A stretch of 64,000 bases of DNA from Luteimonas terrae (lineage in GTDB: Bacteria; Pseudomonadota; Gammaproteobacteria; Xanthomonadales; Xanthomonadaceae): the NCBI RefSeq assembly GCF_004358165.1, contig NZ_SMTG01000002.1:1054001-1118000 (forward strand), written 5' to 3'. Positions 1-64,000 of the stretch are shown in pieces (position 1 is the stretch's first letter; each line of letters begins with the position of its first letter). Position numbers and translations under genes: made by a program. A model generated the notes under the pieces. The model did no database searches, had not been told where the DNA came from, and worked only from the letters and a program-made list of their open reading frames with translations.

Positions 1-1616
1 AACTCGACGCGGTAAGGCTGGTCGATGCTCTGGTTGATGTCGTAATAGAACTGCGGATTGGTGAAGTTGCGCTCGGTCGACAACAGATCGACCTGCTTGA
101 ACTTCACGCCCATCTTCAGCGTGTGGCCTTCCCAGCCGTTGAAGGTCAGGTCGTTCTGGAAGGACCAGCCCTTCTGCCCCTTGTCCTGGTTGCCCGAACC
201 CGGACCGGAGCTGACGACGTTGGCGATGTTCTCGCGGAAACCGGTGGTGTCGCCGAAGTCGGATACGGTCAGGATGTAGCCGTTGCCGCCGACAAGTGGC
301 GCCTGCACCCACGCAGAATCCTCGTAGGTCACGTGCATGTCGTTGAGCCAGCGCTCGCCGCTGTACTGCCAGCGCAGGTCGTAGCGGCTGACGTCGTTGT
401 CGATGAAGCTCGCGCGATCGACGGTGAAGGCGCCATCGTTGCGGATGGTTTCCTCCTCGCGACGCAGCTGCGTCGACAGTTCGACCAGATTGAAGTCGTC
501 GACCTGCCAGCTCAGCTTGCCGAAATACATGTCCTGCTTGAACGGCGAGTTGCTGGGGCCAATCCCTGCGATCAGATCGGCAGGCACGTCACCCACGTCG
601 TAGCGGCTGTCGGCGAGCAGCTCGAGGGTCTTGGGCGTCATGTACTCCTTCGCCTCGTAGGCGACGAAGAAGTGCAGCTTGTCCTCGATGATCGGGCCAC
701 CGAAGCTGGCACCGTACTGCTCCTCCTTCGAATCGACCTTGTTGCCGCTGGCGAGCTCGGCCGGCGTGCGCGCGCGCCATTCGCTGGCCGTGCGATCCCA
801 GAAGAAGCTGCCTTCGAATTCGTTGGTGCCGCTGCGGGTCGCAGCGACGATGGCAGCCGAACTGATCTGGTCGAACTCGGCCTTGTAGTTCGAGGTGATG
901 ACCTTGTACTCGCCGATCGCCGACTGTGGGAACGGGTTGCCGCGGCTCGAATCCTGGCCCGGCACGCCGCCCGGCAGCGTGTAGCTCTTCTGGCCAACGC
1001 CGTCGATGAAGACGTTGATGTTGTTGGCCGACTGGCCACCCGAACGCAGCTTGCTGTTTCCGTTCGAATCCTGCTGGAAAACCATGCCCGGCACGGTGTC
1101 GGCAAAGGCGAGGAAGTTGCGCGTGCCCTGCGGCAGCGATTCGATCTGCTTCTGCGACACGTAGGTCGCAACTTCGGACGTGCGGCTCTCGACCAGCGCC
1201 GCGGCGGTGACAGTCACGGTATCGAGATCCTGCGCCTCACCCGCGGGCGCGGCTTCGGCAACACCACCCACGCCGAGATTGAGCGTTGCGGTCTGACCGA
1301 CTGCGATCGTCACGGTCTGCGACGAACTCTGCCCGTTCGCGTCGACCTGCAGGCGATACGTTCCCGGCGGAAGGCCGGCGAGGTTGTAATTGCCGTTGCC
1401 CGTGACCTGCACCGCGCGCGTGAGCCCCGTTGCGGTATTGACCGCGGTCACGCGAGCGTCGGTTGCAGGCGCGGAATCGACCATGACCTGGCCACGGATC
1501 GTGCCGGCGGTGGACTGTGCGAGCAGCGTCGGCGCAGCCATCGCCAGGCAGCTTCCCAGCGCAATGCTGAGCAATGAGCGCGAAAATGCGCGCGGACGGG
1601 GGGAAAAAGGTGTCAT
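1..1616 (-). CDS. TonB-dependent receptor, Oar-like (3' end outside window)
   Basis: Outer-membrane, TonB-energised transporter; only the first 538 codons lie in the window and the frame is still open at base 1. The start at 1616 gives a signal peptide ending near TLLAQ (about residue 26). A carboxypeptidase-regulatory-like beta domain follows (about residues 30-110, with NYNLAGLPPGTYRLQV), then a TonB-box-like LDTVTVTA and a plug domain containing IESLPQGTRNFLAFADTVPG. That order is typical of Oar-like receptors of xanthomonads. The substrate cannot be read from sequence. The LacI regulator gene lies upstream on the same strand, which suggests but does not prove sugar-linked control. Confidence 0.9.
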   Translation of the reverse strand, partial: MTPFSPRPRAFSRSLLSIALGSCLAMAAPTLLAQSTAGTIRGQVMVDSAPATDARVTAVNTATGLTRAVQVTGNGNYNLAGLPPGTYRLQVDANGQSSSQTVTIAVGQTATLNLGVGGVAEAAPAGEAQDLDTVTVTAAALVESRTSEVATYVSQKQIESLPQGTRNFLAFADTVPGMVFQQDSNGNSKLRSGGQSANNINVFIDGVGQKSYTLPGGVPGQDSSRGNPFPQSAIGEYKVITSNYKAEFDQISSAAIVAATRSGTNEFEGSFFWDRTASEWRARTPAELASGNKVDSKEEQYGASFGGPIIEDKLHFFVAYEAKEYMTPKTLELLADSRYDVGDVPADLIAGIGPSNSPFKQDMYFGKLSWQVDDFNLVELSTQLRREEETIRNDGAFTVDRASFIDNDVSRYDLRWQYSGERWLNDMHVTYEDSAWVQAPLVGGNGYILTVSDFGDTTGFRENIANVVSSGPGSGNQDKGQKGWSFQNDLTFNGWEGHTLKMGVKFKQVDLLSTERNFTNPQFYYDINQSIDQPYRVE

Positions 1617-1842
1617 GTCGTCGGTCTCTATCTTCAGGGGATGTTTGTACGGACGGCATTCCCGCCATCCTGTGCACCACTGCAGCTGCAGCAACGCGGT
1701 TGCGTCATCTCGAACGTCCGTCGGAGGGGCGCATCCATCGAGCCGACACGCGACGACGCCCGCGCCCCCCTGCGCGCACAAGCGTCTTCGGTATCGGACT
1801 TGATGTCATGCAACCCCTCCCAAGGTGCCGACGGCGACCCGG

Positions 1843-2883
1843 TCATGGCCGGGTCGACGGCTCTCCACTGGACGTCAGCGATGCGGCAGAGCCGCTCGAA
1901 TCACGGATCACGAGCGCGGGTTCGAGCAGGACGGACTGTGTGGTGGGGTCCGTGCGCCCGGATGCTTCGATCTCCAGCAACGCCTTCAACGCGCGTGCGC
2001 CCAGTTCAGCGATGTCGACGCGCATCGTCGTTAGCGATGGGTGAACGTAGCGTGCAAGTGGAATGTCGTCGAAACCCACCACTGCAACATCTGCAGGCGT
2101 GCGCACACCGCCACGCCCCAATGCATACAGACATCCGATCGCCATCATGTCGTTGGCCGCGAACACCGCATCGGGTCGCATCTCCAGTGCGAGCAATGCC
2201 TGCCCTGCACGATGGCCCGAATCCTCGTCGAACTGGCCGGGCAACTCCCACGGCGTGTAGTCGGCACCGGCTTCGGCCAGCGCGTCGCGATACCCGCGAC
2301 GTCGCTCGCGCGCATCGTCGTTGTCTTCGGGGCCGCCGATGAAGGCGATGCGGCGATGCCCCTCCGCGACGAGGTGCGCGACCATCGTGCGCGCACCGCC
2401 ATAGTTGTCGATGCCGATGGCCGCGTGCGGACGGCCCTGCGCGGCGTTCATCAGCACCATCGGCAGGCTGGCATCGACATTGCGGGCGAGGAAGTCGGTG
2501 TCGTGCACGTACGGCGACATCAGCAGCAGGCCGTCGACGCGGCCGCGCATCGCACGCAAGGCGGCGCCCTGCTCTTCGGGATTGCCGTGGTAGCTCGACA
2601 CCAGCAGGTGCTGGCCGCGAGTCCGCGCCACCTGGTCGATGCCGCGCATCAGCTCGGAGAAGAACTCGCCATGCAGGTCGGGCAGCACCACGCCGACGGT
2701 CTGGGTGCGGCGGCTGCTGAGGCTGCGGGCCGCGTGATGGGGGCTGTAACGGAGCTCGGCGGACACGGCCAGCACACGCTCACGGACTGCCTCGGCGACG
2801 TTCTGGTGGCCGTTGAGCGCCCGTGACACCGTGGCCACCGACACGCCGGCCGCCTTGGCCACATCCTTGATCGTGACGCTCAA
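1843..2883 (-). CDS. LacI-family transcriptional regulator
   Basis: 346-residue repressor-type regulator of normal family length. The N-terminal helix-turn-helix occupies about residues 3-24 (TIKDVAKAAGVSVATVSRAL), followed by the hinge segment YSPHHAARSLSSRRTQT and a periplasmic-binding-protein-like effector domain (GVVLPDLHGEFFSELMRGI, VAVVGFDDIPLARYVHPSLT). It lies 226 bases upstream of the TonB-dependent receptor on the same strand and probably controls it and itself. The ligand is not deducible. A LacI-type operator-like motif sits directly upstream of the start. Confidence 0.93.
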   Translation of the reverse strand: MSVTIKDVAKAAGVSVATVSRALNGHQNVAEAVRERVLAVSAELRYSPHHAARSLSSRRTQTVGVVLPDLHGEFFSELMRGIDQVARTRGQHLLVSSYHGNPEEQGAALRAMRGRVDGLLLMSPYVHDTDFLARNVDASLPMVLMNAAQGRPHAAIGIDNYGGARTMVAHLVAEGHRRIAFIGGPEDNDDARERRRGYRDALAEAGADYTPWELPGQFDEDSGHRAGQALLALEMRPDAVFAANDMMAIGCLYALGRGGVRTPADVAVVGFDDIPLARYVHPSLTTMRVDIAELGARALKALLEIEASGRTDPTTQSVLLEPALVIRDSSGSAASLTSSGEPSTRP

Positions 2884-2916
2884 GCCCCACCTCCGCGCAC
2901 TCGCGATGGCGGGACT

Positions 2917-2928
2917 GTAAGCGTTTCC
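2917..2928. promoter_or_regulatory. possible LacI-family operator upstream of the regulator gene
   Basis: The motif GTAAGCGTTTCC, about 34 bases before the LacI-family start codon, has the central pyrimidine-purine core (AGCGTT) and partial dyad symmetry of LacI/GalR operators. Two CATGTAA repeats 11 bases apart follow at 2936 and 2947. Autoregulation is an inference from position and resemblance only. Confidence 0.3.
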
Positions 2929-3029
2929 ACAATGTCATGTAAACCGCATGTAACGGCGAAACCGATGCTGCACTGCACGATAACTGCGACGATCTGCGCG
3001 CTATTGCGCCGATCGTGCGGGGCATGCAA

Positions 3030-3329
3030 TCAGGGCAGGACCTTGCGGAACGGGCGCACCTCGACCCGCGCGTAGACGCCCGCGGCCACATAGGGATCGA
3101 CATCCGCCCAGGCGCGCGCCGCCGCCAGCGACTCGAACTCGGCGATGACGATGCTGCCGGTGAACCCCGCCGGACCCGGATCCTCGGCATCGATCGCCGG
3201 ACACGGCCCGGCCAGCAGCAGTCGCCCTGCATCCCGCAGCTCGGTCAGCCGGGCGAGGTGCGCCGGTCGCGCCTCACCGCGCCTGGCCAGCACATCCTGT
3301 CCGTCGTAGCCTTCGATCGCGTACCACAT
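3030..3329 (-). CDS. YciI family protein
   Basis: Small 99-residue protein of the YciI/dimeric alpha-beta barrel family, which matches the usual family length when translated from ATG 3329 ([12 protein letters not shown]). A GTG nine bases upstream is possible but less likely. It keeps the family layout: an N-terminal strand, [11 protein letters not shown] followed by [11 protein letters not shown], and the segment [20 protein letters not shown] near the end, containing the conserved aspartate and proline. E. coli YciI-like proteins are of uncertain function. It is a stand-alone gene divergent from scpA. Confidence 0.85.
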
Positions 3330-3707
3330 GTCGCGCACCCCGCAGCGGAAAGCGCCGCAGTGTAGCGGCGCGTCCGCTGGACATGCGCGCTGGCGAACGC
3401 GTACCCTGTGCGCCAGCCATCGGCCGGCTTACCGCCCGGCACCTGCACTCAGGTCTGCCACGCGGTCTTTCCACCGGCCCGGTCCAACGCCCTCTCGATC
3501 TCCGCGCCTGCCCTGCCTGCAGACGCGCGTCGCGCTTGGCGCCGACCGACGCACCTGTTCCGCAGCACCGTTTTCCCGCGCAGGCCGGAGCCGCGCACCG
3601 GCTGGACCCGCATCGCGGCCTGCCGTTCCGTCGCCCCGTCCTGCCAGCGATCCACCGACCGTGATCCGAATTTCGCGCGTGAGCGCACCGCCGCTGTCGC
3701 ATATCGA
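3330..3707. other. non-coding divergent region between yciI and scpA
   Basis: About 380 bases without a credible gene. Open frames exist on both strands, but their translations are arginine/proline-rich composition artefacts. No clear repeat, terminator or near-consensus promoter was found. It must carry the promoters for yciI (minus) and scpA-scpB-rluB (plus). Confidence 0.5.
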
Positions 3708-4613
3708 ATGACACAGCCCGCCCCAGACGCCCCGGCGTCCGACAATCCCGCCAGGCCGCAGCAGCAGGAATTCCCGCTGGCGCTTGCGCTGGTGCACGGC
3801 CAGCCGGTGCTGCAGATCCCGCAGGATCTGTACATCCCGCCGGACGCGCTGGAAGTCATCCTCGAAGCCTTCGAAGGTCCTCTGGACCTGCTGCTGTACC
3901 TGATCCGCCGCCAGAACCTCGACATCCTCGACATCCCGGTCGCCGACATCACCCGGCAGTACGTCGACTACATCAACGTGATGCAGGAGCTGCGCTTCGA
4001 ACTGGCCGCCGAATATCTGGTGATGGCCGCGATCCTGGCCGAGATCAAGTCGCGGATGCTGCTGCCGCGGCCGCCGGTCGAGGAAGGCGAGGAAGGCGAC
4101 CCGCGCGCCGAGCTGGTGCGCCGGCTGCAGGAGTACGAACGCTTCAAGCAGGCGGCCGAGGACATCGACCGCCTGCCGCGGCAGGACCGCGACACCACGC
4201 CGGCGCAGGCCGCGCTGCCCGAGCAGCCGGTCAACCGCGACCCGCCGCCGGTGGATCTGCGCGAGATGCTGCTGGCCCTGCACGACGTGCTCAAGCGCGC
4301 CGAGCTGTTCACCGGCCACGCGATCCGCCGCGATGCGCTGAGCGTGCGCCAGCGGATGGGCGAAGTGCTGACGCGGCTGGCAGGCGGCCACTTCCACCGC
4401 TTCGAGTCGCTGTTCGAGCCGGAAGAAGGACGACTGGGCGTCGTGGTGACGTTCCTGTCGATTCTCGAACTCACCAAGGAACGCCTGCTCGACATCGTGC
4501 AGGAGGCGCCGCTGGCGCCGATCTACATCAAGTCGCTTGCCGACGCCGACGGCAGCGCGCCGCCGACCGCGTTCTCCAGCGAGTTCGACGACGACGTTCC
4601 CGAACAGCCCTGA
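3708..4613 (+). CDS. scpA: segregation and condensation protein A
   Basis: Kleisin subunit of the SMC-ScpAB condensin, which helps compact and segregate the chromosome. The 301-residue product begins at ATG 3708; upstream sequence in the same frame is low-complexity and not kleisin-like. The ScpA signature is clear: FEGPLDLLLYLIRRQNLDIL then PVADITRQYVDYI and EYLVMAAILAEIKSRMLLPR (about residues 60-130), and a C-terminal winged-helix segment (VVVTFLSILELTKERLLDI). It is the first gene of scpA-scpB-rluB; scpB starts 27 bases downstream. No strong Shine-Dalgarno sequence precedes the start. Confidence 0.95.
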   Translation: MTQPAPDAPASDNPARPQQQEFPLALALVHGQPVLQIPQDLYIPPDALEVILEAFEGPLDLLLYLIRRQNLDILDIPVADITRQYVDYINVMQELRFELAAEYLVMAAILAEIKSRMLLPRPPVEEGEEGDPRAELVRRLQEYERFKQAAEDIDRLPRQDRDTTPAQAALPEQPVNRDPPPVDLREMLLALHDVLKRAELFTGHAIRRDALSVRQRMGEVLTRLAGGHFHRFESLFEPEEGRLGVVVTFLSILELTKERLLDIVQEAPLAPIYIKSLADADGSAPPTAFSSEFDDDVPEQP

Positions 4614-4639
4614 CCACCGAACACGATCCAAGAGATCCG

Positions 4640-5491
4640 ATGGACCAGACCTTCATCAATCGCATCGTCGAGGCCGCCCTGCTCGCCTCCTCGCAGCCGC
4701 TGACCGTGGCGCAGCTCGAGCTGCTGTTCACGCTTGACGAGCCCGCGCCCGATGGCGCGATCAAGCAGGCGCTCGTCGACCTCCAGGCCGCCTGCGCCGA
4801 GCGCGGCGTCGAACTGGTGGAACTGGCCTCGGGCTGGCGCTACCAGGTGCGCGGCGATGTGCACGGCTGGGTCGCCCGCCTGTGGACCGAGCGCCAGACG
4901 AAGTACACACGCGCCACGCTGGAAACCCTGGCGCTGATCGCCTACCGCCAGCCGATCACCCGCGGCGAGATCGAACAGGTCCGCGGCGTGGCCACCAACA
5001 GCAACATCATCAAGGCGCTGGAAGAGCGCGAGTGGATCCGCGTGGTCGGCCACCGCGACATGCCCGGCCGCCCGGAACTGCTGGGCACCACCAAGGGCTT
5101 CCTCGACTACTTCGGCCTGCGTCGGCTCGACGACCTGCCGCCGCTGTCGGAACTCAAGGATTTCGCCGAACTCGATCCGCAGCTGCGTTTCGCCGGCAGC
5201 GACACGCCCGAGGACCGCACGGTTGGCGGCGTGGCCGCACCCGGCGACGACGACCTCGCCGCGAACGACGGCACGCACGACGCGTCCGGTGACGACGCGG
5301 CACCCGAACACCGCGACGACGCGTCCGACGACAGCGCCGCCGCATCCGAACCCGTGGTCGACGCCGGCGATGTCGCCGATGCCGACGACGACGCCCTGTC
5401 GCCCGACGATGCGTCCGGCGACGACACCGAAACACCCGAACCAGACAACGCCCTCGCCGCAGACGGCGACAGCGACCGGAGCCATTCATGA
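4640..5491 (+). CDS. scpB: segregation and condensation protein B, with acidic C-terminal tail
   Basis: Partner of ScpA in the SMC condensin. The conserved tandem winged-helix core occupies about residues 1-180 (ALLASSQPLTVAQLELLF, TLETLALIAYRQPITRGEIE, RPELLGTTKGFLDYFGLRRL). The remaining roughly 90 residues are an aspartate/alanine-rich, probably disordered tail (repeated DDA and DDAS runs). The core alone matches the usual size of ScpB; the tail makes it longer. The last codons overlap rluB by ATGA, so the two are translationally coupled. Confidence 0.94.
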   Translation: MDQTFINRIVEAALLASSQPLTVAQLELLFTLDEPAPDGAIKQALVDLQAACAERGVELVELASGWRYQVRGDVHGWVARLWTERQTKYTRATLETLALIAYRQPITRGEIEQVRGVATNSNIIKALEEREWIRVVGHRDMPGRPELLGTTKGFLDYFGLRRLDDLPPLSELKDFAELDPQLRFAGSDTPEDRTVGGVAAPGDDDLAANDGTHDASGDDAAPEHRDDASDDSAAASEPVVDAGDVADADDDALSPDDASGDDTETPEPDNALAADGDSDRSHS

Positions 5492-7155
5492 CGCAACAAC
5501 GCAACACCGACAAACCCGCCCGTTCCCCGCTCTCGCTCAAGCGTGGCGACGCCGCGGCCGTCGACGCCGCCCCCAAGCTCGAAGAGCGCCTGCACAAGGT
5601 GCTCGCGCAGGCCGGCCTGGGCTCGCGCCGCGCGCTGGAACAGCGCATCGCCGACGGCCTTGTCAAGGTCAACGGCGAGACCGCGCAGACCGGCATGTCG
5701 ATCAAGGGCGGTGACCGCATCGAACTCGACGGCAAGACCTTCGTCGCCAGTGCGCTGACCGAGCCGGCCCGCGTGCTGATCTACAACAAGCCCGAAGGCG
5801 AAGTGACCACGCGCGAAGATCCCGAGGGTCGCCCGACCATCTTCGACGCCCTGCCCGCGCTCAAGGGCGCGCGCTGGATCGCGATCGGCCGCCTCGACAT
5901 CAACACCACCGGCCTGCTGCTGCTGACCACCGACGGCGAGCTCGCGAACGCGATGATGCATCCGTCGTACGAGGTCGAGCGCGAGTACGTGTGCCGCGTG
6001 CGCGCGCCGGAAGGCGAGGACGTGGTGTCGGAGAAGATCGTCGACCGCCTCAAGCGCGGCGTCGCGCTGGACGACGGCCCGGCCAAGTTCGACGACATCG
6101 AGCGCATCGGCGGCACCGAGTCGCACGACTGGTTCCAGGTCCTGCTCAAGGAAGGCCGCAATCGCGAAGTGCGCCGCCTGTGGGAATCGCAGGGCTGCCA
6201 GGTCAGCCGCCTCAAGCGCGTGCGCTACGGCAAGGTCGCACTGCCGCAGCCGCTGCTGCGCGGCCAGTCGCAGGAGCTGCCCGATGCGCAGGTCGAAGCG
6301 CTGCGCAAGGAACTCAAGCTCGAGGAAGGTCCGCCGCCGGCACTGACGCTGCAGCCGGTGATCGGCCAGCGCAAGGCCGCCAAGTCGACCGTGCATCTGG
6401 GCAAGGGTGGCGCGGGCAAGGCCTACGTCAACGGCCAGAACAGCGGCGCCGACGAAGGCCGTGAACTGCGCCGCTTCGACCATGTGCGCGAGGATCGCGG
6501 CCGTGGCCGGGGTGGCCCGCGCGGCGCGTTCGGCAAGAGCGGGCACGGCGGCCTGACGGTCAGCGGCGACGCCGCGGCCAAGCAGTCGCAGAAGCCGTTC
6601 AAGCAGCGCGCCGACAAGGGCGCGCGTGCGTTGCCCGAAGGCAACCCTGCCGCGTTCCGCACCTGGTACGTGCCCGACGGCGTGGACACCGGCCCGACCG
6701 GCCACCGCAACGCCGACGGCCGCGGCCCGAAGAAGCCCTGGGGCGGCGCAGGCGCCGGCGCAGGCCCGAAGAAGCGTGGTCCCGGTGGTCCGGGCGGCGC
6801 AGGCCAGGGTGCGCGCGGTCCGGGCGGCGGCGGTCCGCGTGGCGCGGGCGGCGGCGGACAGGGTCCATGGTCCTCGCGTCCGGCCGGTGCTGGCGGTGGT
6901 CCGGGGCGGCCGCGTGCGCCGTACGGCCATCCCGACAGCGCGCCGAGCTTCCCGTCCGACCATGCCAATCCGGGTGGCTTCAATCCCAACGCCGGCCCGC
7001 GTGGTCCACGTCCGGGCGGCCACCGCGGCCCGAAGGGTCCGGGCGGTCTCGGCGGTCGTGGTCCCGGTGGTCCGGGCGGCGGTCGCGGTCCGGGCGGACG
7101 TCCGCCGGGCGGCGGCAACCGCGGCCCGCGCGGCGGCGGCGGTGGCGGTCGCTGA
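5488..7155 (+). CDS. rluB: 23S rRNA pseudouridine synthase RluB with glycine-rich tail
   Basis: RsuA/RluB-family pseudouridine synthase; RluB modifies U2605 (E. coli numbering) of 23S rRNA. After a short lysine/arginine-containing N terminus there is an S4 RNA-binding domain (RLHKVLAQAGLGSRRALEQRI, about residues 32-80). The catalytic domain follows with IGRLDINTTGLLLLTTDGEL (catalytic Asp in GRLD) and the RRLWESQGCQVSRLKRVRYG segment. From about residue 300 the protein is an extremely Gly/Pro/Arg-rich low-complexity tail, giving 555 residues, far longer than the catalytic core needs. Such tails are common on RNA-binding enzymes in this family. Third gene of the scpAB operon; a strong hairpin follows. 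Confidence 0.93.
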   Translation: MTQQRNTDKPARSPLSLKRGDAAAVDAAPKLEERLHKVLAQAGLGSRRALEQRIADGLVKVNGETAQTGMSIKGGDRIELDGKTFVASALTEPARVLIYNKPEGEVTTREDPEGRPTIFDALPALKGARWIAIGRLDINTTGLLLLTTDGELANAMMHPSYEVEREYVCRVRAPEGEDVVSEKIVDRLKRGVALDDGPAKFDDIERIGGTESHDWFQVLLKEGRNREVRRLWESQGCQVSRLKRVRYGKVALPQPLLRGQSQELPDAQVEALRKELKLEEGPPPALTLQPVIGQRKAAKSTVHLGKGGAGKAYVNGQNSGADEGRELRRFDHVREDRGRGRGGPRGAFGKSGHGGLTVSGDAAAKQSQKPFKQRADKGARALPEGNPAAFRTWYVPDGVDTGPTGHRNADGRGPKKPWGGAGAGAGPKKRGPGGPGGAGQGARGPGGGGPRGAGGGGQGPWSSRPAGAGGGPGRPRAPYGHPDSAPSFPSDHANPGGFNPNAGPRGPRPGGHRGPKGPGGLGGRGPGGPGGGRGPGGRPPGGGNRGPRGGGGGGR

Positions 7156-7179
7156 TCGCGACGCGTCGCGATGATCCGA

Positions 7180-7205
7180 CACACGGGGCCTTCGGGCCCC
7201 GTGTG
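7180..7205 (+). terminator. rho-independent-type terminator after rluB
   Basis: Perfect 11-bp stem CACACGGGGCC / GGCCCCGTGTG with a stable TTCG loop, 24 bases after the rluB stop, followed by a short GCGTTT tail. Confidence 0.8.
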
Positions 7206-7224
7206 CGTTTCGGGATTCGCTTCC

Positions 7225-7296
7225 TGTAGGAGCGGCCTATGGCCGCGATCAGGCTTTCCCGATAACGCCCCATCGCGGCCATGGGCCGCTCCTACA
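7225..7296. repeat. REP-type inverted pair (TGTAGGAGCGGC family)
   Basis: Two 25-bp arms face each other: TGTAGGAGCGGCC at 7225-7249 and its complement ending GGCCGCTCCTACA at 7272-7296, differing at one position and separated by 22 bases. The 5' GTAG followed by a GGAGCGGC palindrome is the classical design of REP elements linked to RAYT transposases; no RAYT gene is present here. It lies between the rluB terminator and the thioesterase start. Confidence 0.85.
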
Positions 7297-7321
7297 ATGG
7301 GTGTCCACATCGGGAACGCGC

Positions 7322-7771
7322 ATGACCATCACCGGCGACGCCATCAACGATCTGATCCGCGCCAACGTGCCCGCTGCCATGCACGGCATGATCCCGCCGC
7401 CCTGCCTGCTCGACATGCAGGGCGAGTTCCTCGAGTACGAAGACGGCCTGCGCATGTCGCTGCGCTTCCCCGTGCTGCCGCGCTACCGCAACCCGATGGG
7501 CAACATGCAGGGCGGCTTCATCGTCGCTGCACTCGACAACACGCTGGGGCCGTTCTCGTATCTGATCGCCCCGCCCAGCGTGACCGCGACGCTCAATACG
7601 CAGTACCTGCGACCAGTGTCACCGGATGCCACGCACATCGTCTGCGAAGCCCGTCTGGTCGCACGCACACGCAACGTGCTGCACCTCGCCGCCGAAGCGC
7701 GCAGCGAGGACGGCAAGGTCTTCGTACTGTGCCAGGCCACGCAGCAGATTCTGCCGCCGCGCGAGGCCTGA
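7322..7771 (+). CDS. PaaI-family (hotdog-fold) thioesterase
   Basis: 149-residue acyl-CoA thioesterase-like protein of the PaaI/YiiD hotdog group. It shows the family core: NPMGNMQGGFIVAALDNTLG (the HGG-type loop and catalytic acidic residue) followed by VTATLNTQYLRPVSPDATHI and GKVFVLCQAT. ATG 7322 is preferred over GTG 7301 because the REP element ends at 7296 and leaves no room for a leader. The natural substrate is not deducible. Confidence 0.85.
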   Translation: MTITGDAINDLIRANVPAAMHGMIPPPCLLDMQGEFLEYEDGLRMSLRFPVLPRYRNPMGNMQGGFIVAALDNTLGPFSYLIAPPSVTATLNTQYLRPVSPDATHIVCEARLVARTRNVLHLAAEARSEDGKVFVLCQATQQILPPREA

Positions 7772-7844
7772 CACTTCGCATCCGCTTCACCGTTTCGCCA
7801 TCGCCGCACCATCCGGGTTGTCGACACTGCCGTCCGCATCGCGG

Positions 7845-8970
7845 ATGGAGAGAAACGGCTTGGACCGGTACGCGGCATTCGAATGGGATCTGGTCGTGGT
7901 CGGCGCGAGTTTCGTCGGCGCGGCCTGCGCGCTCGCCGCGCGCGAGGCGGGGCTGCGGGTCTGCGTGCTCGAACGCAAGCACGATCCGGGCATCCGTCTG
8001 CACACGACCGGCATCATCGCCGCCGAAGCCTTCGCGCGGACGCGTCTGGGGCGGATGCCGGCGTCGCTGTACCGGGATGTGCCGCAGGTGCGCCTGTACG
8101 CGCCGCGCCTCGGCAGCGTGCGCCTGCAGGCCGACGACTACGCGTTCCTGACCACCGACACGCCGAACGTGATGCGCTGGCTGGCCGACGAATTGCGCGA
8201 CGCGGGCGTGTCCTTGCGCTTGATGCAGTCCTTCAGCGACGCACAACGCATCGACGAGGGCTGGCAGGTCGCCGGTCCCGGCAGCACGCGCTGGCTGGTG
8301 GGTGCCGATGGTGCGAAATCGCGCATTGCGCAGCGTGCGGGCCTCGGGCTGGTGCGCGATTTCCTCTACGGCGTGGAGCACGAATTCCATGGCGCCGCGC
8401 TGGACGAGCCCGACGCCCTGCACTGCTTCATCAGCCGCCGCTTCGCACCGGGCTACATCGGCTGGGCGGCGCAGTCGCCGACCGGCGTGCAGCTGGGTCT
8501 CGCATTCCGGCATCGAGCCGACCGTCGCGGCGTGCCGGACATCGCGGGATTCCGCGCGGCGGTCGCGGATCGAATCGGACTGCCGGCATCACGGACACCC
8601 GACGCCACGCGCGCCGGCCTGATTCCCTGCGGTGGCCCGGTCGCGCGCCTGTCGGCGCCGGGCGTGATTCTCACGGGCGACGCGGCCGGCATCGTGTCGC
8701 CGCTGACCGCCGGTGGCATCCATGCGGCATGGGGCGCATGGCGAAGCGGTCGGACATGCGATCGCGCAGCACCGCAGCGGCGCCGATGTCCTACCCGAAC
8801 GGATCGCCGAACGGATCGCGCCGCGATTTCGCGGCAAGCGGGTCCTGCGATGGGCCTTCGATCGCTTCCAGATGGACTGGCCGGTCGACCTGCTGCTGCA
8901 TTCGCCACTTCTGCGCCGTGCGGCCGAGCAGGTCTACTTCCATCGTCGTGGACGCCGCCAGCGCGATTGA
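7845..8970 (+). pseudogene. FAD-dependent oxidoreductase (geranylgeranyl-reductase-like), frameshifted
   Basis: Flavoprotein with an N-terminal Rossmann fold (WDLVVVGASFVGAACALAAREAG), a second FAD motif (ILTGDAAGIVSPLTAGGIHAA) and a geranylgeranyl-reductase/FixC-like layout. The reading frame breaks at the GGGG run 8731-8734. Removing one G joins GGIHAAW to AHGEAVGHAIAQH, which continues in the next frame to the stop at 8970. As read, the first frame runs on into unrelated sequence. A real inactivating mutation and a homopolymer sequencing error cannot be told apart here. Start: ATG 7845, or TTG 7860 preceded by GGAGAG. Confidence 0.75.
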
Positions 8971-8981
8971 GCCGCAGATAC

Positions 8982-9010
8982 GACGACGCGCCCACGAGGG
9001 GCGCGTCGTC
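8982..9010. terminator. bidirectional hairpin between convergent genes
   Basis: Perfect 11-bp stem GACGACGCGCC / GGCGCGTCGTC with a 7-base loop, placed between the stop of the flavoprotein frame and the stop of the desaturase gene. There is a short CTTG tail rather than a T run. Confidence 0.65.
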
Positions 9011-9028
9011 TTGCCACGGATGTGAGTC

Positions 9029-10162
9029 TCAGGCGGTCTGCAGCTTGCGCGCGGGCGCCACTCGGCGCGGACGGCTCGGGAAGGCGTGGCGCAGGATGCG
9101 CCAGCTCACTTCGCCGAACTGGCGGGGCAGCGAACCGGTGTTGTACGGCTGCCCGTAGCGCTGGCAGATCTCGCGCACTTCGACCGCGATCGATGCGTAG
9201 CGGTGCGCCGGCACGTCCGGATAGAAGTGATGCTCGATCTGGTGGCTCAGGTTGCCGGTCAGCAGATCCATGACCTTGCCACCACCGATGTTCGACGAAC
9301 CGCGCAGCTGACGCATGTACCAGTGGCCGCGCGACTCGTTGCGGATGCACTCCTTGGGGAAGGTCTCGGCATCGGCGGTGAAGTGGCCGCAGAAGATCAC
9401 CACGTAGGTCCACACGTTGCGGATGCCGTTGGCGGCCAGGTTGCCCAGCAGCACCGGCAGGAAGAACGGACCGGCCAGCAACGGGAAGACCAGATAGTCC
9501 TTGAGGAACTGCTTGCCCATCTTGCGGCCGACCGGCGCGAAGTCGCGTGCGAGCTTGCCCTTGGGCATCTTGCCGGCGAAGAAACGGCCCAGCTTGAGTT
9601 CCTGGATCGCAACGCCCCACTGGAAATACAGCGCGAACACGACCGCGATCACCGGCTGCATCAGATAGAACGGGCGCCAGCGCTGTTCGGGGAAGATGCG
9701 CAGCAGGCCGTAACCGATGTCGTCGTCCATGCCGCGGACGTTGGTGTAGGTGTGGTGGCGGAAGTTGTGCGAATGGCGCCAGTTGTCACCGGTGGCGACG
9801 ATGTCCCACTCGTACTTGTTGCTGTCGAGCTCGGGGTCGTGCATCCAGTCGTACTGGCCGTGCATGACGTTGTGGCCGACTTCCATGTTCTCGAGGATCT
9901 TGGCCAGCGCCAGGAACACCACACCGGCGATACACGCCGGCCACAGCAGCCACGGCACGAAGGCGCCGCCGATCGCGCCGACAAACAGCAGACCGCGGCC
10001 AAGCACGGCGCAGTAACGCACCCAGCGCACGACGCGGCGGATGTAGTCGGCGTCGACCTTGCCGACCTGGGCCATCGTGCGCGTGTGCAGCGCGTCGAGC
10101 TCGGCACCGAAGGCGTCGAGTTCCTGCGGGGAGAGACGGCGTGTTGCGGAGATCTTGGACAT
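9029..10162 (-). CDS. acyl-lipid/acyl-CoA fatty acid desaturase (DesB-like)
   Basis: Membrane-bound di-iron desaturase that introduces a double bond into fatty acyl chains, taking electrons from the reductase encoded just upstream. The 377-residue product starts at ATG 10162. Three histidine boxes are present: HNVMH (about 97-101), HSHNFRHH (about 130-137) and HQIEHH near residue 315. Hydrophobic segments lie at about 55-90 and in the middle of the protein. The gene begins 14 bases after the reductase gene ends. Desaturase, reductase and divergent TetR match the DesB/DesC/DesT arrangement known from Pseudomonas aeruginosa. Confidence 0.92.
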   Translation of the reverse strand: MSKISATRRLSPQELDAFGAELDALHTRTMAQVGKVDADYIRRVVRWVRYCAVLGRGLLFVGAIGGAFVPWLLWPACIAGVVFLALAKILENMEVGHNVMHGQYDWMHDPELDSNKYEWDIVATGDNWRHSHNFRHHTYTNVRGMDDDIGYGLLRIFPEQRWRPFYLMQPVIAVVFALYFQWGVAIQELKLGRFFAGKMPKGKLARDFAPVGRKMGKQFLKDYLVFPLLAGPFFLPVLLGNLAANGIRNVWTYVVIFCGHFTADAETFPKECIRNESRGHWYMRQLRGSSNIGGGKVMDLLTGNLSHQIEHHFYPDVPAHRYASIAVEVREICQRYGQPYNTGSLPRQFGEVSWRILRHAFPSRPRRVAPARKLQTA

Positions 10163-10176
10163 GGCGTTCCCGGGAA

Positions 10177-11283
10177 TCACAGATCGAGCACGAGATCGGA
10201 CACCGCGCTGCTGATGCACAGCTTCAGTGCCGACGTGGCTTCGGTATGGGCAGTGCCGGTGCGCAGGTCGCGCGTGGCACCGGCGGATTTGCCGCAGGCG
10301 CAGGTGTTGCAGATGCCCATGCGGCAGCCGGATTTCGGCTTCAGGCCTTCGGCTTCCAGCGCTTCGAGCAGCGGCACGCCGCGCGCCAGCTGCAGCGCGC
10401 GGCCGCTGCGCGCCAGGCGCACTTCGACCGTGCCGCTGTCGTCGGTCTGCGGACGCGGCGGCGGGGTGAAGGCCTCGCTGCGCAGCAACGGCACGCGGCC
10501 TTCGAGCAGCCCGGTGGCAGTCGCGACGAAGCCGCCCGGCCCGCAGGCATAGGTCTGGCGCGTGTCGAGGTCGGACACCAGCGTGTCGAGCAGCGACGCA
10601 TCGATACGGCCGCTGGCTTCATCGGCCGCGGCCGCGGCCTCGCGGGTCAGCACGAAGCGCACGTCGAAGGACGGATGCTGCGCGGCGAGCGTGCGCAGCT
10701 CGTCGACGAAGCACAGCTCGGCGCGGGTGCGCGCCCAGTACACCAGCGTCACCGGCACCGGCATGCCCTGCCCGGCCAACTGGCGCACCAGCGCCATCAG
10801 CGGCGTCACGCCACTGCCGGCCGCGAGAAACAGCCAGGCGCCCTCGACGCGCTTCGGCAACACCAGATCGCCGAACGCGGGCCCGATGTCGAACACGTCG
10901 CCACGGCGCGCGGCGGCCAGCAGATGCCGGCTCATGCGGCCCTCGTCGACGCCCTTGACGGTCACGGTGATGCGGCCGTCGGCCGCGACCGGGGCGTCGA
11001 GGCTGTAGCTGCGCGTGATGCGCACGCCGTCGATGTCGGCGGTGAGGTTGACGTGCTGGCCAGGTGTCGCGCCGCGCCAGTGGCGGTTGGGCTTGAGCGT
11101 CAGCGTGACCGCATTGTCCGCGGCGGGTGCCTGCGCGACCACGCGGGCGAGCGGACGCTCCCAGCTCCAGGTCGGATGTACGCGCTGCGCCCAGAAGTCG
11201 AACACCGGCGGCGCGACGAAGGGACTGGCGAGCCGGCGCAGGCGACTGCGGCGCGCGGGCTTGAAGGGCTGGACGGTCGACAT
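10177..11283 (-). CDS. ferredoxin reductase-type oxidoreductase (FAD, NAD(P)H, 2Fe-2S)
   Basis: 368-residue electron-transfer protein, probably the redox partner of the desaturase. It contains an FAD-binding barrel (GVRITRSYSLDAP, with the RxYS motif), an NAD(P)-binding domain (FLAAGSGVTPLMALVRQL, YACGPGGFV), and a C-terminal plant-type 2Fe-2S domain with CRMGICNTC and a fourth cysteine in LKLCIS. This fused FNR plus ferredoxin design fits a dedicated desaturase reductase. ATG 11283 is the first start that leaves the divergent promoter region intact. Likely co-transcribed with the desaturase. Confidence 0.9.
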   Translation of the reverse strand: MSTVQPFKPARRSRLRRLASPFVAPPVFDFWAQRVHPTWSWERPLARVVAQAPAADNAVTLTLKPNRHWRGATPGQHVNLTADIDGVRITRSYSLDAPVAADGRITVTVKGVDEGRMSRHLLAAARRGDVFDIGPAFGDLVLPKRVEGAWLFLAAGSGVTPLMALVRQLAGQGMPVPVTLVYWARTRAELCFVDELRTLAAQHPSFDVRFVLTREAAAAADEASGRIDASLLDTLVSDLDTRQTYACGPGGFVATATGLLEGRVPLLRSEAFTPPPRPQTDDSGTVEVRLARSGRALQLARGVPLLEALEAEGLKPKSGCRMGICNTCACGKSAGATRDLRTGTAHTEATSALKLCISSAVSDLVLDL

Positions 11284-11314
11284 GGGGTGAAAGGTACACC
11301 CATCCGCACAGCCG

Positions 11315-11350
11315 TGTATACACTTGTACATTAATGGCGGCTGGTATGCT
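11315..11350. promoter_or_regulatory. shared operator/promoter region of the desaturase locus
   Basis: The 94-base gap between the reductase and the TetR-family gene holds TGTATACACTTGTACA (11315-11330), containing the perfect 8-bp palindrome TGTATACA and the dyad TGTA-N8-TACA. It overlaps TTGTAC (11324-11329). An extended -10, TGGTATGCT, ends at 11350 for the rightward gene. A TetR-type repressor bound here would cover both divergent promoters. Operator identity is inferred. Confidence 0.5.
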
Positions 11351-11377
11351 GACCGTCCCAGCCTTCGGCGCCCGCCC

Positions 11378-12055
11378 GTGACCGTCCGCACTCTCGCATC
11401 TGCCAGCGGCGACACCGGCCCCGCCGCCGGAGACAGCCAGGCCGGCCGCAAACCGACCATCGTCCGCGAGGACCTGATCGCGGCCGCCCTGCGGCTCACG
11501 GGCGCCCACCGCAGCGTCTCGACCTTGAGTCTGCGCGAGGTCGCCCGCGAGGCCGGCATCGCGCCGAACAGCTTCTACCGCCAGTTCCACGACATGGACG
11601 AACTGGCGGTCGCGCTGATCGACCTGGCCGGCGAGTCGCTGCGGCGCATCGTGGGCGATGCGCGCCGCCGCGCCGTCGCAGGCCGCAGCATCGTCCGTGG
11701 CTCGCTGGAAGCGTTCATGGAACGCCTGCGCGCGGACGACAAGTTGCTGCACGTGCTGCTGCGCGAAGGCACCGTGGGCTCGGACGCGTTCAAGCGCGCG
11801 GTCGACCGGCAACTGCGTTTCTTCGAAGACGAACTGCGCGCGGACCTGATCCGCATCGCCGCCGCGCAGGGCATCGTCTTCCACGAGCCGGGCCTCGTGG
11901 CCCGCGCGATCACGCGCCTGGTGTTCGCCGCGGGCGGCACGGCGCTGGATTCGCCGCCGGAAGACGACGAGCGGCTGGTCGACGAGCTGTCGCACATGAT
12001 CCGCATGCTGCTGCGCGGTGCGCATGCCATGGGACAGGCGAAGCGGGCGCGTTGA
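11378..12055 (+). CDS. TetR-family regulator of unsaturated fatty acid synthesis (DesT/FabR-like)
   Basis: 225 residues from GTG 11378. The N-terminal TetR helix-turn-helix is LSLREVAREAGIAPNSFYRQF (about residues 50-70), ending in the FYRQF variant seen in FabR/DesT proteins. A helical ligand-binding domain of normal size follows (SLEAFMERLRADDKLLHVLLREG). FabR and DesT sense the saturated/unsaturated acyl-CoA ratio. Divergence from a desaturase-reductase operon supports the same role here. Its own promoter overlaps the palindromic site at 11315-11330. Confidence 0.88.
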   Translation: MTVRTLASASGDTGPAAGDSQAGRKPTIVREDLIAAALRLTGAHRSVSTLSLREVAREAGIAPNSFYRQFHDMDELAVALIDLAGESLRRIVGDARRRAVAGRSIVRGSLEAFMERLRADDKLLHVLLREGTVGSDAFKRAVDRQLRFFEDELRADLIRIAAAQGIVFHEPGLVARAITRLVFAAGGTALDSPPEDDERLVDELSHMIRMLLRGAHAMGQAKRAR

Positions 12056-12110
12056 GATTCGGGTGGTGATCTTTCGGCGTTCTCGAGTACATCAACTACG
12101 CCTCACGCAC

Positions 12111-12295
12111 CGTCATCCCAGCGAAAGCTGGGATCCATTTTGATCTTTGCACTGAGCACGAGGCGCTGCCGCTCCGCGGAAGCACCATCGTCTGACGCGC
12201 GCCGTAGCTCTGTGTCTTTGCCGCCTGAAGCGGACGATCGAACTGACCGGCGAACGCTTACGTCAAAATGGATCCCAGCTTTCGCTGGGATGACG
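12111..12295. repeat. 185-bp element with perfect 33-bp inverted ends
   Basis: The left arm 12111-12143 (starting CGTCATCCCAGCGAAAGCTG) and the right arm 12263-12295 are exact reverse complements over 33 bases. Each arm also folds on itself (ATCCCAGC / GCTGGGAT). The 119-base interior has no gene. No target-site duplication is visible at the borders. It belongs to the CGTCATCCC repeat family seen at 32,828, 38,224 and 46,182. Confidence 0.85.
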
Positions 12296-12329
12296 AATCT
12301 GGGGCAGCGCCGGATCTGATCGGAAGTCG

Positions 12330-12358
12330 CTGGACCCCGGCTTCCGCCGGGGCGACGG
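12330..12358. repeat. diverged single arm of the CGTCATCCC repeat family
   Basis: CTGGACCCCGGCTTCCGCCG and the following GGGCGACGG match the right-hand arm of the family with several substitutions. It lies 35 bases beyond the paired element and is close to the stop of the omega-amidase-like gene. The rest of 12056-12394 holds no recognisable gene. Confidence 0.65.
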
Positions 12359-12394
12359 GTCAGAGCGATTCCGATCTATCGGACTCGCCTGCCC

Positions 12395-13192
12395 TCACCG
12401 GATCTCGAACCGGTCCGCATCCAGCATCGCCGGAAAATGTTCGCGATGCGCCTGCAGTTGTCCGGCCGACAGCGTCGTCGTCGACACCACCTCCAGATCG
12501 GTCGATTCGCTCAGGGGCTGGCCCAGGAAATCCAGCACCGCACTGTCGCCCGAATACGACAGACCGTTGCCGTCCGTGCCGACGCGGTTGACGCCGACCA
12601 CGTAGGCGAGGTTCTCGATCGCTCGCGCGCGCAGCAGCGTCTTCCACGCGTAGGCGCGCGCCGCGGGCCAGTTGGCGACGAAGATCTGCAGGTCGAAGTC
12701 CAGTCCGCCCGGGCGCTCCACGTCGAAACGGTTGCGACAGAACACCGGGAAGCGCAGGTCGTAGCAGACCTGCGGATTGATCCGCCAGCCCTTCCATTCT
12801 ACGGTCAGGCGATCGCGGCCGGCGGCGTAACGCTTGTGCTCGTTGGCGTACCGGAACAGGTGCCGCTTGTCGTAGTACCGCAATTCCCCCTCGGGCATGG
12901 CCCACAGCATGCGGTTGTAGACGCCGTCGCCCTCACGCAGCTGCACGCTGCCGGTCACCACGGCATCGAGCGCCGCCGCCTGCGCGCGGATCCATTCGAC
13001 AGTAGGCCCGTCCATGTCCTCGGCGCGATCGATGGCGTCGTTGCTGAAACCACTGGTGAAGGTTTCGGGCAACACGACGAGATCGCTCAGACCACGCAAG
13101 GGCGCGATCAGATCGCCGTAGTAGGCGCGGTTGGCCGCCGGGTCGTGCCACACGGTGGCGCCCTGGACGGTGGAGACACGAAGGTTCTGCAT
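12395..13192 (-). CDS. carbon-nitrogen hydrolase, omega-amidase (YafV/NIT2) type
   Basis: 265-residue nitrilase-superfamily hydrolase. The Glu-Lys-Cys triad is visible: E in VVLPETFTSGF, K in RYYDKRHLFRYANEH and C in INPQVCYDLRFPVF. The length and these contexts fit the omega-amidase branch, which deamidates alpha-ketoglutaramate or alpha-ketosuccinamate. The start at ATG 13192 (MQNLRVSTVQG) removes an unconserved upstream extension. The gene is monocistronic and divergent from the hemerythrin gene. Confidence 0.88.
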   Translation of the reverse strand: MQNLRVSTVQGATVWHDPAANRAYYGDLIAPLRGLSDLVVLPETFTSGFSNDAIDRAEDMDGPTVEWIRAQAAALDAVVTGSVQLREGDGVYNRMLWAMPEGELRYYDKRHLFRYANEHKRYAAGRDRLTVEWKGWRINPQVCYDLRFPVFCRNRFDVERPGGLDFDLQIFVANWPAARAYAWKTLLRARAIENLAYVVGVNRVGTDGNGLSYSGDSAVLDFLGQPLSESTDLEVVSTTTLSAGQLQAHREHFPAMLDADRFEIR

Positions 13193-13339
13193 ACGACGAT
13201 CCGCAAACGCGATGTTCGATCCGGGCGTCGATTCTCGGACCTGCGGCGGCACGGCTCAAGCGCAGCGCAACGAGCGTGCACGCGCCGTCTACCCGCGCGC
13301 CCCTACCGTGCCGGCAGCCAGCCCGCCGCGGAGCCCGCC

Positions 13340-13798
13340 ATGCCCGAGACCATCTACGACGCCCTGCGGGAAAGCCACGAGCGCCAGCGCTCGCTGTGCC
13401 GCAAGCTGCTGCGTTCGCCGCCGCACAGCGAACGTCGCATCGAACTGTTCACCGAGCTGCGCATTGAGCTCGCCGCGCATGCGGCCGCAGAGGAACGCTT
13501 CCTCTACGCGCCGATCCTGATGCACGACGCCGGGCTGGATGCCTCGCGCCATGCCTTGCACGAGCATCACCAGATGGACGAGCTGGTCGAGGATCTCCAG
13601 GTCCGCGACCACACCGGCGCGGCGTGGATGGCCAAGGCGAAGCAGCTGTCGGAGAAGGTGCATCACCACCTGCGCGAGGAGGAGCGCAAGTTCTTCCAGG
13701 TGTCGGGCAAGCTGCTGACCGACACCCAGAAGATCCGCGCGGCGCAGCGCTACCGCCGCGACCACGCCCGCATGGAACGGAAACTCCGCGCCGAGTGA
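13340..13798 (+). CDS. hemerythrin HHE-domain protein
   Basis: 152-residue four-helix hemerythrin-like protein. Iron-ligand-type residues are in place: H in RESHERQRSL, H and E in LAAHAAAEERFLYAP, H-x3-H in RHALHEHHQMDEL, and HHHLREEERKFFQV. Such proteins bind a di-iron centre and are linked to oxygen or nitrosative stress. ATG 13340 is preceded by GGAG. The stop lies 6 bases from the convergent DUF885 gene stop. Confidence 0.88.
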   Translation: MPETIYDALRESHERQRSLCRKLLRSPPHSERRIELFTELRIELAAHAAAEERFLYAPILMHDAGLDASRHALHEHHQMDELVEDLQVRDHTGAAWMAKAKQLSEKVHHHLREEERKFFQVSGKLLTDTQKIRAAQRYRRDHARMERKLRAE

Positions 13799-13804
13799 CT
13801 CGCG

Positions 13805-15598
13805 TCAGCGTGTCGGCGCGCTCGCCTTCTGCGCGGCGATGAAGCGCCGCACTTCCTCCTCCAGCACCGGCAGGGGCACCGATCCGAGATTGAGGATGGT
13901 GTCGTGGAACGGGCGCTGGTCGAAGCGGTCGCCGAGCTCGCGTTCGGCCTCGGCGCGCAGGTCGAGGATGGTCCGGTAGCCGATGTAGTACGACAGCGCC
14001 TGGCCGGGCCAGGAGATGTAGCGGTCGACCTCGGTCACGACATCGTGCTTGGCCAGCGCGGTGTGGCTGGCGAGATAGTCGATCGCCTGGTCGCGGGTCC
14101 AGCCGTATTCGTGCAGGCCGGTATCGATGACCAGACGCGCGGCGCGCCACATCTCGAAGGTCAGGCGACCGAACTCTTCGTAGGGCGTCTCGTAGATGCC
14201 CATGCGCGTGCCCAGCCACTCGGTGTACAGACCCCAGCCTTCGCCGTAGCCGGAGAAATAGGTCTGCTGACGGAAGTCCGGACGCGCCGGCGCCTCCAGC
14301 GCAAGCGCGGCCTGGAAGCTGTGGCCGGGCGCGCATTCGTGCAGCACCAGCGCCGGCAGGTTGTACAGCGGACGCGACGGCAGGTCGTAGGTATTGAAGA
14401 AGCACGCGTCCAGGCCGCCGCGGCCGGAGGTGTAGATCGGCGCGATGTCGTCGGCGACCGGCAGGATCGTGAAGCGGTAGCGCGGGAGCGTGCCGACGAC
14501 GTACTGCAGCTGGCCGTCGATCTTCTTGGCAATCAGCGACGCCTCGCCCAGCAGTTCGCGGGGTGTCTTGGCGTAGAACTTCGGATCGGTGCGCAGGTAG
14601 TCGATGAAGGCCGGCAGATCGCCCTCGAAACCGGCCCTCCGCTTGACCTGTTCCATCTCGGCGGTGATGCGCGCGACCTCAGCCAAGCCGAAATCGTGGA
14701 TCTCGCGCGCGCTCATGTCGCGGGTCACGTACTCCAGGATCTGCGTCCTGTAGAACGCGCGGCCGTCCGGCAGGTCGCTGGCTGCGATCGTCGTGCGCGT
14801 GCGCGGCAGGTACTCGCCGCGGATGAAGGTCAGCAGCCTGGCGTACGCGGGGATCGTCTGCGCCTGCACGACGCGTCGGCCTTCCTCGCGCAGCCGGGTA
14901 CGCACGTTCTCGGGAATCGAGGCGGGAATGCGGTCGAAGGTCGCCAGCAGCGGGTTTGCATCGCCGGTCTGCACGTAGGGTTCGAGCGTCTTGTCGCGGC
15001 CGTCGAGCGTCGCGCGCGGCACGCTCCAGCCGCGCGCCAGACCCGCTTCCATGTTCGCGATCTGTTCGTCGAAGTAGCGCGGCACATCGCCCAGGCGGCT
15101 GATGAAGCGTCGCCAGTCGGCCTCGGTCTGGTACGGCTGGCGCGGATTGATGCCGCCCCAGAAGAAACTGTCGCTGTTGAACGGCGCCTCGTAGGTGCGC
15201 CAGCGGGCGCCCGCCTCGTCGGCTTCCAGCGAGGTCCGGAACACCGCCGCGTTGATGCGCTCCTCGCGGCCCAGCTGGTCCAGCGGAATCGCATCCAGCG
15301 CGGCCAGCGTCCGCTTCCAGTAGTCCGCGCGGCGGGCCCAGGCTTCGGGTGTCACCGACGGCATGCGCCCGCTGCTCTGCCAACGCCCGTCGACCTTCTC
15401 GCGCACGAATTCGGCCTGGCGCCACTCCCACTCGCGGGTGTACAGATCGCGCAAGGCGGTTTCGGCGGCATTCGCCGGCGCGGCGAGCGTGGGCCGCGCC
15501 GCCTCCTGCGAGAGCACGGGCGACGCGATGCCGAGGGTGAGCGACAGGGACAGCACGAGGCGGGACAGCGTCGGACGGCGACGCGGGGCAAGGGACAT
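13805..15598 (-). CDS. secreted DUF885-family (putative metallopeptidase) protein
   Basis: 597-residue protein with an N-terminal signal peptide (LSRLVLSLSLTLGIASPVLSQ, minus the last residue, about residues 11-31). The DUF885 body carries a zinc-peptidase-like motif HECAPGHSFQ and the downstream YGEGWGLYTEWLG segment, where a further metal-ligating glutamate is expected. Members are predicted periplasmic or outer-membrane peptidases, mostly uncharacterised. ATG 15598 is chosen because AGGAG lies 6 bases upstream on the minus strand. It is divergent from xdhC. Confidence 0.88.
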   Translation of the reverse strand: MSLAPRRRPTLSRLVLSLSLTLGIASPVLSQEAARPTLAAPANAAETALRDLYTREWEWRQAEFVREKVDGRWQSSGRMPSVTPEAWARRADYWKRTLAALDAIPLDQLGREERINAAVFRTSLEADEAGARWRTYEAPFNSDSFFWGGINPRQPYQTEADWRRFISRLGDVPRYFDEQIANMEAGLARGWSVPRATLDGRDKTLEPYVQTGDANPLLATFDRIPASIPENVRTRLREEGRRVVQAQTIPAYARLLTFIRGEYLPRTRTTIAASDLPDGRAFYRTQILEYVTRDMSAREIHDFGLAEVARITAEMEQVKRRAGFEGDLPAFIDYLRTDPKFYAKTPRELLGEASLIAKKIDGQLQYVVGTLPRYRFTILPVADDIAPIYTSGRGGLDACFFNTYDLPSRPLYNLPALVLHECAPGHSFQAALALEAPARPDFRQQTYFSGYGEGWGLYTEWLGTRMGIYETPYEEFGRLTFEMWRAARLVIDTGLHEYGWTRDQAIDYLASHTALAKHDVVTEVDRYISWPGQALSYYIGYRTILDLRAEAERELGDRFDQRPFHDTILNLGSVPLPVLEEEVRRFIAAQKASAPTR

Positions 15599-15855
15599 CA
15601 AGGACTCCTCGAAAGCATGGGCGCGCACACCGGAGCAGTGCGACGAAGCGCCCAGCATGCCGGGAACGCGCGCTGCGTGCATCGCGTCCGCACGTGCGCG
15701 GGCGTGGAGACTTGCCGTATGCACCTGCAGTCGTGCGCGCCACCGGTCCACGCAAACCTCACGCCCCACCCGCCACCCTCCCCCAATTCCGACGGACGTC
15801 CCATGGCCCGCTGTCTGCCAGCCGCACCCGCGCATCCCTGTCACGGCCGCGCCCG

Positions 15856-16881
15856 ATGAGCGTCGACTGCCCGGCGCGCGCCGAGCCGCAGGCGTCTGCG
15901 GATGTTGCGACGGGTCGCTTCTGCGAAGGCAATCCCGGCGCCGTGCTGCACTTGGCGCTCGAGGCACTTGCTGCAGGCGGCGCCCCCGTGCTCGCGCTCG
16001 TCGTCGAGACGGAAGGCTCGACCTACGCCTCCGCCGGCGCGCTGGCGCTGTTCGGCGACGGCCCGCACGCGGGCTGGATCAGCGGCGGCTGCCTGGAGCC
16101 CGAGATCGCGCGTGTCGCGGTCGAGGCCGCGGCGGCAGGTCGTCTCGAATGGCTGGATATCGACACCACCGACGACGCGGCCCTGTTCGCGGGGTCGGCG
16201 GTCGGCTGCCGTGGCCGCCAGCTGCTGGCGCTGGTGCCGCTGGCTGCGCGGGCGGACATCGCCGACGCCATGCGCACATGGCTGGGCGGCGGGCATGCCC
16301 TGGAAGTGACGCTCGATGCGGGCGGACACATCGCCTGTCGCATCGGTGGCCATGCCAGTTCGTGGGATCTGCCGGTCGGTGGGACGCCGCACACTAGGGC
16401 TGCGCGGTGGACGCTGTGTCTGCACCGCGCGCCCGAGGCGCTGGTGCTCGGCGCGGGTCCGGAGACGCCGATCCTGATTCCGATGCTCGAATCGCTCGGC
16501 TGGCGCGTCACGGTGGCCGAGCGGCGCGCGCGCTGGCGCGAGGCAGCGGCCGCGCAGTGCGGCCTGATCGATTCGCCACCCGAAGACGCGGTGGCCGCGC
16601 ACCCGCACGCCGACGTTGCGCTCGTCATGCACCACGGCTTCGAGGCCGATCGCGAGGCGCTGCTGGCACTCGCGGCTTCGCGCATCCCCTTCATCGGCCT
16701 GCTGGGTCCCGACCGGCGCCGGCAGGATCTGTTCAAGCTGCTGCCGACGCACGCACGCGATGCGCTGGCCGGCCGTCTGCACGCGCCGGTGGGCGTGCCG
16801 CATTGCGGACGCGGACCCGAGGCGATCGTCTTGAGCATCGCCACGCAGCTGCAGCAATGGCGCGGTGCGCAGCGCACATGA
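15856..16881 (+). CDS. XdhC/CoxI-family molybdenum cofactor chaperone (PaoD-like)
   Basis: 341-residue protein that, in its family, binds molybdenum cofactor, promotes its sulfuration and inserts it into xanthine-dehydrogenase-type enzymes. The N-terminal XdhC_CoxI domain has LVVETEGSTYASAGALALF and WISGGCLEPEIARV. The C-terminal Rossmann-type domain has LVLGAGPETPILIPMLESLG and IPFIGLLGPDRRRQDLF. It is followed, after 119 bases, by the three enzyme subunits, so it is the dedicated maturation factor of the paoABC-type enzyme. In E. coli the equivalent gene, paoD, is last rather than first. Confidence 0.88.
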   Translation: MSVDCPARAEPQASADVATGRFCEGNPGAVLHLALEALAAGGAPVLALVVETEGSTYASAGALALFGDGPHAGWISGGCLEPEIARVAVEAAAAGRLEWLDIDTTDDAALFAGSAVGCRGRQLLALVPLAARADIADAMRTWLGGGHALEVTLDAGGHIACRIGGHASSWDLPVGGTPHTRAARWTLCLHRAPEALVLGAGPETPILIPMLESLGWRVTVAERRARWREAAAAQCGLIDSPPEDAVAAHPHADVALVMHHGFEADREALLALAASRIPFIGLLGPDRRRQDLFKLLPTHARDALAGRLHAPVGVPHCGRGPEAIVLSIATQLQQWRGAQRT

Positions 16882-17000
16882 TCGCCACGAACCCGCATTC
16901 ATTGACCGTACGGCAACACCCGCGCCCGCAAGCTGCACCGGTGCACGCCTGACGCGCGCCCGCCTTCCGCCAGCCATCGAGCCAGCCAAGAGGAATGTCC

Positions 17001-17648
17001 ATGTCGCCCCTCACCCGCAGGGAACTGCTCAAAGCCGGTGCCGCGTCGGCCGGCGCGGTCGCGATGCCTGCCGTCGCGCAGGTCGCGAATTCCGCCACGA
17101 CGCCCAACGCGCCGCGCCCGCCGGTCATGCAGACCGTGTCGCTGGAGGTCAACGGTCGCAGCGTCGAACGCGAGGTCGACACGCGTACCACGTTGCTGGA
17201 CCTGCTGCGCGAACACCTGCAGCTCACCGGCACCAAGAAGGGCTGCGACCACGGCCAGTGCGGCGCCTGCACGACCATCGTCGACGGGCGCCGCATCAAC
17301 AGCTGCCTCTCGCTGGCGGTGATGCACGAAGGGGCCAAGGTCACGACCATCGAGGGCCTGGGCACGCCGGGCGACCTGCACCCGATGCAAGCCGCCTTCG
17401 TGAAGCACGACGGCTACCAGTGCGGCTACTGCACGCCGGGCCAGATCTGCTCGGCGGTCGCGGTGCTCGACGAAATCCGCGACGGCATTCCGAGCCACGT
17501 CACCGCCGATCTCGGCGGCAAGCCCGCGCTCGATGCCAGCGAGATCCGCGAACGCATGAGCGGCAATCTCTGCCGCTGTGGCGCCTACGCCAACATCCTC
17601 GACGCCATTGAAGATGTCGCCGGCGTGCGCAAGGGAGCGACCGCATGA
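17001..17648 (+). CDS. paoA: aldehyde oxidoreductase 2Fe-2S subunit (PaoA-like), Tat-exported
   Basis: Small iron-sulfur subunit of a periplasmic molybdenum aldehyde oxidoreductase. A Tat signal with the twin-arginine motif TRRELLK begins at residue 5 and is followed by a hydrophobic stretch to AVA. Two 2Fe-2S clusters are evident: the plant-type loop [11 protein letters not shown], and the C-terminal [11 protein letters not shown] with [11 protein letters not shown] 17001 is preferred because AGAGG lies 7 bases upstream; ATG 16995 is too close to that site. The stop overlaps the paoB start (ATGA). Confidence 0.92.
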
Positions 17649-18604
17649 AGGCCTTCGCCTACACCCGCGCCGACACGCCTGCCGCCGCTGCAGCGGCCGC
17701 TGCGCGCGAGCCCGGGACGAAGTTCATCGCCGGCGGCACCAACCTGCTCGACCTGATGAAGCTGGAGATCGAGACGCCGGCGCAGCTGGTCGACGTCAAC
17801 GGCCTGAAGCTCGACACCATCGAGGCGACCGACGACGGCGGCCTGCGCATCGGCGCGCTGGTGCGCAACACCGATCTGGCCGCCGATCTCCGGGTGCGCA
17901 AGGACTGGCCGCTGCTGTCGCGGGCCCTGCTCGCGGGCGCGTCGGGCCAGCTGCGCAACCGCGCGACGACCGCCGGCAACCTGCTGCAGCGCACGCGCTG
18001 CCCCTACTTCTACGACACCGACCAGGCCTGCAACAAGCGCCTGCCCGGCAGCGGCTGCGGCGCGATCGACGGCTACAGCCGGCAGCTGGCGGTGATCGGC
18101 CACAGTTCCAGCTGCATCGCCACGCATCCCAGCGACATGGCCGTGGCGATGCGCGCACTCGACGCGGTCATCGAGACGGTCAAGCCGGACGGCAGCGAGC
18201 GCCGCATCGCGCTCGACGACTTCTATCTCGCGCCCGGCACCACGCCGCAGCGCGAAACCGTGCTCGAGCCGGGCGAGCTGATCACCGCGGTCGTGCTGCC
18301 ACCGCCAGTGGGTGGCCGGCAGGTCTACCGCAAGGTCCGCGACCGGGCTTCGTACGCGTTCGCGCTGGTGTCGGTGGCGGCGATCGTGCAGCGCGACGGC
18401 AGCGGCTCGGTCACGGTCGGCGGCGTCGCACACAAGCCCTGGCGCAGGACCGAAGCCGATGCCGAGTTGCCGCGCGGCGCGAAGGCGGTCGCCGCGCGCC
18501 TGTTCGAGGGCGCCGCGCCGACCGACGACAACCGGTTCAAGCTCGCCCTCGCCGAACGCACCATCGCCGCGGCTCTGGCCGAGGCCCAGGAGGCCGCGTC
18601 ATGA
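17645..18604 (+). CDS. paoB: aldehyde oxidoreductase FAD subunit (PaoB-like)
   Basis: 319-residue medium subunit carrying FAD. The FAD-binding N-terminal domain has [20 protein letters not shown] and [20 protein letters not shown]. The cysteines in [19 protein letters not shown] and [11 protein letters not shown] match the extra 4Fe-4S cluster known in E. coli PaoB. The C-terminal CO-dehydrogenase-flavoprotein domain follows. It overlaps both neighbours by ATGA, so the three subunits are translationally coupled. Confidence 0.92.
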
Positions 18605-20799
18605 AGTTCGACACGCCCGCAGGACAGAACCCCGTCGACCGCATGCGCGTGGTCGGCCAACCGCTGGACCGCATCGACGGCCCGCACAAGGTCACCGGCA
18701 CCGCGACCTACGCCTACGAGTGGCACGACGCCACTGCACGCGCTGCGTATGGTCAAGTGATCGGCGCGGGAATCGGCAAGGGCCGCATCGCCTCCATCGA
18801 CACCAGCGCCGCAGAACGTGCGCCCGGCGTGCTGGCCGTGGTCACCGCGCAGAACGCCGGCAAGCTCGGCAAGGGCCGCATGAACACCGCGACGCTGCTG
18901 GGCGGGCCCGAGGTGCAGCACTACCACCAGGCGATCGCGCTCGTCGTGGCCGAGACCTTCGAGCAGGCGCGCGCCGCCGCGGGCCTGGTTCGCGTGGCCT
19001 ACACGCGCAGCCGCGGCCGCTTCTCGTTGGAGCGCGAACAGGCCAATGCGGTCAAGCCGGAGGGCAAGGACAACGACGACACAGCCGTCGGCGATTTCGA
19101 CGCGGCGTTCGCCGCCGCGCCGGTCACGCTCGATGCGCGCTACACCACGCCCGACCAGTCCCACGCGATGATGGAACCGATGGCCTCGCTGGCCGAATGG
19201 GACGGCGACAAAGTCACCATCTGGACCTCGAACCAGATGATCGCCTGGGGCAAGGGCGATGTCGCGCGCACGCTCGGCATCGCGCCGGAAAAGGTGCGTC
19301 TGGTCTCGCCCTACATCGGCGGCGGCTTTGGCGGCAAACTCTTCGTGCGCGCGGATGCCGTACTGGCCGCGCTCGGCGCGAAAGCGGCCAAGCGCCCGGT
19401 CAAGGTCGCCCTGCACCGGCCGCTGATCGCCAACAACGCGACGCACCGCCCCGCCACCCTGCAGCGCATCCGCATCGGTGCGACGCCCGAAGGCCGCATC
19501 ACCGCGATCGGCCACGAAAGCTGGTCCGGCGATCTGGAAGGCGGCGGTCCCGAAGTCGCCGTGCAGCAGACGCGATTCCTTTACGCCGGCGAACACCGCA
19601 TCACCCGCATGCGCCTGGCCACGCTGGACCTGCCCGAGGGCAATGCGATGCGCGCGCCCGGCGAGACGCCCGGCATGATGGCGCTGGAAATCGCCATGGA
19701 CGAGATGGCCGACAAGCTCGGCATCGATCCAGTCGAATTCCGCATCCGCAACGACACCCAGGTGGATCCCGAACATCCCGAGCGCCCGTTCTCCCAGCGC
19801 CAGTTCGTCGAATGCCTGCGCCAGGGCGCCGAAAAGTTTGGTTGGGATGCGCGCAAGGCCCACGGCAGCGTGCGCGACGGGCGCTGGCTGGTGGGCATGG
19901 GCATGGCCGCGGGCTTCCGCAATGCGCCGGTGATGAAGTCCGGCGCGCGGGCGCGGCTCGATGGCGATGGCCGCATCACCATCGAAACCGACATGACCGA
20001 CATCGGCACCGGCAGCTACACGATCATCGCGCAGACCGCAGCCGAGGTGATGGGCGTGGATGTCGACCGGGTCGAGGTGAAGCTCGGTGATTCCCAATTC
20101 CCGGTGTCTGCGGGCTCCGGCGGCCAGTGGGGCGCGAACAGCGCGACCGCGGGTGTGTACGCCGCCTGCATGAAGCTGCGTGAGGTCGTCGCCACGCGCG
20201 CCGAACTCGACCCGGCCACGGCCGAATTCGCCGATGGCAAGGTCAGCGGCGGTGGCAAGTCGGTGGATCTGGCGGACGTCGCCGGCGACGGGCAGATCGT
20301 CGTCGAAGACGCGATCGAGTTCGGCGATCTCGACAAGCGCAAACAGCTCAGCACCTTCGCCGCGCACTTCGCCGAAGTCGGCGTCGACGTGCATACCGGC
20401 GAGACGCGCGTGCGTCGCATGCTGTCGGTCTGCGCGGCGGGCCGGATCCTCAACCCGAAGCAGGCGCGCAGCCAGATCATCGGCGCGATGACGATGGGCA
20501 TCGGCGCCGCGCTGAGCGAGGAGCTGGCCGTCGACGAGACGATCGGCTTCTTCGTCAATCACGACCTCGCCGGCTACGAAGTGCCGGTGCACGCCGACGT
20601 GCCGCGTCAGGAGGTGGTGTTCCTCGACGAGACGGACGCCGACAGTTCGCCGATGAAGGCCAAGGGCGTCGGCGAGCTGGGCCTGTGCGGCGTGCCGGCC
20701 GCGATCGCCAACGCGATCCACAATGCTACCGGCGTGCGTGTGCGCGAGTATCCGATCACGCTGGAGAAGCTGATCGAGGGGCTGCCGGACGTCGCCTGA
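18601..20799 (+). CDS. paoC: aldehyde oxidoreductase molybdopterin subunit (PaoC-like)
   Basis: 732-residue catalytic subunit. It starts with the family opening [23 protein letters not shown], then the xanthine-dehydrogenase a/b hammerhead domain. The molybdopterin-binding region contains [17 protein letters not shown], and near the C terminus [18 protein letters not shown] supplies the expected catalytic glutamate. The enzyme should oxidise aldehydes to carboxylic acids in the periplasm, exported together with the Tat-signal subunit. In E. coli PaoABC favours aromatic aldehydes; the substrate here is inferred by analogy only. Confidence 0.93.
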
Positions 20800-20874
20800 C
20801 GTCCGTGCGATTCACGACACCGGGCGCTTCTGGCGCGCGGTAGCCGGTGATCCGGGCGCAGCGCGAACCTGCGC

Positions 20875-21777
20875 TCAGGGCATCAGTCCGGGCACCTCGG
20901 CACTGATCTCGCGGGCCAGGAATCCGACCAGCCCCATGCGGCGCGAGAGCCGCGCGCCCGCCTTCGCATGCAGATGCACGCCCCAGACGGCCGCCTGCTC
21001 CGGACTTGCGCCGCGCGCGACCAGTCCGGCAATCAGGCCCGCGAGGACATCGCCCGAGCCCGAGGTGCCGAGTGCGACGCTGCCGGCCGTGTTGATCCAC
21101 ATCCGGCCGTCCGGCGCCGCGATGTGGGTCACCGCACCCTTCAGCGCCACTACGACCTTCCAGGACTGCGCGCAATTGCGTGCGATGCCTGCGGGGTCCG
21201 CGCGCACGGCCGCCTCGTCGGTGTCGAGCAGGGCCGCCATCTCGCCCGCATGCGGCGTCAGCACCAGTGAAGCGTCGCCACGCCTCCCCCGCGCGGCGCG
21301 TAGCGCACGGAGGTCGAGTGCCCCGGCATCGAGCACCACCGTGCACTGCGCCGCCGTGACCGCGGCGGTGACGACGCGTCGTGTCTCGATGCCCGGGTCC
21401 ATGCCTGGGCCGAGGAGCACGGCGCGCGCATGCGCGGCCGCGTGCGCGCCTGCGCGTCCGAGCAGACGGATCTCACCGTCGCGGTCGGCCGGCAGACCCA
21501 TGACCTTGGCCTCCGGCAAGGCGATCGCCAGCGACAGGGCGGCCGGCGCGGCGGTCGCCACCTGCAGCTTGCCGGCGCCGGCACGCAGCGCCGCGATGCC
21601 GGCGAGCATAGCGGCGCCCGGGACCTGCACGCTGCCGCCGATCACCAGGACGCGGCCGCGCTCTTCCTTGCTGCCGCAGCCGCGCGGATCGGGCAGCGGC
21701 CAGCGTTCGAGCAATGCGGCGTCGATCGTGCGCGCACGTCCCGTGGCGCGGCGCGCGCTCGTGCGCGCGGTACTCAT
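20875..21777 (-). CDS. nnrD: ADP/ATP-dependent NAD(P)H-hydrate dehydratase
   Basis: 300-residue stand-alone NnrD (YjeF C-terminal domain) that repairs hydrated NAD(P)H. Signature segments are GRVLVIGGSVQVPGAAMLAG, VLTPHAGEMAALL and the ribokinase-like NTAGSVALGTSGSGDVLAGL (GSGD with the catalytic Asp). It lacks the N-terminal epimerase domain found in bifunctional Nnr proteins. ATG 21777 overlaps the stop of the upstream histidine phosphatase gene (ATGA), so the two are co-expressed. The epimerase partner is not in this window. Confidence 0.9.
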   Translation of the reverse strand: MSTARTSARRATGRARTIDAALLERWPLPDPRGCGSKEERGRVLVIGGSVQVPGAAMLAGIAALRAGAGKLQVATAAPAALSLAIALPEAKVMGLPADRDGEIRLLGRAGAHAAAHARAVLLGPGMDPGIETRRVVTAAVTAAQCTVVLDAGALDLRALRAARGRRGDASLVLTPHAGEMAALLDTDEAAVRADPAGIARNCAQSWKVVVALKGAVTHIAAPDGRMWINTAGSVALGTSGSGDVLAGLIAGLVARGASPEQAAVWGVHLHAKAGARLSRRMGLVGFLAREISAEVPGLMP

Positions 21778-22616
21778 CGCGGACCAGCCGGCCTGTCTGC
21801 CGCCGCGGTCACCGGCGCACCGGCTTCCTCCAGAGGCAATGCCAGATTGGCGACGCGCAGCTGGAAGAGCGCGTCCGGGTCCGCCCGGTCGAGCGCGTAC
21901 TCGGTGATCGAACAGTTCGGCACATCCGCGGCGCGATCGATGTCGAGGATCTGCGCCTCGTCCATGCACTCGAGCAGATAGCGGAAGCAGTTCACGATGA
22001 CCTGGTGGCCGACGATCAGCACACGGTCGCCGACGTGATCGCGCCGCAGCACTTCGGTCACGCTGCGCAGCCGCAGGATCACATCGCACCAGCTCTCCCC
22101 GCCCGGCGGCCGGAAATAGAACTTGCCGACCGCGGCGCGCTGGGCCGCGAGTTCGGGGAACGTCACCTTGATGCCCGCGACGGTGTAACGGTCGAGCACG
22201 CCAAACTCCTTCTCGCGCAGGCGCTCGTCGACGCCGATGTCGTCGCGGTCGATGCCCAGCGCATCGGCAACGGCATGGATGGTCTGCTGCGCGCGGACGA
22301 AGGTCGACGTCAGCAGCACATTGGGGCGCTCGGCGTCCGGCAACGCGGCGAACCACTGCGCGAGCGCGGCGGATTGCCGATGCCCGAGATCGGACAGCGG
22401 GGTGTCCGCATCGCGCGTGTCGAGATCGATCAGATGCGTCTGTGCCAGCTCGGCAGCATCGCGCGCCACGTTGCCCGCGCTCTGGCCGTGTCGCACGATC
22501 CACAGCCGGTCCGGCCAGTCACTGTGTCGAAGCCGGGCCATCAGGGCGTCCCGATCCCGGGCGTAGCGCCGCACTGGGCGATGGTCGCGTCGCGAAACAG
22601 GGCTGTGGTCATCCAT
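21774..22616 (-). CDS. histidine phosphatase family protein (phosphoglycerate mutase-like)
   Basis: About 280 residues. The phosphohistidine motif RHGQSAGN (in LWIVRHGQSAGNVARD) and the second histidine in VLIVGHQVIVNCF are both present, with the acid residue region LREKEFGVLDRY. Substrate not deducible. The start is uncertain: ATG 22616 has GGAGGAG immediately upstream, whereas ATG 22541 (MARLRHSDWPDRL) is closer to the conserved domain. It is coupled to nnrD by an ATGA overlap. Confidence 0.82.
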   Translation of the reverse strand: MDDHSPVSRRDHRPVRRYARDRDALMARLRHSDWPDRLWIVRHGQSAGNVARDAAELAQTHLIDLDTRDADTPLSDLGHRQSAALAQWFAALPDAERPNVLLTSTFVRAQQTIHAVADALGIDRDDIGVDERLREKEFGVLDRYTVAGIKVTFPELAAQRAAVGKFYFRPPGGESWCDVILRLRSVTEVLRRDHVGDRVLIVGHQVIVNCFRYLLECMDEAQILDIDRAADVPNCSITEYALDRADPDALFQLRVANLALPLEEAGAPVTAAADRPAGPR

Positions 22617-22697
22617 CTCCTCCGATGCATGCACCGGAGGGTCGCCAGCCGATCGTCAAGGGCACGCGAATCCTCGTGTGCCCGTACCGCGACGGGA

Positions 22698-22895
22698 TCA
22701 ACCGCCGGCGAGTCCGCCGCCCGCGTGACCGGGCAACGCGTCGTCGTCTGCATCGTCCGCTTCGGCGTCCGCATCGACATCGTCGATGTCACCGACTTCG
22801 CTGTCGATGCCGGTTTTCGGATCGGGCTTGCGATCGGGCTGCGGATCGGTACTGGTGATGTCGTCCAGGCCGGCGTCGTAGGTCTTCTGTGTCAT
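22698..22895 (-). CDS. small acidic hypothetical protein
   Basis: 65-residue product from ATG 22895, preceded by GAGG at suitable distance. It is very rich in aspartate (DIDDVDADAEADDADDDA) with a glycine-rich end and no hydrophobic segment, so it is probably cytosolic and disordered. No family recognised. It lies between the histidine phosphatase and the cNMP/thioredoxin-reductase fusion on the same strand. Confidence 0.55.
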   Translation of the reverse strand: MTQKTYDAGLDDITSTDPQPDRKPDPKTGIDSEVGDIDDVDADAEADDADDDALPGHAGGGLAGG

Positions 22896-22972
22896 CGCGG
22901 TGTCCTCGTGAGGGGCAGCTGCGACGCTACGCCTGCTGCCGTGAAACGGATGGCGTGCAGACGCACGCAGCC

Positions 22973-24670
22973 TCACGCGGTCGCGGTGTCGCGGGCGCGC
23001 GCCCGGTCGTCAGCTGCGGCCAGATATTGGTGGATCTGCGCGACCACCGCCGCGCCCTCGCCGACCGCTGCCGCCACGCGCTTCACCGAGCCCGCCCGGA
23101 CGTCGCCGATCGCGTAGACGCCGGCACGGTCGGTCTGCAACGACGTCGTGCGTCCGGGCCGTGCATCGTCGAGTCCGGTCGTCACGAAGCCGGCCGCGTC
23201 GAGCGCCACGCAGTCGCCGAGCCACGCGGTATTGGGATCCGCGCCGACGAACAGGAAAACATGACGCAGATCGCAGCGATGCGTGTCGCCCGTGTCGCGC
23301 TCGCGATAGACGGCGCCGACGAGGCCGCGCTCGGCATCGCCTTCCAGCGCCACCAGTTCGGTGCGCGTGTGCAGCACGACGTTGGGCAGTGCGGCGATGC
23401 GATCGACGAGATAGCGCGACATCGATGCGTCCAGCCCCGCGCCGCGGATCACCAGATGCAGGGTCTTCACACGCGGCGCCAGAAACACCACCGCCTGGCC
23501 CGCCGAGTTGCCGCCGCCGATCAGCGCGATTTCCTCGCCTTCGCACAGGCGCGCTTCGACCGGCGAGGCCCAGTACGACACGCCGGCCCCTTCGAACAGT
23601 TCGAGATTGCCGATGTCGGGGCGCCGGTAACGCGCGCCCGAGGCGATGACCACCGTGCGGGCACGTATGCGCTCGCCCGAGCGCAGCTGCAGGCCGTGCA
23701 CCGGCGCGCCCTCGCCCGCGTCGTCGGCGCAGAGAAGCCGCTCGACTTCCAGCGGAATCGCCAGTTCGGCGCCGAACTTGAGCGCCTGGTTGTAGGCGCG
23801 GCCCGCCAGCGCCTGACCGGAGATGCCGGTGGGAAAGCCCAGGTAATTCTCGATGCGCGCCGACGCACCCGCTTGCCCGCCGATCGCGCGCTGGTCGAGC
23901 ACCAGCACCGACAGGCCTTCGGAGGCCGCATAGACCGCGGCGGCCAGACCCGCCGGGCCGGCCCCGACGATCGCCACGTCGTGCACGGCCTCGGGGTCGA
24001 GTTCGGGCGTCATGCCCAGACACGTCGCCGCCTCGGCGTTGCCCGGACGTTTGAGCACCTCGCCGTTGGAACAGATCATCAGCGGCAGATCGCCCGGCTG
24101 GATGCCGAGGCGCTCCACGATCTCGCGGCCTTCCTCGCTGTCGGCATCGATCAGCGTGTTCGGATAGCCGTTGCGCGTGAGAAAGCCCTGCAGGCCGGTC
24201 AGATGCGCGTCGCCCGGCAGGCCGACCAGCACCGAGCCCAACGCGTCGCCCTCGATCAGGCCCACGCGGCGCAGGATCAGCGCGCGCATGACCACCTCGC
24301 CCAGTTCCGCCGCGCCGACCACCAGCGCGCGCAGATGCGCCGCGTCGATGGGGATTGCGGTGCAGCCGCTTTCGCCCGCGTGCCCGGCCGCCAGCGACGC
24401 GCGTCCGGCCAGCTGGCTGATCTCACCGGTGAACTGGCCCGCGCCCTGGGTGGTGATGGGTTTCTCGTGTCCCAGGCCGTCGCGGCGCACCACGTCCACG
24501 GCGCCCTCGAGGATCAGCCACACCGGCGCGTCGCAATCGCCCACGTCGAACAGGATTTCGCCGGCATCGCAGCGACGCGGCGGCCCGCTGGCGAAGCGCC
24601 GCGCGGTGGCCACCTGCGCGGCATCGAGGACCGGAAACATCTGGTGGTGACGCGAATCGGCGAGAGGCAT
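22973..24670 (-). CDS. cyclic-nucleotide-binding domain/thioredoxin-reductase-like flavoprotein
   Basis: 565-residue fusion. About residues 12-135 form a cNMP-binding-like beta barrel (FDVGDCDAPVWLILEGAVDV), 145-225 a thioredoxin/glutaredoxin-like domain, and 228-565 a thioredoxin-reductase-type FAD/NAD module (DVAIVGAGPAGLAAAVYAAS, GGGNSAGQAV, GVYAIGDV). At the place of the CxxC active site of true thioredoxin reductases it reads GVSYWASPVEA (residues 367-370 WASP), so it should not reduce thioredoxin by the usual route. ATG 24670 has GGAG 8 bases upstream. Its physiological role is not established. Confidence 0.85.
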   Translation of the reverse strand: MPLADSRHHQMFPVLDAAQVATARRFASGPPRRCDAGEILFDVGDCDAPVWLILEGAVDVVRRDGLGHEKPITTQGAGQFTGEISQLAGRASLAAGHAGESGCTAIPIDAAHLRALVVGAAELGEVVMRALILRRVGLIEGDALGSVLVGLPGDAHLTGLQGFLTRNGYPNTLIDADSEEGREIVERLGIQPGDLPLMICSNGEVLKRPGNAEAATCLGMTPELDPEAVHDVAIVGAGPAGLAAAVYAASEGLSVLVLDQRAIGGQAGASARIENYLGFPTGISGQALAGRAYNQALKFGAELAIPLEVERLLCADDAGEGAPVHGLQLRSGERIRARTVVIASGARYRRPDIGNLELFEGAGVSYWASPVEARLCEGEEIALIGGGNSAGQAVVFLAPRVKTLHLVIRGAGLDASMSRYLVDRIAALPNVVLHTRTELVALEGDAERGLVGAVYRERDTGDTHRCDLRHVFLFVGADPNTAWLGDCVALDAAGFVTTGLDDARPGRTTSLQTDRAGVYAIGDVRAGSVKRVAAAVGEGAAVVAQIHQYLAAADDRARARDTATA

Positions 24671-24737
24671 GCCGGCGCTCCGTGGCGGGAACCGCATCAT
24701 GCACCGGCGTGGCGCTGTCGCGCGTCGGGAGGTCCGG

Positions 24738-25652
24738 TCAGCGCCGGACCGGCGCGTGCGCCTCGATCAGGGCGACGACCCAGTCGATGAACACCCGCAA
24801 TTTGGTGCTGACATGGCGGTTGGGCGGAAACGCGACGTGCATCGGCATCGGGTCCATCGTCCAGTCTTCGAACAGCGAGACCAGCTCGCCGGCCGCGACG
24901 TGCGGCCTGGCCATGTAGGCCGGCAGCCACAAAACGCCCAGTCCAGCCAGTCCCGCAGCGAGATAGGCGTTGCCTTCGTCCAGCGCCACCACGTAGCGGC
25001 CATGCGCGCGCAGGTGCTCGTCGCCCCGGCGCATCGCGTACGGCAGCGGCTTGCCGGTGCGCGCCCACAGGAACCCGACGATCCGGTGATGCGTGTCCTC
25101 GAGTTCGCGGGGATGCGCGGGCGTGCCCATGCGCGTCAGATACGCGGGCGATGCATGCACGCCCAGCTGCAGGTCGCCGACGTGGCGCGCGACGAGCGAC
25201 TGGTCGGTGATGGTGCCGCCGCGCACCACGCAGTCGACGTTCTCGCCGATGAGGTCCACGCGCCGGTCGCTGACGCCCAGATCCAGCTGGATTTCCGGAT
25301 AGCGCGCATGGAACTCCGGCAAGGCCGGCACCAGGATCATCCGTGCGAACGGGCTGGGCACATCGACGCGCAGGCGCCCGCGCGGTGTGGTCGACGCATC
25401 CGAGAGGCTGGTCTCGGCGTCGTCCATGTCGGCCAGCAGCCGCACCACGCGCTCGTAGTAGGCCGCGCCGTCCGCGGTCACGTTGACCTGCCGGGTCGTG
25501 CGGTTGAGCAATCGCACCCGCAGCCGCGCCTCGAGCTGCTGGACCAGCTGGGTCACCGTCGAGCGGCTCATGTGCAGCGTTTCGGCGGCCTTGGTGAAGC
25601 TGCCCGTCTCCACCACGCGCGCGAAGGCCTGCATCGCATCGAAACGGTCCAT
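24738..25652 (-). CDS. LysR-family transcriptional regulator
   Basis: 304 residues. The N-terminal winged helix-turn-helix reads AFARVVETGSFTKAAETLHM then SRSTVTQLVQQLEARLRVRL. A LysR substrate-binding domain follows (GRLRVDVPSPFARMILVPAL, LIGENVDCVVRGG). The ENVDCVVRGG segment is typical of the large AaeR/DmlR-like subgroup. It is divergent from the RidA-family gene, 138 bases away, which is its most likely target by the usual LysR arrangement. Confidence 0.9.
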   Translation of the reverse strand: MDRFDAMQAFARVVETGSFTKAAETLHMSRSTVTQLVQQLEARLRVRLLNRTTRQVNVTADGAAYYERVVRLLADMDDAETSLSDASTTPRGRLRVDVPSPFARMILVPALPEFHARYPEIQLDLGVSDRRVDLIGENVDCVVRGGTITDQSLVARHVGDLQLGVHASPAYLTRMGTPAHPRELEDTHHRIVGFLWARTGKPLPYAMRRGDEHLRAHGRYVVALDEGNAYLAAGLAGLGVLWLPAYMARPHVAAGELVSLFEDWTMDPMPMHVAFPPNRHVSTKLRVFIDWVVALIEAHAPVRR

Positions 25653-25790
25653 CACACATCCGGCAGTCGGGATTGTCCGGATTCTACGAACAGTGCTGGC
25701 GGAGACGGCGTGTTTATCGGCGCAGATCGCGTCCACAGACTGTGGGGGCCGGCCGCTCCCGGCCCGTCCAACCCCCTCAGGAGAACTTCC

Positions 25791-26195
25791 ATGGCAACAC
25801 GTGACGTCGTCTTTCCCGCCGGCCGCCATGCGCTGTACGAGAAACACCGCTATTCGCCGGCCGTGCGCTCCGATGGCTTCCTGTTCGTGTCCGGCCAGGT
25901 CGGCAGCCGCGAAGACGGCTCGCCCGAACCGGAGTTCGAGCAGCAGGTCCGCCGCGCGTTCGAGAACCTCGATGCGGTCCTCGCAGCGGCCGGCGCCAGC
26001 TTCGACGACGTGGTCGACGTGACCTTCTTCATCGTCGATCCCGCAAGCCGGTTCGAACGCGCCTGGCAGATCGTGCCGGAGTACTGGGGCGAGGCGCCCT
26101 TCCCGACCGCGACCGTGGTCGGCGTGACCTGGCTGGCCGGCTTCGATTTCGAGATCAAGGTGGTGGCGAAGCTCCCGGCGCGCGACGCCGACTGA
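25791..26195 (+). CDS. RidA-family (YjgF/YER057c/UK114) protein
   Basis: 134-residue RidA-type protein. Family features are SPAVRSDGFLFVSGQVG near the N terminus and the middle helix QQVRRAFENLDAVLAAAGAS. The archetype RidA deaminates reactive enamine/imine intermediates. The conserved active-site arginine usual near residue 105 is not evident (WGEAPFPTATVVGVTWLAG), so this may be a non-archetypal Rid subfamily member. ATG 25791 follows AGGAG. Divergent LysR gene upstream; terminator hairpin 45 bases after the stop. Confidence 0.88.
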   Translation: MATRDVVFPAGRHALYEKHRYSPAVRSDGFLFVSGQVGSREDGSPEPEFEQQVRRAFENLDAVLAAAGASFDDVVDVTFFIVDPASRFERAWQIVPEYWGEAPFPTATVVGVTWLAGFDFEIKVVAKLPARDAD

Positions 26196-26239
26196 GCGGT
26201 CGACCGCGGAAGTCCTGGAACTTCCTGTAGCCGGATACG

Positions 26240-26265
26240 ACGAAGGGCCCGTCAGGGCCCTTCGT
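26240..26265. terminator. hairpin between RidA and sugar dehydrogenase genes
   Basis: Perfect 11-bp stem ACGAAGGGCCC / GGGCCCTTCGT with a GTCA loop, between two convergent genes. No T tract follows, so efficiency is uncertain. Confidence 0.7.
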
Positions 26266-26285
26266 CATGCACGCATCGGCGTGGA

Positions 26286-27686
26286 TCAACCTGCCGGCGG
26301 CGTAGTTGCGGCCGGCGCGGGCGCCGGCTCGGCTGCTGGCGCAGCTGGCGTGGCAGGTGCGCCCTGCGCGCCGCCGGTGGGCGTGACGCGCCAGATGGTG
26401 TTGGCCAGATCGTCGGCGATCAGCAGTGCGCCGCGCGGGTCGACGGTCACACCGACCGGTCGCCCGCGGGCCTTGCCGTCCTGGCCCAGGAAGCCGGTGG
26501 CGAAGTCGATCATTTCGCCAGACGGCTTGCCGTTGCTGAAGGGCACGAAGGACACCTTGTAGCCGACCGGCGGATTGCGGTTCCAGCTGCCGTGCTGGCC
26601 CACGAACACGCCATTCGCGAACTGGGCACCCATCGACGGTGTCGAGAACGCCACGCCGAGTGCGGCCACGTGCGAACCCAGTGCGAAGTCCGGCGCGATC
26701 GCGCGGGCAACCAGTTCAGGCTTTTGCGGGCGCACGCGCTCGTCGACGTTCTGGCCCCAGTAGCTGTAGGGCCAGCCGTAGAAGCCACCGGGCCGCACGC
26801 TGGTCAGATAATCGGGCACCAGTTCGTCGCCGATCTCGTCACGCTCGTTCACGACCGCCCACAACTGGTCCATGCCCGGCTGCATCGCCAGCGCGGTCGG
26901 ATTGCGCAGGCCGGTCGCGAACACGCGATGGAAGCCGGTCTGTGCATCGATCTGCCAGACCATCGCGCGGTTCTCTTCGACGGCGAGGCCACGCTCGGTG
27001 ATGTTGCTGTCCGAACCGATGCCGACGAACAGATAGCGGCCGTCGGCACTGATCGTCAGCGCCTTGGTCCAGTGATGGTTCACCGCGCCGGGCAGCTTGG
27101 TGATCTCTTCCGGCGCGCCGGCCGCGTTGACCGCGCCTTCGGTATAGGGAAAGCGCAGCAATGCATCCTGCGTCGCCACATAGATCGAACCGTTGCCGGA
27201 GGCCAGGCCGTAGGGCGCATCGAGATTGTCGGCGAACACCGAACGGCCCTCGTAGGTGCCGTCACCATCCGCATCGCGCAACAGGGTCAGGCGGTTGCCG
27301 CTCTCGACCTGGGTATTGCCGCGCGCCTTGATGACGCCGGCGATGATGTCCTTGGGCGTGAGCTTGGGTGCGCGCCCGCCGCGGCCTTCGGCCACGAGGA
27401 TGTCGCCATTGGGCAGGACCAGCATCTGGCGCGGGATCAGCAGGTTGTCTGCGATCGGCGCGATCTCGTACCCCTCCGGCACGGCCGGCAGCTCGTCGCC
27501 CCATTCGGTCGGCAGCGAAATCTTCAGGGTCGGAAACAGGCCGCGCTGCGGCTTGGGCAGATCGGGCGAGGTGCCGGTGTAGGTCTCGTCCGGCGTGCCA
27601 CTGCACGCGGCCAGCGCGATCGCCAGCGCGGGCACCAGGGCGCGCGTCAGCAGCGCGGTCTTCGAACGCTTGATCCGGACAGTCAT
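26286..27686 (-). CDS. PQQ-dependent sugar (sorbosone/glucose-type) dehydrogenase, lipoprotein
   Basis: 466-residue six-bladed beta-propeller of the soluble aldose dehydrogenase/L-sorbosone dehydrogenase group. A lipoprotein signal ends at LAAC (ALAIALAACSG), so the protein should be membrane-anchored. Propeller segments include IPRQMLVLPNGDILVAEGRG, DNLDAPYGLASGNGSIYVAT, TGLRNPTALAMQP and GQHGSWNRNPPVGYKV. The last 35 residues are Ala/Pro-rich. The start ATG overlaps the stop of the membrane-protein gene upstream (ATGA), indicating co-expression. Substrate unknown. Confidence 0.88.
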   Translation of the reverse strand: MTVRIKRSKTALLTRALVPALAIALAACSGTPDETYTGTSPDLPKPQRGLFPTLKISLPTEWGDELPAVPEGYEIAPIADNLLIPRQMLVLPNGDILVAEGRGGRAPKLTPKDIIAGVIKARGNTQVESGNRLTLLRDADGDGTYEGRSVFADNLDAPYGLASGNGSIYVATQDALLRFPYTEGAVNAAGAPEEITKLPGAVNHHWTKALTISADGRYLFVGIGSDSNITERGLAVEENRAMVWQIDAQTGFHRVFATGLRNPTALAMQPGMDQLWAVVNERDEIGDELVPDYLTSVRPGGFYGWPYSYWGQNVDERVRPQKPELVARAIAPDFALGSHVAALGVAFSTPSMGAQFANGVFVGQHGSWNRNPPVGYKVSFVPFSNGKPSGEMIDFATGFLGQDGKARGRPVGVTVDPRGALLIADDLANTIWRVTPTGGAQGAPATPAAPAAEPAPAPAATTPPAG

Positions 27687-28123
27687 GGCAGCACCTCCCG
27701 GCGACGCAGCGTACCGCCGAGCGCGAACCACAGCGTCGCGCCGATCGACAGCACGCACAGCGCCGACCACACCAGCGCCTGCGGCATCTTCTGCCACGCG
27801 TCCATGGCATGGATCAGCGAGTTGAGGAACCCGAGCACGCAGGTCAGCGCCAGCAGGCCCACGTAGACGAAACGGGTGCCGGTGCGCGCGCTCGGCACGA
27901 ACAGCGACACCAGTGCCCAGATCAGCGCCGGCACCGCGAACACCATCGCGCCGGCGACCAGCCAGGACGCGAAATTCGTCCACTGGATCTCGTACGTGCG
28001 CGAATACGCGATGTCGGCGAGCAGGCCGCCGAGGAACAGCGGGAACGCACTGCTGACCAGCAGCAGATGCAGCGGATGGAGCGGCCGGTACGGCTGCGCC
28101 ACGAGGACGGGGGGTGTCTGCAT
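27683..28123 (-). CDS. DUF2231-type four-helix membrane protein
   Basis: 146-residue inner-membrane protein with four hydrophobic segments (about residues 18-38, 50-72, 82-102, 115-135). The opening PYRPLHPLHLLLVSSAFPLFLG resembles DUF2231 proteins, which begin with a His-Pro motif before the first helix; the quoted stretch is longer than the motif HPLHLLLVSSAFPL itself. In other bacteria such proteins accompany periplasmic dehydrogenases and may carry electrons or heme, but this is not demonstrated. It is translationally coupled to the sugar dehydrogenase. Confidence 0.75.
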   Translation of the reverse strand: MQTPPVLVAQPYRPLHPLHLLLVSSAFPLFLGGLLADIAYSRTYEIQWTNFASWLVAGAMVFAVPALIWALVSLFVPSARTGTRFVYVGLLALTCVLGFLNSLIHAMDAWQKMPQALVWSALCVLSIGATLWFALGGTLRRREVLP

Positions 28124-28347
28124 GAGTAGTCTCGGCTTCGGCGGGGCAAGGCCACGCGGCGGTCCGCGGGGCGTGCAGAGCAGACGGTCGTACATCGGAG
28201 CGCAAGAGACGGTGAACGTGCGCGGCGCCTCGCACCTTTGCCGACGTTCGCACGGTACCAACGGATGGATCGGACCTTGGAACTCCACCCACTAACGTCA
28301 CCCGTGCCCGCGTATAGGTGGGCGCTCGCCCGAATGGATGCGCTTTC

Positions 28348-29157
28348 ATGGCCGACGCCTCTCCCGCCCTCGCCTCGCCTGCGGAGATTGCCCGCGCGCT
28401 GTCCGACACCTGTGTCGAGAAAGCCACGCTGTCGTCGGGGAAGATGATCGCGCTGGGCGTGCTGGCCGGTGCCTACATCGGTTTCGGCAGCCTCGTTGCC
28501 GTGCTGATCGCCGCGGGCGCCGACGACCTGCCCCATGGTCTTGCACAGGCTGCGGCCGGTCTGGGCTTTGCAGTCGGCCTGATTCTCGTCGTTCTCGCCG
28601 GCGCCGAGCTGTTCACCGGCAACACGCTGATGACGCTGCCGCTGGCGCAACAACGCATTGGTGCGGCGCAGGTGCTGCGGGCGTGGTCGCTGGTCTGGCT
28701 GGCCAACTGCGTCGGCGCGCTGCTGCTGGTGCTGCTGGCGCTCGGCGCCGGCGTGCATCTCGCCGGGGACGGAGCGGTTGCGACTTCCGCCATCGATCTC
28801 GCCGCCGACAAGAGTGGCAAGCAGCCCGCCGCGATCGTGGCCAGCGGTGTACTCGCCAACGTGCTGGTGTGCCTGGCGGTCTGGATGGCGGCAGGCGCCA
28901 AGTCGGCCGTCGACAAGGCCGCCGTCATCGTGCCGCCGATCGCCGCGTTCGTCGCACTCGGTCTGGAACATTCGATCGCGAACATGTCGCTGCTGCCGCT
29001 GGGCCTGGTGGCCCAAGCGACAACCGGCGCCGAACTGCCGCACGGACTGTCATGGGGCGCCGCGGGCGCCAATCTGGCGTGGTCGACGCTCGGCAACCTC
29101 ATCGGCGGCGGCGGTCTGGGACTCGTGTACTGGATCACCTACGGGCGCGAACGCTGA
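28348..29157 (+). CDS. formate/nitrite transporter family protein
   Basis: 269-residue FNT-family pentameric channel subunit with six predicted membrane helices. Typical features are KMIALGVLAGAYIGFGSL in helix 1, GAELFTGNTLMTLPL (the FTGN signature), VLANVLVCLAVWMA (the NxxVCxAVW signature) and FVALGLEHSIANMSLLPLGL (EHSIANM). Transport of formate versus nitrite cannot be distinguished. ATG 28348 chosen; ATG 28318 would only add a non-conserved stretch. Divergent from the DUF2231 gene across 224 bases in which no strong promoter was recognised. Confidence 0.92.
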   Translation: MADASPALASPAEIARALSDTCVEKATLSSGKMIALGVLAGAYIGFGSLVAVLIAAGADDLPHGLAQAAAGLGFAVGLILVVLAGAELFTGNTLMTLPLAQQRIGAAQVLRAWSLVWLANCVGALLLVLLALGAGVHLAGDGAVATSAIDLAADKSGKQPAAIVASGVLANVLVCLAVWMAAGAKSAVDKAAVIVPPIAAFVALGLEHSIANMSLLPLGLVAQATTGAELPHGLSWGAAGANLAWSTLGNLIGGGGLGLVYWITYGRER

Positions 29158-29228
29158 CGATCTCCGCGCCTCGGCTCGCTGCCTTCCGACGCACGTCGAC
29201 GCATCACGCGTCTAAGCCGCTACCCGGC

Positions 29229-29516
29229 TCAGCGCGGCAGCGCCTCGTGCACCGCGGCCTCGTGCTCGGACGGCGACCAGTCCGCATCCATGAACCGCTT
29301 GGCCACGCCGACCGGTTCGCCGTCGGGACCCGGCTGCAGCTTCTCCCGGGCGCGTGCCACGTAGCCGGCGAGATCCTGCGTGGCCCAGCCTGCATCGCCC
29401 GGACGGATATCGGGATGGTCGTGCGAGAACTCCGCAGCCGCCGCGCGGCGGGCGATCGCTTCGCTGTCGTCTCCGCCCGTCGAATTCCGCGTCTGGTGCG
29501 CGCCGTCGTGTGCCAT
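29229..29516 (-). CDS. hypothetical 95-residue protein
   Basis: ATG 29516 is preceded by GGAAGG at 7 bases. The product is hydrophilic with a mixed-charge profile (SEAIARRAAAAEFSHDHPDI, LAGYVARAREKL, PSEHEAAVHEALPR) and no membrane segment. No family was recognised. Codon usage is like the neighbours, and it stands alone between the FNT channel gene and the histidine kinase gene. Confidence 0.6.
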   Translation of the reverse strand: MAHDGAHQTRNSTGGDDSEAIARRAAAAEFSHDHPDIRPGDAGWATQDLAGYVARAREKLQPGPDGEPVGVAKRFMDADWSPSEHEAAVHEALPR

Positions 29517-29746
29517 GCCTGTGCCTTCCGAAGTGATCGTCGCGGAAGTCTGCGACAACCCGGCATCCGCAGGGCGTGACGTGCGGGCCGGGATTCCATC
29601 CAGGGCTCGCGCGCGCTTCACGTGCCTGTCGCGATCGGCCTCCCAATGTGAGCGTCTCCGCGCGATGCCTGCGGTCGCCCCCACCCCGATCCACGCATCC
29701 GCAGCCTGCCCCGCGGTTCTCGCCGGGCGCTTTCGTGGAACTGTCG

Positions 29747-31147
29747 ATGCCACTTCCAACCGAATCGAACATCGCGACCATCCTCGCCGATTGGCGCGCG
29801 CGGCGCCCGGATCGCCCGATGCCGCAGGGCGAGACAACCGGCGCGCTGTCCGACCGCGATGCCGAAGCGCTGCTGCGCTTCGTCATGGCGCACGCCAACG
29901 CGCATGGCGCGCCAACCCAGCCCGCGCTGACGCAGGCGGCCATCGACGCGCCACTGGAGGCGGTGCTCGACGATCTCGCGCGGCTGCGTGCGAGCACGCT
30001 GGACGTTCTGCAAGGTCCGGGGCCGCGAGAGGACGCGGCGCCCCACGGGCTGATGCAGGCCTTCGACAGCGCCGCCGCCTGCGCGCGCGCGCACGAGGCC
30101 GCGCTCGCGCAGCGGATCCGCCGGCTCGAAACACGCCTGCGCGAAAGTGACGAGCGGTATCGCAGCATCGTCACGACCGCACTGGACTACGGCATCTTCT
30201 CGACCGATGCCGAGGGCATCATCCGCAGCTGGCCGTCCGGCGCGCACGCCGTGTTCGGCTGGACCGCCGAGGAGGCGATCGGCCAGCACGCCTCGATGAC
30301 CTTCACCCCCGAGGACTGCGCGGCCGGCGTGCCCGAGCAGGAAATGCGCATGGCGCACGAACAGGGCAGCGCGCCCGACGTGCGCTGGCATGCACGCAAG
30401 GACGGCGACCGGGTCTTCATCGAGGGCGTGATGCGTCCGATCCTGGGCGCCGCTGGCGAGACGGCCGGCTTTCTGAAGGTCGGCCGCGACGCGACCGAAC
30501 GCCGCCAGTGGGACGCGCGTCAGCAGGTGCTGCTCAAGGAACTGCAGCACCGTACGCGCAACATCATGGCGGTCGTGTCGGCGGTGTTCGAGAAAACCCG
30601 CCTCGGCAGCACCGATATCGATGACCTGTCGACGACGTATCGCAGCCGCCTCGGTGCGCTCGTGCGCGTGCAGGAACAACTCTCCCGTCTGCAGGAAAGC
30701 GACCGCGTGGATTTCGACGCCCTGCTGCGCAACGAACTCGCATCGATGGGCGCCGTGGATGCCGACGGCCACGGAGAACGCGTGGAGCTGCGCGGTCCGG
30801 CCGGCGTGCGCCTGCGCTCGGGCTCGCTGCAGACCTTCGCGCTCGCGCTGCACGAGCTGGCGACCAACGCTTCCAAGTACGGCGCGCTGGTCCAGCCGCA
30901 GGGACGGCTTGCCGTGCACTGGCGCCTCGTCGACGAAGAAGGCGTGCCCTGGCTGCACATCGACTGGCGCGAGAGCGGCATCGACATGGCGCGCGCCACC
31001 GACGCGCCGACCGGTGGTGGTTACGGTCGCGAACTGATCGAGCATGCCCTGCCCTACCAGCTCGGCGCACGCACGACGTATGCGCTGGAAGACGACGGCG
31101 TACATTGCACGATCGAGGTGCCGATTTCGGGCGCGCGGGCCGGGTGA
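29747..31147 (+). CDS. PAS-domain HWE-family sensor histidine kinase
   Basis: 466-residue soluble kinase. An alanine-rich helical N terminus (about 1-130, probably coiled coil near AQRIRRLETRLRESDERY) precedes a PAS domain (IVTTALDYGIFSTDAEGIIR to GFLKVGRDATERR). The HWE kinase domain has the phosphoacceptor LLKELQHRTRNIMAVVSAV, the N-box LHELATNASKYGAL, and the diagnostic W-x-E in HIDWRESG. No membrane segment, so the signal is cytosolic (redox, light or ligand via PAS). No response regulator gene is adjacent: an orphan kinase. Confidence 0.88.
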   Translation: MPLPTESNIATILADWRARRPDRPMPQGETTGALSDRDAEALLRFVMAHANAHGAPTQPALTQAAIDAPLEAVLDDLARLRASTLDVLQGPGPREDAAPHGLMQAFDSAAACARAHEAALAQRIRRLETRLRESDERYRSIVTTALDYGIFSTDAEGIIRSWPSGAHAVFGWTAEEAIGQHASMTFTPEDCAAGVPEQEMRMAHEQGSAPDVRWHARKDGDRVFIEGVMRPILGAAGETAGFLKVGRDATERRQWDARQQVLLKELQHRTRNIMAVVSAVFEKTRLGSTDIDDLSTTYRSRLGALVRVQEQLSRLQESDRVDFDALLRNELASMGAVDADGHGERVELRGPAGVRLRSGSLQTFALALHELATNASKYGALVQPQGRLAVHWRLVDEEGVPWLHIDWRESGIDMARATDAPTGGGYGRELIEHALPYQLGARTTYALEDDGVHCTIEVPISGARAG

Positions 31148-31236
31148 AAGGGGACGCGCGCCAGCCGGTACGGCGGCGTCGCCTTGACGCACGCGACAGC
31201 GCGTGACTCGACATCCGTCGCTCGCCCGGAAAGAAG

Positions 31237-31260
31237 AAAACCCCGCTTTCGCGGGGTTTT
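31237..31260. terminator. bidirectional rho-independent terminator
   Basis: Perfect stem AAAACCCCGC / GCGGGGTTTT with a TTTC loop; the T run extends two bases further on the plus strand, and the A run serves as a T run on the minus strand. It separates the convergent histidine kinase and purA genes. Confidence 0.92.
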
Positions 31261-31288
31261 TTCCATGCAGCCGTCGACCGGGGGTCGA

Positions 31289-32749
<1,461 letters not shown>

Positions 32750-32827
32750 TTATCCGGATATAGGGTGACGGGGGCCACCTCTTTGTGGGGATGGTTCAGG
32801 GGGCGCAGGAACACCTGCTCTCTTACT

Positions 32828-32943
32828 CGTCATCCCGGCGAAAGCCGGGATCCAGTGACTTCAGATGGGCGGAGTCTGACTCCTGCAGGCGTCAGAGCCC
32901 CAGAGGCAAAAGACGCTGGATCCCGGCCTTCGCCGGGATGACG
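32828..32943. repeat. paired inverted repeat, CGTCATCCCGGC family
   Basis: The arms 32828-32855 (starting CGTCATCCCGGCGAAAGCCG) and 32916-32943 are reverse complements over 28 bases with one mismatch, 60 bases apart. Each arm is also a small palindrome. The element occupies the gap between yjeT and the purA leader hairpin. Confidence 0.85.
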
Positions 32944-32962
32944 GGACCCGGGCCGTCGCCCC

Positions 32963-33151
32963 TCACCCACCCCGCACGAAATACAACGCCACCAGCCCCG
33001 CCACCAGCACCCCGGCGCCGATCCGGCGCAGGGTGGGCGTGGACATCGACAGCATCTGCTCGGCGTTGCGCTTCCAGAAAGCCGGTGCGGCGAAGAGGAT
33101 CAGGCCCTCGATCACGCACACCAGACTCAGGGCCGCCCACAGATCGGACAT
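32963..33151 (-). CDS. yjeT: DUF2065 (YjeT-like) membrane protein
   Basis: 62-residue protein with two hydrophobic helices (LWAALSLVCVIEGLILFAAP and RIGAGVLVAGLVALYFVR). The conserved IEGL and the P-x-x-W spacing (APAFWK) are as in DUF2065. Function unknown. It sits 13 bases downstream of hflC, as in many proteobacteria, suggesting a link to the HflKC-FtsH membrane complex. Confidence 0.88.
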   Translation of the reverse strand: MSDLWAALSLVCVIEGLILFAAPAFWKRNAEQMLSMSTPTLRRIGAGVLVAGLVALYFVRGG

Positions 33152-33164
33152 CGGGCGGCGCCGC

Positions 33165-34028
33165 TCAGCGGTCGCTGCGCATGTACTGCAGGAAGGGGTC
33201 GTTGCGCTCGAGCACGATCACGCTGTCGCCCTTGTCGAACGCGGCGCGATACGCCTCAAGGCTGCGCTGGAAGGCGTAGAACGCCGGATCGCGGTTCGCC
33301 GCATCGCCGTAGATGCGCGCCGCTTCCGCGTCGCCTTCACCGCGTAGGGTCTGCGCATCGCGCTCGGCCTCGGCGAGGATCACCACCTGCTCGCGGTCGG
33401 CCTGGCCGCGGATCGCGCGGGCGCGTTCCTCACCCTCGGCACGCAGGCGCGTGGCCACTTCCTGGCGCTCGGCACGCATGCGGTTGTAGACCTGCTGGAT
33501 CACCTGGCTGTCGGTCGGCAGATCGATCTGCTTGAGACGGATGTCGATGATGCGCATGCCCAGCGACTTGGCCGCCTCGTTGATGCCCGGCAGCTGGCGC
33601 TCGACGAACTCGGCGCGGTTGCCCGAGACCAGTTCGGTCAGCGTGCTGGCGTTGATCTCGTTGCGCAGCGAGTTCTTGATGATCGGCTCGAGACGCAGGT
33701 TGGCATCGCTCTCGTTGCCCGACGTGGCGCGGTAGAACGCGGCGACGTCGCTGATGGCGACGATGGCCACGAAGTCCACGCTGACGTCCTTGCGCTCGGA
33801 GGTCAGCGAGCGCTCGGGCGAGAACGCGCTGGCGTTGAAGCGGCGGTCGAAGATGCGCGCCGACTCGATCAGCGGAATCTTGAAATGCAGGCCCGGACCG
33901 ATGTCGGTACGCGCCACGCGGCCGAGGTTGAGCACCATGCCCACCTGGCCCTCGCGGACCACGTACACCGAGCCCATCAGGCCCAGCAGGACAACGATCA
34001 ACAGCGGAATGACGAAATTGAGTCTCAT
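33165..34028 (-). CDS. hflC: HflC, modulator of FtsH protease
   Basis: 287-residue SPFH/prohibitin-family membrane protein. One N-terminal membrane anchor (IPLLIVVLLGLMGSVYVV) precedes a band-7 domain (GPGLHFKIPLIESARIFDRR) and a helical region (MRAERQEVATRLRAEGEERA). With HflK it forms the large periplasmic cage around FtsH and restrains its proteolysis. It overlaps the hflK stop by ATGA. ftsH itself lies at 41.6-43.5 kb in this window. Confidence 0.95.
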   Translation of the reverse strand: MRLNFVIPLLIVVLLGLMGSVYVVREGQVGMVLNLGRVARTDIGPGLHFKIPLIESARIFDRRFNASAFSPERSLTSERKDVSVDFVAIVAISDVAAFYRATSGNESDANLRLEPIIKNSLRNEINASTLTELVSGNRAEFVERQLPGINEAAKSLGMRIIDIRLKQIDLPTDSQVIQQVYNRMRAERQEVATRLRAEGEERARAIRGQADREQVVILAEAERDAQTLRGEGDAEAARIYGDAANRDPAFYAFQRSLEAYRAAFDKGDSVIVLERNDPFLQYMRSDR

Positions 34029-35212
34029 CGGGTCGCTCCCTCACGCGGCGGCCGCGGCAGGTTGCGCGCGGCCGGGGCCGGCGCGGCATTGCTGGTGGTG
34101 CCGCGCGTGGCCTCGACGGCCGGCGACAGCACTTCGGGCGGAATCACCGACGGCGCGGACTGCGCACCGCCTTGCCCCGCCATCGGCACGTAGATCAGCT
34201 GGCGGCCATCGCCACCGACGACGACGCGGTTCTCGGCCAGCACGCTCTGCACGGTTTCGAGCCACAGACGCTTGCGGGTCACGTCCTGCGCGCCGGCGTA
34301 GGCGTCGACCAGCAGCGAGAAGCGGGTCGCGTCACCGGTGGCGCGGGCGATTTCGGCGGTCTTGTAACCTTCGGCCTGCGAGCGGATGCGCTCCGACTCG
34401 CCGCGTGCTTCGGGCACGATCTTCGCCGCGTAGGCGCCGGCCTCCTTGACCAGCTGCTCGTTCATCTGCTGCGCGCTGTTGACCTCGTCGAACGCGGCCT
34501 TGACCTCTTCGGGCGGGCGCGCGTCCTGCAGGTTCAGTTCGTTGACGAACAGGCCGGTGCGGTAGCTGTCGAGCGAAGCCTGCAGCGAGGTCTGCGCGGC
34601 GGTCGAGATCGGACCACGCGCATTGAGCGCGGCGTCCAGATTCACCCGGCCGATCTGCTCGCGCACGGCGCTGAGCGCGGTCTGCTCGAGCATCTCGCGG
34701 GCGTTGCGGGTGCCGAACAGATACTGCGTGGCATCGCCGACGCGGTACTGGACGTTGAACGAGACGACGACGATGTTTTCGTCGCGGGTCAGCACCGGCA
34801 CGGTGTTGCTGTACGACTGCACGGTGGTCGCGTCGACCTTGGTCACACGCTCGATCGGCCACGGCAGCTTGAGGTTCGGGCCGGGCTGCATCACGCGGGC
34901 GACCTGGCCGAAGCGCAGCACCACGCCGCGCTGGGTTTCACCCACCAGCACGAAGCAGTTAAGCAGCAGGACGACGATCAGGACCGGGACGATCCAGCGC
35001 AGCGGATTGCCGCCGCCGAACCCACCACCGAACAGACCGCGGAACTGGTCGAGAATGCGGTCGAAGCCGCCACCGCCGTTGCCGCGTCCCCCACGTCCAC
35101 CACCACCGCCGGTGCGGCGCGGCGGCCATGGATTGCGTTCGCCCTGATCCCCGCCGCTCTTGCGGTCCGGTGAATCGTTGTCCTTGTTGTTGCCGGGAAT
35201 GTTCCAGGCCAT
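34025..35212 (-). CDS. hflK: HflK, modulator of FtsH protease
   Basis: 395 residues. A Gly/Arg-rich cytoplasmic N terminus of about 70 residues (GGGGGRGGRGNGGGG) precedes one transmembrane helix (IVPVLIVVLLLNCFVLV). A SPFH/band-7 domain (QPGPNLKLPWPIERVTKVD) and a coiled-coil region follow, ending in a Pro/Ala-rich tail. Partner of HflC. ATG 35212 gives the normal start MAWNIPGNNKD; hflX stops 192 bases upstream, which leaves room for a separate promoter. Confidence 0.94.
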   Translation of the reverse strand: MAWNIPGNNKDNDSPDRKSGGDQGERNPWPPRRTGGGGGRGGRGNGGGGFDRILDQFRGLFGGGFGGGNPLRWIVPVLIVVLLLNCFVLVGETQRGVVLRFGQVARVMQPGPNLKLPWPIERVTKVDATTVQSYSNTVPVLTRDENIVVVSFNVQYRVGDATQYLFGTRNAREMLEQTALSAVREQIGRVNLDAALNARGPISTAAQTSLQASLDSYRTGLFVNELNLQDARPPEEVKAAFDEVNSAQQMNEQLVKEAGAYAAKIVPEARGESERIRSQAEGYKTAEIARATGDATRFSLLVDAYAGAQDVTRKRLWLETVQSVLAENRVVVGGDGRQLIYVPMAGQGGAQSAPSVIPPEVLSPAVEATRGTTSNAAPAPAARNLPRPPREGATR

Positions 35213-35375
35213 GCCTGCTCCAGTTCTGGGCGCGCAGCCTGCGTCGGCGGCGGCGCGGGGGTCGCATAGTCTAACCGGCTGGCGCCCTCCACAGGCCACG
35301 CACGCCGAAGGTCATGCCGGGGTTTTCGCTGGTGCGCGCGGCCCGGCGCCACATCGACCGGTGCCGCCAGCGCGT

Positions 35376-35396
35376 GGTGCGACGTTCGGTCGCACC
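35376..35396 (-). terminator. hairpin after hflX
   Basis: Perfect 8-bp stem GGTGCGAC / GTCGCACC with a GTTCG loop, starting 9 bases after the hflX stop codon on the minus strand. No T tract, so it may only be a partial terminator or an mRNA-stabilising end. Confidence 0.45.
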
Positions 35397-35404
35397 TGCA
35401 CGCA

Positions 35405-36727
35405 TCACCAGATGGTGTCGTCCTCGTCCGTAGGCAAGAGCGGACGCAACGGTCCGCCATCGGGCTGCGACGCCAGACGCGCGGCGTCGGCATGGGCGAG
35501 GTCGACCTGCAGCAGCCAGCCGGCCTCGTCGATGGTTTCCTCGCGCACCCCTTCGAGCGCATGCAGGCGCGCATGCAGACGGCCGGACTCGGGCGGCAGG
35601 CGCACTTCGCCGGTCACCCGACGAATGCCAAGCCGGCGTGCCAGCGCCTGCGACAGCAGATCCAGACCAAGGCCGTCGCGCGCCGAGATCCACACGCTCT
35701 CGCGCACGGCGTCGTCGGCGAGCGCGTTCGGGTCCTGGTCGTAGCGCGGCGTGGCGCCTTCGATCCGATCGATCTTGTTGAACACCAGCAACTGCGGCAG
35801 ATCGCCCGCGCCGATCTCCGACAGCACCGCGTCGACTTGGGCGATGCGCTCGTTCCGCAGCGGATCGGCGGCATCGATGATGTGCAGCAGCAGGTCGGCC
35901 TCGCGCGCTTCGGACAAAGTCGAGCGGAACGCGGCGACGAGTTCGTGCGGCAGGTCGCGCACGAAACCGACGGTGTCGGCCAACACGATGCTGCCGCCCG
36001 ACAGGTCGACACGGCGCACGGTGGGATCGAGCGTGGCGAACAGCTGGTCGGCCGCGTAGGCATCGGCGCCGGTCAGCGTGTTGAACAGTGTCGACTTGCC
36101 GGCGTTGGTGTAGCCGACCAGCGCCACGCGCGGCAGCTCGCTGCGCACGCGCGCGCGGCGCATCTGCGTGCGCTGCACTTCCACCTTGTCGAGGCGCGCC
36201 TGCAGCTGCTCAAGCCGCTTCTGCAACAGGCGACGGTCGGTTTCGAGCTGGGTCTCACCCGGGCCACGCAGGCCGATCGAGCCGCCACGCTGGCGCTCCA
36301 GGTGGGTCCAGCCGCGCACCAGGCGCGTGGCCATGTGGCGCAACTGCGCGAGTTCCACCTGCAGCTTGCCTTCGTGGCTGCGGGCGCGCTGGGCGAAGAT
36401 GTCGAGGATCAGGCCGGTGCGGTCGACGACGCGGCGCTCAAGGAACTTCTCGAGATTGCGTTCCTGACCCGGCGTGAGCCGGTGGTTGACCAGCACCAGA
36501 TCGGCGCCGGTGGCATCGGCCGCGGTCTTGATCTCGTCGAGCTTGCCGCTGCCGAACAGCGTGGCGGCATTGGGCTTGTCGATGCGCGCCGGGACGACCG
36601 CCGCGACGCGCGCACCGGCCGAGCGGGCGAGTTCCGAAAATTCCTCCAGCGCGCCTTCGTCGGCCGGGCCGTGCGCATGCGGCTGGATCAGCAGCGCGTT
36701 TTCACCCTTGCGGGAGCGTTCGAACAA
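35405..36727 (-). CDS. hflX: ribosome-associated GTPase HflX
   Basis: 440 residues. HflX splits stalled or stressed 70S ribosomes. The N-terminal HflX domain has FGSGKLDEI and LTPGQERNLEKFL, then the glycine-rich linker QRGGSIGLRGPGETQLETDR. The GTPase domain carries G1 VGYTNAGKSTLFN, G3 ADTVGFVRDLP and G4 FNKIDRI. It follows hfq by 18 bases, as in E. coli. Confidence 0.96.
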   Translation of the reverse strand: MFERSRKGENALLIQPHAHGPADEGALEEFSELARSAGARVAAVVPARIDKPNAATLFGSGKLDEIKTAADATGADLVLVNHRLTPGQERNLEKFLERRVVDRTGLILDIFAQRARSHEGKLQVELAQLRHMATRLVRGWTHLERQRGGSIGLRGPGETQLETDRRLLQKRLEQLQARLDKVEVQRTQMRRARVRSELPRVALVGYTNAGKSTLFNTLTGADAYAADQLFATLDPTVRRVDLSGGSIVLADTVGFVRDLPHELVAAFRSTLSEAREADLLLHIIDAADPLRNERIAQVDAVLSEIGAGDLPQLLVFNKIDRIEGATPRYDQDPNALADDAVRESVWISARDGLGLDLLSQALARRLGIRRVTGEVRLPPESGRLHARLHALEGVREETIDEAGWLLQVDLAHADAARLASQPDGGPLRPLLPTDEDDTIW

Positions 36728-36745
36728 AGCGGGTCACACCTCGGG

Positions 36746-37027
36746 TCAGTCGTTCGTTTCGGCGGCCTCGTCGCCTTCCTCGCCTTCGGACGACTGGACG
36801 AATCCGCCGCCCGGCGCGACGCGGACATTGCGGGCCGGCACCACGGTCGAGATCGCGTGCTTGTAGACCATCTGGCTCACGGTGTTGCGCAGCAACACCA
36901 CGAACTGGTCGAACGATTCGATCGTGCCCTGCAGTTTGATGCCGTTGACGAGGTAAATCGAGACGGGCACGCGCTCGCGGCGCAGTGCGTTCAGGAAAGG
37001 ATCCTGCAAGGATTGCCCCTTGGACAT
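36746..37027 (-). CDS. hfq: RNA chaperone Hfq
   Basis: 93-residue Sm-like hexameric protein that pairs small RNAs with mRNAs. Sm1 and Sm2 motifs are canonical: [40 protein letters not shown] and [12 protein letters not shown]. The C-terminal tail is short and acidic ([15 protein letters not shown]), as in the related xanthomonad proteins. It lies between miaA and hflX; the 196-base gap after miaA probably carries an hfq promoter. Confidence 0.97.
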
Positions 37028-37223
37028 GGTGTTTCCCCAGCGTGGTTGTTGTTCTGATGACCTGTTGGCCGGGCCGTCGCCCGCTCCCCGGACGACGACC
37101 GGCCGATGTTACACGGCCGGGACGCCAACGGTGCGGCATCGGCACGCCGGATCGCTGTGCCGGATCGGTGATTCGTGATGGCCGTGGCGGGATGCCTTCG
37201 GGCGGCCGGACGACGGGCGCGAG

Positions 37224-38195
37224 TCAGGCGCGGGGATCGCCTGCGCCAAGAAATCCGGCCACCGTCGTGTCCAGTGCATCGCGCTGCGTCGCCGGATCGA
37301 ACCACGTCGCCCCGCTGCGCCCGCGGAGCCACGTGAATTGGCGCTTGGCCAGTTGCCGGGTCGCGGCGATCGCGCGCTCGCGAAACGCCGTTTCGGTGCC
37401 CTGCCCGTCGAGGAATTCCCAGGCCTGGCGATATCCGACCGCGCGGATCGCCGGCAGGTCCAGCGGCGCCGGATGCGCCTGCAGCTGCGGCAATGCGCGC
37501 AGGTCCTGCACCTCGTCGAGAAAACCCGCGGCCAGCATCGCGTCGAAACGCGCGGCAATCCGTGCGTGCAGCGTCGCGCGTTCCGGGGGCGCGATCGCCA
37601 GCGACAGCACCTGCGCGGGAAACGGGGGCGACGTGCTCGGTCGCTTCTGCCATTCGCTGATCGGCGTGCCGGTCAGCCGGTGGACTTCGAGCGCACGCTG
37701 GATGCGCTGCGGATCGCCGGGTTGGATGCGAGCCGCAGCCTCGGGATCGATCTGCGCGAGTTGGGCGTGCAGCGCAGGCCAGCCGCGTTCGGCGGCTTCG
37801 GCGGTGATCGCCGCACGGGTGTCGGCGTCGGCCTCGGGCATCGGCGACAGCCCGTCGAGCAGCGCCGCGAAATACATGCCGGTGCCGCCTGCAAGGATCG
37901 GCACGCGGCCGCGCGACAGGATGTCGTCGACGGCGGCACGGGCATCGTGGGCGAACTCGGCCGCCGAATAGGTCTGCCACGGATCGCGCAGGTCGAGCAT
38001 GTGATGCGGCGCGCGCGCGCGTTCCGCGGCGTCGGGCTTGGCCGCGCCGATGTCGAGGCCGCGATAGACCAGCGCCGAATCGACGCTGATGATTTCGCCG
38101 CCAAAGCGCTCGGCCCAATCGAGCGCGAGCGCGGTTTTGCCCGAGGCCGTGGGGCCCATGAGGGCGATGGCGCGAGAGCGTTCCGCCTCAATCAT
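37224..38195 (-). CDS. miaA: tRNA dimethylallyltransferase
   Basis: 323 residues. MiaA adds the isopentenyl group to A37 of tRNAs that read UNN codons. The P-loop [37 protein letters not shown] and [15 protein letters not shown] are all diagnostic, as is [13 protein letters not shown] near the C terminus. It is the first gene of the miaA-hfq-hflXKC series. Confidence 0.96.
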
Positions 38196-38223
38196 GCCCG
38201 CGCTCGCGGAGCGTCCCGACGCC

Positions 38224-38314
38224 CGTCATCCCGGCGCACGCCGGGATCCGGTGTCTTTGCCGGAGATCGTGAACAGCGGAAAGTCGCTGGATCCCGAGGT
38301 ACCCCGGGATGACG
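38224..38314. repeat. paired inverted repeat, CGTCATCCCGGC family
   Basis: The left arm 38224-38251 (CGTCATCCCGGCGCACGCCG...) faces the right arm 38287-38314 (CTGGATCCCGAGGTACCCCG...). They are imperfect reverse complements 35 bases apart. The element fills the gap between putP and miaA. Confidence 0.8.
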
Positions 38315-38345
38315 ACAAGGACATCGCCGGCAGGGCTGCCCATCC

Positions 38346-39833
38346 TCAGTACCCGCTCTCCTTCAACGCCAGCCGCACCTGCTGGTGGGTTGCCTGTACC
38401 GCCTGCGACGGCGCGCGGCCCATCAGACTCACGACGACGATCGCGACCGTCGCGACGATCACGCCCGGCACCATTTCGTACAGCGCGTTGCCGGTGAACT
38501 TCCACAGCACCACGGTCACCGCGCCGGCGGCGATGCCGGCGATCGCACCGTTGCGGTTCATGCGCTGCCAGAACAGCGACAGCACAACGACCGGGCCGAA
38601 GGCCGCGCCGAAGCCGGCCCAGGCGTAGGAGACCAGGCCGAGCACGCGGCTGTCGGGATCGCGCGCGATCCAGATCGCCAGCAGCGCGATCGACAGCACC
38701 ATCAGGCGGCCGATCCACACGAGCTCACGGTGGCCCGCCTTCGGGCGCAGGAAGCCGCGGTAGAAGTCTTCGGTCAGCGCGCTCGAGCACACCAGCAGCT
38801 GGCACGACAGCGTGCTCATCACCGCAGCGAGAATCGCCGACAGCAGGATGCCCGCGATCCACGGATTGAACAGCAGCTCGGACAGCACGATGAAGACGCG
38901 CTCGGGGTTGGCGTCCACCGGGCCGGCCTGGCCTGGATTGGCCGAGAAGTACGCCACGCCGAAGAAACCGGTCGCCAGCGCACCGCCCAGGCACAGGATC
39001 ATCCAGGTCATGCCGATGCGGCGCGCGTGCGGAATCGTGCGCACGCTGTCGGCGGCCATGAAACGCGCGAGGATGTGCGGTTGACCGAAGTAGCCGAAGC
39101 CCCAGGCGAGCGCCGAAATCACCGCGACGATGCCGCCGGCGCCGATCCAGTCCAGATGACCGGGATCGACCTGCTCGATCAGCGCCAGGCTCGGACCGAC
39201 GCCGCCGTTGCTGACCACCACGATGATCGGCACCAGCAGCAGCGCGAAGATCATCAGTGTGGCCTGCACCATGTCCGTCCAGCTCACCGCCAGGAACCCG
39301 CCGAACAGCGTGTAGAGGATGGTCGCGGCCGCGCCGTACCACAGCGCCTGCGCATACGGGATGCCGAACACGCTCTCGAACAGGCGCGCACCGGCGACGA
39401 TGCCCGACGCGCAATACACGGCGAAGAACACCAGGATCACCAGCGCCGAAATCACCCGCAGCAGCTTCTGGCGATCCTCGAAGCGGTGGGTGAAATAGTC
39501 GGGCAGCGTCAGCGCGTTGTGCGTGCGCTCGGTGTACAGGCGCAGCGGACCGGCGACGAAGCGCCAATTGAGATACGCGCCCATCACCAGTCCGATCGCG
39601 ATCCACGCCTCGGACGCGCCGGTGAGGTACAGCGCGCCCGGCAGCCCCATCAGCAGCCAGCCACTCATGTCCGACGCGCCCGCCGACAATGCGGTGACGT
39701 AACTGCCCAGCGAACGCCCGCCGAGGATGTAGTCGTCGAAGGTCTTGGTGCGATACCAGGCCCAGAAGCCGATGGCGACCATCAGCAACAGGTATCCGGC
39801 GAAGGTGACGAAAAGCGGCGTACTGACGTTCAT
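38346..39833 (-). CDS. putP: sodium/proline symporter
   Basis: 495-residue SSS-family transporter with about 13 membrane helices. Identifying segments are ILGGRSLGSYVTALSAGASD (Na+ site region), GWLLMGLPGALYLTGASEAW, GFGYFGQPHILARFMA and SYAWAGFGAAFGPVVVLSLF. PutP imports proline with Na+ for catabolism or osmoprotection; no putA is nearby. Single gene with repeats on both sides. Confidence 0.94.
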   Translation of the reverse strand: MNVSTPLFVTFAGYLLLMVAIGFWAWYRTKTFDDYILGGRSLGSYVTALSAGASDMSGWLLMGLPGALYLTGASEAWIAIGLVMGAYLNWRFVAGPLRLYTERTHNALTLPDYFTHRFEDRQKLLRVISALVILVFFAVYCASGIVAGARLFESVFGIPYAQALWYGAAATILYTLFGGFLAVSWTDMVQATLMIFALLLVPIIVVVSNGGVGPSLALIEQVDPGHLDWIGAGGIVAVISALAWGFGYFGQPHILARFMAADSVRTIPHARRIGMTWMILCLGGALATGFFGVAYFSANPGQAGPVDANPERVFIVLSELLFNPWIAGILLSAILAAVMSTLSCQLLVCSSALTEDFYRGFLRPKAGHRELVWIGRLMVLSIALLAIWIARDPDSRVLGLVSYAWAGFGAAFGPVVVLSLFWQRMNRNGAIAGIAAGAVTVVLWKFTGNALYEMVPGVIVATVAIVVVSLMGRAPSQAVQATHQQVRLALKESGY

Positions 39834-39941
39834 GCAGACTCCCCGGCCGCGGCACGCGGCGGCAGGGGTCGAAGCTTACAAGGGATGGGCGGCGATGGCG
39901 GGGAACGGATGGCTCCGCACGAAGAGCTTCGCGCTGGAGAG

Positions 39942-40106
39942 CCCTCCCCCGCTTGCGGGGGAGGGTTGGGTGGGGGCAAACGATCCGATCAGGAGGTCAA
40001 CGCGTCGCGCGGAACACAGGACTGAAACATGCCCGCCGCAACTACGGACTGACGTCTGCCTGTTTGCCCCCATCCCAGCCTTCCCTCGCGTGGCGGGGGA
40101 AGGGGC
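39942..40106. repeat. paired inverted repeat, CCCTCCCCC family
   Basis: The left arm (39942-39981) is CCCTCCCCCGCTTGCGGGGG followed by AGGGTTGGGTGGGGGCAAAC. The right arm (40062-40106) begins GTTTGCCCCCATCCCAGCCT and ends in a GGCGGGGGAAGGGG palindrome half. They face each other across 80 bases. This fills most of the 311-base gap between folP and putP, in which no gene is visible. Confidence 0.8.
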
Positions 40107-40144
40107 AGATTCAAGCGCAGGACCAAAGTGCTCGCTTGTCAGCC

Positions 40145-41044
40145 TCAGACGTCATCGGGCCACTGGATCGTCGGCTTCGCCGTCGCCACGCGCGGTTTCG
40201 GCACCGCGTCCACCGCCGCCCATACCTTCAGCGCGTCGACGGTCGCCGCCACGTCATGCACGCGCAGGATCCGCGCGCCGTACTGCGCGGCGATCAGATG
40301 CGCGGCCACCGAGCCCGCAACGCGATCGGCCGGCACCTCGCGTCCGGTGAGTTCACCGATGCTGCGCTTGCGCGACAGCCCGGCCAGCACCGGCACGCCC
40401 AGTTCCCCGAAACGCTGCAATTGCGCCAGCAAGGCCATGTTGTGGGCGGTGGTCTTGCCGAAGCCGAAGCCGGGATCGACAACGATGTGCCGGCGCGCGA
40501 TACCCGCCATTTCGGCCGAGAAGATCCGCTCGGCGAGAAAGCGGTGCACGTCGCCGACGACGTCGTCGTAATTCGGCGCGTCCTGCATGCCGCGCGGCTC
40601 GCCGAGCATGTGCATCAGCACGACCGGCACGCCCAGTGATGCCGCGGCTTCCAGCGCACCCTCGCGGCGCAGGCCGTAGACGTCGTTGATCATGCCGGCG
40701 CCGGCCGCGACCGCCGCGCGCATCACCTCGGGCTTGGACGTGTCGATGCTGATCGGCAATGCGGTCTGCGCGGCCAGCCCTTCGATCACCGGCACCACGC
40801 GGCGCAGCTCCTCCTCGACGGACACGTCTTCGGCGCCCGGGCGCGTCGACTCGCCGCCGATGTCGAGAATGTCCGCGCCCTCGCCTGCGAGTCGCACGCC
40901 GTGGGCGATCGCCGCTTCGGTCGTGTCGTGTGCGCCGCCGTCGGAGAACGAATCCGGCGTGACGTTGACGATGCCCATCACGCGCGGACGGTCGAGCCGC
41001 AGCACGCGGCCGTTGCAGTCGAGCTGGGGTGCGGTGTCGAACAT
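40145..41044 (-). CDS. folP: dihydropteroate synthase
   Basis: 299 residues. It joins para-aminobenzoate to dihydropterin pyrophosphate in folate synthesis and is the sulfonamide target. Conserved motifs are RVMGIVNVTPDSFSDGG, ILDIGGESTRPGA, PISIDTSKPEVMRAAV, MINDVYGLR, and VVDPGFGFGKTTAHNMALL with LAGLSRKRSIGELTG. In E. coli folP directly follows ftsH; here two tiny genes lie between. Its ATG overlaps the stop of the upstream small gene (TGATG). Confidence 0.96.
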   Translation of the reverse strand: MFDTAPQLDCNGRVLRLDRPRVMGIVNVTPDSFSDGGAHDTTEAAIAHGVRLAGEGADILDIGGESTRPGAEDVSVEEELRRVVPVIEGLAAQTALPISIDTSKPEVMRAAVAAGAGMINDVYGLRREGALEAAASLGVPVVLMHMLGEPRGMQDAPNYDDVVGDVHRFLAERIFSAEMAGIARRHIVVDPGFGFGKTTAHNMALLAQLQRFGELGVPVLAGLSRKRSIGELTGREVPADRVAGSVAAHLIAAQYGARILRVHDVAATVDALKVWAAVDAVPKPRVATAKPTIQWPDDV

Positions 41045-41244
41045 CAGCGCGTCGCCTTGTCGTTCGGGGCCTCGATCGTGACGACACGCCGGCTTAGACC
41101 GAAGGCCACGCCCAATGCGACACCGATCGCGACGCCCAGCGACACGCTGCCCAGGGCCGATCCGATCGCCACGCCGATCGCCACGCCTGCGCTGATGCCG
41201 ATCGGCAGCAAGGGGTAACGGGTCCTGGACTGTGATTCCGACAT
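41044..41244 (-). CDS. small glycine-zipper membrane protein
   Basis: 66 residues from ATG 41244. A single long segment of alternating glycine/alanine/valine (IGISAGVAIGVAIGSALGSV followed by SLGVAIGVALGVAFGL) with GxxxG spacing predicts a membrane-inserted glycine zipper. The ends are charged (MSESQSRTRYP; RRVVTIEAPNDKATR). Function unknown. The stop overlaps the folP start by one base, so it is probably translated together with folP. Confidence 0.7.
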   Translation of the reverse strand: MSESQSRTRYPLLPIGISAGVAIGVAIGSALGSVSLGVAIGVALGVAFGLSRRVVTIEAPNDKATR

Positions 41245-41317
41245 GGCGTGCTCCGGCGGCGTTGCGTGAAGCCGGACTCTGGCCGTTCGATGCAGCGTTC
41301 GCAAGCCGCACAGCGCT

Positions 41318-41530
41318 TCAGCCGCCTTGCGCGCTATGAAACGCGACCGGTGCATTCGCATGCCCGTCGCCGATGCCGTGCTCGGCCTCGAGGAACGCGA
41401 CCTGCGCCATGGGCTTGCGATCCGCGACGCCGTCGGGCAGCGCAAACCAGTGCGCGACCGGCTTGCCGCACGTCGTCTCGATCGACGGGAAACAGGACGC
41501 GGGCCCCGTCACCTTGTCGTCTGTCGCCAC
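41318..41530 (-). CDS. DUF4287-type small protein
   Basis: 70 residues from GTG 41530, chosen because AGGAG lies about 6 bases upstream. The sequence KVTGPASCFPSIETTCGKPV ... HWFALPDG ... LEAEHGIGDGHANAPVAF follows the DUF4287 pattern (a FPSIE start and an EHGxGxGHANA end). Function unknown; homologues are common in bacteria as short stand-alone proteins. It lies between ftsH and folP. Confidence 0.72.
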   Translation of the reverse strand: MATDDKVTGPASCFPSIETTCGKPVAHWFALPDGVADRKPMAQVAFLEAEHGIGDGHANAPVAFHSAQGG

Positions 41531-41560
41531 GACCTGCTCCTGTTGCCCAAGCCGGAAACG

Positions 41561-41590
41561 CGGAAGGCCGGGATCAGTCCCGGCCTTCCG
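41561..41590 (-). terminator. terminator after ftsH
   Basis: Perfect 13-bp stem CGGAAGGCCGGGA / TCCCGGCCTTCCG with a TCAG loop, 19 bases after the ftsH stop on the minus strand. It indicates that folP and the two small genes are not simple read-through of rlmE-ftsH. Confidence 0.75.
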
Positions 41591-41609
41591 TTCGACACAT
41601 GTGCAGCGG

Positions 41610-43535
<1,926 letters not shown>

Positions 43536-43586
43536 GTTTCGGGGTTCTCGTGGAGAGTTCGGTGGCGCATTCGAGTCGGGGTCATG

Positions 43587-44219
43587 CTACTTCATCACCG
43601 CCAGCTTGCCCTGCGCCAGGGCATAGACTTCCGGCGAACGTTGCCGCGATGCAGCGGGCTTGCGGATCGACAGCTTGGTATATCGCTTGCGCAGGTTGCG
43701 CACGTAGTCGTCGAACTCGGTGCCCTGGAACAGCTTGATCAGGAACGTGCCACCGGTCCGCAGGTGGTGGTCGGCGAAGTCCATCGCCAGCTCGGCCAGA
43801 TGCATGGCCCGCGGCTGGTCGACGGCGTCGATGCCACTCTTGTTGGGGGCCATGTCGGACAACACAAGGTCCACCTGTTGCCCGCCCAGCGTGGATTCGA
43901 GCGCCGAGAGGACCGCATCCTCGCGGAAATCCCCGTGAAGGAACTCCACGCCAGCCAGCGATGGCATCTCGAGGATGTCGAGCGCGATCACGCGCCCGGT
44001 GTCGCCCAGCGACTGCCGCACCCACTGCGACCAGCCACCGGGGGCCGCGCCCAGATCGACGACGACCATGCCCGGCTTGAGCAGGCGGTCGCGTTCGACC
44101 AGCTCCTCGAGCTTGTAGGCGGCGCGCGAACGCAGGCCGTCCTTCTGGGCCTTCTTGACGAAGGGATCGGAGAAATGTTCTTTCAGCCAGCGCTGGCTGC
44201 TTTTGCTGCGGGAGGCCAT
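43587..44219 (-). CDS. rlmE: 23S rRNA (uridine-2552 2'-O)-methyltransferase RlmE
   Basis: 210-residue RrmJ/FtsJ-type enzyme that 2'-O-methylates U2552 in the ribosomal A loop. The SAM motif [17 protein letters not shown] is canonical, and the catalytic K-D-K-E tetrad is suggested by [41 protein letters not shown] and the final [11 protein letters not shown] 44219 gives [11 protein letters not shown], the expected start. Co-transcribed with ftsH; divergent from yhbY. Confidence 0.96.
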
Positions 44220-44301
44220 GGACGGCTCGGAAAGCGGAACGGGTGCGTCCGGTGGCCATGATATCCTGCCGGTCGCTTTCATTCCCCCGATCGGTTCATC
44301 C

Positions 44302-44607
44302 ATGAGTAATGCCCTGACCGCTGCCCAGACCCGTTTTCTGCGCGGCCAGGCCCATGGCATCAAGGCCATGCTGCAAGTGGGTGCCAAGGGCATCACCGAT
44401 GCATTCGTCGCCGAGATCGACGGTGCGCTCGAGCACCACGAACTGATCAAGGTCAAGGTCGGTGCGTCCGACCGCCACGAGCGCGACGCGATGATCGCCG
44501 ACCTCGCGCAGCGCACCGGCGCGGCCCTCGTCCAGCGCATCGGCCACGTCGCCGTGCTGTACCGCCAGAGCACCGACCGCCGGCAGATCGTGCTGCCGCG
44601 CGCCTGA
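44302..44607 (+). CDS. yhbY: YhbY/CRM-domain RNA-binding protein
   Basis: 101 residues, a single CRM domain that in E. coli associates with pre-50S ribosomal particles. It contains [20 protein letters not shown] followed by VGAKGIT, the HELIKVKV strand, and the final GHVAVLYRQ. The start at ATG 44302 matches the family. Divergent from rlmE across 82 bases, the usual proteobacterial layout. Confidence 0.93.
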
Positions 44608-44613
44608 GGCTGC

Positions 44614-45003
44614 ATGCAGCTCAACCTCGAATCGCCCGATTTCGATTACGTTCTGCGCGGCGCCGACGGCCGCCAGGCGCTGGTCAACGACCGTCGCCTC
44701 GACCGCAGCTTCATCGTCTCCGCGCGCAGCCTGGTCGAGGACTGGCCGGTCACCGACGTGCGCAAGCTCGATGTCGATGCCCTCGCCGCCGTGCTCGCGC
44801 TCGAGCCTGAAGTCGTGCTGCTGGGTACCGGCGATACACAGGCGTTTCCGCCTCCCGCGACGATGGCCGCCTGCCTGTCGCGCGGCATCGGCCTCGAAGC
44901 GATGACCAACGCCGCCGCGGCACGCACGTTCAACGTGCTGGCCGGCGAAGGCCGCAAGGTCGTGGCGGCCTTCGTGCTGCAGGGCAGCGTCTCGGACGAC
45001 TGA
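44614..45003 (+). CDS. Mth938-like (DUF498) domain protein
   Basis: 129 residues. The fold is recognisable from [40 protein letters not shown] and [20 protein letters not shown] with [11 protein letters not shown]. The family includes the mitochondrial complex I assembly factor NDUFAF3; bacterial roles are poorly defined. It begins 6 bases after yhbY, so the two form an operon. Confidence 0.88.
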
Positions 45004-45009
45004 CCGGCG

Positions 45010-45912
45010 CTAGTCGCGCTCGTCGGAGAACGTGACCAGTGTGATGCGTCCTTCGAGCGGCGCCCGGGTCAGATCGTCGGGTCCGAGCCAGACGTACTCT
45101 TCGTCATACACGCGTCGGGGCACGCGCATTACACCGTCGTCGTCGACACTGACTTCGCCGGCGAGCCAAGGCGTCAGCATGCCGCCCGGGTCTGCGTCCG
45201 CCCGCACCCGCAGACCCTGCACCTGTGCCGGCACGCAGCCTCGATCCACTGCACTCGCCTCCGGCGCCAGCGTGGCGAAACACAGTTGCGCGCCGTCGAA
45301 CGCGATCCGCAGATGACCCCATCCATAGGGGTTGGACCCGAACCATGCGTGCGCGGGATCGCGCACGATCACACGCGCCAGCTCCCAGGTGCCCAGCAAT
45401 GCGCCGACCGGTGGGCGACGCGCTTCGAGGTTTTGCGCGATGCCCGGGGCGTCGAACGCCACGCTGCGGTAGAAGGCGACCGAACGGGGCTGGAGCCTCC
45501 GGTCCGCGACGGCGACATCACCGAGTCTGCAGACCAGCAGCCCGTCCCTGTCGTCGCGGGTCAACACCCGCTCATCGCGATTGCGCTGCCGGAGCACACC
45601 CAGCTCCCTGTCGCGGACCAGCAGGCGAACGCCATCCTCCACCGGTTCGAATCGGCCGAACTCGGAACGCGCCGGCCCGGTCGCATCTGCAGGCCGCAGC
45701 TCCACCGTGGCATCCGGTCGGAACACCAGTTTGAAGTTTTCGACGCCGCGCGGATTGGTATCGCGCGCGTCGATCCGCGCATTGCCGCAGGCCTGCCAGG
45801 TGCCCAGCAAATCACTCGCCGTCGCGGAGGCAGCGCCCGACATCGGCTCGGCAGCCTGCAGACCGATTGAAGGCGCCATCACCGCAGCCAGCCACAAGAC
45901 GGATCCCTTCAT
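45010..45912 (-). CDS. hypothetical secreted protein with an internal repeat
   Basis: About 300 residues. A signal peptide is evident (KGSVLWLAAVMAPSIGLQAA). Two LLGTW motifs (LLGTWQACGNARI and LLGTWELARVIV) start two similar beta-rich halves, which suggests a duplicated lipocalin-like or META-like unit. No family was recognised with confidence. ATG 45912 is preferred over GTG 45915. It is convergent with the yhbY/Mth938 operon; only 6 bases separate the stops. Confidence 0.65.
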   Translation of the reverse strand: MKGSVLWLAAVMAPSIGLQAAEPMSGAASATASDLLGTWQACGNARIDARDTNPRGVENFKLVFRPDATVELRPADATGPARSEFGRFEPVEDGVRLLVRDRELGVLRQRNRDERVLTRDDRDGLLVCRLGDVAVADRRLQPRSVAFYRSVAFDAPGIAQNLEARRPPVGALLGTWELARVIVRDPAHAWFGSNPYGWGHLRIAFDGAQLCFATLAPEASAVDRGCVPAQVQGLRVRADADPGGMLTPWLAGEVSVDDDGVMRVPRRVYDEEYVWLGPDDLTRAPLEGRITLVTFSDERD

Positions 45913-45915
45913 CAC

Positions 45916-46327
45916 CTACCTCATCTCTGTGCGCTCGCCACAGACGATGCGCGCAGGCGCGCACCTGCGCCATCCGGAGAATGACCCGGCAGGTGTGGGA
46001 ATCGGCAGCGGATACAGCGCGAGGAAACTGCCTGCGCCTGCTGACGAACGGATCACGTTCCGTTGTCAGGATCGAGGCAGTGCAACGCACGACCTGTTGA
46101 AGCGTGTCATCGCAAACGCCCAGCGCGCTGCCCTGGGATCCTCCCGCGATCGAATCTCGGGGCCGGATTCAGATCACGCACATGGATCCCATCGTTCGCC
46201 GGGATGACGGTTCTGAGTGCGAAGCTTTCCCAAACATCCCGTCGCCGCAGCGAACGCTGGGGCCCATTTTGAGCTTCGCGCGATGCGGGTCGCGACTCGT
46301 GATCCGACAATCCGGGCGTGGCGACGC
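45916..46327. other. gene-poor region with degenerate CGTCATCCC repeats
   Basis: No credible gene. It contains a diverged CGTCATCCC-family arm at 46182-46209 (ATGGATCCC ... GGGATGACG). A second relative at about 46250-46285 (CAGCGAACGCTGGGGCCCAT then TTTGAGCTTCGCG) resembles the arm of the element at 12111. The inverted segments GCGAAGCT and AGCTTCGC frame the second copy. Confidence 0.6.
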
Positions 46328-46380
46328 TCAGCGCGCCGGCAGGTAGATCATCGGAGCGACCGGCTTGCCGTTGTAGCGGG
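46328..46380 (-). pseudogene. duplicated 3' end of nlpD
   Basis: 53 bases match the last 53 bases of nlpD (46479-46531) at 50 positions. Read on the minus strand it encodes RYNGKPVAPMIYLPAR and a stop codon, against RYNGKPVDPMIYLPAR in the real gene. The 98 bases between the two copies are not nlpD-like and hold a strong hairpin (46384-46422, GACGATGCCG / CGGCATCGTC). It is too short to be functional: a remnant of a local duplication. Confidence 0.75.
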
Positions 46381-46478
46381 TGAGACGATGCCGTGCGCGG
46401 TCCACTGGACCGCGGCATCGTCGAACGCACGGCGCGCTGCGCCGGGTTGGGGATCCGCCCGTGAGGAGACGGGTCGTC

Positions 46479-47228
46479 TCAGCGCGCCGGCAGGTAGATC
46501 ATCGGATCGACCGGTTTGCCGTTGTAGCGGATCTCGAAGTGCAGCATGTCGCGCGCCGCACCGGTGCGGCCGAGTTCGGCGATCTGCTGGCCGGCCCGCA
46601 CGCGCTCGCCTTCGTTGACCTTGCGCACGCGATTGTGGCCGTACGCGGTCAGCCACTGCTCGTCGTGCTTGATGATGATCAGCTCGCCGTAGCCGACGAG
46701 GCCGGCGCCGGAATACACCACCACGCCATCGGCCGAGGCGTTGACCGCCTGGCCAGCGGTGCCCGCGATGTCGAGGCCCTGCTTGGTCGGGTCGTTGGCG
46801 ACGTAGCGCCCGACGATCTGACCGGCCGTCGGCCACTGCCAGCGGAAGGGACTGTTGACCGGCGGCGCGGCGGCCGGCTGCGGTGCCGACTGGGTCGGTC
46901 GCACGGTGGGACGCTGCGCAGTCGTGCTGCCCGAACTCGCCGGGCGCGCGGGCGCCGCACCGCCGCCGCCGGGATACAGACGCAGGCGCTGACCGGGGTA
47001 GATCGTGTACGGCGCGCGGATGTTGTTCCAGGTCGCCAGATCCAGCGCGCTGATGCCGTTGTTCGTCGCGAGGCGGTAGAGGGTGTCGCCGCGTTGCACG
47101 GTCACCGACTGACCGGGCTTGGGCGTGGATGCCGGGCGCGTCGCACTGCTCCCGCCTTCGCGGATCACCGTGCTGGTGCCGCAGGCCGTCATCAGGCCCA
47201 CCGCGAGCAACACCCAGAACTTCCTCAT
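46479..47228 (-). CDS. nlpD: NlpD-like LysM/degenerate M23 lipoprotein
   Basis: 249-residue outer-membrane lipoprotein (LMTAC lipobox). A LysM domain (VTVQRGDTLYRLATNNGISA to IYPGQRLRLY) is followed by a Pro/Ala/Thr linker and an M23 domain. In the M23 domain the metal-binding histidine region reads KQGLDIAG rather than HxGxD, while TAYGHN and LHFEIRYNGKPV are kept. This is the degenerate pattern of NlpD, which activates the amidase AmiC rather than cutting peptidoglycan itself. It is coupled to yqaA by ATGA. No rpoS follows. Confidence 0.9.
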   Translation of the reverse strand: MRKFWVLLAVGLMTACGTSTVIREGGSSATRPASTPKPGQSVTVQRGDTLYRLATNNGISALDLATWNNIRAPYTIYPGQRLRLYPGGGGAAPARPASSGSTTAQRPTVRPTQSAPQPAAAPPVNSPFRWQWPTAGQIVGRYVANDPTKQGLDIAGTAGQAVNASADGVVVYSGAGLVGYGELIIIKHDEQWLTAYGHNRVRKVNEGERVRAGQQIAELGRTGAARDMLHFEIRYNGKPVDPMIYLPAR

Positions 47229-47809
47229 CCACGCATCTCCCACCAGATCAGAGCAACGGCCACCAGGCCCACCATCAGCCAGCCCAGCCACTCGATGTAG
47301 CGCTTGAGCACCGGCTCGAGTTTCGGCCCGCCCCAGGCCATGAGGCCGGCGACGAGAAAAAAGCGCGCGCCACGGCCGAGCAGCGACCCGACGATGAACG
47401 GTAGCAGCCCGACTCCGAGCGAACCCGACGCGATCGTGAACACCTTGTACGGAATCGGGGTGAACGCTGCGATGAAAACGAACAGCAACCCGTGTTCGAG
47501 GAACAGCGCCTGGATCTGTTCGAACGCGGGCTGCCAGCCCATGCGCACGATCCAGGGCCACGCCAGATCCAGCGCGAAGTGGCCGATGACGTAGCCCAGC
47601 AGACCGCCGACCACCGAACCCAGCGTGCACAGCAGTGCGAACTTCCACCACGCCTGCGGCTTGGCCAGCGACATCGGCGCGAGCATGACGTCGGGCGGAA
47701 TCGGGAAGATCACCGATTCGGCGGCGCTCATCAGCGTGAGGTAACGCGGTGCGTGGCGGTGGCGGGCCCACCCGAGGGTGGTGTCGTACATCCTTGCAAA
47801 CAACTGCAT
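47225..47809 (-). CDS. YqaA/DedA-like (VTT domain) membrane protein
   Basis: 194-residue inner-membrane protein of the SNARE-associated/VTT group. Markers are SAAESVIFPIPPDVMLAPMS, GSVVGGLLGYVIGHFAL, FTPIPYKVFTIASGSLGV and LLGRGARFFLVAGLM. DedA relatives move undecaprenyl phosphate or other lipids; the function of this branch is unsettled. The start overlaps the pcm stop by one base, and the stop overlaps the nlpD start. Confidence 0.87.
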   Translation of the reverse strand: MQLFARMYDTTLGWARHRHAPRYLTLMSAAESVIFPIPPDVMLAPMSLAKPQAWWKFALLCTLGSVVGGLLGYVIGHFALDLAWPWIVRMGWQPAFEQIQALFLEHGLLFVFIAAFTPIPYKVFTIASGSLGVGLLPFIVGSLLGRGARFFLVAGLMAWGGPKLEPVLKRYIEWLGWLMVGLVAVALIWWEMRG

Positions 47810-48501
47810 CAGTCCACGTATCCCGACAACAACGGTACGAATGCGACGGCGGCGACATCCTGCTGCTCGATGCTGCCGTCCTCGCGCTTGCGCAGGATCA
47901 GCAGGCGCTGCGAGCCCGGCGTACCGACGGGCGCCACGAGGGTGCCCCCAGGCGCGAGCTGCTCGGTCAGCGCCTCGACCAGCGCCGGTCCCGCCGCGGT
48001 GACGATGATCCCGTCGAAGGGGCCGTTCTCCGGCCAGCCGATGCGGCCATCGTCGTGCTTGCTGCGCACGTTGAGGCCCAGCGAACGGAACCGCTTGCGC
48101 GCGATGCGCAGCAGCTCGCCGATGCGCTCGACGGTGTGCACTTCGATGCCGAGCGCGGCGAGGATCGTCGCCTGGTAACCGGAGCCGGTGCCGACTTCGA
48201 GCACCTTCTGCGGCAGACCGTCGACGAGCAGCGCTTCGGTCATACGCGCGACCACCCACGGCTGCGAGATCGTCTGGCCGTGGCCGATCGGCAGCGCGGT
48301 GTCCTCGTAGGCGCGCGTCGCCAGCGCTTCGTCGACGAACAGATGGCGCGGCACGGTGCGGATCGCATTGAGTACGCGCTCGTCGGTGATGCCGCCACCG
48401 GGATGCGCGCCGTCGCGCAGACGTTCGATCAGGCGGTCGCGCACGCGCTGCGAGGTCATCCCGACGCCGATCGCCTCGGGCTGCAGGCGCAGACGCGCCA
48501 T
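47809..48501 (-). CDS. pcm: protein-L-isoaspartate O-methyltransferase
   Basis: 230 residues. It repairs isoaspartyl damage using SAM. The motifs are [20 protein letters not shown], the SAM loop [19 protein letters not shown] and [23 protein letters not shown] 48501 overlaps the surE stop (ATGA); GTG 48504 is an alternative. Part of surE-pcm-yqaA-nlpD, a conserved stress-survival cluster. Confidence 0.95.
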
Positions 48502-49283
48502 CACGATTGCGTGGCCTTCAGATCGGCTTCGAGACCGCCGACCCAGCTCGCGACGTGTTCGAGCGCCTGGTAGCGCGTGAGGTCAACGTGGATCGGCGTG
48601 ATCGCGATGTGCTTCGTGCGCACGGCGTGGAAATCGGTACCGGGGCCGGCGTCCTGCTCGGGACCGGCGGCGCCGATCCACCACCAGGTGCGGCCGCGGG
48701 GATCGTCCAGCGAGGTGCACGGCTCGGCGCGATGGCGATTGCCCAGACGCGTGACTTCGAAACCGGCGAGTTCGTCCCACGGCACGTCGGGCACGTTGAC
48801 GTTGAGGATGGTGTCGGCCGGCAGCGGATCGGCCTTCAGGCGCGCGACGATCTCGACCGCGGCGCGCGCGGCGGTTTCGTAATGCTGACCGTCGTGGTCG
48901 CGCGTGACCAGCGACATCGCGACCGCGGGCAGGCCGAGGAACCGGCCTTCCATCGCGGCGGCGACCGTGCCCGAATAGATCACGTCGTCGCCGAGGTTGG
49001 CGGTGTTGTTGATGCCCGAGACCACGATGTCCGGTTCGACGTCGAGCAGACCGGTGATCGCCACGTGCACGCAATCGGTCGGCGTGCCGTGCACGCGCCA
49101 GGTGCCGGCGTCCACCTGCACGGTGCGCAGCGGCATGTCGAGGGTCAGCGAATTGCTGGCGCCGGAGCGGTCGCGATCCGGTGCGACGATCAGCACCTCG
49201 TGGCCGGCATCACGCAGCCCCTGCGCGAGAATCCGGATGCCGGGGGCGTCGACGCCGTCATCGTTGCTGACCAGTACGCGCAT
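48501..49283 (-). CDS. surE: 5'-nucleotidase/polyphosphatase SurE
   Basis: 260-residue metal-dependent nucleoside-monophosphate phosphatase. The opening [19 protein letters not shown] has the metal-binding NDDG, and [35 protein letters not shown] and [10 protein letters not shown] follow. ATG 49283 gives the canonical N terminus. First gene of the surE-pcm-yqaA-nlpD unit and divergent from the smr gene. Confidence 0.96.
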
Positions 49284-49408
49284 GGATCGATCTACGGGCC
49301 TCGAGCCTTCGTTCAAGGCGTCCATGATAACGGATGCTTCCGCCCCACCCCACCTCGCCACGCGCATCCACGCTGCACGCCTGCACGAAACACCGCTAGG
49401 CTTGTCGC

Positions 49409-49975
49409 ATGCAACGTGGACCCAAGCGCCCCGCGCCGCCACCGGCCGCGCCCGACGACGACGACGCGGCCCTGTTCCGCGCGGCGATCGGACCGGTGCG
49501 TGAGCTCCCGGCCGCGGCACCGCCACCGCAGGCGCCGAAGCCGCGCCCGAGCACACGCATGGCCGAGCGCGACGATGCGCAAGCGCGCAGCGAGTTCAGG
49601 CAACTGCTCGACGGCCCGCTGCTGCAGGGTGGCGACACGATGCAGTACCGGCGCGACGAGGTGTCGCCGCGCGTGTTGCGACGCCTCGGCCGCGGCGAGT
49701 ACGCCGCGCAGGAGGAACTCGACCTGCACCACAGCGATGCGCAGCAGGCCGGTACCTTGCTGCGTCTGTTCCTGCGCGACGCGGTCGACGTCGGCCTGGG
49801 CTGCGTGCGCATCATCCACGGCAAGGGCCTGAACTCCTCGCCCGATGCGCCCATCCTCAAGAATCTCGTCGACCGCATGCTGCGCCAGCGCGCCGACGTG
49901 CTGGCCTTCCACAGCGCGCCCGCCGCACAGGGCGGCAGTGGGGCGGTGCTGGTGTTGCTGCGGCCGAAGCGCTAG
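49409..49975 (+). CDS. Smr/MutS2 C-terminal domain protein (SmrA-like)
   Basis: 188 residues. A Pro/Ala-rich N terminus (about 1-50) precedes a Smr nuclease domain. It contains the [13 protein letters not shown] motif (DLH) and [13 protein letters not shown] (HGKG), both needed for nuclease activity in the family. E. coli SmrA/SmrB relatives include the ribosome-collision endonuclease SmrB. Stands alone. Confidence 0.9.
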
Positions 49976-50011
49976 GCGATCGCAAAAAACGAGCGCGTGC
50001 TGAAAAAGCCG

Positions 50012-50033
50012 AAGGGCCGCAATCGCGGCCCTT
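50012..50033 (-). terminator. terminator after lon
   Basis: 9-bp stem AAGGGCCGC / GCGGCCCTT with a 4-base loop. On the minus strand it is followed by CGGCTTTTTC, giving a T run, 24 bases past the lon stop. It also lies 37 bases after the convergent smr stop. Confidence 0.8.
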
Positions 50034-50056
50034 AGGTTCACCACAGTTTGAGTCGG

Positions 50057-52510
<2,454 letters not shown>

Positions 52511-52577
52511 GGTCGTTCCTCGTCTGGCGCCGTCCGAAGGGACGGCATCGGTGGCCGCGCGGCCACCCTGGCTCCGT

Positions 52578-52606
52578 TTATGGGGCGCACCCGGCCGGGA
52601 TGCAAG
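52578..52606 (-). promoter_or_regulatory. sigma-32 (heat-shock) type promoter of lon
   Basis: On the minus strand CTTGCAT (52606-52600) and CCCCATAA (52585-52578) are separated by 14 bases. This closely matches the E. coli sigma-32 pattern CTTGAAA-N11-16-CCCCATnT. It sits about 68 bases upstream of the lon ATG. Heat-shock control of lon is well established in proteobacteria, so the match is credible. Confidence 0.7.
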
Positions 52607-52703
52607 CGCACGTGCATCGACACATACGAAAGCGCCGCAGGCCCGGGGGCATGCGGCGCGCAATTGGCGGCGTTCGCGTCCACTGGACGCTGAATGATGC
52701 GAT

Positions 52704-52724
52704 GCCGGAACGTTTCGTTCCGGC
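52704..52724 (-). terminator. hairpin after clpX
   Basis: 9-bp stem GCCGGAACG / CGTTCCGGC with a TTT loop, starting 7 bases after the clpX stop on the minus strand. No T tract. It separates clpX from the lon promoter. Confidence 0.6.
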
Positions 52725-52731
52725 GCCGGAC

Positions 52732-54018
52732 TCAGTCGCCGGACGCGACCTTCTGCTCGGTGGCCGGGGTCTCGTAGATCAGGTACGGCTCGGACTTGTG
52801 CTCGATCACGGACTCGTCCACGACCACCTTGCTGACGTTCTCCAGCGACGGCAGGTCGTACATGGTGTCCAGCAGCACCGACTCGACGATCGTGCGCAGA
52901 CCGCGTGCACCGGTCTTGCGCTTGATCGCCTTCTTGGCGATCGCCGACAGCGCGTCCTGGCGGAACTCCAGCTCCACGCCTTCCATCTCGAACAGCTTCT
53001 TGAACTGCTTGCTGATGGCGTTCTTGGGCTCGGTGAGGATCTGCACCAGCGCGGCCTCGTCGAGTTCCTCGAGCGTCGCCACGACCGGCAGGCGGCCGAC
53101 GAACTCGGGAATCAGGCCGAACTTGATCAGGTCCTCCGGCTCGACGTCGGCCAGCACCTTGCCGGTGTCGGTCTTGCGCTCGGCACTCTTGAGCTTGGCG
53201 CCAAAGCCAATCCCGCTGGCGTCGGTGCTGCGCGCCTGGATCACCTTGTCGAGGCCGGCGAATGCGCCACCGACGATGAACAGGATGTTCTTGGTGTCGA
53301 CCTGCAGGAATTCCTGCTGCGGATGCTTGCGACCACCCTGCGGCGGCACCGATGCGACCGTGCCTTCGATCAGCTTGAGCAGTGCCTGTTGTACGCCCTC
53401 GCCCGAGACGTCACGGGTGATCGACGGGTTCTCGCTCTTGCGCGAGATCTTGTCGATCTCGTCGATGTAGACGATGCCCTGCTGCGCCTTCTCGGCGTCG
53501 TAGTCGCACTTCTGCAGCAGCTTCTGGATGATGTTCTCGACGTCCTCGCCGACGTAACCGGCTTCGGTCAGCGTCGTGGCGTCGGCCATCGTGAACGGCA
53601 CGTTGAGCAGGCGCGCCAGCGTCTCGGCCAGCAGCGTCTTGCCCGAACCGGTCGGACCGATCAGCAGGATGTTGGACTTGGCGAGTTCGACCTCGTCGTT
53701 CTTGCTGCGGCTCTCGATGCGCTTGTAGTGGTTGTAGACCGCCACCGCCAGCGTCTTCTTGGCCCGCTTCTGGCCGATGACGTACTGGTCGAGCACCTCG
53801 AGGATCTCGCGCGGCTTGGGCAGCGAGCTGCGCGCCGACTGCGCCTTCTCCTCGAGTTCCTCGCGGATGATGTCGTTGCAGAGCTCGACGCACTCATCGC
53901 AGATGAACACGCTGGGACCCGCAATCAGCTTGCGCACCTCGTGCTGGCTCTTTCCGCAGAAAGAACAGTAGAGGATCTTGTTGCTGTCGCCGGAACGACC
54001 CTGACGGTCTTCGCTCAT
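52732..54018 (-). CDS. clpX: ClpX, unfoldase subunit of ClpXP
   Basis: 428 residues. An N-terminal zinc-binding domain with four cysteines (CSFCGKS ... CDECVELC) is followed by the AAA+ core: Walker [21 protein letters not shown], Walker [12 protein letters not shown], the pore loop GYVGED and the ClpP-binding IGFG loop. It unfolds tagged substrates for ClpP. It follows clpP by 113 bases in the tig-clpP-clpX-lon order. Confidence 0.98.
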
Positions 54019-54131
54019 GCCTTGGCCAAATCTGTATTGCGGTTACGTTTCGAGAATAGCACAGCGTCCGGCGCCTCCAAGCGGAGCGCGCCGTGTCGCA
54101 GATGCCTGATGAATCAAGCGTTTAGCAGCGG

Positions 54132-54758
54132 TCAGGCCGGCGTGATGGTTTCGTCGGGACGACGCTCGAGCACCTGGTCGACTAGGCCGTACTCGCGAGC
54201 CGCCTGCGCGCTCTTGAAGTTGTCGCGCTCGGTGTCGCGGGCGATCGTCTCGAACGGCTGGCCGGTGTGGTGGGCCATGATCTCGTTGAGGCGCTGCTTC
54301 ATCGACAGGATTTCCTTGGCGTGGATGTCGATGTCCGTCGCCTGGCCCTGGAAGCCGCCCAACGGCTGGTGGATCATCACGCGCGAGTTCGGCAGCGCGT
54401 AGCGCTTGCCCGCCGCGCCCGCCGACAGCAGCAGCGCGCCCATGCTGGCCGCCTGGCCGATGCAGATCGTGCTGACGTCGGGCTTGATGAACTGCATGGT
54501 GTCGTAGATCGCCATGCCCGCGGTGACGATGCCACCGGGCGAGTTGATGTAGATGTTGATGTCCTTCTCGGGGTTTTCCGCCTCGAGGAACAGCAACTGG
54601 GCGACGATCACATTCGCCATGTGGTCGTCGATGCCGCCGACGAGGAAGATCACGCGCTCCTTCAACAGGCGCGAGTAGATGTCGTACGCGCGCTCGCCGC
54701 GGCTGGTCTGCTCGACCACCATCGGCACCAGGTTGAGGGCTTTCGTTTCGATGCTCAT
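54132..54758 (-). CDS. clpP: ClpP, proteolytic subunit of ClpXP
   Basis: 208 residues. Serine peptidase with the catalytic Ser in [14 protein letters not shown] and His in [11 protein letters not shown], and an Asp further on (DTERDNF). N-terminal segment [20 protein letters not shown]. Forms a two-ring tetradecamer. ATG 54758 is preferred over TTG 54761. Lies 59 bases after tig. Confidence 0.98.
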
Positions 54759-54817
54759 CAATCAATCCCCGTCGGTGGAGCGTCCGGCCCCGATGGGCCG
54801 GACGGGTGGCGCGTTGC

Positions 54818-56125
54818 TCAGCCCTGCGGGCCGATCGCGTCCTGGAAGCTCAGCGACTGCTCGGTGTGCTTGGCGCGCTCGGCGATCCAGTCGATCACCT
54901 GCTCTTCCATCACACGGTTCTGCAGACCCGACATCAGCTGGGGGTCGTTGCGGTACATCTCAATGACCTGCTGCGGCTCTTCATAGGTCGACGCGATCAG
55001 ACGCATGGTCTCGTTCACGCGCTTGGGATCGAGCTTGAGCTGGTTGCGGCGGGCGACTTCGCCGACCAGCAGGCCGACGAGCACGCGCTTGCGCGCCGGC
55101 TCGAGGAAATCGTTGTGCGCGTCCTCGGCGACGTTCGGGTTCTGGCCGTTGCGACGGGCCTGCTCGACGGTCTGGCGCAGCAGCGACTTCGCCTCGGTCT
55201 CGACCAGCTTGGGCGGCAGCTCGACGTGCGCGAATGCGGCGACCAGCTGCTCGCCGACTTCGCGGCGCAGACGGTTCATCAGCGCGCCCTTGAGCTCGCG
55301 CTCCAGATTGCTGCGGATCTCGGTGCGGAACTGCGCCATCTCGCCGCTCTTGACGCCGAAGCTGCGGATGAAGGCACCGTCGACCTCCGGCAGCTGCTGC
55401 TCGGAGACCTGCTCGATCTTGACGTGCACGGTGGCCTGCTTGCCGGCCAGCTGCGGCACGCGCCAGTCGGCCGGGAAGGTCACGTCGAGCGCCTTCTCCT
55501 CGCCCTTGGCCAGGCCGACCAGTGCGTCCTCGATCTCGGGATACATGGCGCCCGAACCGAGGACGGTCACGCCCCGCTCGGCGCCTTCGGCCGGCAGACG
55601 CTCGTCGCCGATCTGCGACCAGGTCTCCACGTCGACCGCATCGCCCTTCGCCGCGCCGCGGGTGACCGCGCTCCAGCTGCGGCGCTGCAGGCGCAGGTTC
55701 TCGATCATGCGGTCGATGTCGTCCTCGGCCACTTCGGCCGTGTGACGCACGACTTCCAGCTTTTCCAGATCGATGTCGCCGAAGTCCGGCACGATCTCGA
55801 AGGTCGCAGTGAAGGCCAGCTCGCCCTCGCCCGCTTCGCCTTCCGGCGCGATGCGCGGCGCGCCTGCGATCTGCAGCGAATTCTCGCGCACGGCCTGGTC
55901 GAAGCCCTCGCGCAGCAGGCGGTCTAGTTCCTCGGCACGCACCTGTTCGCCGAAGCGCTGCTCGACGACCTTGGCCGGCACCTTGCCCGGACGGAAGCCC
56001 TTGAGGCGGGTGGTCCGCGCGATCTCGCGCAGACGGCCACCGACCTGGGTCTCCAGGCGTTCGGATGGCACGCGGAACGTTATCTTGCGTTCCAGGCTGC
56101 CCAGCGATTCGACCGAAACTTGCAT
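54818..56125 (-). CDS. tig: trigger factor
   Basis: 435-residue ribosome-bound chaperone with peptidyl-prolyl isomerase activity. The ribosome-binding signature [17 protein letters not shown] lies at about residues 44-60. The FKBP-like PPIase domain (about 150-245) and the C-terminal helical arm domain follow. ATG 56125 gives [17 protein letters not shown], as in homologues. First gene of tig-clpP-clpX-lon; the tRNA-Leu gene lies 270 bases upstream. Confidence 0.97.
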
Positions 56126-56391
56126 ATCCACTCCTGCGCATGCGGCCGTGCCGCAGACTTCTGACTTGTTGGGAATTGGTTCTGGTATCTGCCGACCGCC
56201 CGCCACTTCCCGCGGCAGACGACGGAACGGACTAGTTTCGCCGATTCGGGCCCGGCCCGCCACCGCCGCCGATGGGCGCCCGTGCGGGATTGCGCCCTGC
56301 ATGGCCGGGCATGCGCGATGCGCGCGAGGGATACCGGGGACCGGAAAAGAGAAATCGGCCGACGCGCCTTCGAGGGGCGCGATCGACGGCC

Positions 56392-56479
<88 letters not shown>

Positions 56480-56507
56480 ATCGTGCGCGGCTGCAGCCGG
56501 CGGCGGC

Positions 56508-56513
56508 ATTCTA
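56508..56513 (-). promoter_or_regulatory. possible -10 element of tRNA-Leu
   Basis: TAGAAT on the minus strand, 29 bases before the tRNA-Leu 5' end. It would allow the gene its own promoter, separate from the tRNA cluster beyond the repeats. No good -35 hexamer was found at 16-18 bases. Confidence 0.35.
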
Positions 56514-56861
56514 GTCCAAGGTCGACCGCAGCTGTCGCGCCTGCAGCCTAAAACCTGTCGGCGCACGTGGCGAAACCAGAGGCCTCGTCGAGCTGGAGCC
56601 GTGCGAACGCCATGCGCGTTGCGCGTGGCCGAACCTGTGCAGCAGGCGAACCGCAGGTTCGAATCCCGCGTCGAACGCCGGAAACGAAAATGCCCGGCCG
56701 AAGCCGGATATTTCGTGGAACTGCTGGGCCGTCAAGGGTGAGCACGGGCAGCTGCGAACCACCGGTTCGCGTCCGTGCGAACGCCATGCGCGCTGCGCAT
56801 GGCCGGACCTGCGCAGCAGGCGAACCGCAGGTTCGAATCCCGCGTCGAATGCCGGAAACGA

Positions 56862-56887
56862 AAATGCCCGGCCGAGGCCGGGCATTT
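56862..56887 (-). terminator. terminator-like hairpin in the middle 174-bp unit
   Basis: 12-bp stem AAATGCCCGGCC / GGCCGGGCATTT with a 2-base GA centre; on the minus strand it ends in CATTTTCGTTT. A degenerate copy (two substitutions) lies at 56688-56713 in the distal unit. Confidence 0.7.
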
Positions 56888-57035
56888 CGTGGAACTGGTG
56901 GGCCGTCAAGGGTGAGCACGGGCAGCTGCGAACCACCGGTTCGCGCCCGTGCGAACGCCATGCGCGCTGCGCATGGCCGGACCTGCGCAGCAGGCGAACC
57001 GCAGGTTCGAATCCCGCGTCGAATGCCGGAAACGA

Positions 57036-57061
57036 AAATGCCCGGCCGAGGCCGGGCATTT
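57036..57061 (-). terminator. terminator hairpin directly after tRNA-Lys
   Basis: Same hairpin as at 56862, placed 8 bases beyond the tRNA-Lys CCA end. It is the first potential end of the Pro-Arg-His-Lys tRNA transcript. Confidence 0.75.
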
Positions 57062-57069
57062 CGTGGAAC

Positions 57070-57145
57070 TGGTGGGCCGTCAAGGATTCGAACCTTGGAC
57101 CTATTGATTAAGAGTCAACTGCTCTACCAACTGAGCTAACGGCCC
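57070..57145 (-). tRNA. tRNA-Lys (anticodon CUU)
   Basis: 76 nt with encoded CCA. Acceptor stem GGGCCGT / ACGGCCC, D arm AGCTCAGTTGGTAGAGC, anticodon loop CTCTTAA giving CUU, T arm CAAGGTTCGAATCCTTG. Last tRNA of the operon; its 3' 16 nt are copied in the tandem repeats that follow. Confidence 0.97.
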
Positions 57146-57220
57146 GATGAAGCGGGCGCGCATTGTAATGCAACTCTGCGCGCTTGGGCAACACCTTTCG
57201 AGTGTTACCCGGTGAAGCAA

Positions 57221-57298
<78 letters not shown>

Positions 57299-57331
57299 AC
57301 AGAAACTGAAACTCTTTCGTACCGCCGGAAG

Positions 57332-57408
57332 TGGCGCGCCCGACAGGAATCGAACCTGTAACCCCCGACTTAGAAGGTCGGTGCTCTATCCGGTTGAGCT
57401 ACGGGCGC
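57332..57408 (-). tRNA. tRNA-Arg (anticodon UCU)
   Basis: 77 nt with CCA. Acceptor GCGCCCG / CGGGCGC, anticodon loop CTTCTAA giving UCU, T arm ACAGGTTCGATTCCTGT. Confidence 0.96.
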
Positions 57409-57444
57409 CAGTGCGTCGAATGATAAACGCGGCTGGTACCCGTT

Positions 57445-57521
57445 TGGTCGGGGTAGAGGGATTCGAACCCCCGACATCCTGCTCCCAAAGCAGGCGCGCT
57501 ACCAGACTGCGCTATACCCCG
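57445..57521 (-). tRNA. tRNA-Pro (anticodon UGG)
   Basis: 77 nt with CCA. Acceptor CGGGGTA / TACCCCG, anticodon loop TTTGGGA giving UGG, T arm GGGGGTTCGAATCCCTC. First gene of the Pro-Arg-His-Lys operon. Confidence 0.96.
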
Positions 57522-57577
57522 CCGGAACAAGCGGTCGAACCTGACCCCGACACGGCCAGGGCCGTACGAAGGGCGCA

Positions 57578-57605
57578 ATTGTACGGCCGCCGGAGGCGGT
57601 GTCAA
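57578..57605 (-). promoter_or_regulatory. strong sigma-70 promoter of the tRNA operon with stringent-type discriminator
   Basis: On the minus strand TTGACA (57605-57600) and TACAAT (57583-57578) are 16 bases apart. They are followed by TGCGCCC, the GC-rich discriminator typical of stable-RNA promoters repressed by ppGpp/DksA. It lies 57 bases before the tRNA-Pro 5' end. Confidence 0.85.
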
Positions 57606-57679
57606 TGCACTGCAGCATCGACATGGTTGTGTATCCTCCCAACCGATCCGAATCCATGGACAGACAGGGGAACCACACC

Positions 57680-58441
57680 ATGCGCAGCGGCAATCCCGCA
57701 CTGAAGGAATCCACCTTCCTCGATCTCGCCAGCGGCAGCGTCGTCTCCCGCGACGGCGCGACGATGACGCTCAACGGCACCGTCAACAAGACCGCGTTCC
57801 TGCTGCTGCTGACGGTACTGACCGCCGCGTTCGCATGGTCGCAGGTCGAGTTCGGCACCGACGGTCGCCCGCAGCCCGGCTTCGGCATGTACATGTGGGG
57901 CGGCGCGATCGGTGGCTTCGTCCTGGCGATGGTCACCATCTTCAAGAAGGAGTGGTCGCCGGTCACCGCGCCGCTGTACGCGCTGGTCGAAGGCTTCTTC
58001 CTCGGCGCGATCTCGGCGATGTACAACTTCATGTACGACGGGATCGTGCTGCAGGCGGTGATGCTCACCTTCGGCACCCTGTTCGCCCTGCTGTTCGCCT
58101 ACCGCAGCGGCCTGATCAAGGCGACCGAGAACTTCAAGCTCGGCGTGGTCGCGGCCACCGGCGGCATCGCGCTGGTGTATCTGGCGACGATCGTGCTCGG
58201 CTTCTTCGGCGTCTCGATTCCGCTGATCCACGAGTCGGGCATCGTCGGCATCGGCTTCAGCCTGTTCGTGATCGTCATCGCCGCGCTCAATCTGGTACTG
58301 GACTTCGACTTCATCGAAACCGGCGTCGAACAGGGCGCGCCGAAGTACATGGAGTGGTACGGCGCCTTCGGCCTGATGGTCACGCTGGTGTGGCTGTACA
58401 TCGAGTTCCTGCGCCTGCTGTCGAAGCTGCAGCAGCGCTGA
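57680..58441 (+). CDS. Bax inhibitor-1/YccA family membrane protein
   Basis: 253 residues with about seven membrane helices. Typical segments are SPVTAPLYALVEGFFLGAIS, GIVLQAVMLTFGTLFALLFA, and AALNLVLDFDFIETGVEQGA, where the conserved di-aspartyl sensor D-x-D lies in LDFDFIE. BI-1 relatives leak Ca2+ or regulate FtsH (E. coli YccA). ATG 57680 has AGGGG 8 bases upstream. Followed by a strong terminator; divergent from the tRNA operon. Confidence 0.93.
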   Translation: MRSGNPALKESTFLDLASGSVVSRDGATMTLNGTVNKTAFLLLLTVLTAAFAWSQVEFGTDGRPQPGFGMYMWGGAIGGFVLAMVTIFKKEWSPVTAPLYALVEGFFLGAISAMYNFMYDGIVLQAVMLTFGTLFALLFAYRSGLIKATENFKLGVVAATGGIALVYLATIVLGFFGVSIPLIHESGIVGIGFSLFVIVIAALNLVLDFDFIETGVEQGAPKYMEWYGAFGLMVTLVWLYIEFLRLLSKLQQR

Positions 58442-58466
58442 GTCGCTGCGGTCGCTCATGACACTG

Positions 58467-58490
58467 AAAAGGCGCCCCACGGGGCGCCTT
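58467..58490. terminator. bidirectional rho-independent terminator
   Basis: 12-bp stem AAAAGGCGCCCC / GGGGCGCCTTTT with a minimal AC centre, followed by one more T on the plus strand. It lies between the convergent Bax-inhibitor-1 and NhaC genes. Confidence 0.92.
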
Positions 58491-58532
58491 TTTCATTACC
58501 TGCGCGCGCAGTCGGCTGCGCCTTGCGGTGCT

Positions 58533-59849
58533 TCAATCGCGCGTCGCAGACTGCGCATGCCGCGACGGCAGCAGCATCACGCCGATCGTCACCAGCCCGA
58601 GCAGCCAGCAGTAGTACACGCTGCCCGCCAGCGCCAGCGGCGACACCGACGCCAGCGAGGCCGCCAGCAGGATCTGCGCGCCATAGGGCAGCAGGCCCTG
58701 CGTCACGCACGCGAAGATGTCGAGCACGCTGGCCGCACGACGCGGACTGATGCCGTGCTTCTCGGCGATGTCGCGCGCCACGCTGCCGCTGACGAGGATC
58801 GCGACCGTGTTGTTGGCCGTGAACACGTCCGCCGCGGTCGACAGCGCCGCGATGCTGAACTCCCCCGAGCGCCGGCCGCGATGTCCGCGCGCGAGCCTGG
58901 CGATCAGCTGCGCCAGCCAGTCGAGACCGCCGCTGGCCTTGGTGAGCGCGCTCAGCCCGCCGATCAGCAGCGAGAGCAGCAGAATCTCGACCATGCCTTC
59001 GAAGCCGGTCCAGATGTCACCGACGAACGGCACCACGCCGTAATCGTCGGCGAACACGAACCCGAACCCGCCGGCCAGCACGATGCCCAGTCCGAGCACC
59101 ACCAGCACGTCGACGCCCATCAGGGCCAGCACCAGCACGACGCCATAAGGCAGCATCAGCCACGGCGAGGCCGTGCCCTGCGATTCGATCGGTGAGGCGC
59201 TGCCGAGCACACCCAGCAGCACGACCGTGGCGATCGCCGCAGGCAGCGCGATCCTGAAGTTCTCGCGGAACTTGTCGCGCATCTGCGCGCCCTGGGTGCG
59301 GGTCGCGGCGATGGTGGTGTCGGAGATCACCGAGAGGTTGTCGCCGAACATCGCGCCGCCGATCACCGCGCCCACGACGAGCGCGCGGTCCAGCCCCGAC
59401 GCCTCGGCCACGCCGAGCGCGATCGGCACCACGGCGGCGATCGTGCCCATCGACGTGCCGATCGCCAGCGAGATCAGCGCCGAGAGCACGAACAGCCCCG
59501 GCAACACCAGCGCAGGCGGCACCGCCGACAGGCCGATCGACACCACCGCATCGACTGCGCCGATCGCGCTCGACACATAGGCGAATGCGCCGGCCAGCAG
59601 GAAGATCAGACACATCAGCACGATGTTGGGATCGCCCATGCCGCGCAGCAGGATCTCGCCCGCGTCCAGACCGCGGCGACGTGCGATCCAGGCCGCCAGT
59701 GCGAGCGCGGGCAGAATCGCGACCGGCGCACGCAACTGGTAGAAGCCCATGTCCTCGCCCTGCGCGGTGAAGTACAGGCCCGCGCCGAAGAACAGCGCGA
59801 GGAACAGCAGCAGCGGCGTCAGCGCGAGCGCGCTGGGACGGGCGGTCAT
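58533..59849 (-). CDS. nhaC: Na+/H+ antiporter, NhaC family
   Basis: 438-residue transporter with about 11-12 membrane helices. Markers are ISLAIGTSMGTIAAVVPIAL, GGAMFGDNLSVISDTTIAAT (the GDNLSPISDTT-like signature) and TANNTVAILVSG. It exports Na+ in exchange for H+. ATG 59849 gives a short N terminus before helix 1. The exact substrate (Na+ alone, or malate/lactate linked as in some family members) is not readable. Confidence 0.87.
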   Translation of the reverse strand: MTARPSALALTPLLLFLALFFGAGLYFTAQGEDMGFYQLRAPVAILPALALAAWIARRRGLDAGEILLRGMGDPNIVLMCLIFLLAGAFAYVSSAIGAVDAVVSIGLSAVPPALVLPGLFVLSALISLAIGTSMGTIAAVVPIALGVAEASGLDRALVVGAVIGGAMFGDNLSVISDTTIAATRTQGAQMRDKFRENFRIALPAAIATVVLLGVLGSASPIESQGTASPWLMLPYGVVLVLALMGVDVLVVLGLGIVLAGGFGFVFADDYGVVPFVGDIWTGFEGMVEILLLSLLIGGLSALTKASGGLDWLAQLIARLARGHRGRRSGEFSIAALSTAADVFTANNTVAILVSGSVARDIAEKHGISPRRAASVLDIFACVTQGLLPYGAQILLAASLASVSPLALAGSVYYCWLLGLVTIGVMLLPSRHAQSATRD

Positions 59850-59936
59850 GGCGGGTCCGGACGAGCGTGGGAAGCGCGCATTGTGCGCAGCCAGGGACGC
59901 GCCGTCAGCGCGACCGGCGGAATGGCCGCCAACAAA

Positions 59937-59960
59937 AACGGGACGCCGAAGCGTCCCGTT
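59937..59960 (-). terminator. terminator after isocitrate dehydrogenase
   Basis: 10-bp stem AACGGGACGC / GCGTCCCGTT with a CGAA loop. On the minus strand it ends CCCGTTTTTGTT. It lies 45 bases after the stop. Confidence 0.9.
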
Positions 59961-60004
59961 CCGGAACCGCGCACCGGTCGCCCGGCCGCGGTGCGACACG
60001 CGCC

Positions 60005-61012
60005 TTACAGGCGCGCTGCGATGGCCTTGGCGAAGGCCATGGTGTTGCCGGTGCCACCCAGATCCGGGGTCACCCCGTCCTTGGCGTCGAGGGTGGCAAC
60101 GATCGCACCGCGCAGGCGCTGGGCCTGCTCGGGCATCGCCAGATGGTCGAGCATCTGCGCGGCCGCGAGCAGCAGCGCGCAGGGGTTGGCGACACCCTTG
60201 CCGGCGATGTCCGGCGCCGAGCCGTGCACGGCTTCGAAGATCGCCGCGTCGGTGCCGATGTTGGCGCCCGGCGCCAGCCCCAGACCGCCGACGAGGCCGG
60301 CGCACAGGTCGGAAATGATGTCGCCGAAGAGGTTGGTCGTCACGATGATGTCGAACTGCTCGGGACGCATCACCAGCTGCATGCAGGTGTTGTCGACGAT
60401 CATCTCGTTGGCTTCGATGTCCGGATACTCGGCCGCGACCTCGCGGGCGATCTTCAGGAACAGGCCCGAGGTGCTCTTGAGGATGTTGGCCTTGTGGACG
60501 ATCGTGACCTTCTTGCGGCCGGTCTTGCGGGCCAGATCGAAGGCGTAGCGCACGATGCGGTCCGAGCCCTTGCGGGTGATGCGGGTGATCGACACCGCGG
60601 TCTCGCCGTCCGGCGACACTTCCTGGCCTTCGCTGATGTACGAGCCTTCAGTGTTCTCGCGGATCGTGATCAGGTTGACGCCGTCGGCGAAGCGCGAGCG
60701 CGTGTTCGGGAACGACGTTGCCGGGCGCACGTTGGCGTAGAGATCGAACTGGCGACGCAGCTCCACGTTGATCGAGCTGAAGCCACCACCGACCGGCGTG
60801 GTCAGCGGGCTCTTGAGCGCGATCTTGTTGCGGCGGATCGACTCCAGCGTTGCCGCCGGCAGCAGCTCACCGTGCTTCTCGAGCGCCATCAGACCCGCAT
60901 CGGCGTCTTCGTACTGCAGGCCCAGCTGCATCGCGTCGAGCACGTGCAGCGTGGCGTCCATGATTTCGGGGCCGATACCGTCGCCGCGAATCACCGTAAT
61001 CGTGTGCGTCAT
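60005..61012 (-). CDS. NAD-dependent isocitrate dehydrogenase
   Basis: 335-residue beta-decarboxylating dehydrogenase. ITVIRGDGIGPEIM opens the fold. INVELRRQFDLYANVRPATS and TIRENTEGSYISEGQ are isocitrate-type substrate motifs (isopropylmalate enzymes have RELTGGIYFG-like sequence here). VDNTCMQLV, TTNLFGDIISDLCAGLVGGL and AVHGSAPDIAGKGVANP follow. It converts isocitrate to 2-oxoglutarate. Single-chain NAD-type enzymes of this size are known from xanthomonads. Flanked by its own terminator. Confidence 0.9.
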   Translation of the reverse strand: MTHTITVIRGDGIGPEIMDATLHVLDAMQLGLQYEDADAGLMALEKHGELLPAATLESIRRNKIALKSPLTTPVGGGFSSINVELRRQFDLYANVRPATSFPNTRSRFADGVNLITIRENTEGSYISEGQEVSPDGETAVSITRITRKGSDRIVRYAFDLARKTGRKKVTIVHKANILKSTSGLFLKIAREVAAEYPDIEANEMIVDNTCMQLVMRPEQFDIIVTTNLFGDIISDLCAGLVGGLGLAPGANIGTDAAIFEAVHGSAPDIAGKGVANPCALLLAAAQMLDHLAMPEQAQRLRGAIVATLDAKDGVTPDLGGTGNTMAFAKAIAARL

Positions 61013-61130
61013 GTGGGGTGGGGTTCCGTACGCAGGGACAGCGCGCCGCGCGCGCCGTCAGTTGAAAGGGAAACCAATGCATTATGCCCGAGGGCGCCTG
61101 GGCACCCAAATCGACCAAGGTCGAAACGGC

Positions 61131-61523
61131 TCAGTCGTGGGCGTGTTCCGCCGGCGCGCCGGCCTCGCCCTGCTCCAGCCGGTCGAGGAAATCGACCGCG
61201 CGGCGCATGTGCGGAATGACGATGCTGCCTCCGACGACCAGCCCCACCGAGAAGGTCTCGAACAGCTCCTCGCGCGTGGCGCCGACTTCCTTGCACTGGG
61301 CCACGTGGTAGCTGATGCAGTCGTCGCAACGCAGCACCAGCGACGCGACCAGCCCCAGCAGCTCCTTGGTCTTCACGTCGAGTGCGCCGGCCTGGTAGGT
61401 CTGCGTGTCGAGCGCGAAGAAGCGCCGCACGACCTGGTTGGGCTCGGCCAGGATGCGCTCGTTCATGCGCTTGCGGAATGCGGTGAACTCGGCGACGCGA
61501 TCGCCCTCGCCTTCAGCGCTCAC
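61131..61523 (-). CDS. carboxymuconolactone decarboxylase/AhpD-like protein
   Basis: 130 residues. The CMD fold is marked by DVKTKELLGLVASLVLRCDD then CISYHVAQCKEVGATREEL. The CxxC in RCDDCISYH with the following His is the AhpD-type peroxidatic/reductive motif. Probably a thiol-based antioxidant or alkylhydroperoxidase-like protein. It begins with GTG 61523, overlapping the glutaredoxin stop (GTGA), so the two redox genes are coupled. Confidence 0.87.
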   Translation of the reverse strand: MSAEGEGDRVAEFTAFRKRMNERILAEPNQVVRRFFALDTQTYQAGALDVKTKELLGLVASLVLRCDDCISYHVAQCKEVGATREELFETFSVGLVVGGSIVIPHMRRAVDFLDRLEQGEAGAPAEHAHD

Positions 61524-61822
61524 GAAGCGGCGCCCTGGACCAGGGGCAGGAAACCGCCTTGGCGGTGCAGCGCCATCATGTCGTCGTAGCCGCCGACATG
61601 GGTCTGTCCGACGAAGATCTGCGGCACGCTGGTGCGGCGCGCGCGCGCCACCATGTGCTCCCGTTCGGCCGGATCGAGGTCGACGCGCACCTCGCGCCAG
61701 TCGAGCCCCTGGCTCTTGAGGAAGGTCTTGGCGGCGACGCAGAAACCGCAGATCGCGCTGGTGTACATGACGATCTCCGGCGCGGTGCCGGCCTGCTCTG
61801 GACTCTGGGAAACGGTGCTCAC
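61520..61822 (-). CDS. glutaredoxin (GrxC-type) with CGFC active site
   Basis: 100 residues from GTG 61822, which has GGAG 6 bases upstream; the frame upstream of it is not glutaredoxin-like. Active site TSAICGFCVAAKTFL, then the cis-proline TSVPQIF and GGYDDMMALHRQGGF (glutathione site). It reduces disulfides with glutathione. CGFC replaces the more common CPYC. Coupled to the AhpD-like gene. Confidence 0.9.
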   Translation of the reverse strand: MSTVSQSPEQAGTAPEIVMYTSAICGFCVAAKTFLKSQGLDWREVRVDLDPAEREHMVARARRTSVPQIFVGQTHVGGYDDMMALHRQGGFLPLVQGAAS

Positions 61823-61984
61823 GTCGATCTCCGGAAACTTGTGCGGCGATTGTCGGTCACAACTGGGGATGCGCGGCGTGTTTTTCCAGCGCCAGCACAC
61901 GTACCCGCCGGCTTAACATGGCATTCATGCCGCTGCCGCGTGCCACCGGCATGCTGCAGTGCCGCCGCCCGACCCCAGGATCCG

Positions 61985-63658
61985 ATGCGCCGACTTCCGC
62001 CCGTGCCCCGCCCCGCCCGCTTCCGGCTGCTGCCGCCGGTGGCGGCCCTGGTGCTGGCGACGGCCGCGGTATGCGCGCCGGCCCAGGACACGCGCCTGCC
62101 GGACATCGGTTCGTCCGCAGGCACCGTGCTGAGCCCGGCCAAGCAGTCCGAGTACGGCCAGATGCTGCTGGCGCAGCTGCGCCACTACAACTACGTGCTC
62201 GAGGATCCGCTGGTCGACGGCTGGCTGCGCACCACCGGCAATCGCCTGGCCGCGTCGAGCGACCAGCCGCAGCAGGCCTTCACCTTCTTCATGATGCGCG
62301 ACCGCAGCATCAACGCCTTCGCCACCTTGGGCGGATACGTGGGCATGAACGCCGGCCTGGTGCTGGCGGCCGAAACCGAGGACGAGGTGGCCGCCGTGCT
62401 GGCGCACGAAGTCGCGCACGTCACCCAGTCGCACGTGCTGCGCGGCGTCGAGCGCGCACAGCGCGACCAGGTGCCGATGCTGCTGGCAATGCTCGGCGCG
62501 ATCGCGGCCGCGTCGCAGAGCAGCAGCAGTTCGTCCGATGACGCGGCGATGGCGATCATCGCCGGTGCCCAGGGCCTCGCCCTGCAGCGGCAGATCGACT
62601 ACACGCGCTCCAACGAATCCGAAGCCGATCGCCTCGGCATCCGCACGCTGTCGCGCGCCGGTTACGACCCCGAGGGCATGGCCTCGATGTTCGAGCGCAT
62701 GCAGTCGGTGTCGCGCACCAACCAGGGCGGCGACCGCGAACGCCTGCCCGACTACCTGCGCACCCACCCGGTCACGACCACGCGCATCAGCGAGGCGCGC
62801 GACCGTGCCGAGCGCATGAACCGCGAGACGGTGACCAGTACGGTGCGCACGCCGACCGGCTCGCGCACCGAACGCGCGCCGATCGAGGGTGGCTACGAGG
62901 CGCCGCTGCGGGCAATGGACAACCCCCTGCTGCCGGCGTCATTCCGGCTCGACCCCGCGGCCGCCCGCGCGATCGACGGCAGCCAGTTCGGCTGGGCCCG
63001 CGAGCGCCTGCGCGTGCTGAGCGCCAACACACCGGCTGCGGCCATCCGCGAGTACGAGGCGATGCGCCGCAGCGGCGCGCTCAGCGATGCCGAGCGCTAC
63101 GGACTGGCGATCGCACGGCTGCGCTCCAATGATCTCGACGGCGCGGGCAAGGCGCTCAACGAACTGCTGGCCGAGCATCCCGGCGACATGTGGCTGACGC
63201 TCGGCGTCGCCGAGACCGACGCGCGTGCCGGTCGCACGGCCGCGGCCGACCGGCGTTTCGACGATCTGCTCGAGCGGATGCCGCGGCATCCGGCCGTGGT
63301 GCTGACCTACGCCGCGATGCTGGCCGAGCGCAACACACCAGAGGCGGGCACGCGCGCGCAGGCGATCCTGCGTCCGCTGCTCAACGCGTCCGGCGGCGAT
63401 CCCGCCTTCCAGCGCGCCTTCGCCCGCGCCAGCGAGATGGCGGGCGACCCGGTGCGCGCTGGCGAGGCCTGGGCGGAGGCCGCCTACCTCGGCGGGCGTC
63501 CGGAACAGGCGCTGATCCAGCTCAACACGCTGAAGAAGCGCGAGGATCTGGACTACTACGCGCGCACCCGCATCGACGCGCGCATCGCGGCGATCACCCC
63601 GCAGGTGCTGGAACTGCGCCGTCAGGGCATCCGCGACGAAGACCTGCGGCGCCGCTGA
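61985..63658 (+). CDS. bepA: periplasmic M48 metalloprotease BepA (YfgC) with TPR domain
   Basis: 557 residues. Signal peptide (RLLPPVAALVLATAAVCAPA) then an M48 protease domain with the zinc site LAHEVAHVTQSHVLRG and the third ligand region NESEADRLGIRTL. The C-terminal half is TPR-like helical repeats (LLAEHPGDMWLTLGVAETDA, LEHMP-like units at about 420-540). BepA guides or degrades LptD and BAM-complex clients. A Ser-rich insert (SQSSSSSSDDA) sits in the protease domain. ATG 61985 has AGGA 5 bases upstream. Confidence 0.92.
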   Translation: MRRLPPVPRPARFRLLPPVAALVLATAAVCAPAQDTRLPDIGSSAGTVLSPAKQSEYGQMLLAQLRHYNYVLEDPLVDGWLRTTGNRLAASSDQPQQAFTFFMMRDRSINAFATLGGYVGMNAGLVLAAETEDEVAAVLAHEVAHVTQSHVLRGVERAQRDQVPMLLAMLGAIAAASQSSSSSSDDAAMAIIAGAQGLALQRQIDYTRSNESEADRLGIRTLSRAGYDPEGMASMFERMQSVSRTNQGGDRERLPDYLRTHPVTTTRISEARDRAERMNRETVTSTVRTPTGSRTERAPIEGGYEAPLRAMDNPLLPASFRLDPAAARAIDGSQFGWARERLRVLSANTPAAAIREYEAMRRSGALSDAERYGLAIARLRSNDLDGAGKALNELLAEHPGDMWLTLGVAETDARAGRTAAADRRFDDLLERMPRHPAVVLTYAAMLAERNTPEAGTRAQAILRPLLNASGGDPAFQRAFARASEMAGDPVRAGEAWAEAAYLGGRPEQALIQLNTLKKREDLDYYARTRIDARIAAITPQVLELRRQGIRDEDLRRR

Positions 63659-63754
63659 GCGCCTCCCGCCACCCGGCCGTCATCTGCCGGACTTCTGCAA
63701 CGGTTCCTGCGGGCCCGGCGCCGCCTGCGAAGCGGGCTGCCGCATGTCGCCAAA

Positions 63755-63778
63755 CCGTCATAAAACTGTCGTGTAATG
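63755..63778 (+). promoter_or_regulatory. Pho box and -10 element of phoB
   Basis: CCGTCATAAAACTGTCGT (63755-63772) matches the E. coli Pho box (two CTGTCAT-type 7-mers joined by an AT-rich spacer) with few changes. TGTAAT at 63773-63778 is a plausible -10, 30 bases before the phoB ATG. PhoB should therefore activate its own gene under phosphate limitation. Confidence 0.8.
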
Positions 63779-63807
63779 GCGCCACCCACCGGGCCACGGA
63801 CCGTTCC

Positions 63808-64000
63808 ATGCAGAAACGCATTCTCATCGTCGACGACGAACCGGCGATCCGCGACATGGTCGCCTTCGCCCTGCGCAAGGGCGAGTTCGAGCCGATGCAC
63901 GCCGGCGACGCGCGCGAGGCCCAGTCGGCGATCGTCGACCGCGTGCCCGACCTGATCCTGCTCGACTGGATGCTGCCCGGCACCAGCGGTCTTGAACTGG
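63808..64000 (+). CDS. phoB: response regulator PhoB (5' part only)
   Basis: The first 64 codons are in the window. The receiver domain starts QKRILIVDDEPAIRDMVAFA (acidic pair DDE) and reaches the phosphoacceptor aspartate in LILLDWMLPGTSGLEL. This sequence, the Pho box upstream and the isolated start after bepA identify PhoB. The DNA-binding domain and the usual phoR gene lie beyond the window. Confidence 0.9.
   Translation, partial: MQKRILIVDDEPAIRDMVAFALRKGEFEPMHAGDAREAQSAIVDRVPDLILLDWMLPGTSGLEL

Follow-up and report, generated by a model that had tools for sequence, protein, structure and literature searches.

The closest described counterpart of the locus studied here is rtT of Escherichia coli, reportedly first described in 1991 by Bosl and Kersten. 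In the tyrT/tyrV region of strain MG1655, we find the copied tRNA end TTCCCCCACCACCA at six junctions with spacings of 175, 119, 178, 178, and 178 bp. In Salmonella, rtT has been described as a 175-bp VNTR (PMC2658671), and its similarity to a BIME cluster has been mentioned elsewhere (PMC2965389). Three further systems are relevant. REPs are given a length of 20–40 bp in one account, which places GTAG and CGTC REPs at gene ends, where they sometimes supply the stop codon, and which describes the CGTC kind as lacking a dedicated transposase (PMC3733652). For IS200/IS605 elements and REP hairpins, guide bases 5' of the hairpin foot are described as interacting with the cleavage site (PMC6006769). 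Inserts of integrative elements that use tRNA genes (attL/attR) are described as restoring the tRNA 3' end and leaving a fragment of it on the far side (PMC9897764).

An array of similar layout lies behind a lysine tRNA gene of Luteimonas terrae, within the 64,000-nucleotide stretch of DNA that was analyzed (the window). Tandem Repeats Finder placed it at positions 56599–57085 of the window with a period of 174, 2.8 copies, 96% matches, and a score of 904, and the copies in ungapped register begin at 56599, 56773, and 56947; the array is genuine and greatly exceeds chance expectation. On the minus strand, ARAGORN listed tRNA-Pro, tRNA-Arg, tRNA-His, and tRNA-Lys(CTT), followed 590 bp past the latter by tRNA-Leu, and the array lies in this gap. 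Together, the two programs confirmed the period-174 array after tRNA-Lys that a preliminary description of this DNA had proposed. Its claim that each unit repeats the tRNA-Lys 3' end including CCA holds for one extra copy: the 16-mer CCTTGACGGCCCACCA occurs on the minus strand within the tRNA-Lys gene (57070–57085) and again, exactly, at 56896–56911, whereas the other copy agrees at 15 of 16 positions and has lost its CCA (Table 1). The terminator-like hairpin noted in each unit was seen as well, but the array runs on the minus strand, so the hairpin comes after the CCA, which corrects the frame in which the units had been read. The arms pair perfectly over 12 bp in the first two hairpins and imperfectly in the third. 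A consensus terminator scan of the minus strand listed only this third hairpin, where 1.6 sites per shuffle are expected for the region, and the label "terminator-like" therefore rests on stems and T-rich tails.

In the sense of transcription, the observed unit opens with the tRNA end TTGACGGCCCACCA (the last 14 nt of tRNA-Lys) and continues through the terminator-like hairpin, the segment GGGATTCGAACCT, which is an antisense T arm, and a small hairpin. It closes with a 75-nt core of two hairpins ending in TCACCC, behind which the next tRNA-end copy begins. The biological unit thus described extends on the minus strand from the T-arm/acceptor junction (57083) to ..TCACCC (56910). Both strands of the array are open for 190 aa, and the period of 174 is a multiple of 3. 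A promoter-like site predicted before tRNA-Pro is perhaps the promoter of the operon (Table 1). The consensus scan also predicted a site at 57191–57162 on the minus strand, directly before tRNA-Lys, so tRNA-Lys may also be transcribed alone.

Table 1 Features of the tRNA-Lys array and of the R1 copy at the M23 peptidase gene, in window coordinates. R1 is the 75-nt core described in the text; X' and X are the upstream and downstream copies of a gene end.
Feature	Position	Strand	Evidence or remark
X, 51-nt duplicate of M23 peptidase gene end, starts exactly past core	46327..46377	-	
R1 core at 3' end of M23 peptidase gene	46378..46453	-	56.7 bits
Junction-complementary GCGGATC(CCC), reverse complement of GATCC|GC, M23 copy	46449..46458	-	
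X', upstream 51-nt copy of M23 peptidase gene 3' end	46478..46528	-	
R1 core, decayed or truncated, unit 3	56557..56635	-	33.7 bits, E 0.0045
Antisense T arm, unit 3	56655..56667	-	
Terminator-like hairpin, imperfect, unit 3	56688..56713	-	listed by consensus scan
tRNA-Lys 3'-end copy no. 3, CCA broken (CCCAGCA)	56722..56737	-	15/16, single change
R1 core, unit 2	56736..56809	-	89.8 bits
Antisense T arm, unit 2	56829..56841	-	
Terminator-like hairpin, unit 2	56862..56887	-	perfect 12-bp arms
tRNA-Lys 3'-end copy no. 2, CCA intact	56896..56911	-	exact
R1 core, two hairpins, TCACCC end, unit 1	56910..56983	-	93.7 bits
Antisense T arm GGGATTCGAACCT (junction-complementary), unit 1, ~69 nt past junction	57003..57015	-	
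Terminator-like hairpin after tRNA, unit 1	57036..57061	-	stems (perfect 12-bp arms); absent from consensus scan listing
Insertion junction	between 57084 (..GGTTCGAATCC) and 57083 (TTGACGGCCCACCA)	-	
T-arm segment AGGTTCGAATCC, 5' of junction, complementary to antisense segment	57084..57095	-	12 nt, 100%
tRNA-Lys (CTT), intact host gene	57070..57145	-	ARAGORN, Rfam
Promoter-like site TTGACA-16-TACAAT before tRNA-Pro	57578..57605	-	consensus scan, predicted only

The preliminary description had named lack of conservation of the unit next to tRNA-Lys as evidence that would count against it. The opposite was found, because the array recurs behind tRNA-Lys in relatives, namely other Luteimonas, Thermomonas, and other Lysobacterales MAGs. 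An array query matched all 52 genomes of the genus, weakly in G011 and G039, where the match may be to another tRNA. Among the best 30 array-matching loci, which were those read for units, 12 hold at least one full unit of 174–177 bp, 17 hold none (some with remnants), and one is the divergent locus L025; the number of full units per locus ranges from 0 to 3 within this one genus. The best matches in the remaining 22 genomes are short, at no more than 120 nt of query length (76–120 nt in 20, 56 nt in G011, and unlisted for G039), so no full unit is expected there. Units from one genome share 96.4% identity (9 pairs) and units from different genomes 81.9% (181 pairs, maximum 95.4), a sign of homogenization or recurrent duplication inside genomes. 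Across a species collection, the exact pattern of element end plus tRNA end occurs in 19 stretches. ARAGORN places 12 of them behind tRNA-Lys, seven on contigs already analyzed and five beyond the Luteimonas set (two Thermomonas, two other Lysobacterales MAGs, and one MAG named Xanthomonas); the seven stretches that lack tRNA-Lys are taken as chance matches. Two loci of the family sample, L217 and L229, likewise lie behind tRNA-Lys.

Two further observations concern this tRNA gap. At L025 (genome G019), the stretch between tRNA-Lys and tRNA-Leu holds another unit, 138 bp long, that closes with 25 nt of tRNA-Lys and lacks the R1 core; it is an independent duplication of tRNA end and hairpin. 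Within the array and on its other strand, ARAGORN also called a tRNA-Ser(GCT) at L011 (1488–1582, plus) and L216 (6152–6246, plus), which are the same locus. The call is presumably spurious, because the antisense T arm probably mimics such a gene, and a plus-strand tRNA in the unit was rejected since the call is confined to this locus.

The core of the unit belongs to a dispersed family, which we call R1. BLAST with the array, independent of any model, found a dispersed copy in the L. terrae genome (C5:184962, E 1.9e-9) and many matches across the genus. In an alignment of 25 cores, R1 comprises 75 nt and forms two hairpins, in which 11 of the 23 pairs show both-sided compensatory changes. The R1 model was built from these 25 cores, and nine of them are tRNA-Lys array units, including those of this window, so the scores by which the array belongs to R1, high for units 1 and 2 and low for the decayed unit 3 (Table 1), are partly a matter of construction. 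The family counts 28 copies in the L. terrae genome and is present in 46 of the 52 genus genomes (0 to 60 copies each) and in 183 of 247 sampled genomes of the family, representing 42 of 54 genera. Copies start variously, some with CGTCC and others with GGTCC, TGTCC, AGTCC, or GAACC.

At the ends of protein genes, the R1 core occurs in both orientations. Many copies are antisense, with TCACCC overlapping the apparent stop codon of the neighboring gene, and in several species an antisense copy lies over the apparent stop of the same gene (L065, L106, L107, L111, and L114; L084, L109, L115, and L116). Genes beside antisense copies have putative names, such as pstB, that derive from their C-terminal sequence. 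No gene-end duplication was seen at antisense copies in the genus and family samples. Genome G204 carries many near-identical R1 copies (L278–L293), which suggests recent amplification there; as these sit inside a larger composite repeat, the genome was rejected as a source of clean R1 boundaries. At L116 and L105, tandem partial R1 matches with a spacing of 81–84 bp stand beside a gene end.

A subset of R1 copies duplicates the end of the adjoining gene. Of 29 R1 loci inspected in the L. terrae genome, four show a direct duplication whose second copy begins exactly at the 3' edge of the core: two array units, an M23-peptidase gene (51 nt), and an FtsZ gene (about 28 nt). This count leaves out a 20-nt GC-rich repeat at L078 that also starts at the core edge. 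In the genus sample, 13 of 53 R1 copies reached a duplication score of at least 12, and 9 of these 13 begin within 2 nt of the edge. In the family sample, which consists of the top-scoring listed matches and is thus non-random, a score of at least 14 was reached by 18 of 66 copies from 60 loci, 17 of the 18 within 2 nt (12 loci). Pfam assigns the duplicated genes to glutamine synthetase, a LuxR-type response regulator, aconitase (genus set), FtsZ, and M23 peptidase; the names glnA, acnA, and ftsZ, which we presume for three of them, rest on these family matches. The tRNA-Lys array falls into the same duplicating class, with a copy of the gene end on both sides and the second at the 3' edge of the core.

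Empty and occupied sites were observed at the glutamine synthetase gene, where 11 of the 20 sites read are empty and 9 are occupied. Occupied sites have the order X'-spacer-core-X, in which X' completes the gene. Where occupied and empty alleles can be aligned (G007 and G043 vs. G037; G033 vs. G045; G046 vs. G012 and G014), X is continuous with the sequence found downstream of the gene when the site is empty. The empty site of the L. terrae genome reads ACTCACCC|GCTCGAG, so the target can itself hold the TCACCC end.

In most gene-end-duplicating R1 copies, the bases directly 5' of the core are the reverse complement of the copy's own junction. The glutamine synthetase copies have GCGGATG for the junction CATCC|GC, two response-regulator variants have GGACAGGATG for CATCC|TGTCC and GCTCAGGATG for CATCC|TGAGC, the aconitase copy has CGGAAGT for ACTTCC|G, the M23 copy has GCGGATC for GATCC|GC, and L240 has GGGGCGAC for GTCGCC|CC. 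In the tRNA-Lys unit, the corresponding segment is the antisense T arm, which lies ~30 nt 5' of the core and ~69 nt past the junction; the match spans 12 nt in the window, 12–15 nt at four other tRNA-Lys loci, and 9 nt at L229, and is absent at L217. Segments start 66–72 nt past the junction in most matching R1 copies, tRNA-Lys included.

This complementarity was spotted first and tested afterwards. For 24 R1 copies, the longest match averaged 8.1 nt to the own target vs. 5.1 nt to the targets of other genes. Taken by class (25 copies, 8 targets), the values were 7.45 for own and 4.99 for permuted targets, and the true pairing was the only one of 40,320 permutations to reach the former; when each class was represented by its worst copy, 152 of the 40,320 permutations reached the own-target score. 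Over 115 R1 copies of all kinds there was no general junction complementarity (5.8 vs. 5.3 nt); the idea that it characterizes every R1 copy was therefore rejected, and it belongs to the duplicating class alone. Within this class, complementarity fails at L144, L152, and L255 (glutamine synthetase), L264 (response regulator), L085 (ftsZ), and L217 (tRNA-Lys). Three segments (L255, L264, and the tyrT-tyrV copy) contain GGGTG, which fits the element end CACCC and not the target CATCC. We counted the failed copies, the GGGTG segments, and the ~30 nt between tRNA-Lys segment and core against the mobile-element reading developed below.

A similar segment is present in E. coli rtT. At MG1655 tyrT/tyrV, GGGGAAGGAT is a 10-nt complement of ATCC|TTCCCC and starts 73 nt past the junction in three of the 178-bp units, with matches that were reached by 0 to 0.2% of 500 shuffles. 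Weaker matches occur in the tyrT copy (8 nt at 70 nt; 5% of shuffles), the tyrV stretch (7 nt; 6%), and at the last junction (6 nt; 33%). The rtT-like architecture suggested in the preliminary description is thus borne out beyond what was claimed, by the junction position, the copied tRNA end, the unit length (174 vs. 178 bp), and the junction-complementary segment; the dispersed core R1, the antisense T arm, and the broken CCA of the last copy are additions to it. The search with the Rfam model that it had proposed gave no support for membership in RtT (RF00391), for which we required a covariance model score of at least 45 bits. The model had no match in the window or at L009, none was listed at E up to 10 in 56200–57600, and a general Rfam search of the array at E up to 10 yielded tRNAs and sub-threshold matches only. 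The R1 model had no match at the E. coli tyrT locus (best E 0.2). The rtT analogy is correct for architecture and wrong for Rfam membership; R1 and RtT are different families with one architecture.

Searched against 369 Gammaproteobacteria, the Rfam RtT model matched 55 genomes at E up to 1e-4, 23 of them above the curated score. A duplicated tRNA or tmRNA end was present in 27 of the 30 RtT loci fetched; none was found at L300 and L323, and at L315 the repeat is another sequence and the RtT match lies upstream of tRNA-Ser, not behind a tRNA. The junction test was restricted to the 27 loci with a TTCGA[AT]TCC junction (10 tRNA-Gln, 8 tRNA-Tyr, 8 tRNA-Ser, and 1 tmRNA), leaving out L306, L315, and L324. 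Complementarity is observed in RtT as a group: the match between the RtT start and the complement of its own junction averaged 8.22 nt vs. 5.84 nt for other junctions (0 of 20,000), and 8.62 vs. 5.64 nt (0 of 20,000) with one locus per distinct target (n = 13). Individual rows differ, with at least 8 nt in 14 of 27 (best 17 nt, L312) and fewer than 8 nt in 13, including L302, L319, and L320 at 4–6 nt. The 14 rows with at least 8 nt have the start of the segment 35 to 107 nt past the junction, 6 of them at 66–74, so a fixed spacing is not general. As a general rule it was rejected, since it fits most matching R1 copies and E. coli rtT but not RtT broadly. Some changes in the RtT rows L299, L304, L307, L309, and L323 keep G-U pairs, which hints at pairing in RNA.

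On balance, we consider it probable, with ample room for doubt, that the array arose when a small non-autonomous mobile element entered the tRNA-Lys 3' end after GGTTCGAATCC and was amplified in tandem. The inserted unit would consist of the gene-end copy X', a spacer, the junction-complementary segment, and the R1 core ending in TCACCC, and would be followed by the displaced native end X. Insertion would be harmless because X' completes the host gene, and since every unit would create at its end a fresh YCC|X junction resembling the first, the same site would be reusable, with tandem arrays arising. An element of this kind, 150–180 bp in length, would undergo cleavage and joining at YCC|X, brought into register by the internal segment that complements the junction, and would presumably be mobilized in trans. 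The complementary segment may act as a guide in cleavage and joining, as single-stranded DNA or RNA, somewhat like the guide bases of IS200/IS605. The insertion would carry or create the gene-end copy, leaving the host gene whole, and the regenerated junction would permit repeated insertion and recombination into tandem arrays. The hairpin at 57061–57036 is predicted to halt most transcripts ahead of the antisense T arm. No recent R1 transposition event was caught in the genomes analyzed. On moving to a new gene, the segment would need to change by copying from the target, and this is the weak point of the guide reading because a segment copied from the target is also what a copying scar predicts.

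Such a scar is the main rival and, in our judgment, a rather unlikely one. Gene-end duplication and complementary segment would then be by-products of core insertion or copying, through fold-back template switching at replication forks, and the array, functionless, would later only grow and shrink by unequal recombination. Simple slippage fits both the similarity of units within genomes and the range of 0 to 3 full units in one genus, and the last array unit is decayed; moreover, a segment that differs per target is easier to obtain by copying from the target than by prior mutation, and its spacing varies in RtT. However, the same tRNA-Lys junction position occurs in several genera, RtT likewise keeps its position at tRNA-Tyr, -Gln, -Ser, and tmRNA, and most matching R1 copies share the spacing of 66–72 nt; random template switching should not yield recurrent junctions or spacings. 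We place the guide reading ahead of the scar on two grounds, a junction position common to both families and a spacing that is repeated among R1 copies; its case is weakened because RtT spacing varies. The preliminary description had read the locus as an rtT-type RNA gene, in which RNase P/E/T-type processing of read-through would release small stable RNAs with tRNA-like 3' ends. The rtT-type architecture, that of E. coli tyrT/rttR, is the part of this reading that stands, and the compensatory changes in the hairpins and the promoter-like sites before tRNA-Pro and tRNA-Lys are in its favor. It is nevertheless incomplete, because the 174-bp unit is a single representative of an element dispersed over gene ends, and a tRNA-tied RNA product leaves a core in both orientations at protein-gene ends unexplained. 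Little array transcript is expected, because a terminator-like hairpin follows directly after the tRNA and recurs in every unit, and Rfam RtT has no match; we regard an RNA gene as improbable.

The remaining alternatives derive the repeats from known transposases or integrases. If R1 were a REP-like repeat that owed its mobility to a RAYT (TnpA-REP) transposase, as its paired hairpins with a short 5' tag, its location at gene ends, and inverted R1 pairs about 200 bp apart (L041, L093, and L099) could suggest, a Y1_Tnp gene might be expected to accompany it. Such a gene is present in 33 of 52 genus genomes. However, a profile search of the L. terrae genome found no match to Y1_Tnp, the number of R1 copies showed no association with Y1_Tnp presence in the genus (p 0.38; eight genomes have at least 10 R1 copies and no Y1_Tnp), and R1 was not found near 20 Y1_Tnp loci (best E 0.32). 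With no gene in the genome itself, no tracking, and no proximity, a RAYT as the driver of R1 is unsupported, though a past donor may have acted in trans. CGTC-tagged REPs, described as managing without a dedicated transposase, speak for the REP model, but REPs are put at 20–40 bp (PMC3733652) vs. 75 nt for the R1 core and about 150–177 bp for the duplicating unit, and we find a REP origin as improbable as an RNA gene. Finally, the repeated tRNA ends could be attachment-site remnants of a lost integrative element. Such elements commonly integrate at tRNA 3' ends and leave partial copies (PMC9897764), and L025, where the divergent unit of 138 bp includes 25 nt of tRNA end, would be in keeping with this. 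Yet the R1 core is part of the array units, and units of this type are found at unrelated protein genes with differing junctions, unlike the fixed site of one integrase, so that this origin is very improbable.

The mobile-element reading turns a curiosity behind one tRNA into a testable rule: repeats behind a gene can be insertions of a dispersed element that copy the gene end, usually with a complement of the junction, and E. coli rtT conforms to this rule as well. Should the segment serve as a guide, it would define a compact insertion system directed by base pairing; if it is a scar, it would still explain the origin of gene-end tandem arrays and of false partial tRNAs. Annotation is affected as well, as in the spurious tRNA-Ser that ARAGORN called inside one such array (L011/L216). 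A literature search of titles and abstracts, with most subscription journals outside its scope, did not find R1 or RtT described as junction-matched mobile elements, and the passages cited above mention no junction-matched segments in rtT or in the repeats studied here. It is conceivable, and we offer it as a tentative idea that may well prove too broad, that R1 and RtT form one unrecognized class of tiny mobile elements in Gammaproteobacteria, with E. coli rtT as its first-known member. Their targets would be tRNA, tmRNA, and important protein genes, whose 3' ends they would enter and restore; an internal guide that pairs with the insertion junction would direct them to the site.

Compared with known systems, R1 resembles REP/BIME sequences as a dispersed palindromic repeat at gene ends, and differs in its longer core, its TCACCC end, and the existence of copies with a repeated gene end and a match to the junction they occupy. 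Its hairpins, preceded by junction-complementary bases that may act as guides, recall IS200/IS605; the R1 unit has no transposase gene, its complementarity of 7–15 nt spans or flanks the junction, and about 70 nt, occupied by the gene-end copy, separate junction and segment. As with integrative elements at tRNA genes (attL/attR), the insert in the array restores the tRNA 3' end and leaves a fragment on the far side (PMC9897764), but it is shorter than 180 bp, has no integrase, and its kind occurs at several different target genes. The nearest relative in design is E. coli tyrT/rtT. The Luteimonas array differs from it in core sequence and structure and in the terminator-like hairpin that each unit carries, and R1, unlike rtT, is also found at protein genes and in antisense. 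Both have the junction position GGTTCGAATCC|, a copied tRNA 3' end, and a junction-complementary segment, in hairpin-rich units of 174 and 178 bp, respectively, that occur in variable tandem copies.
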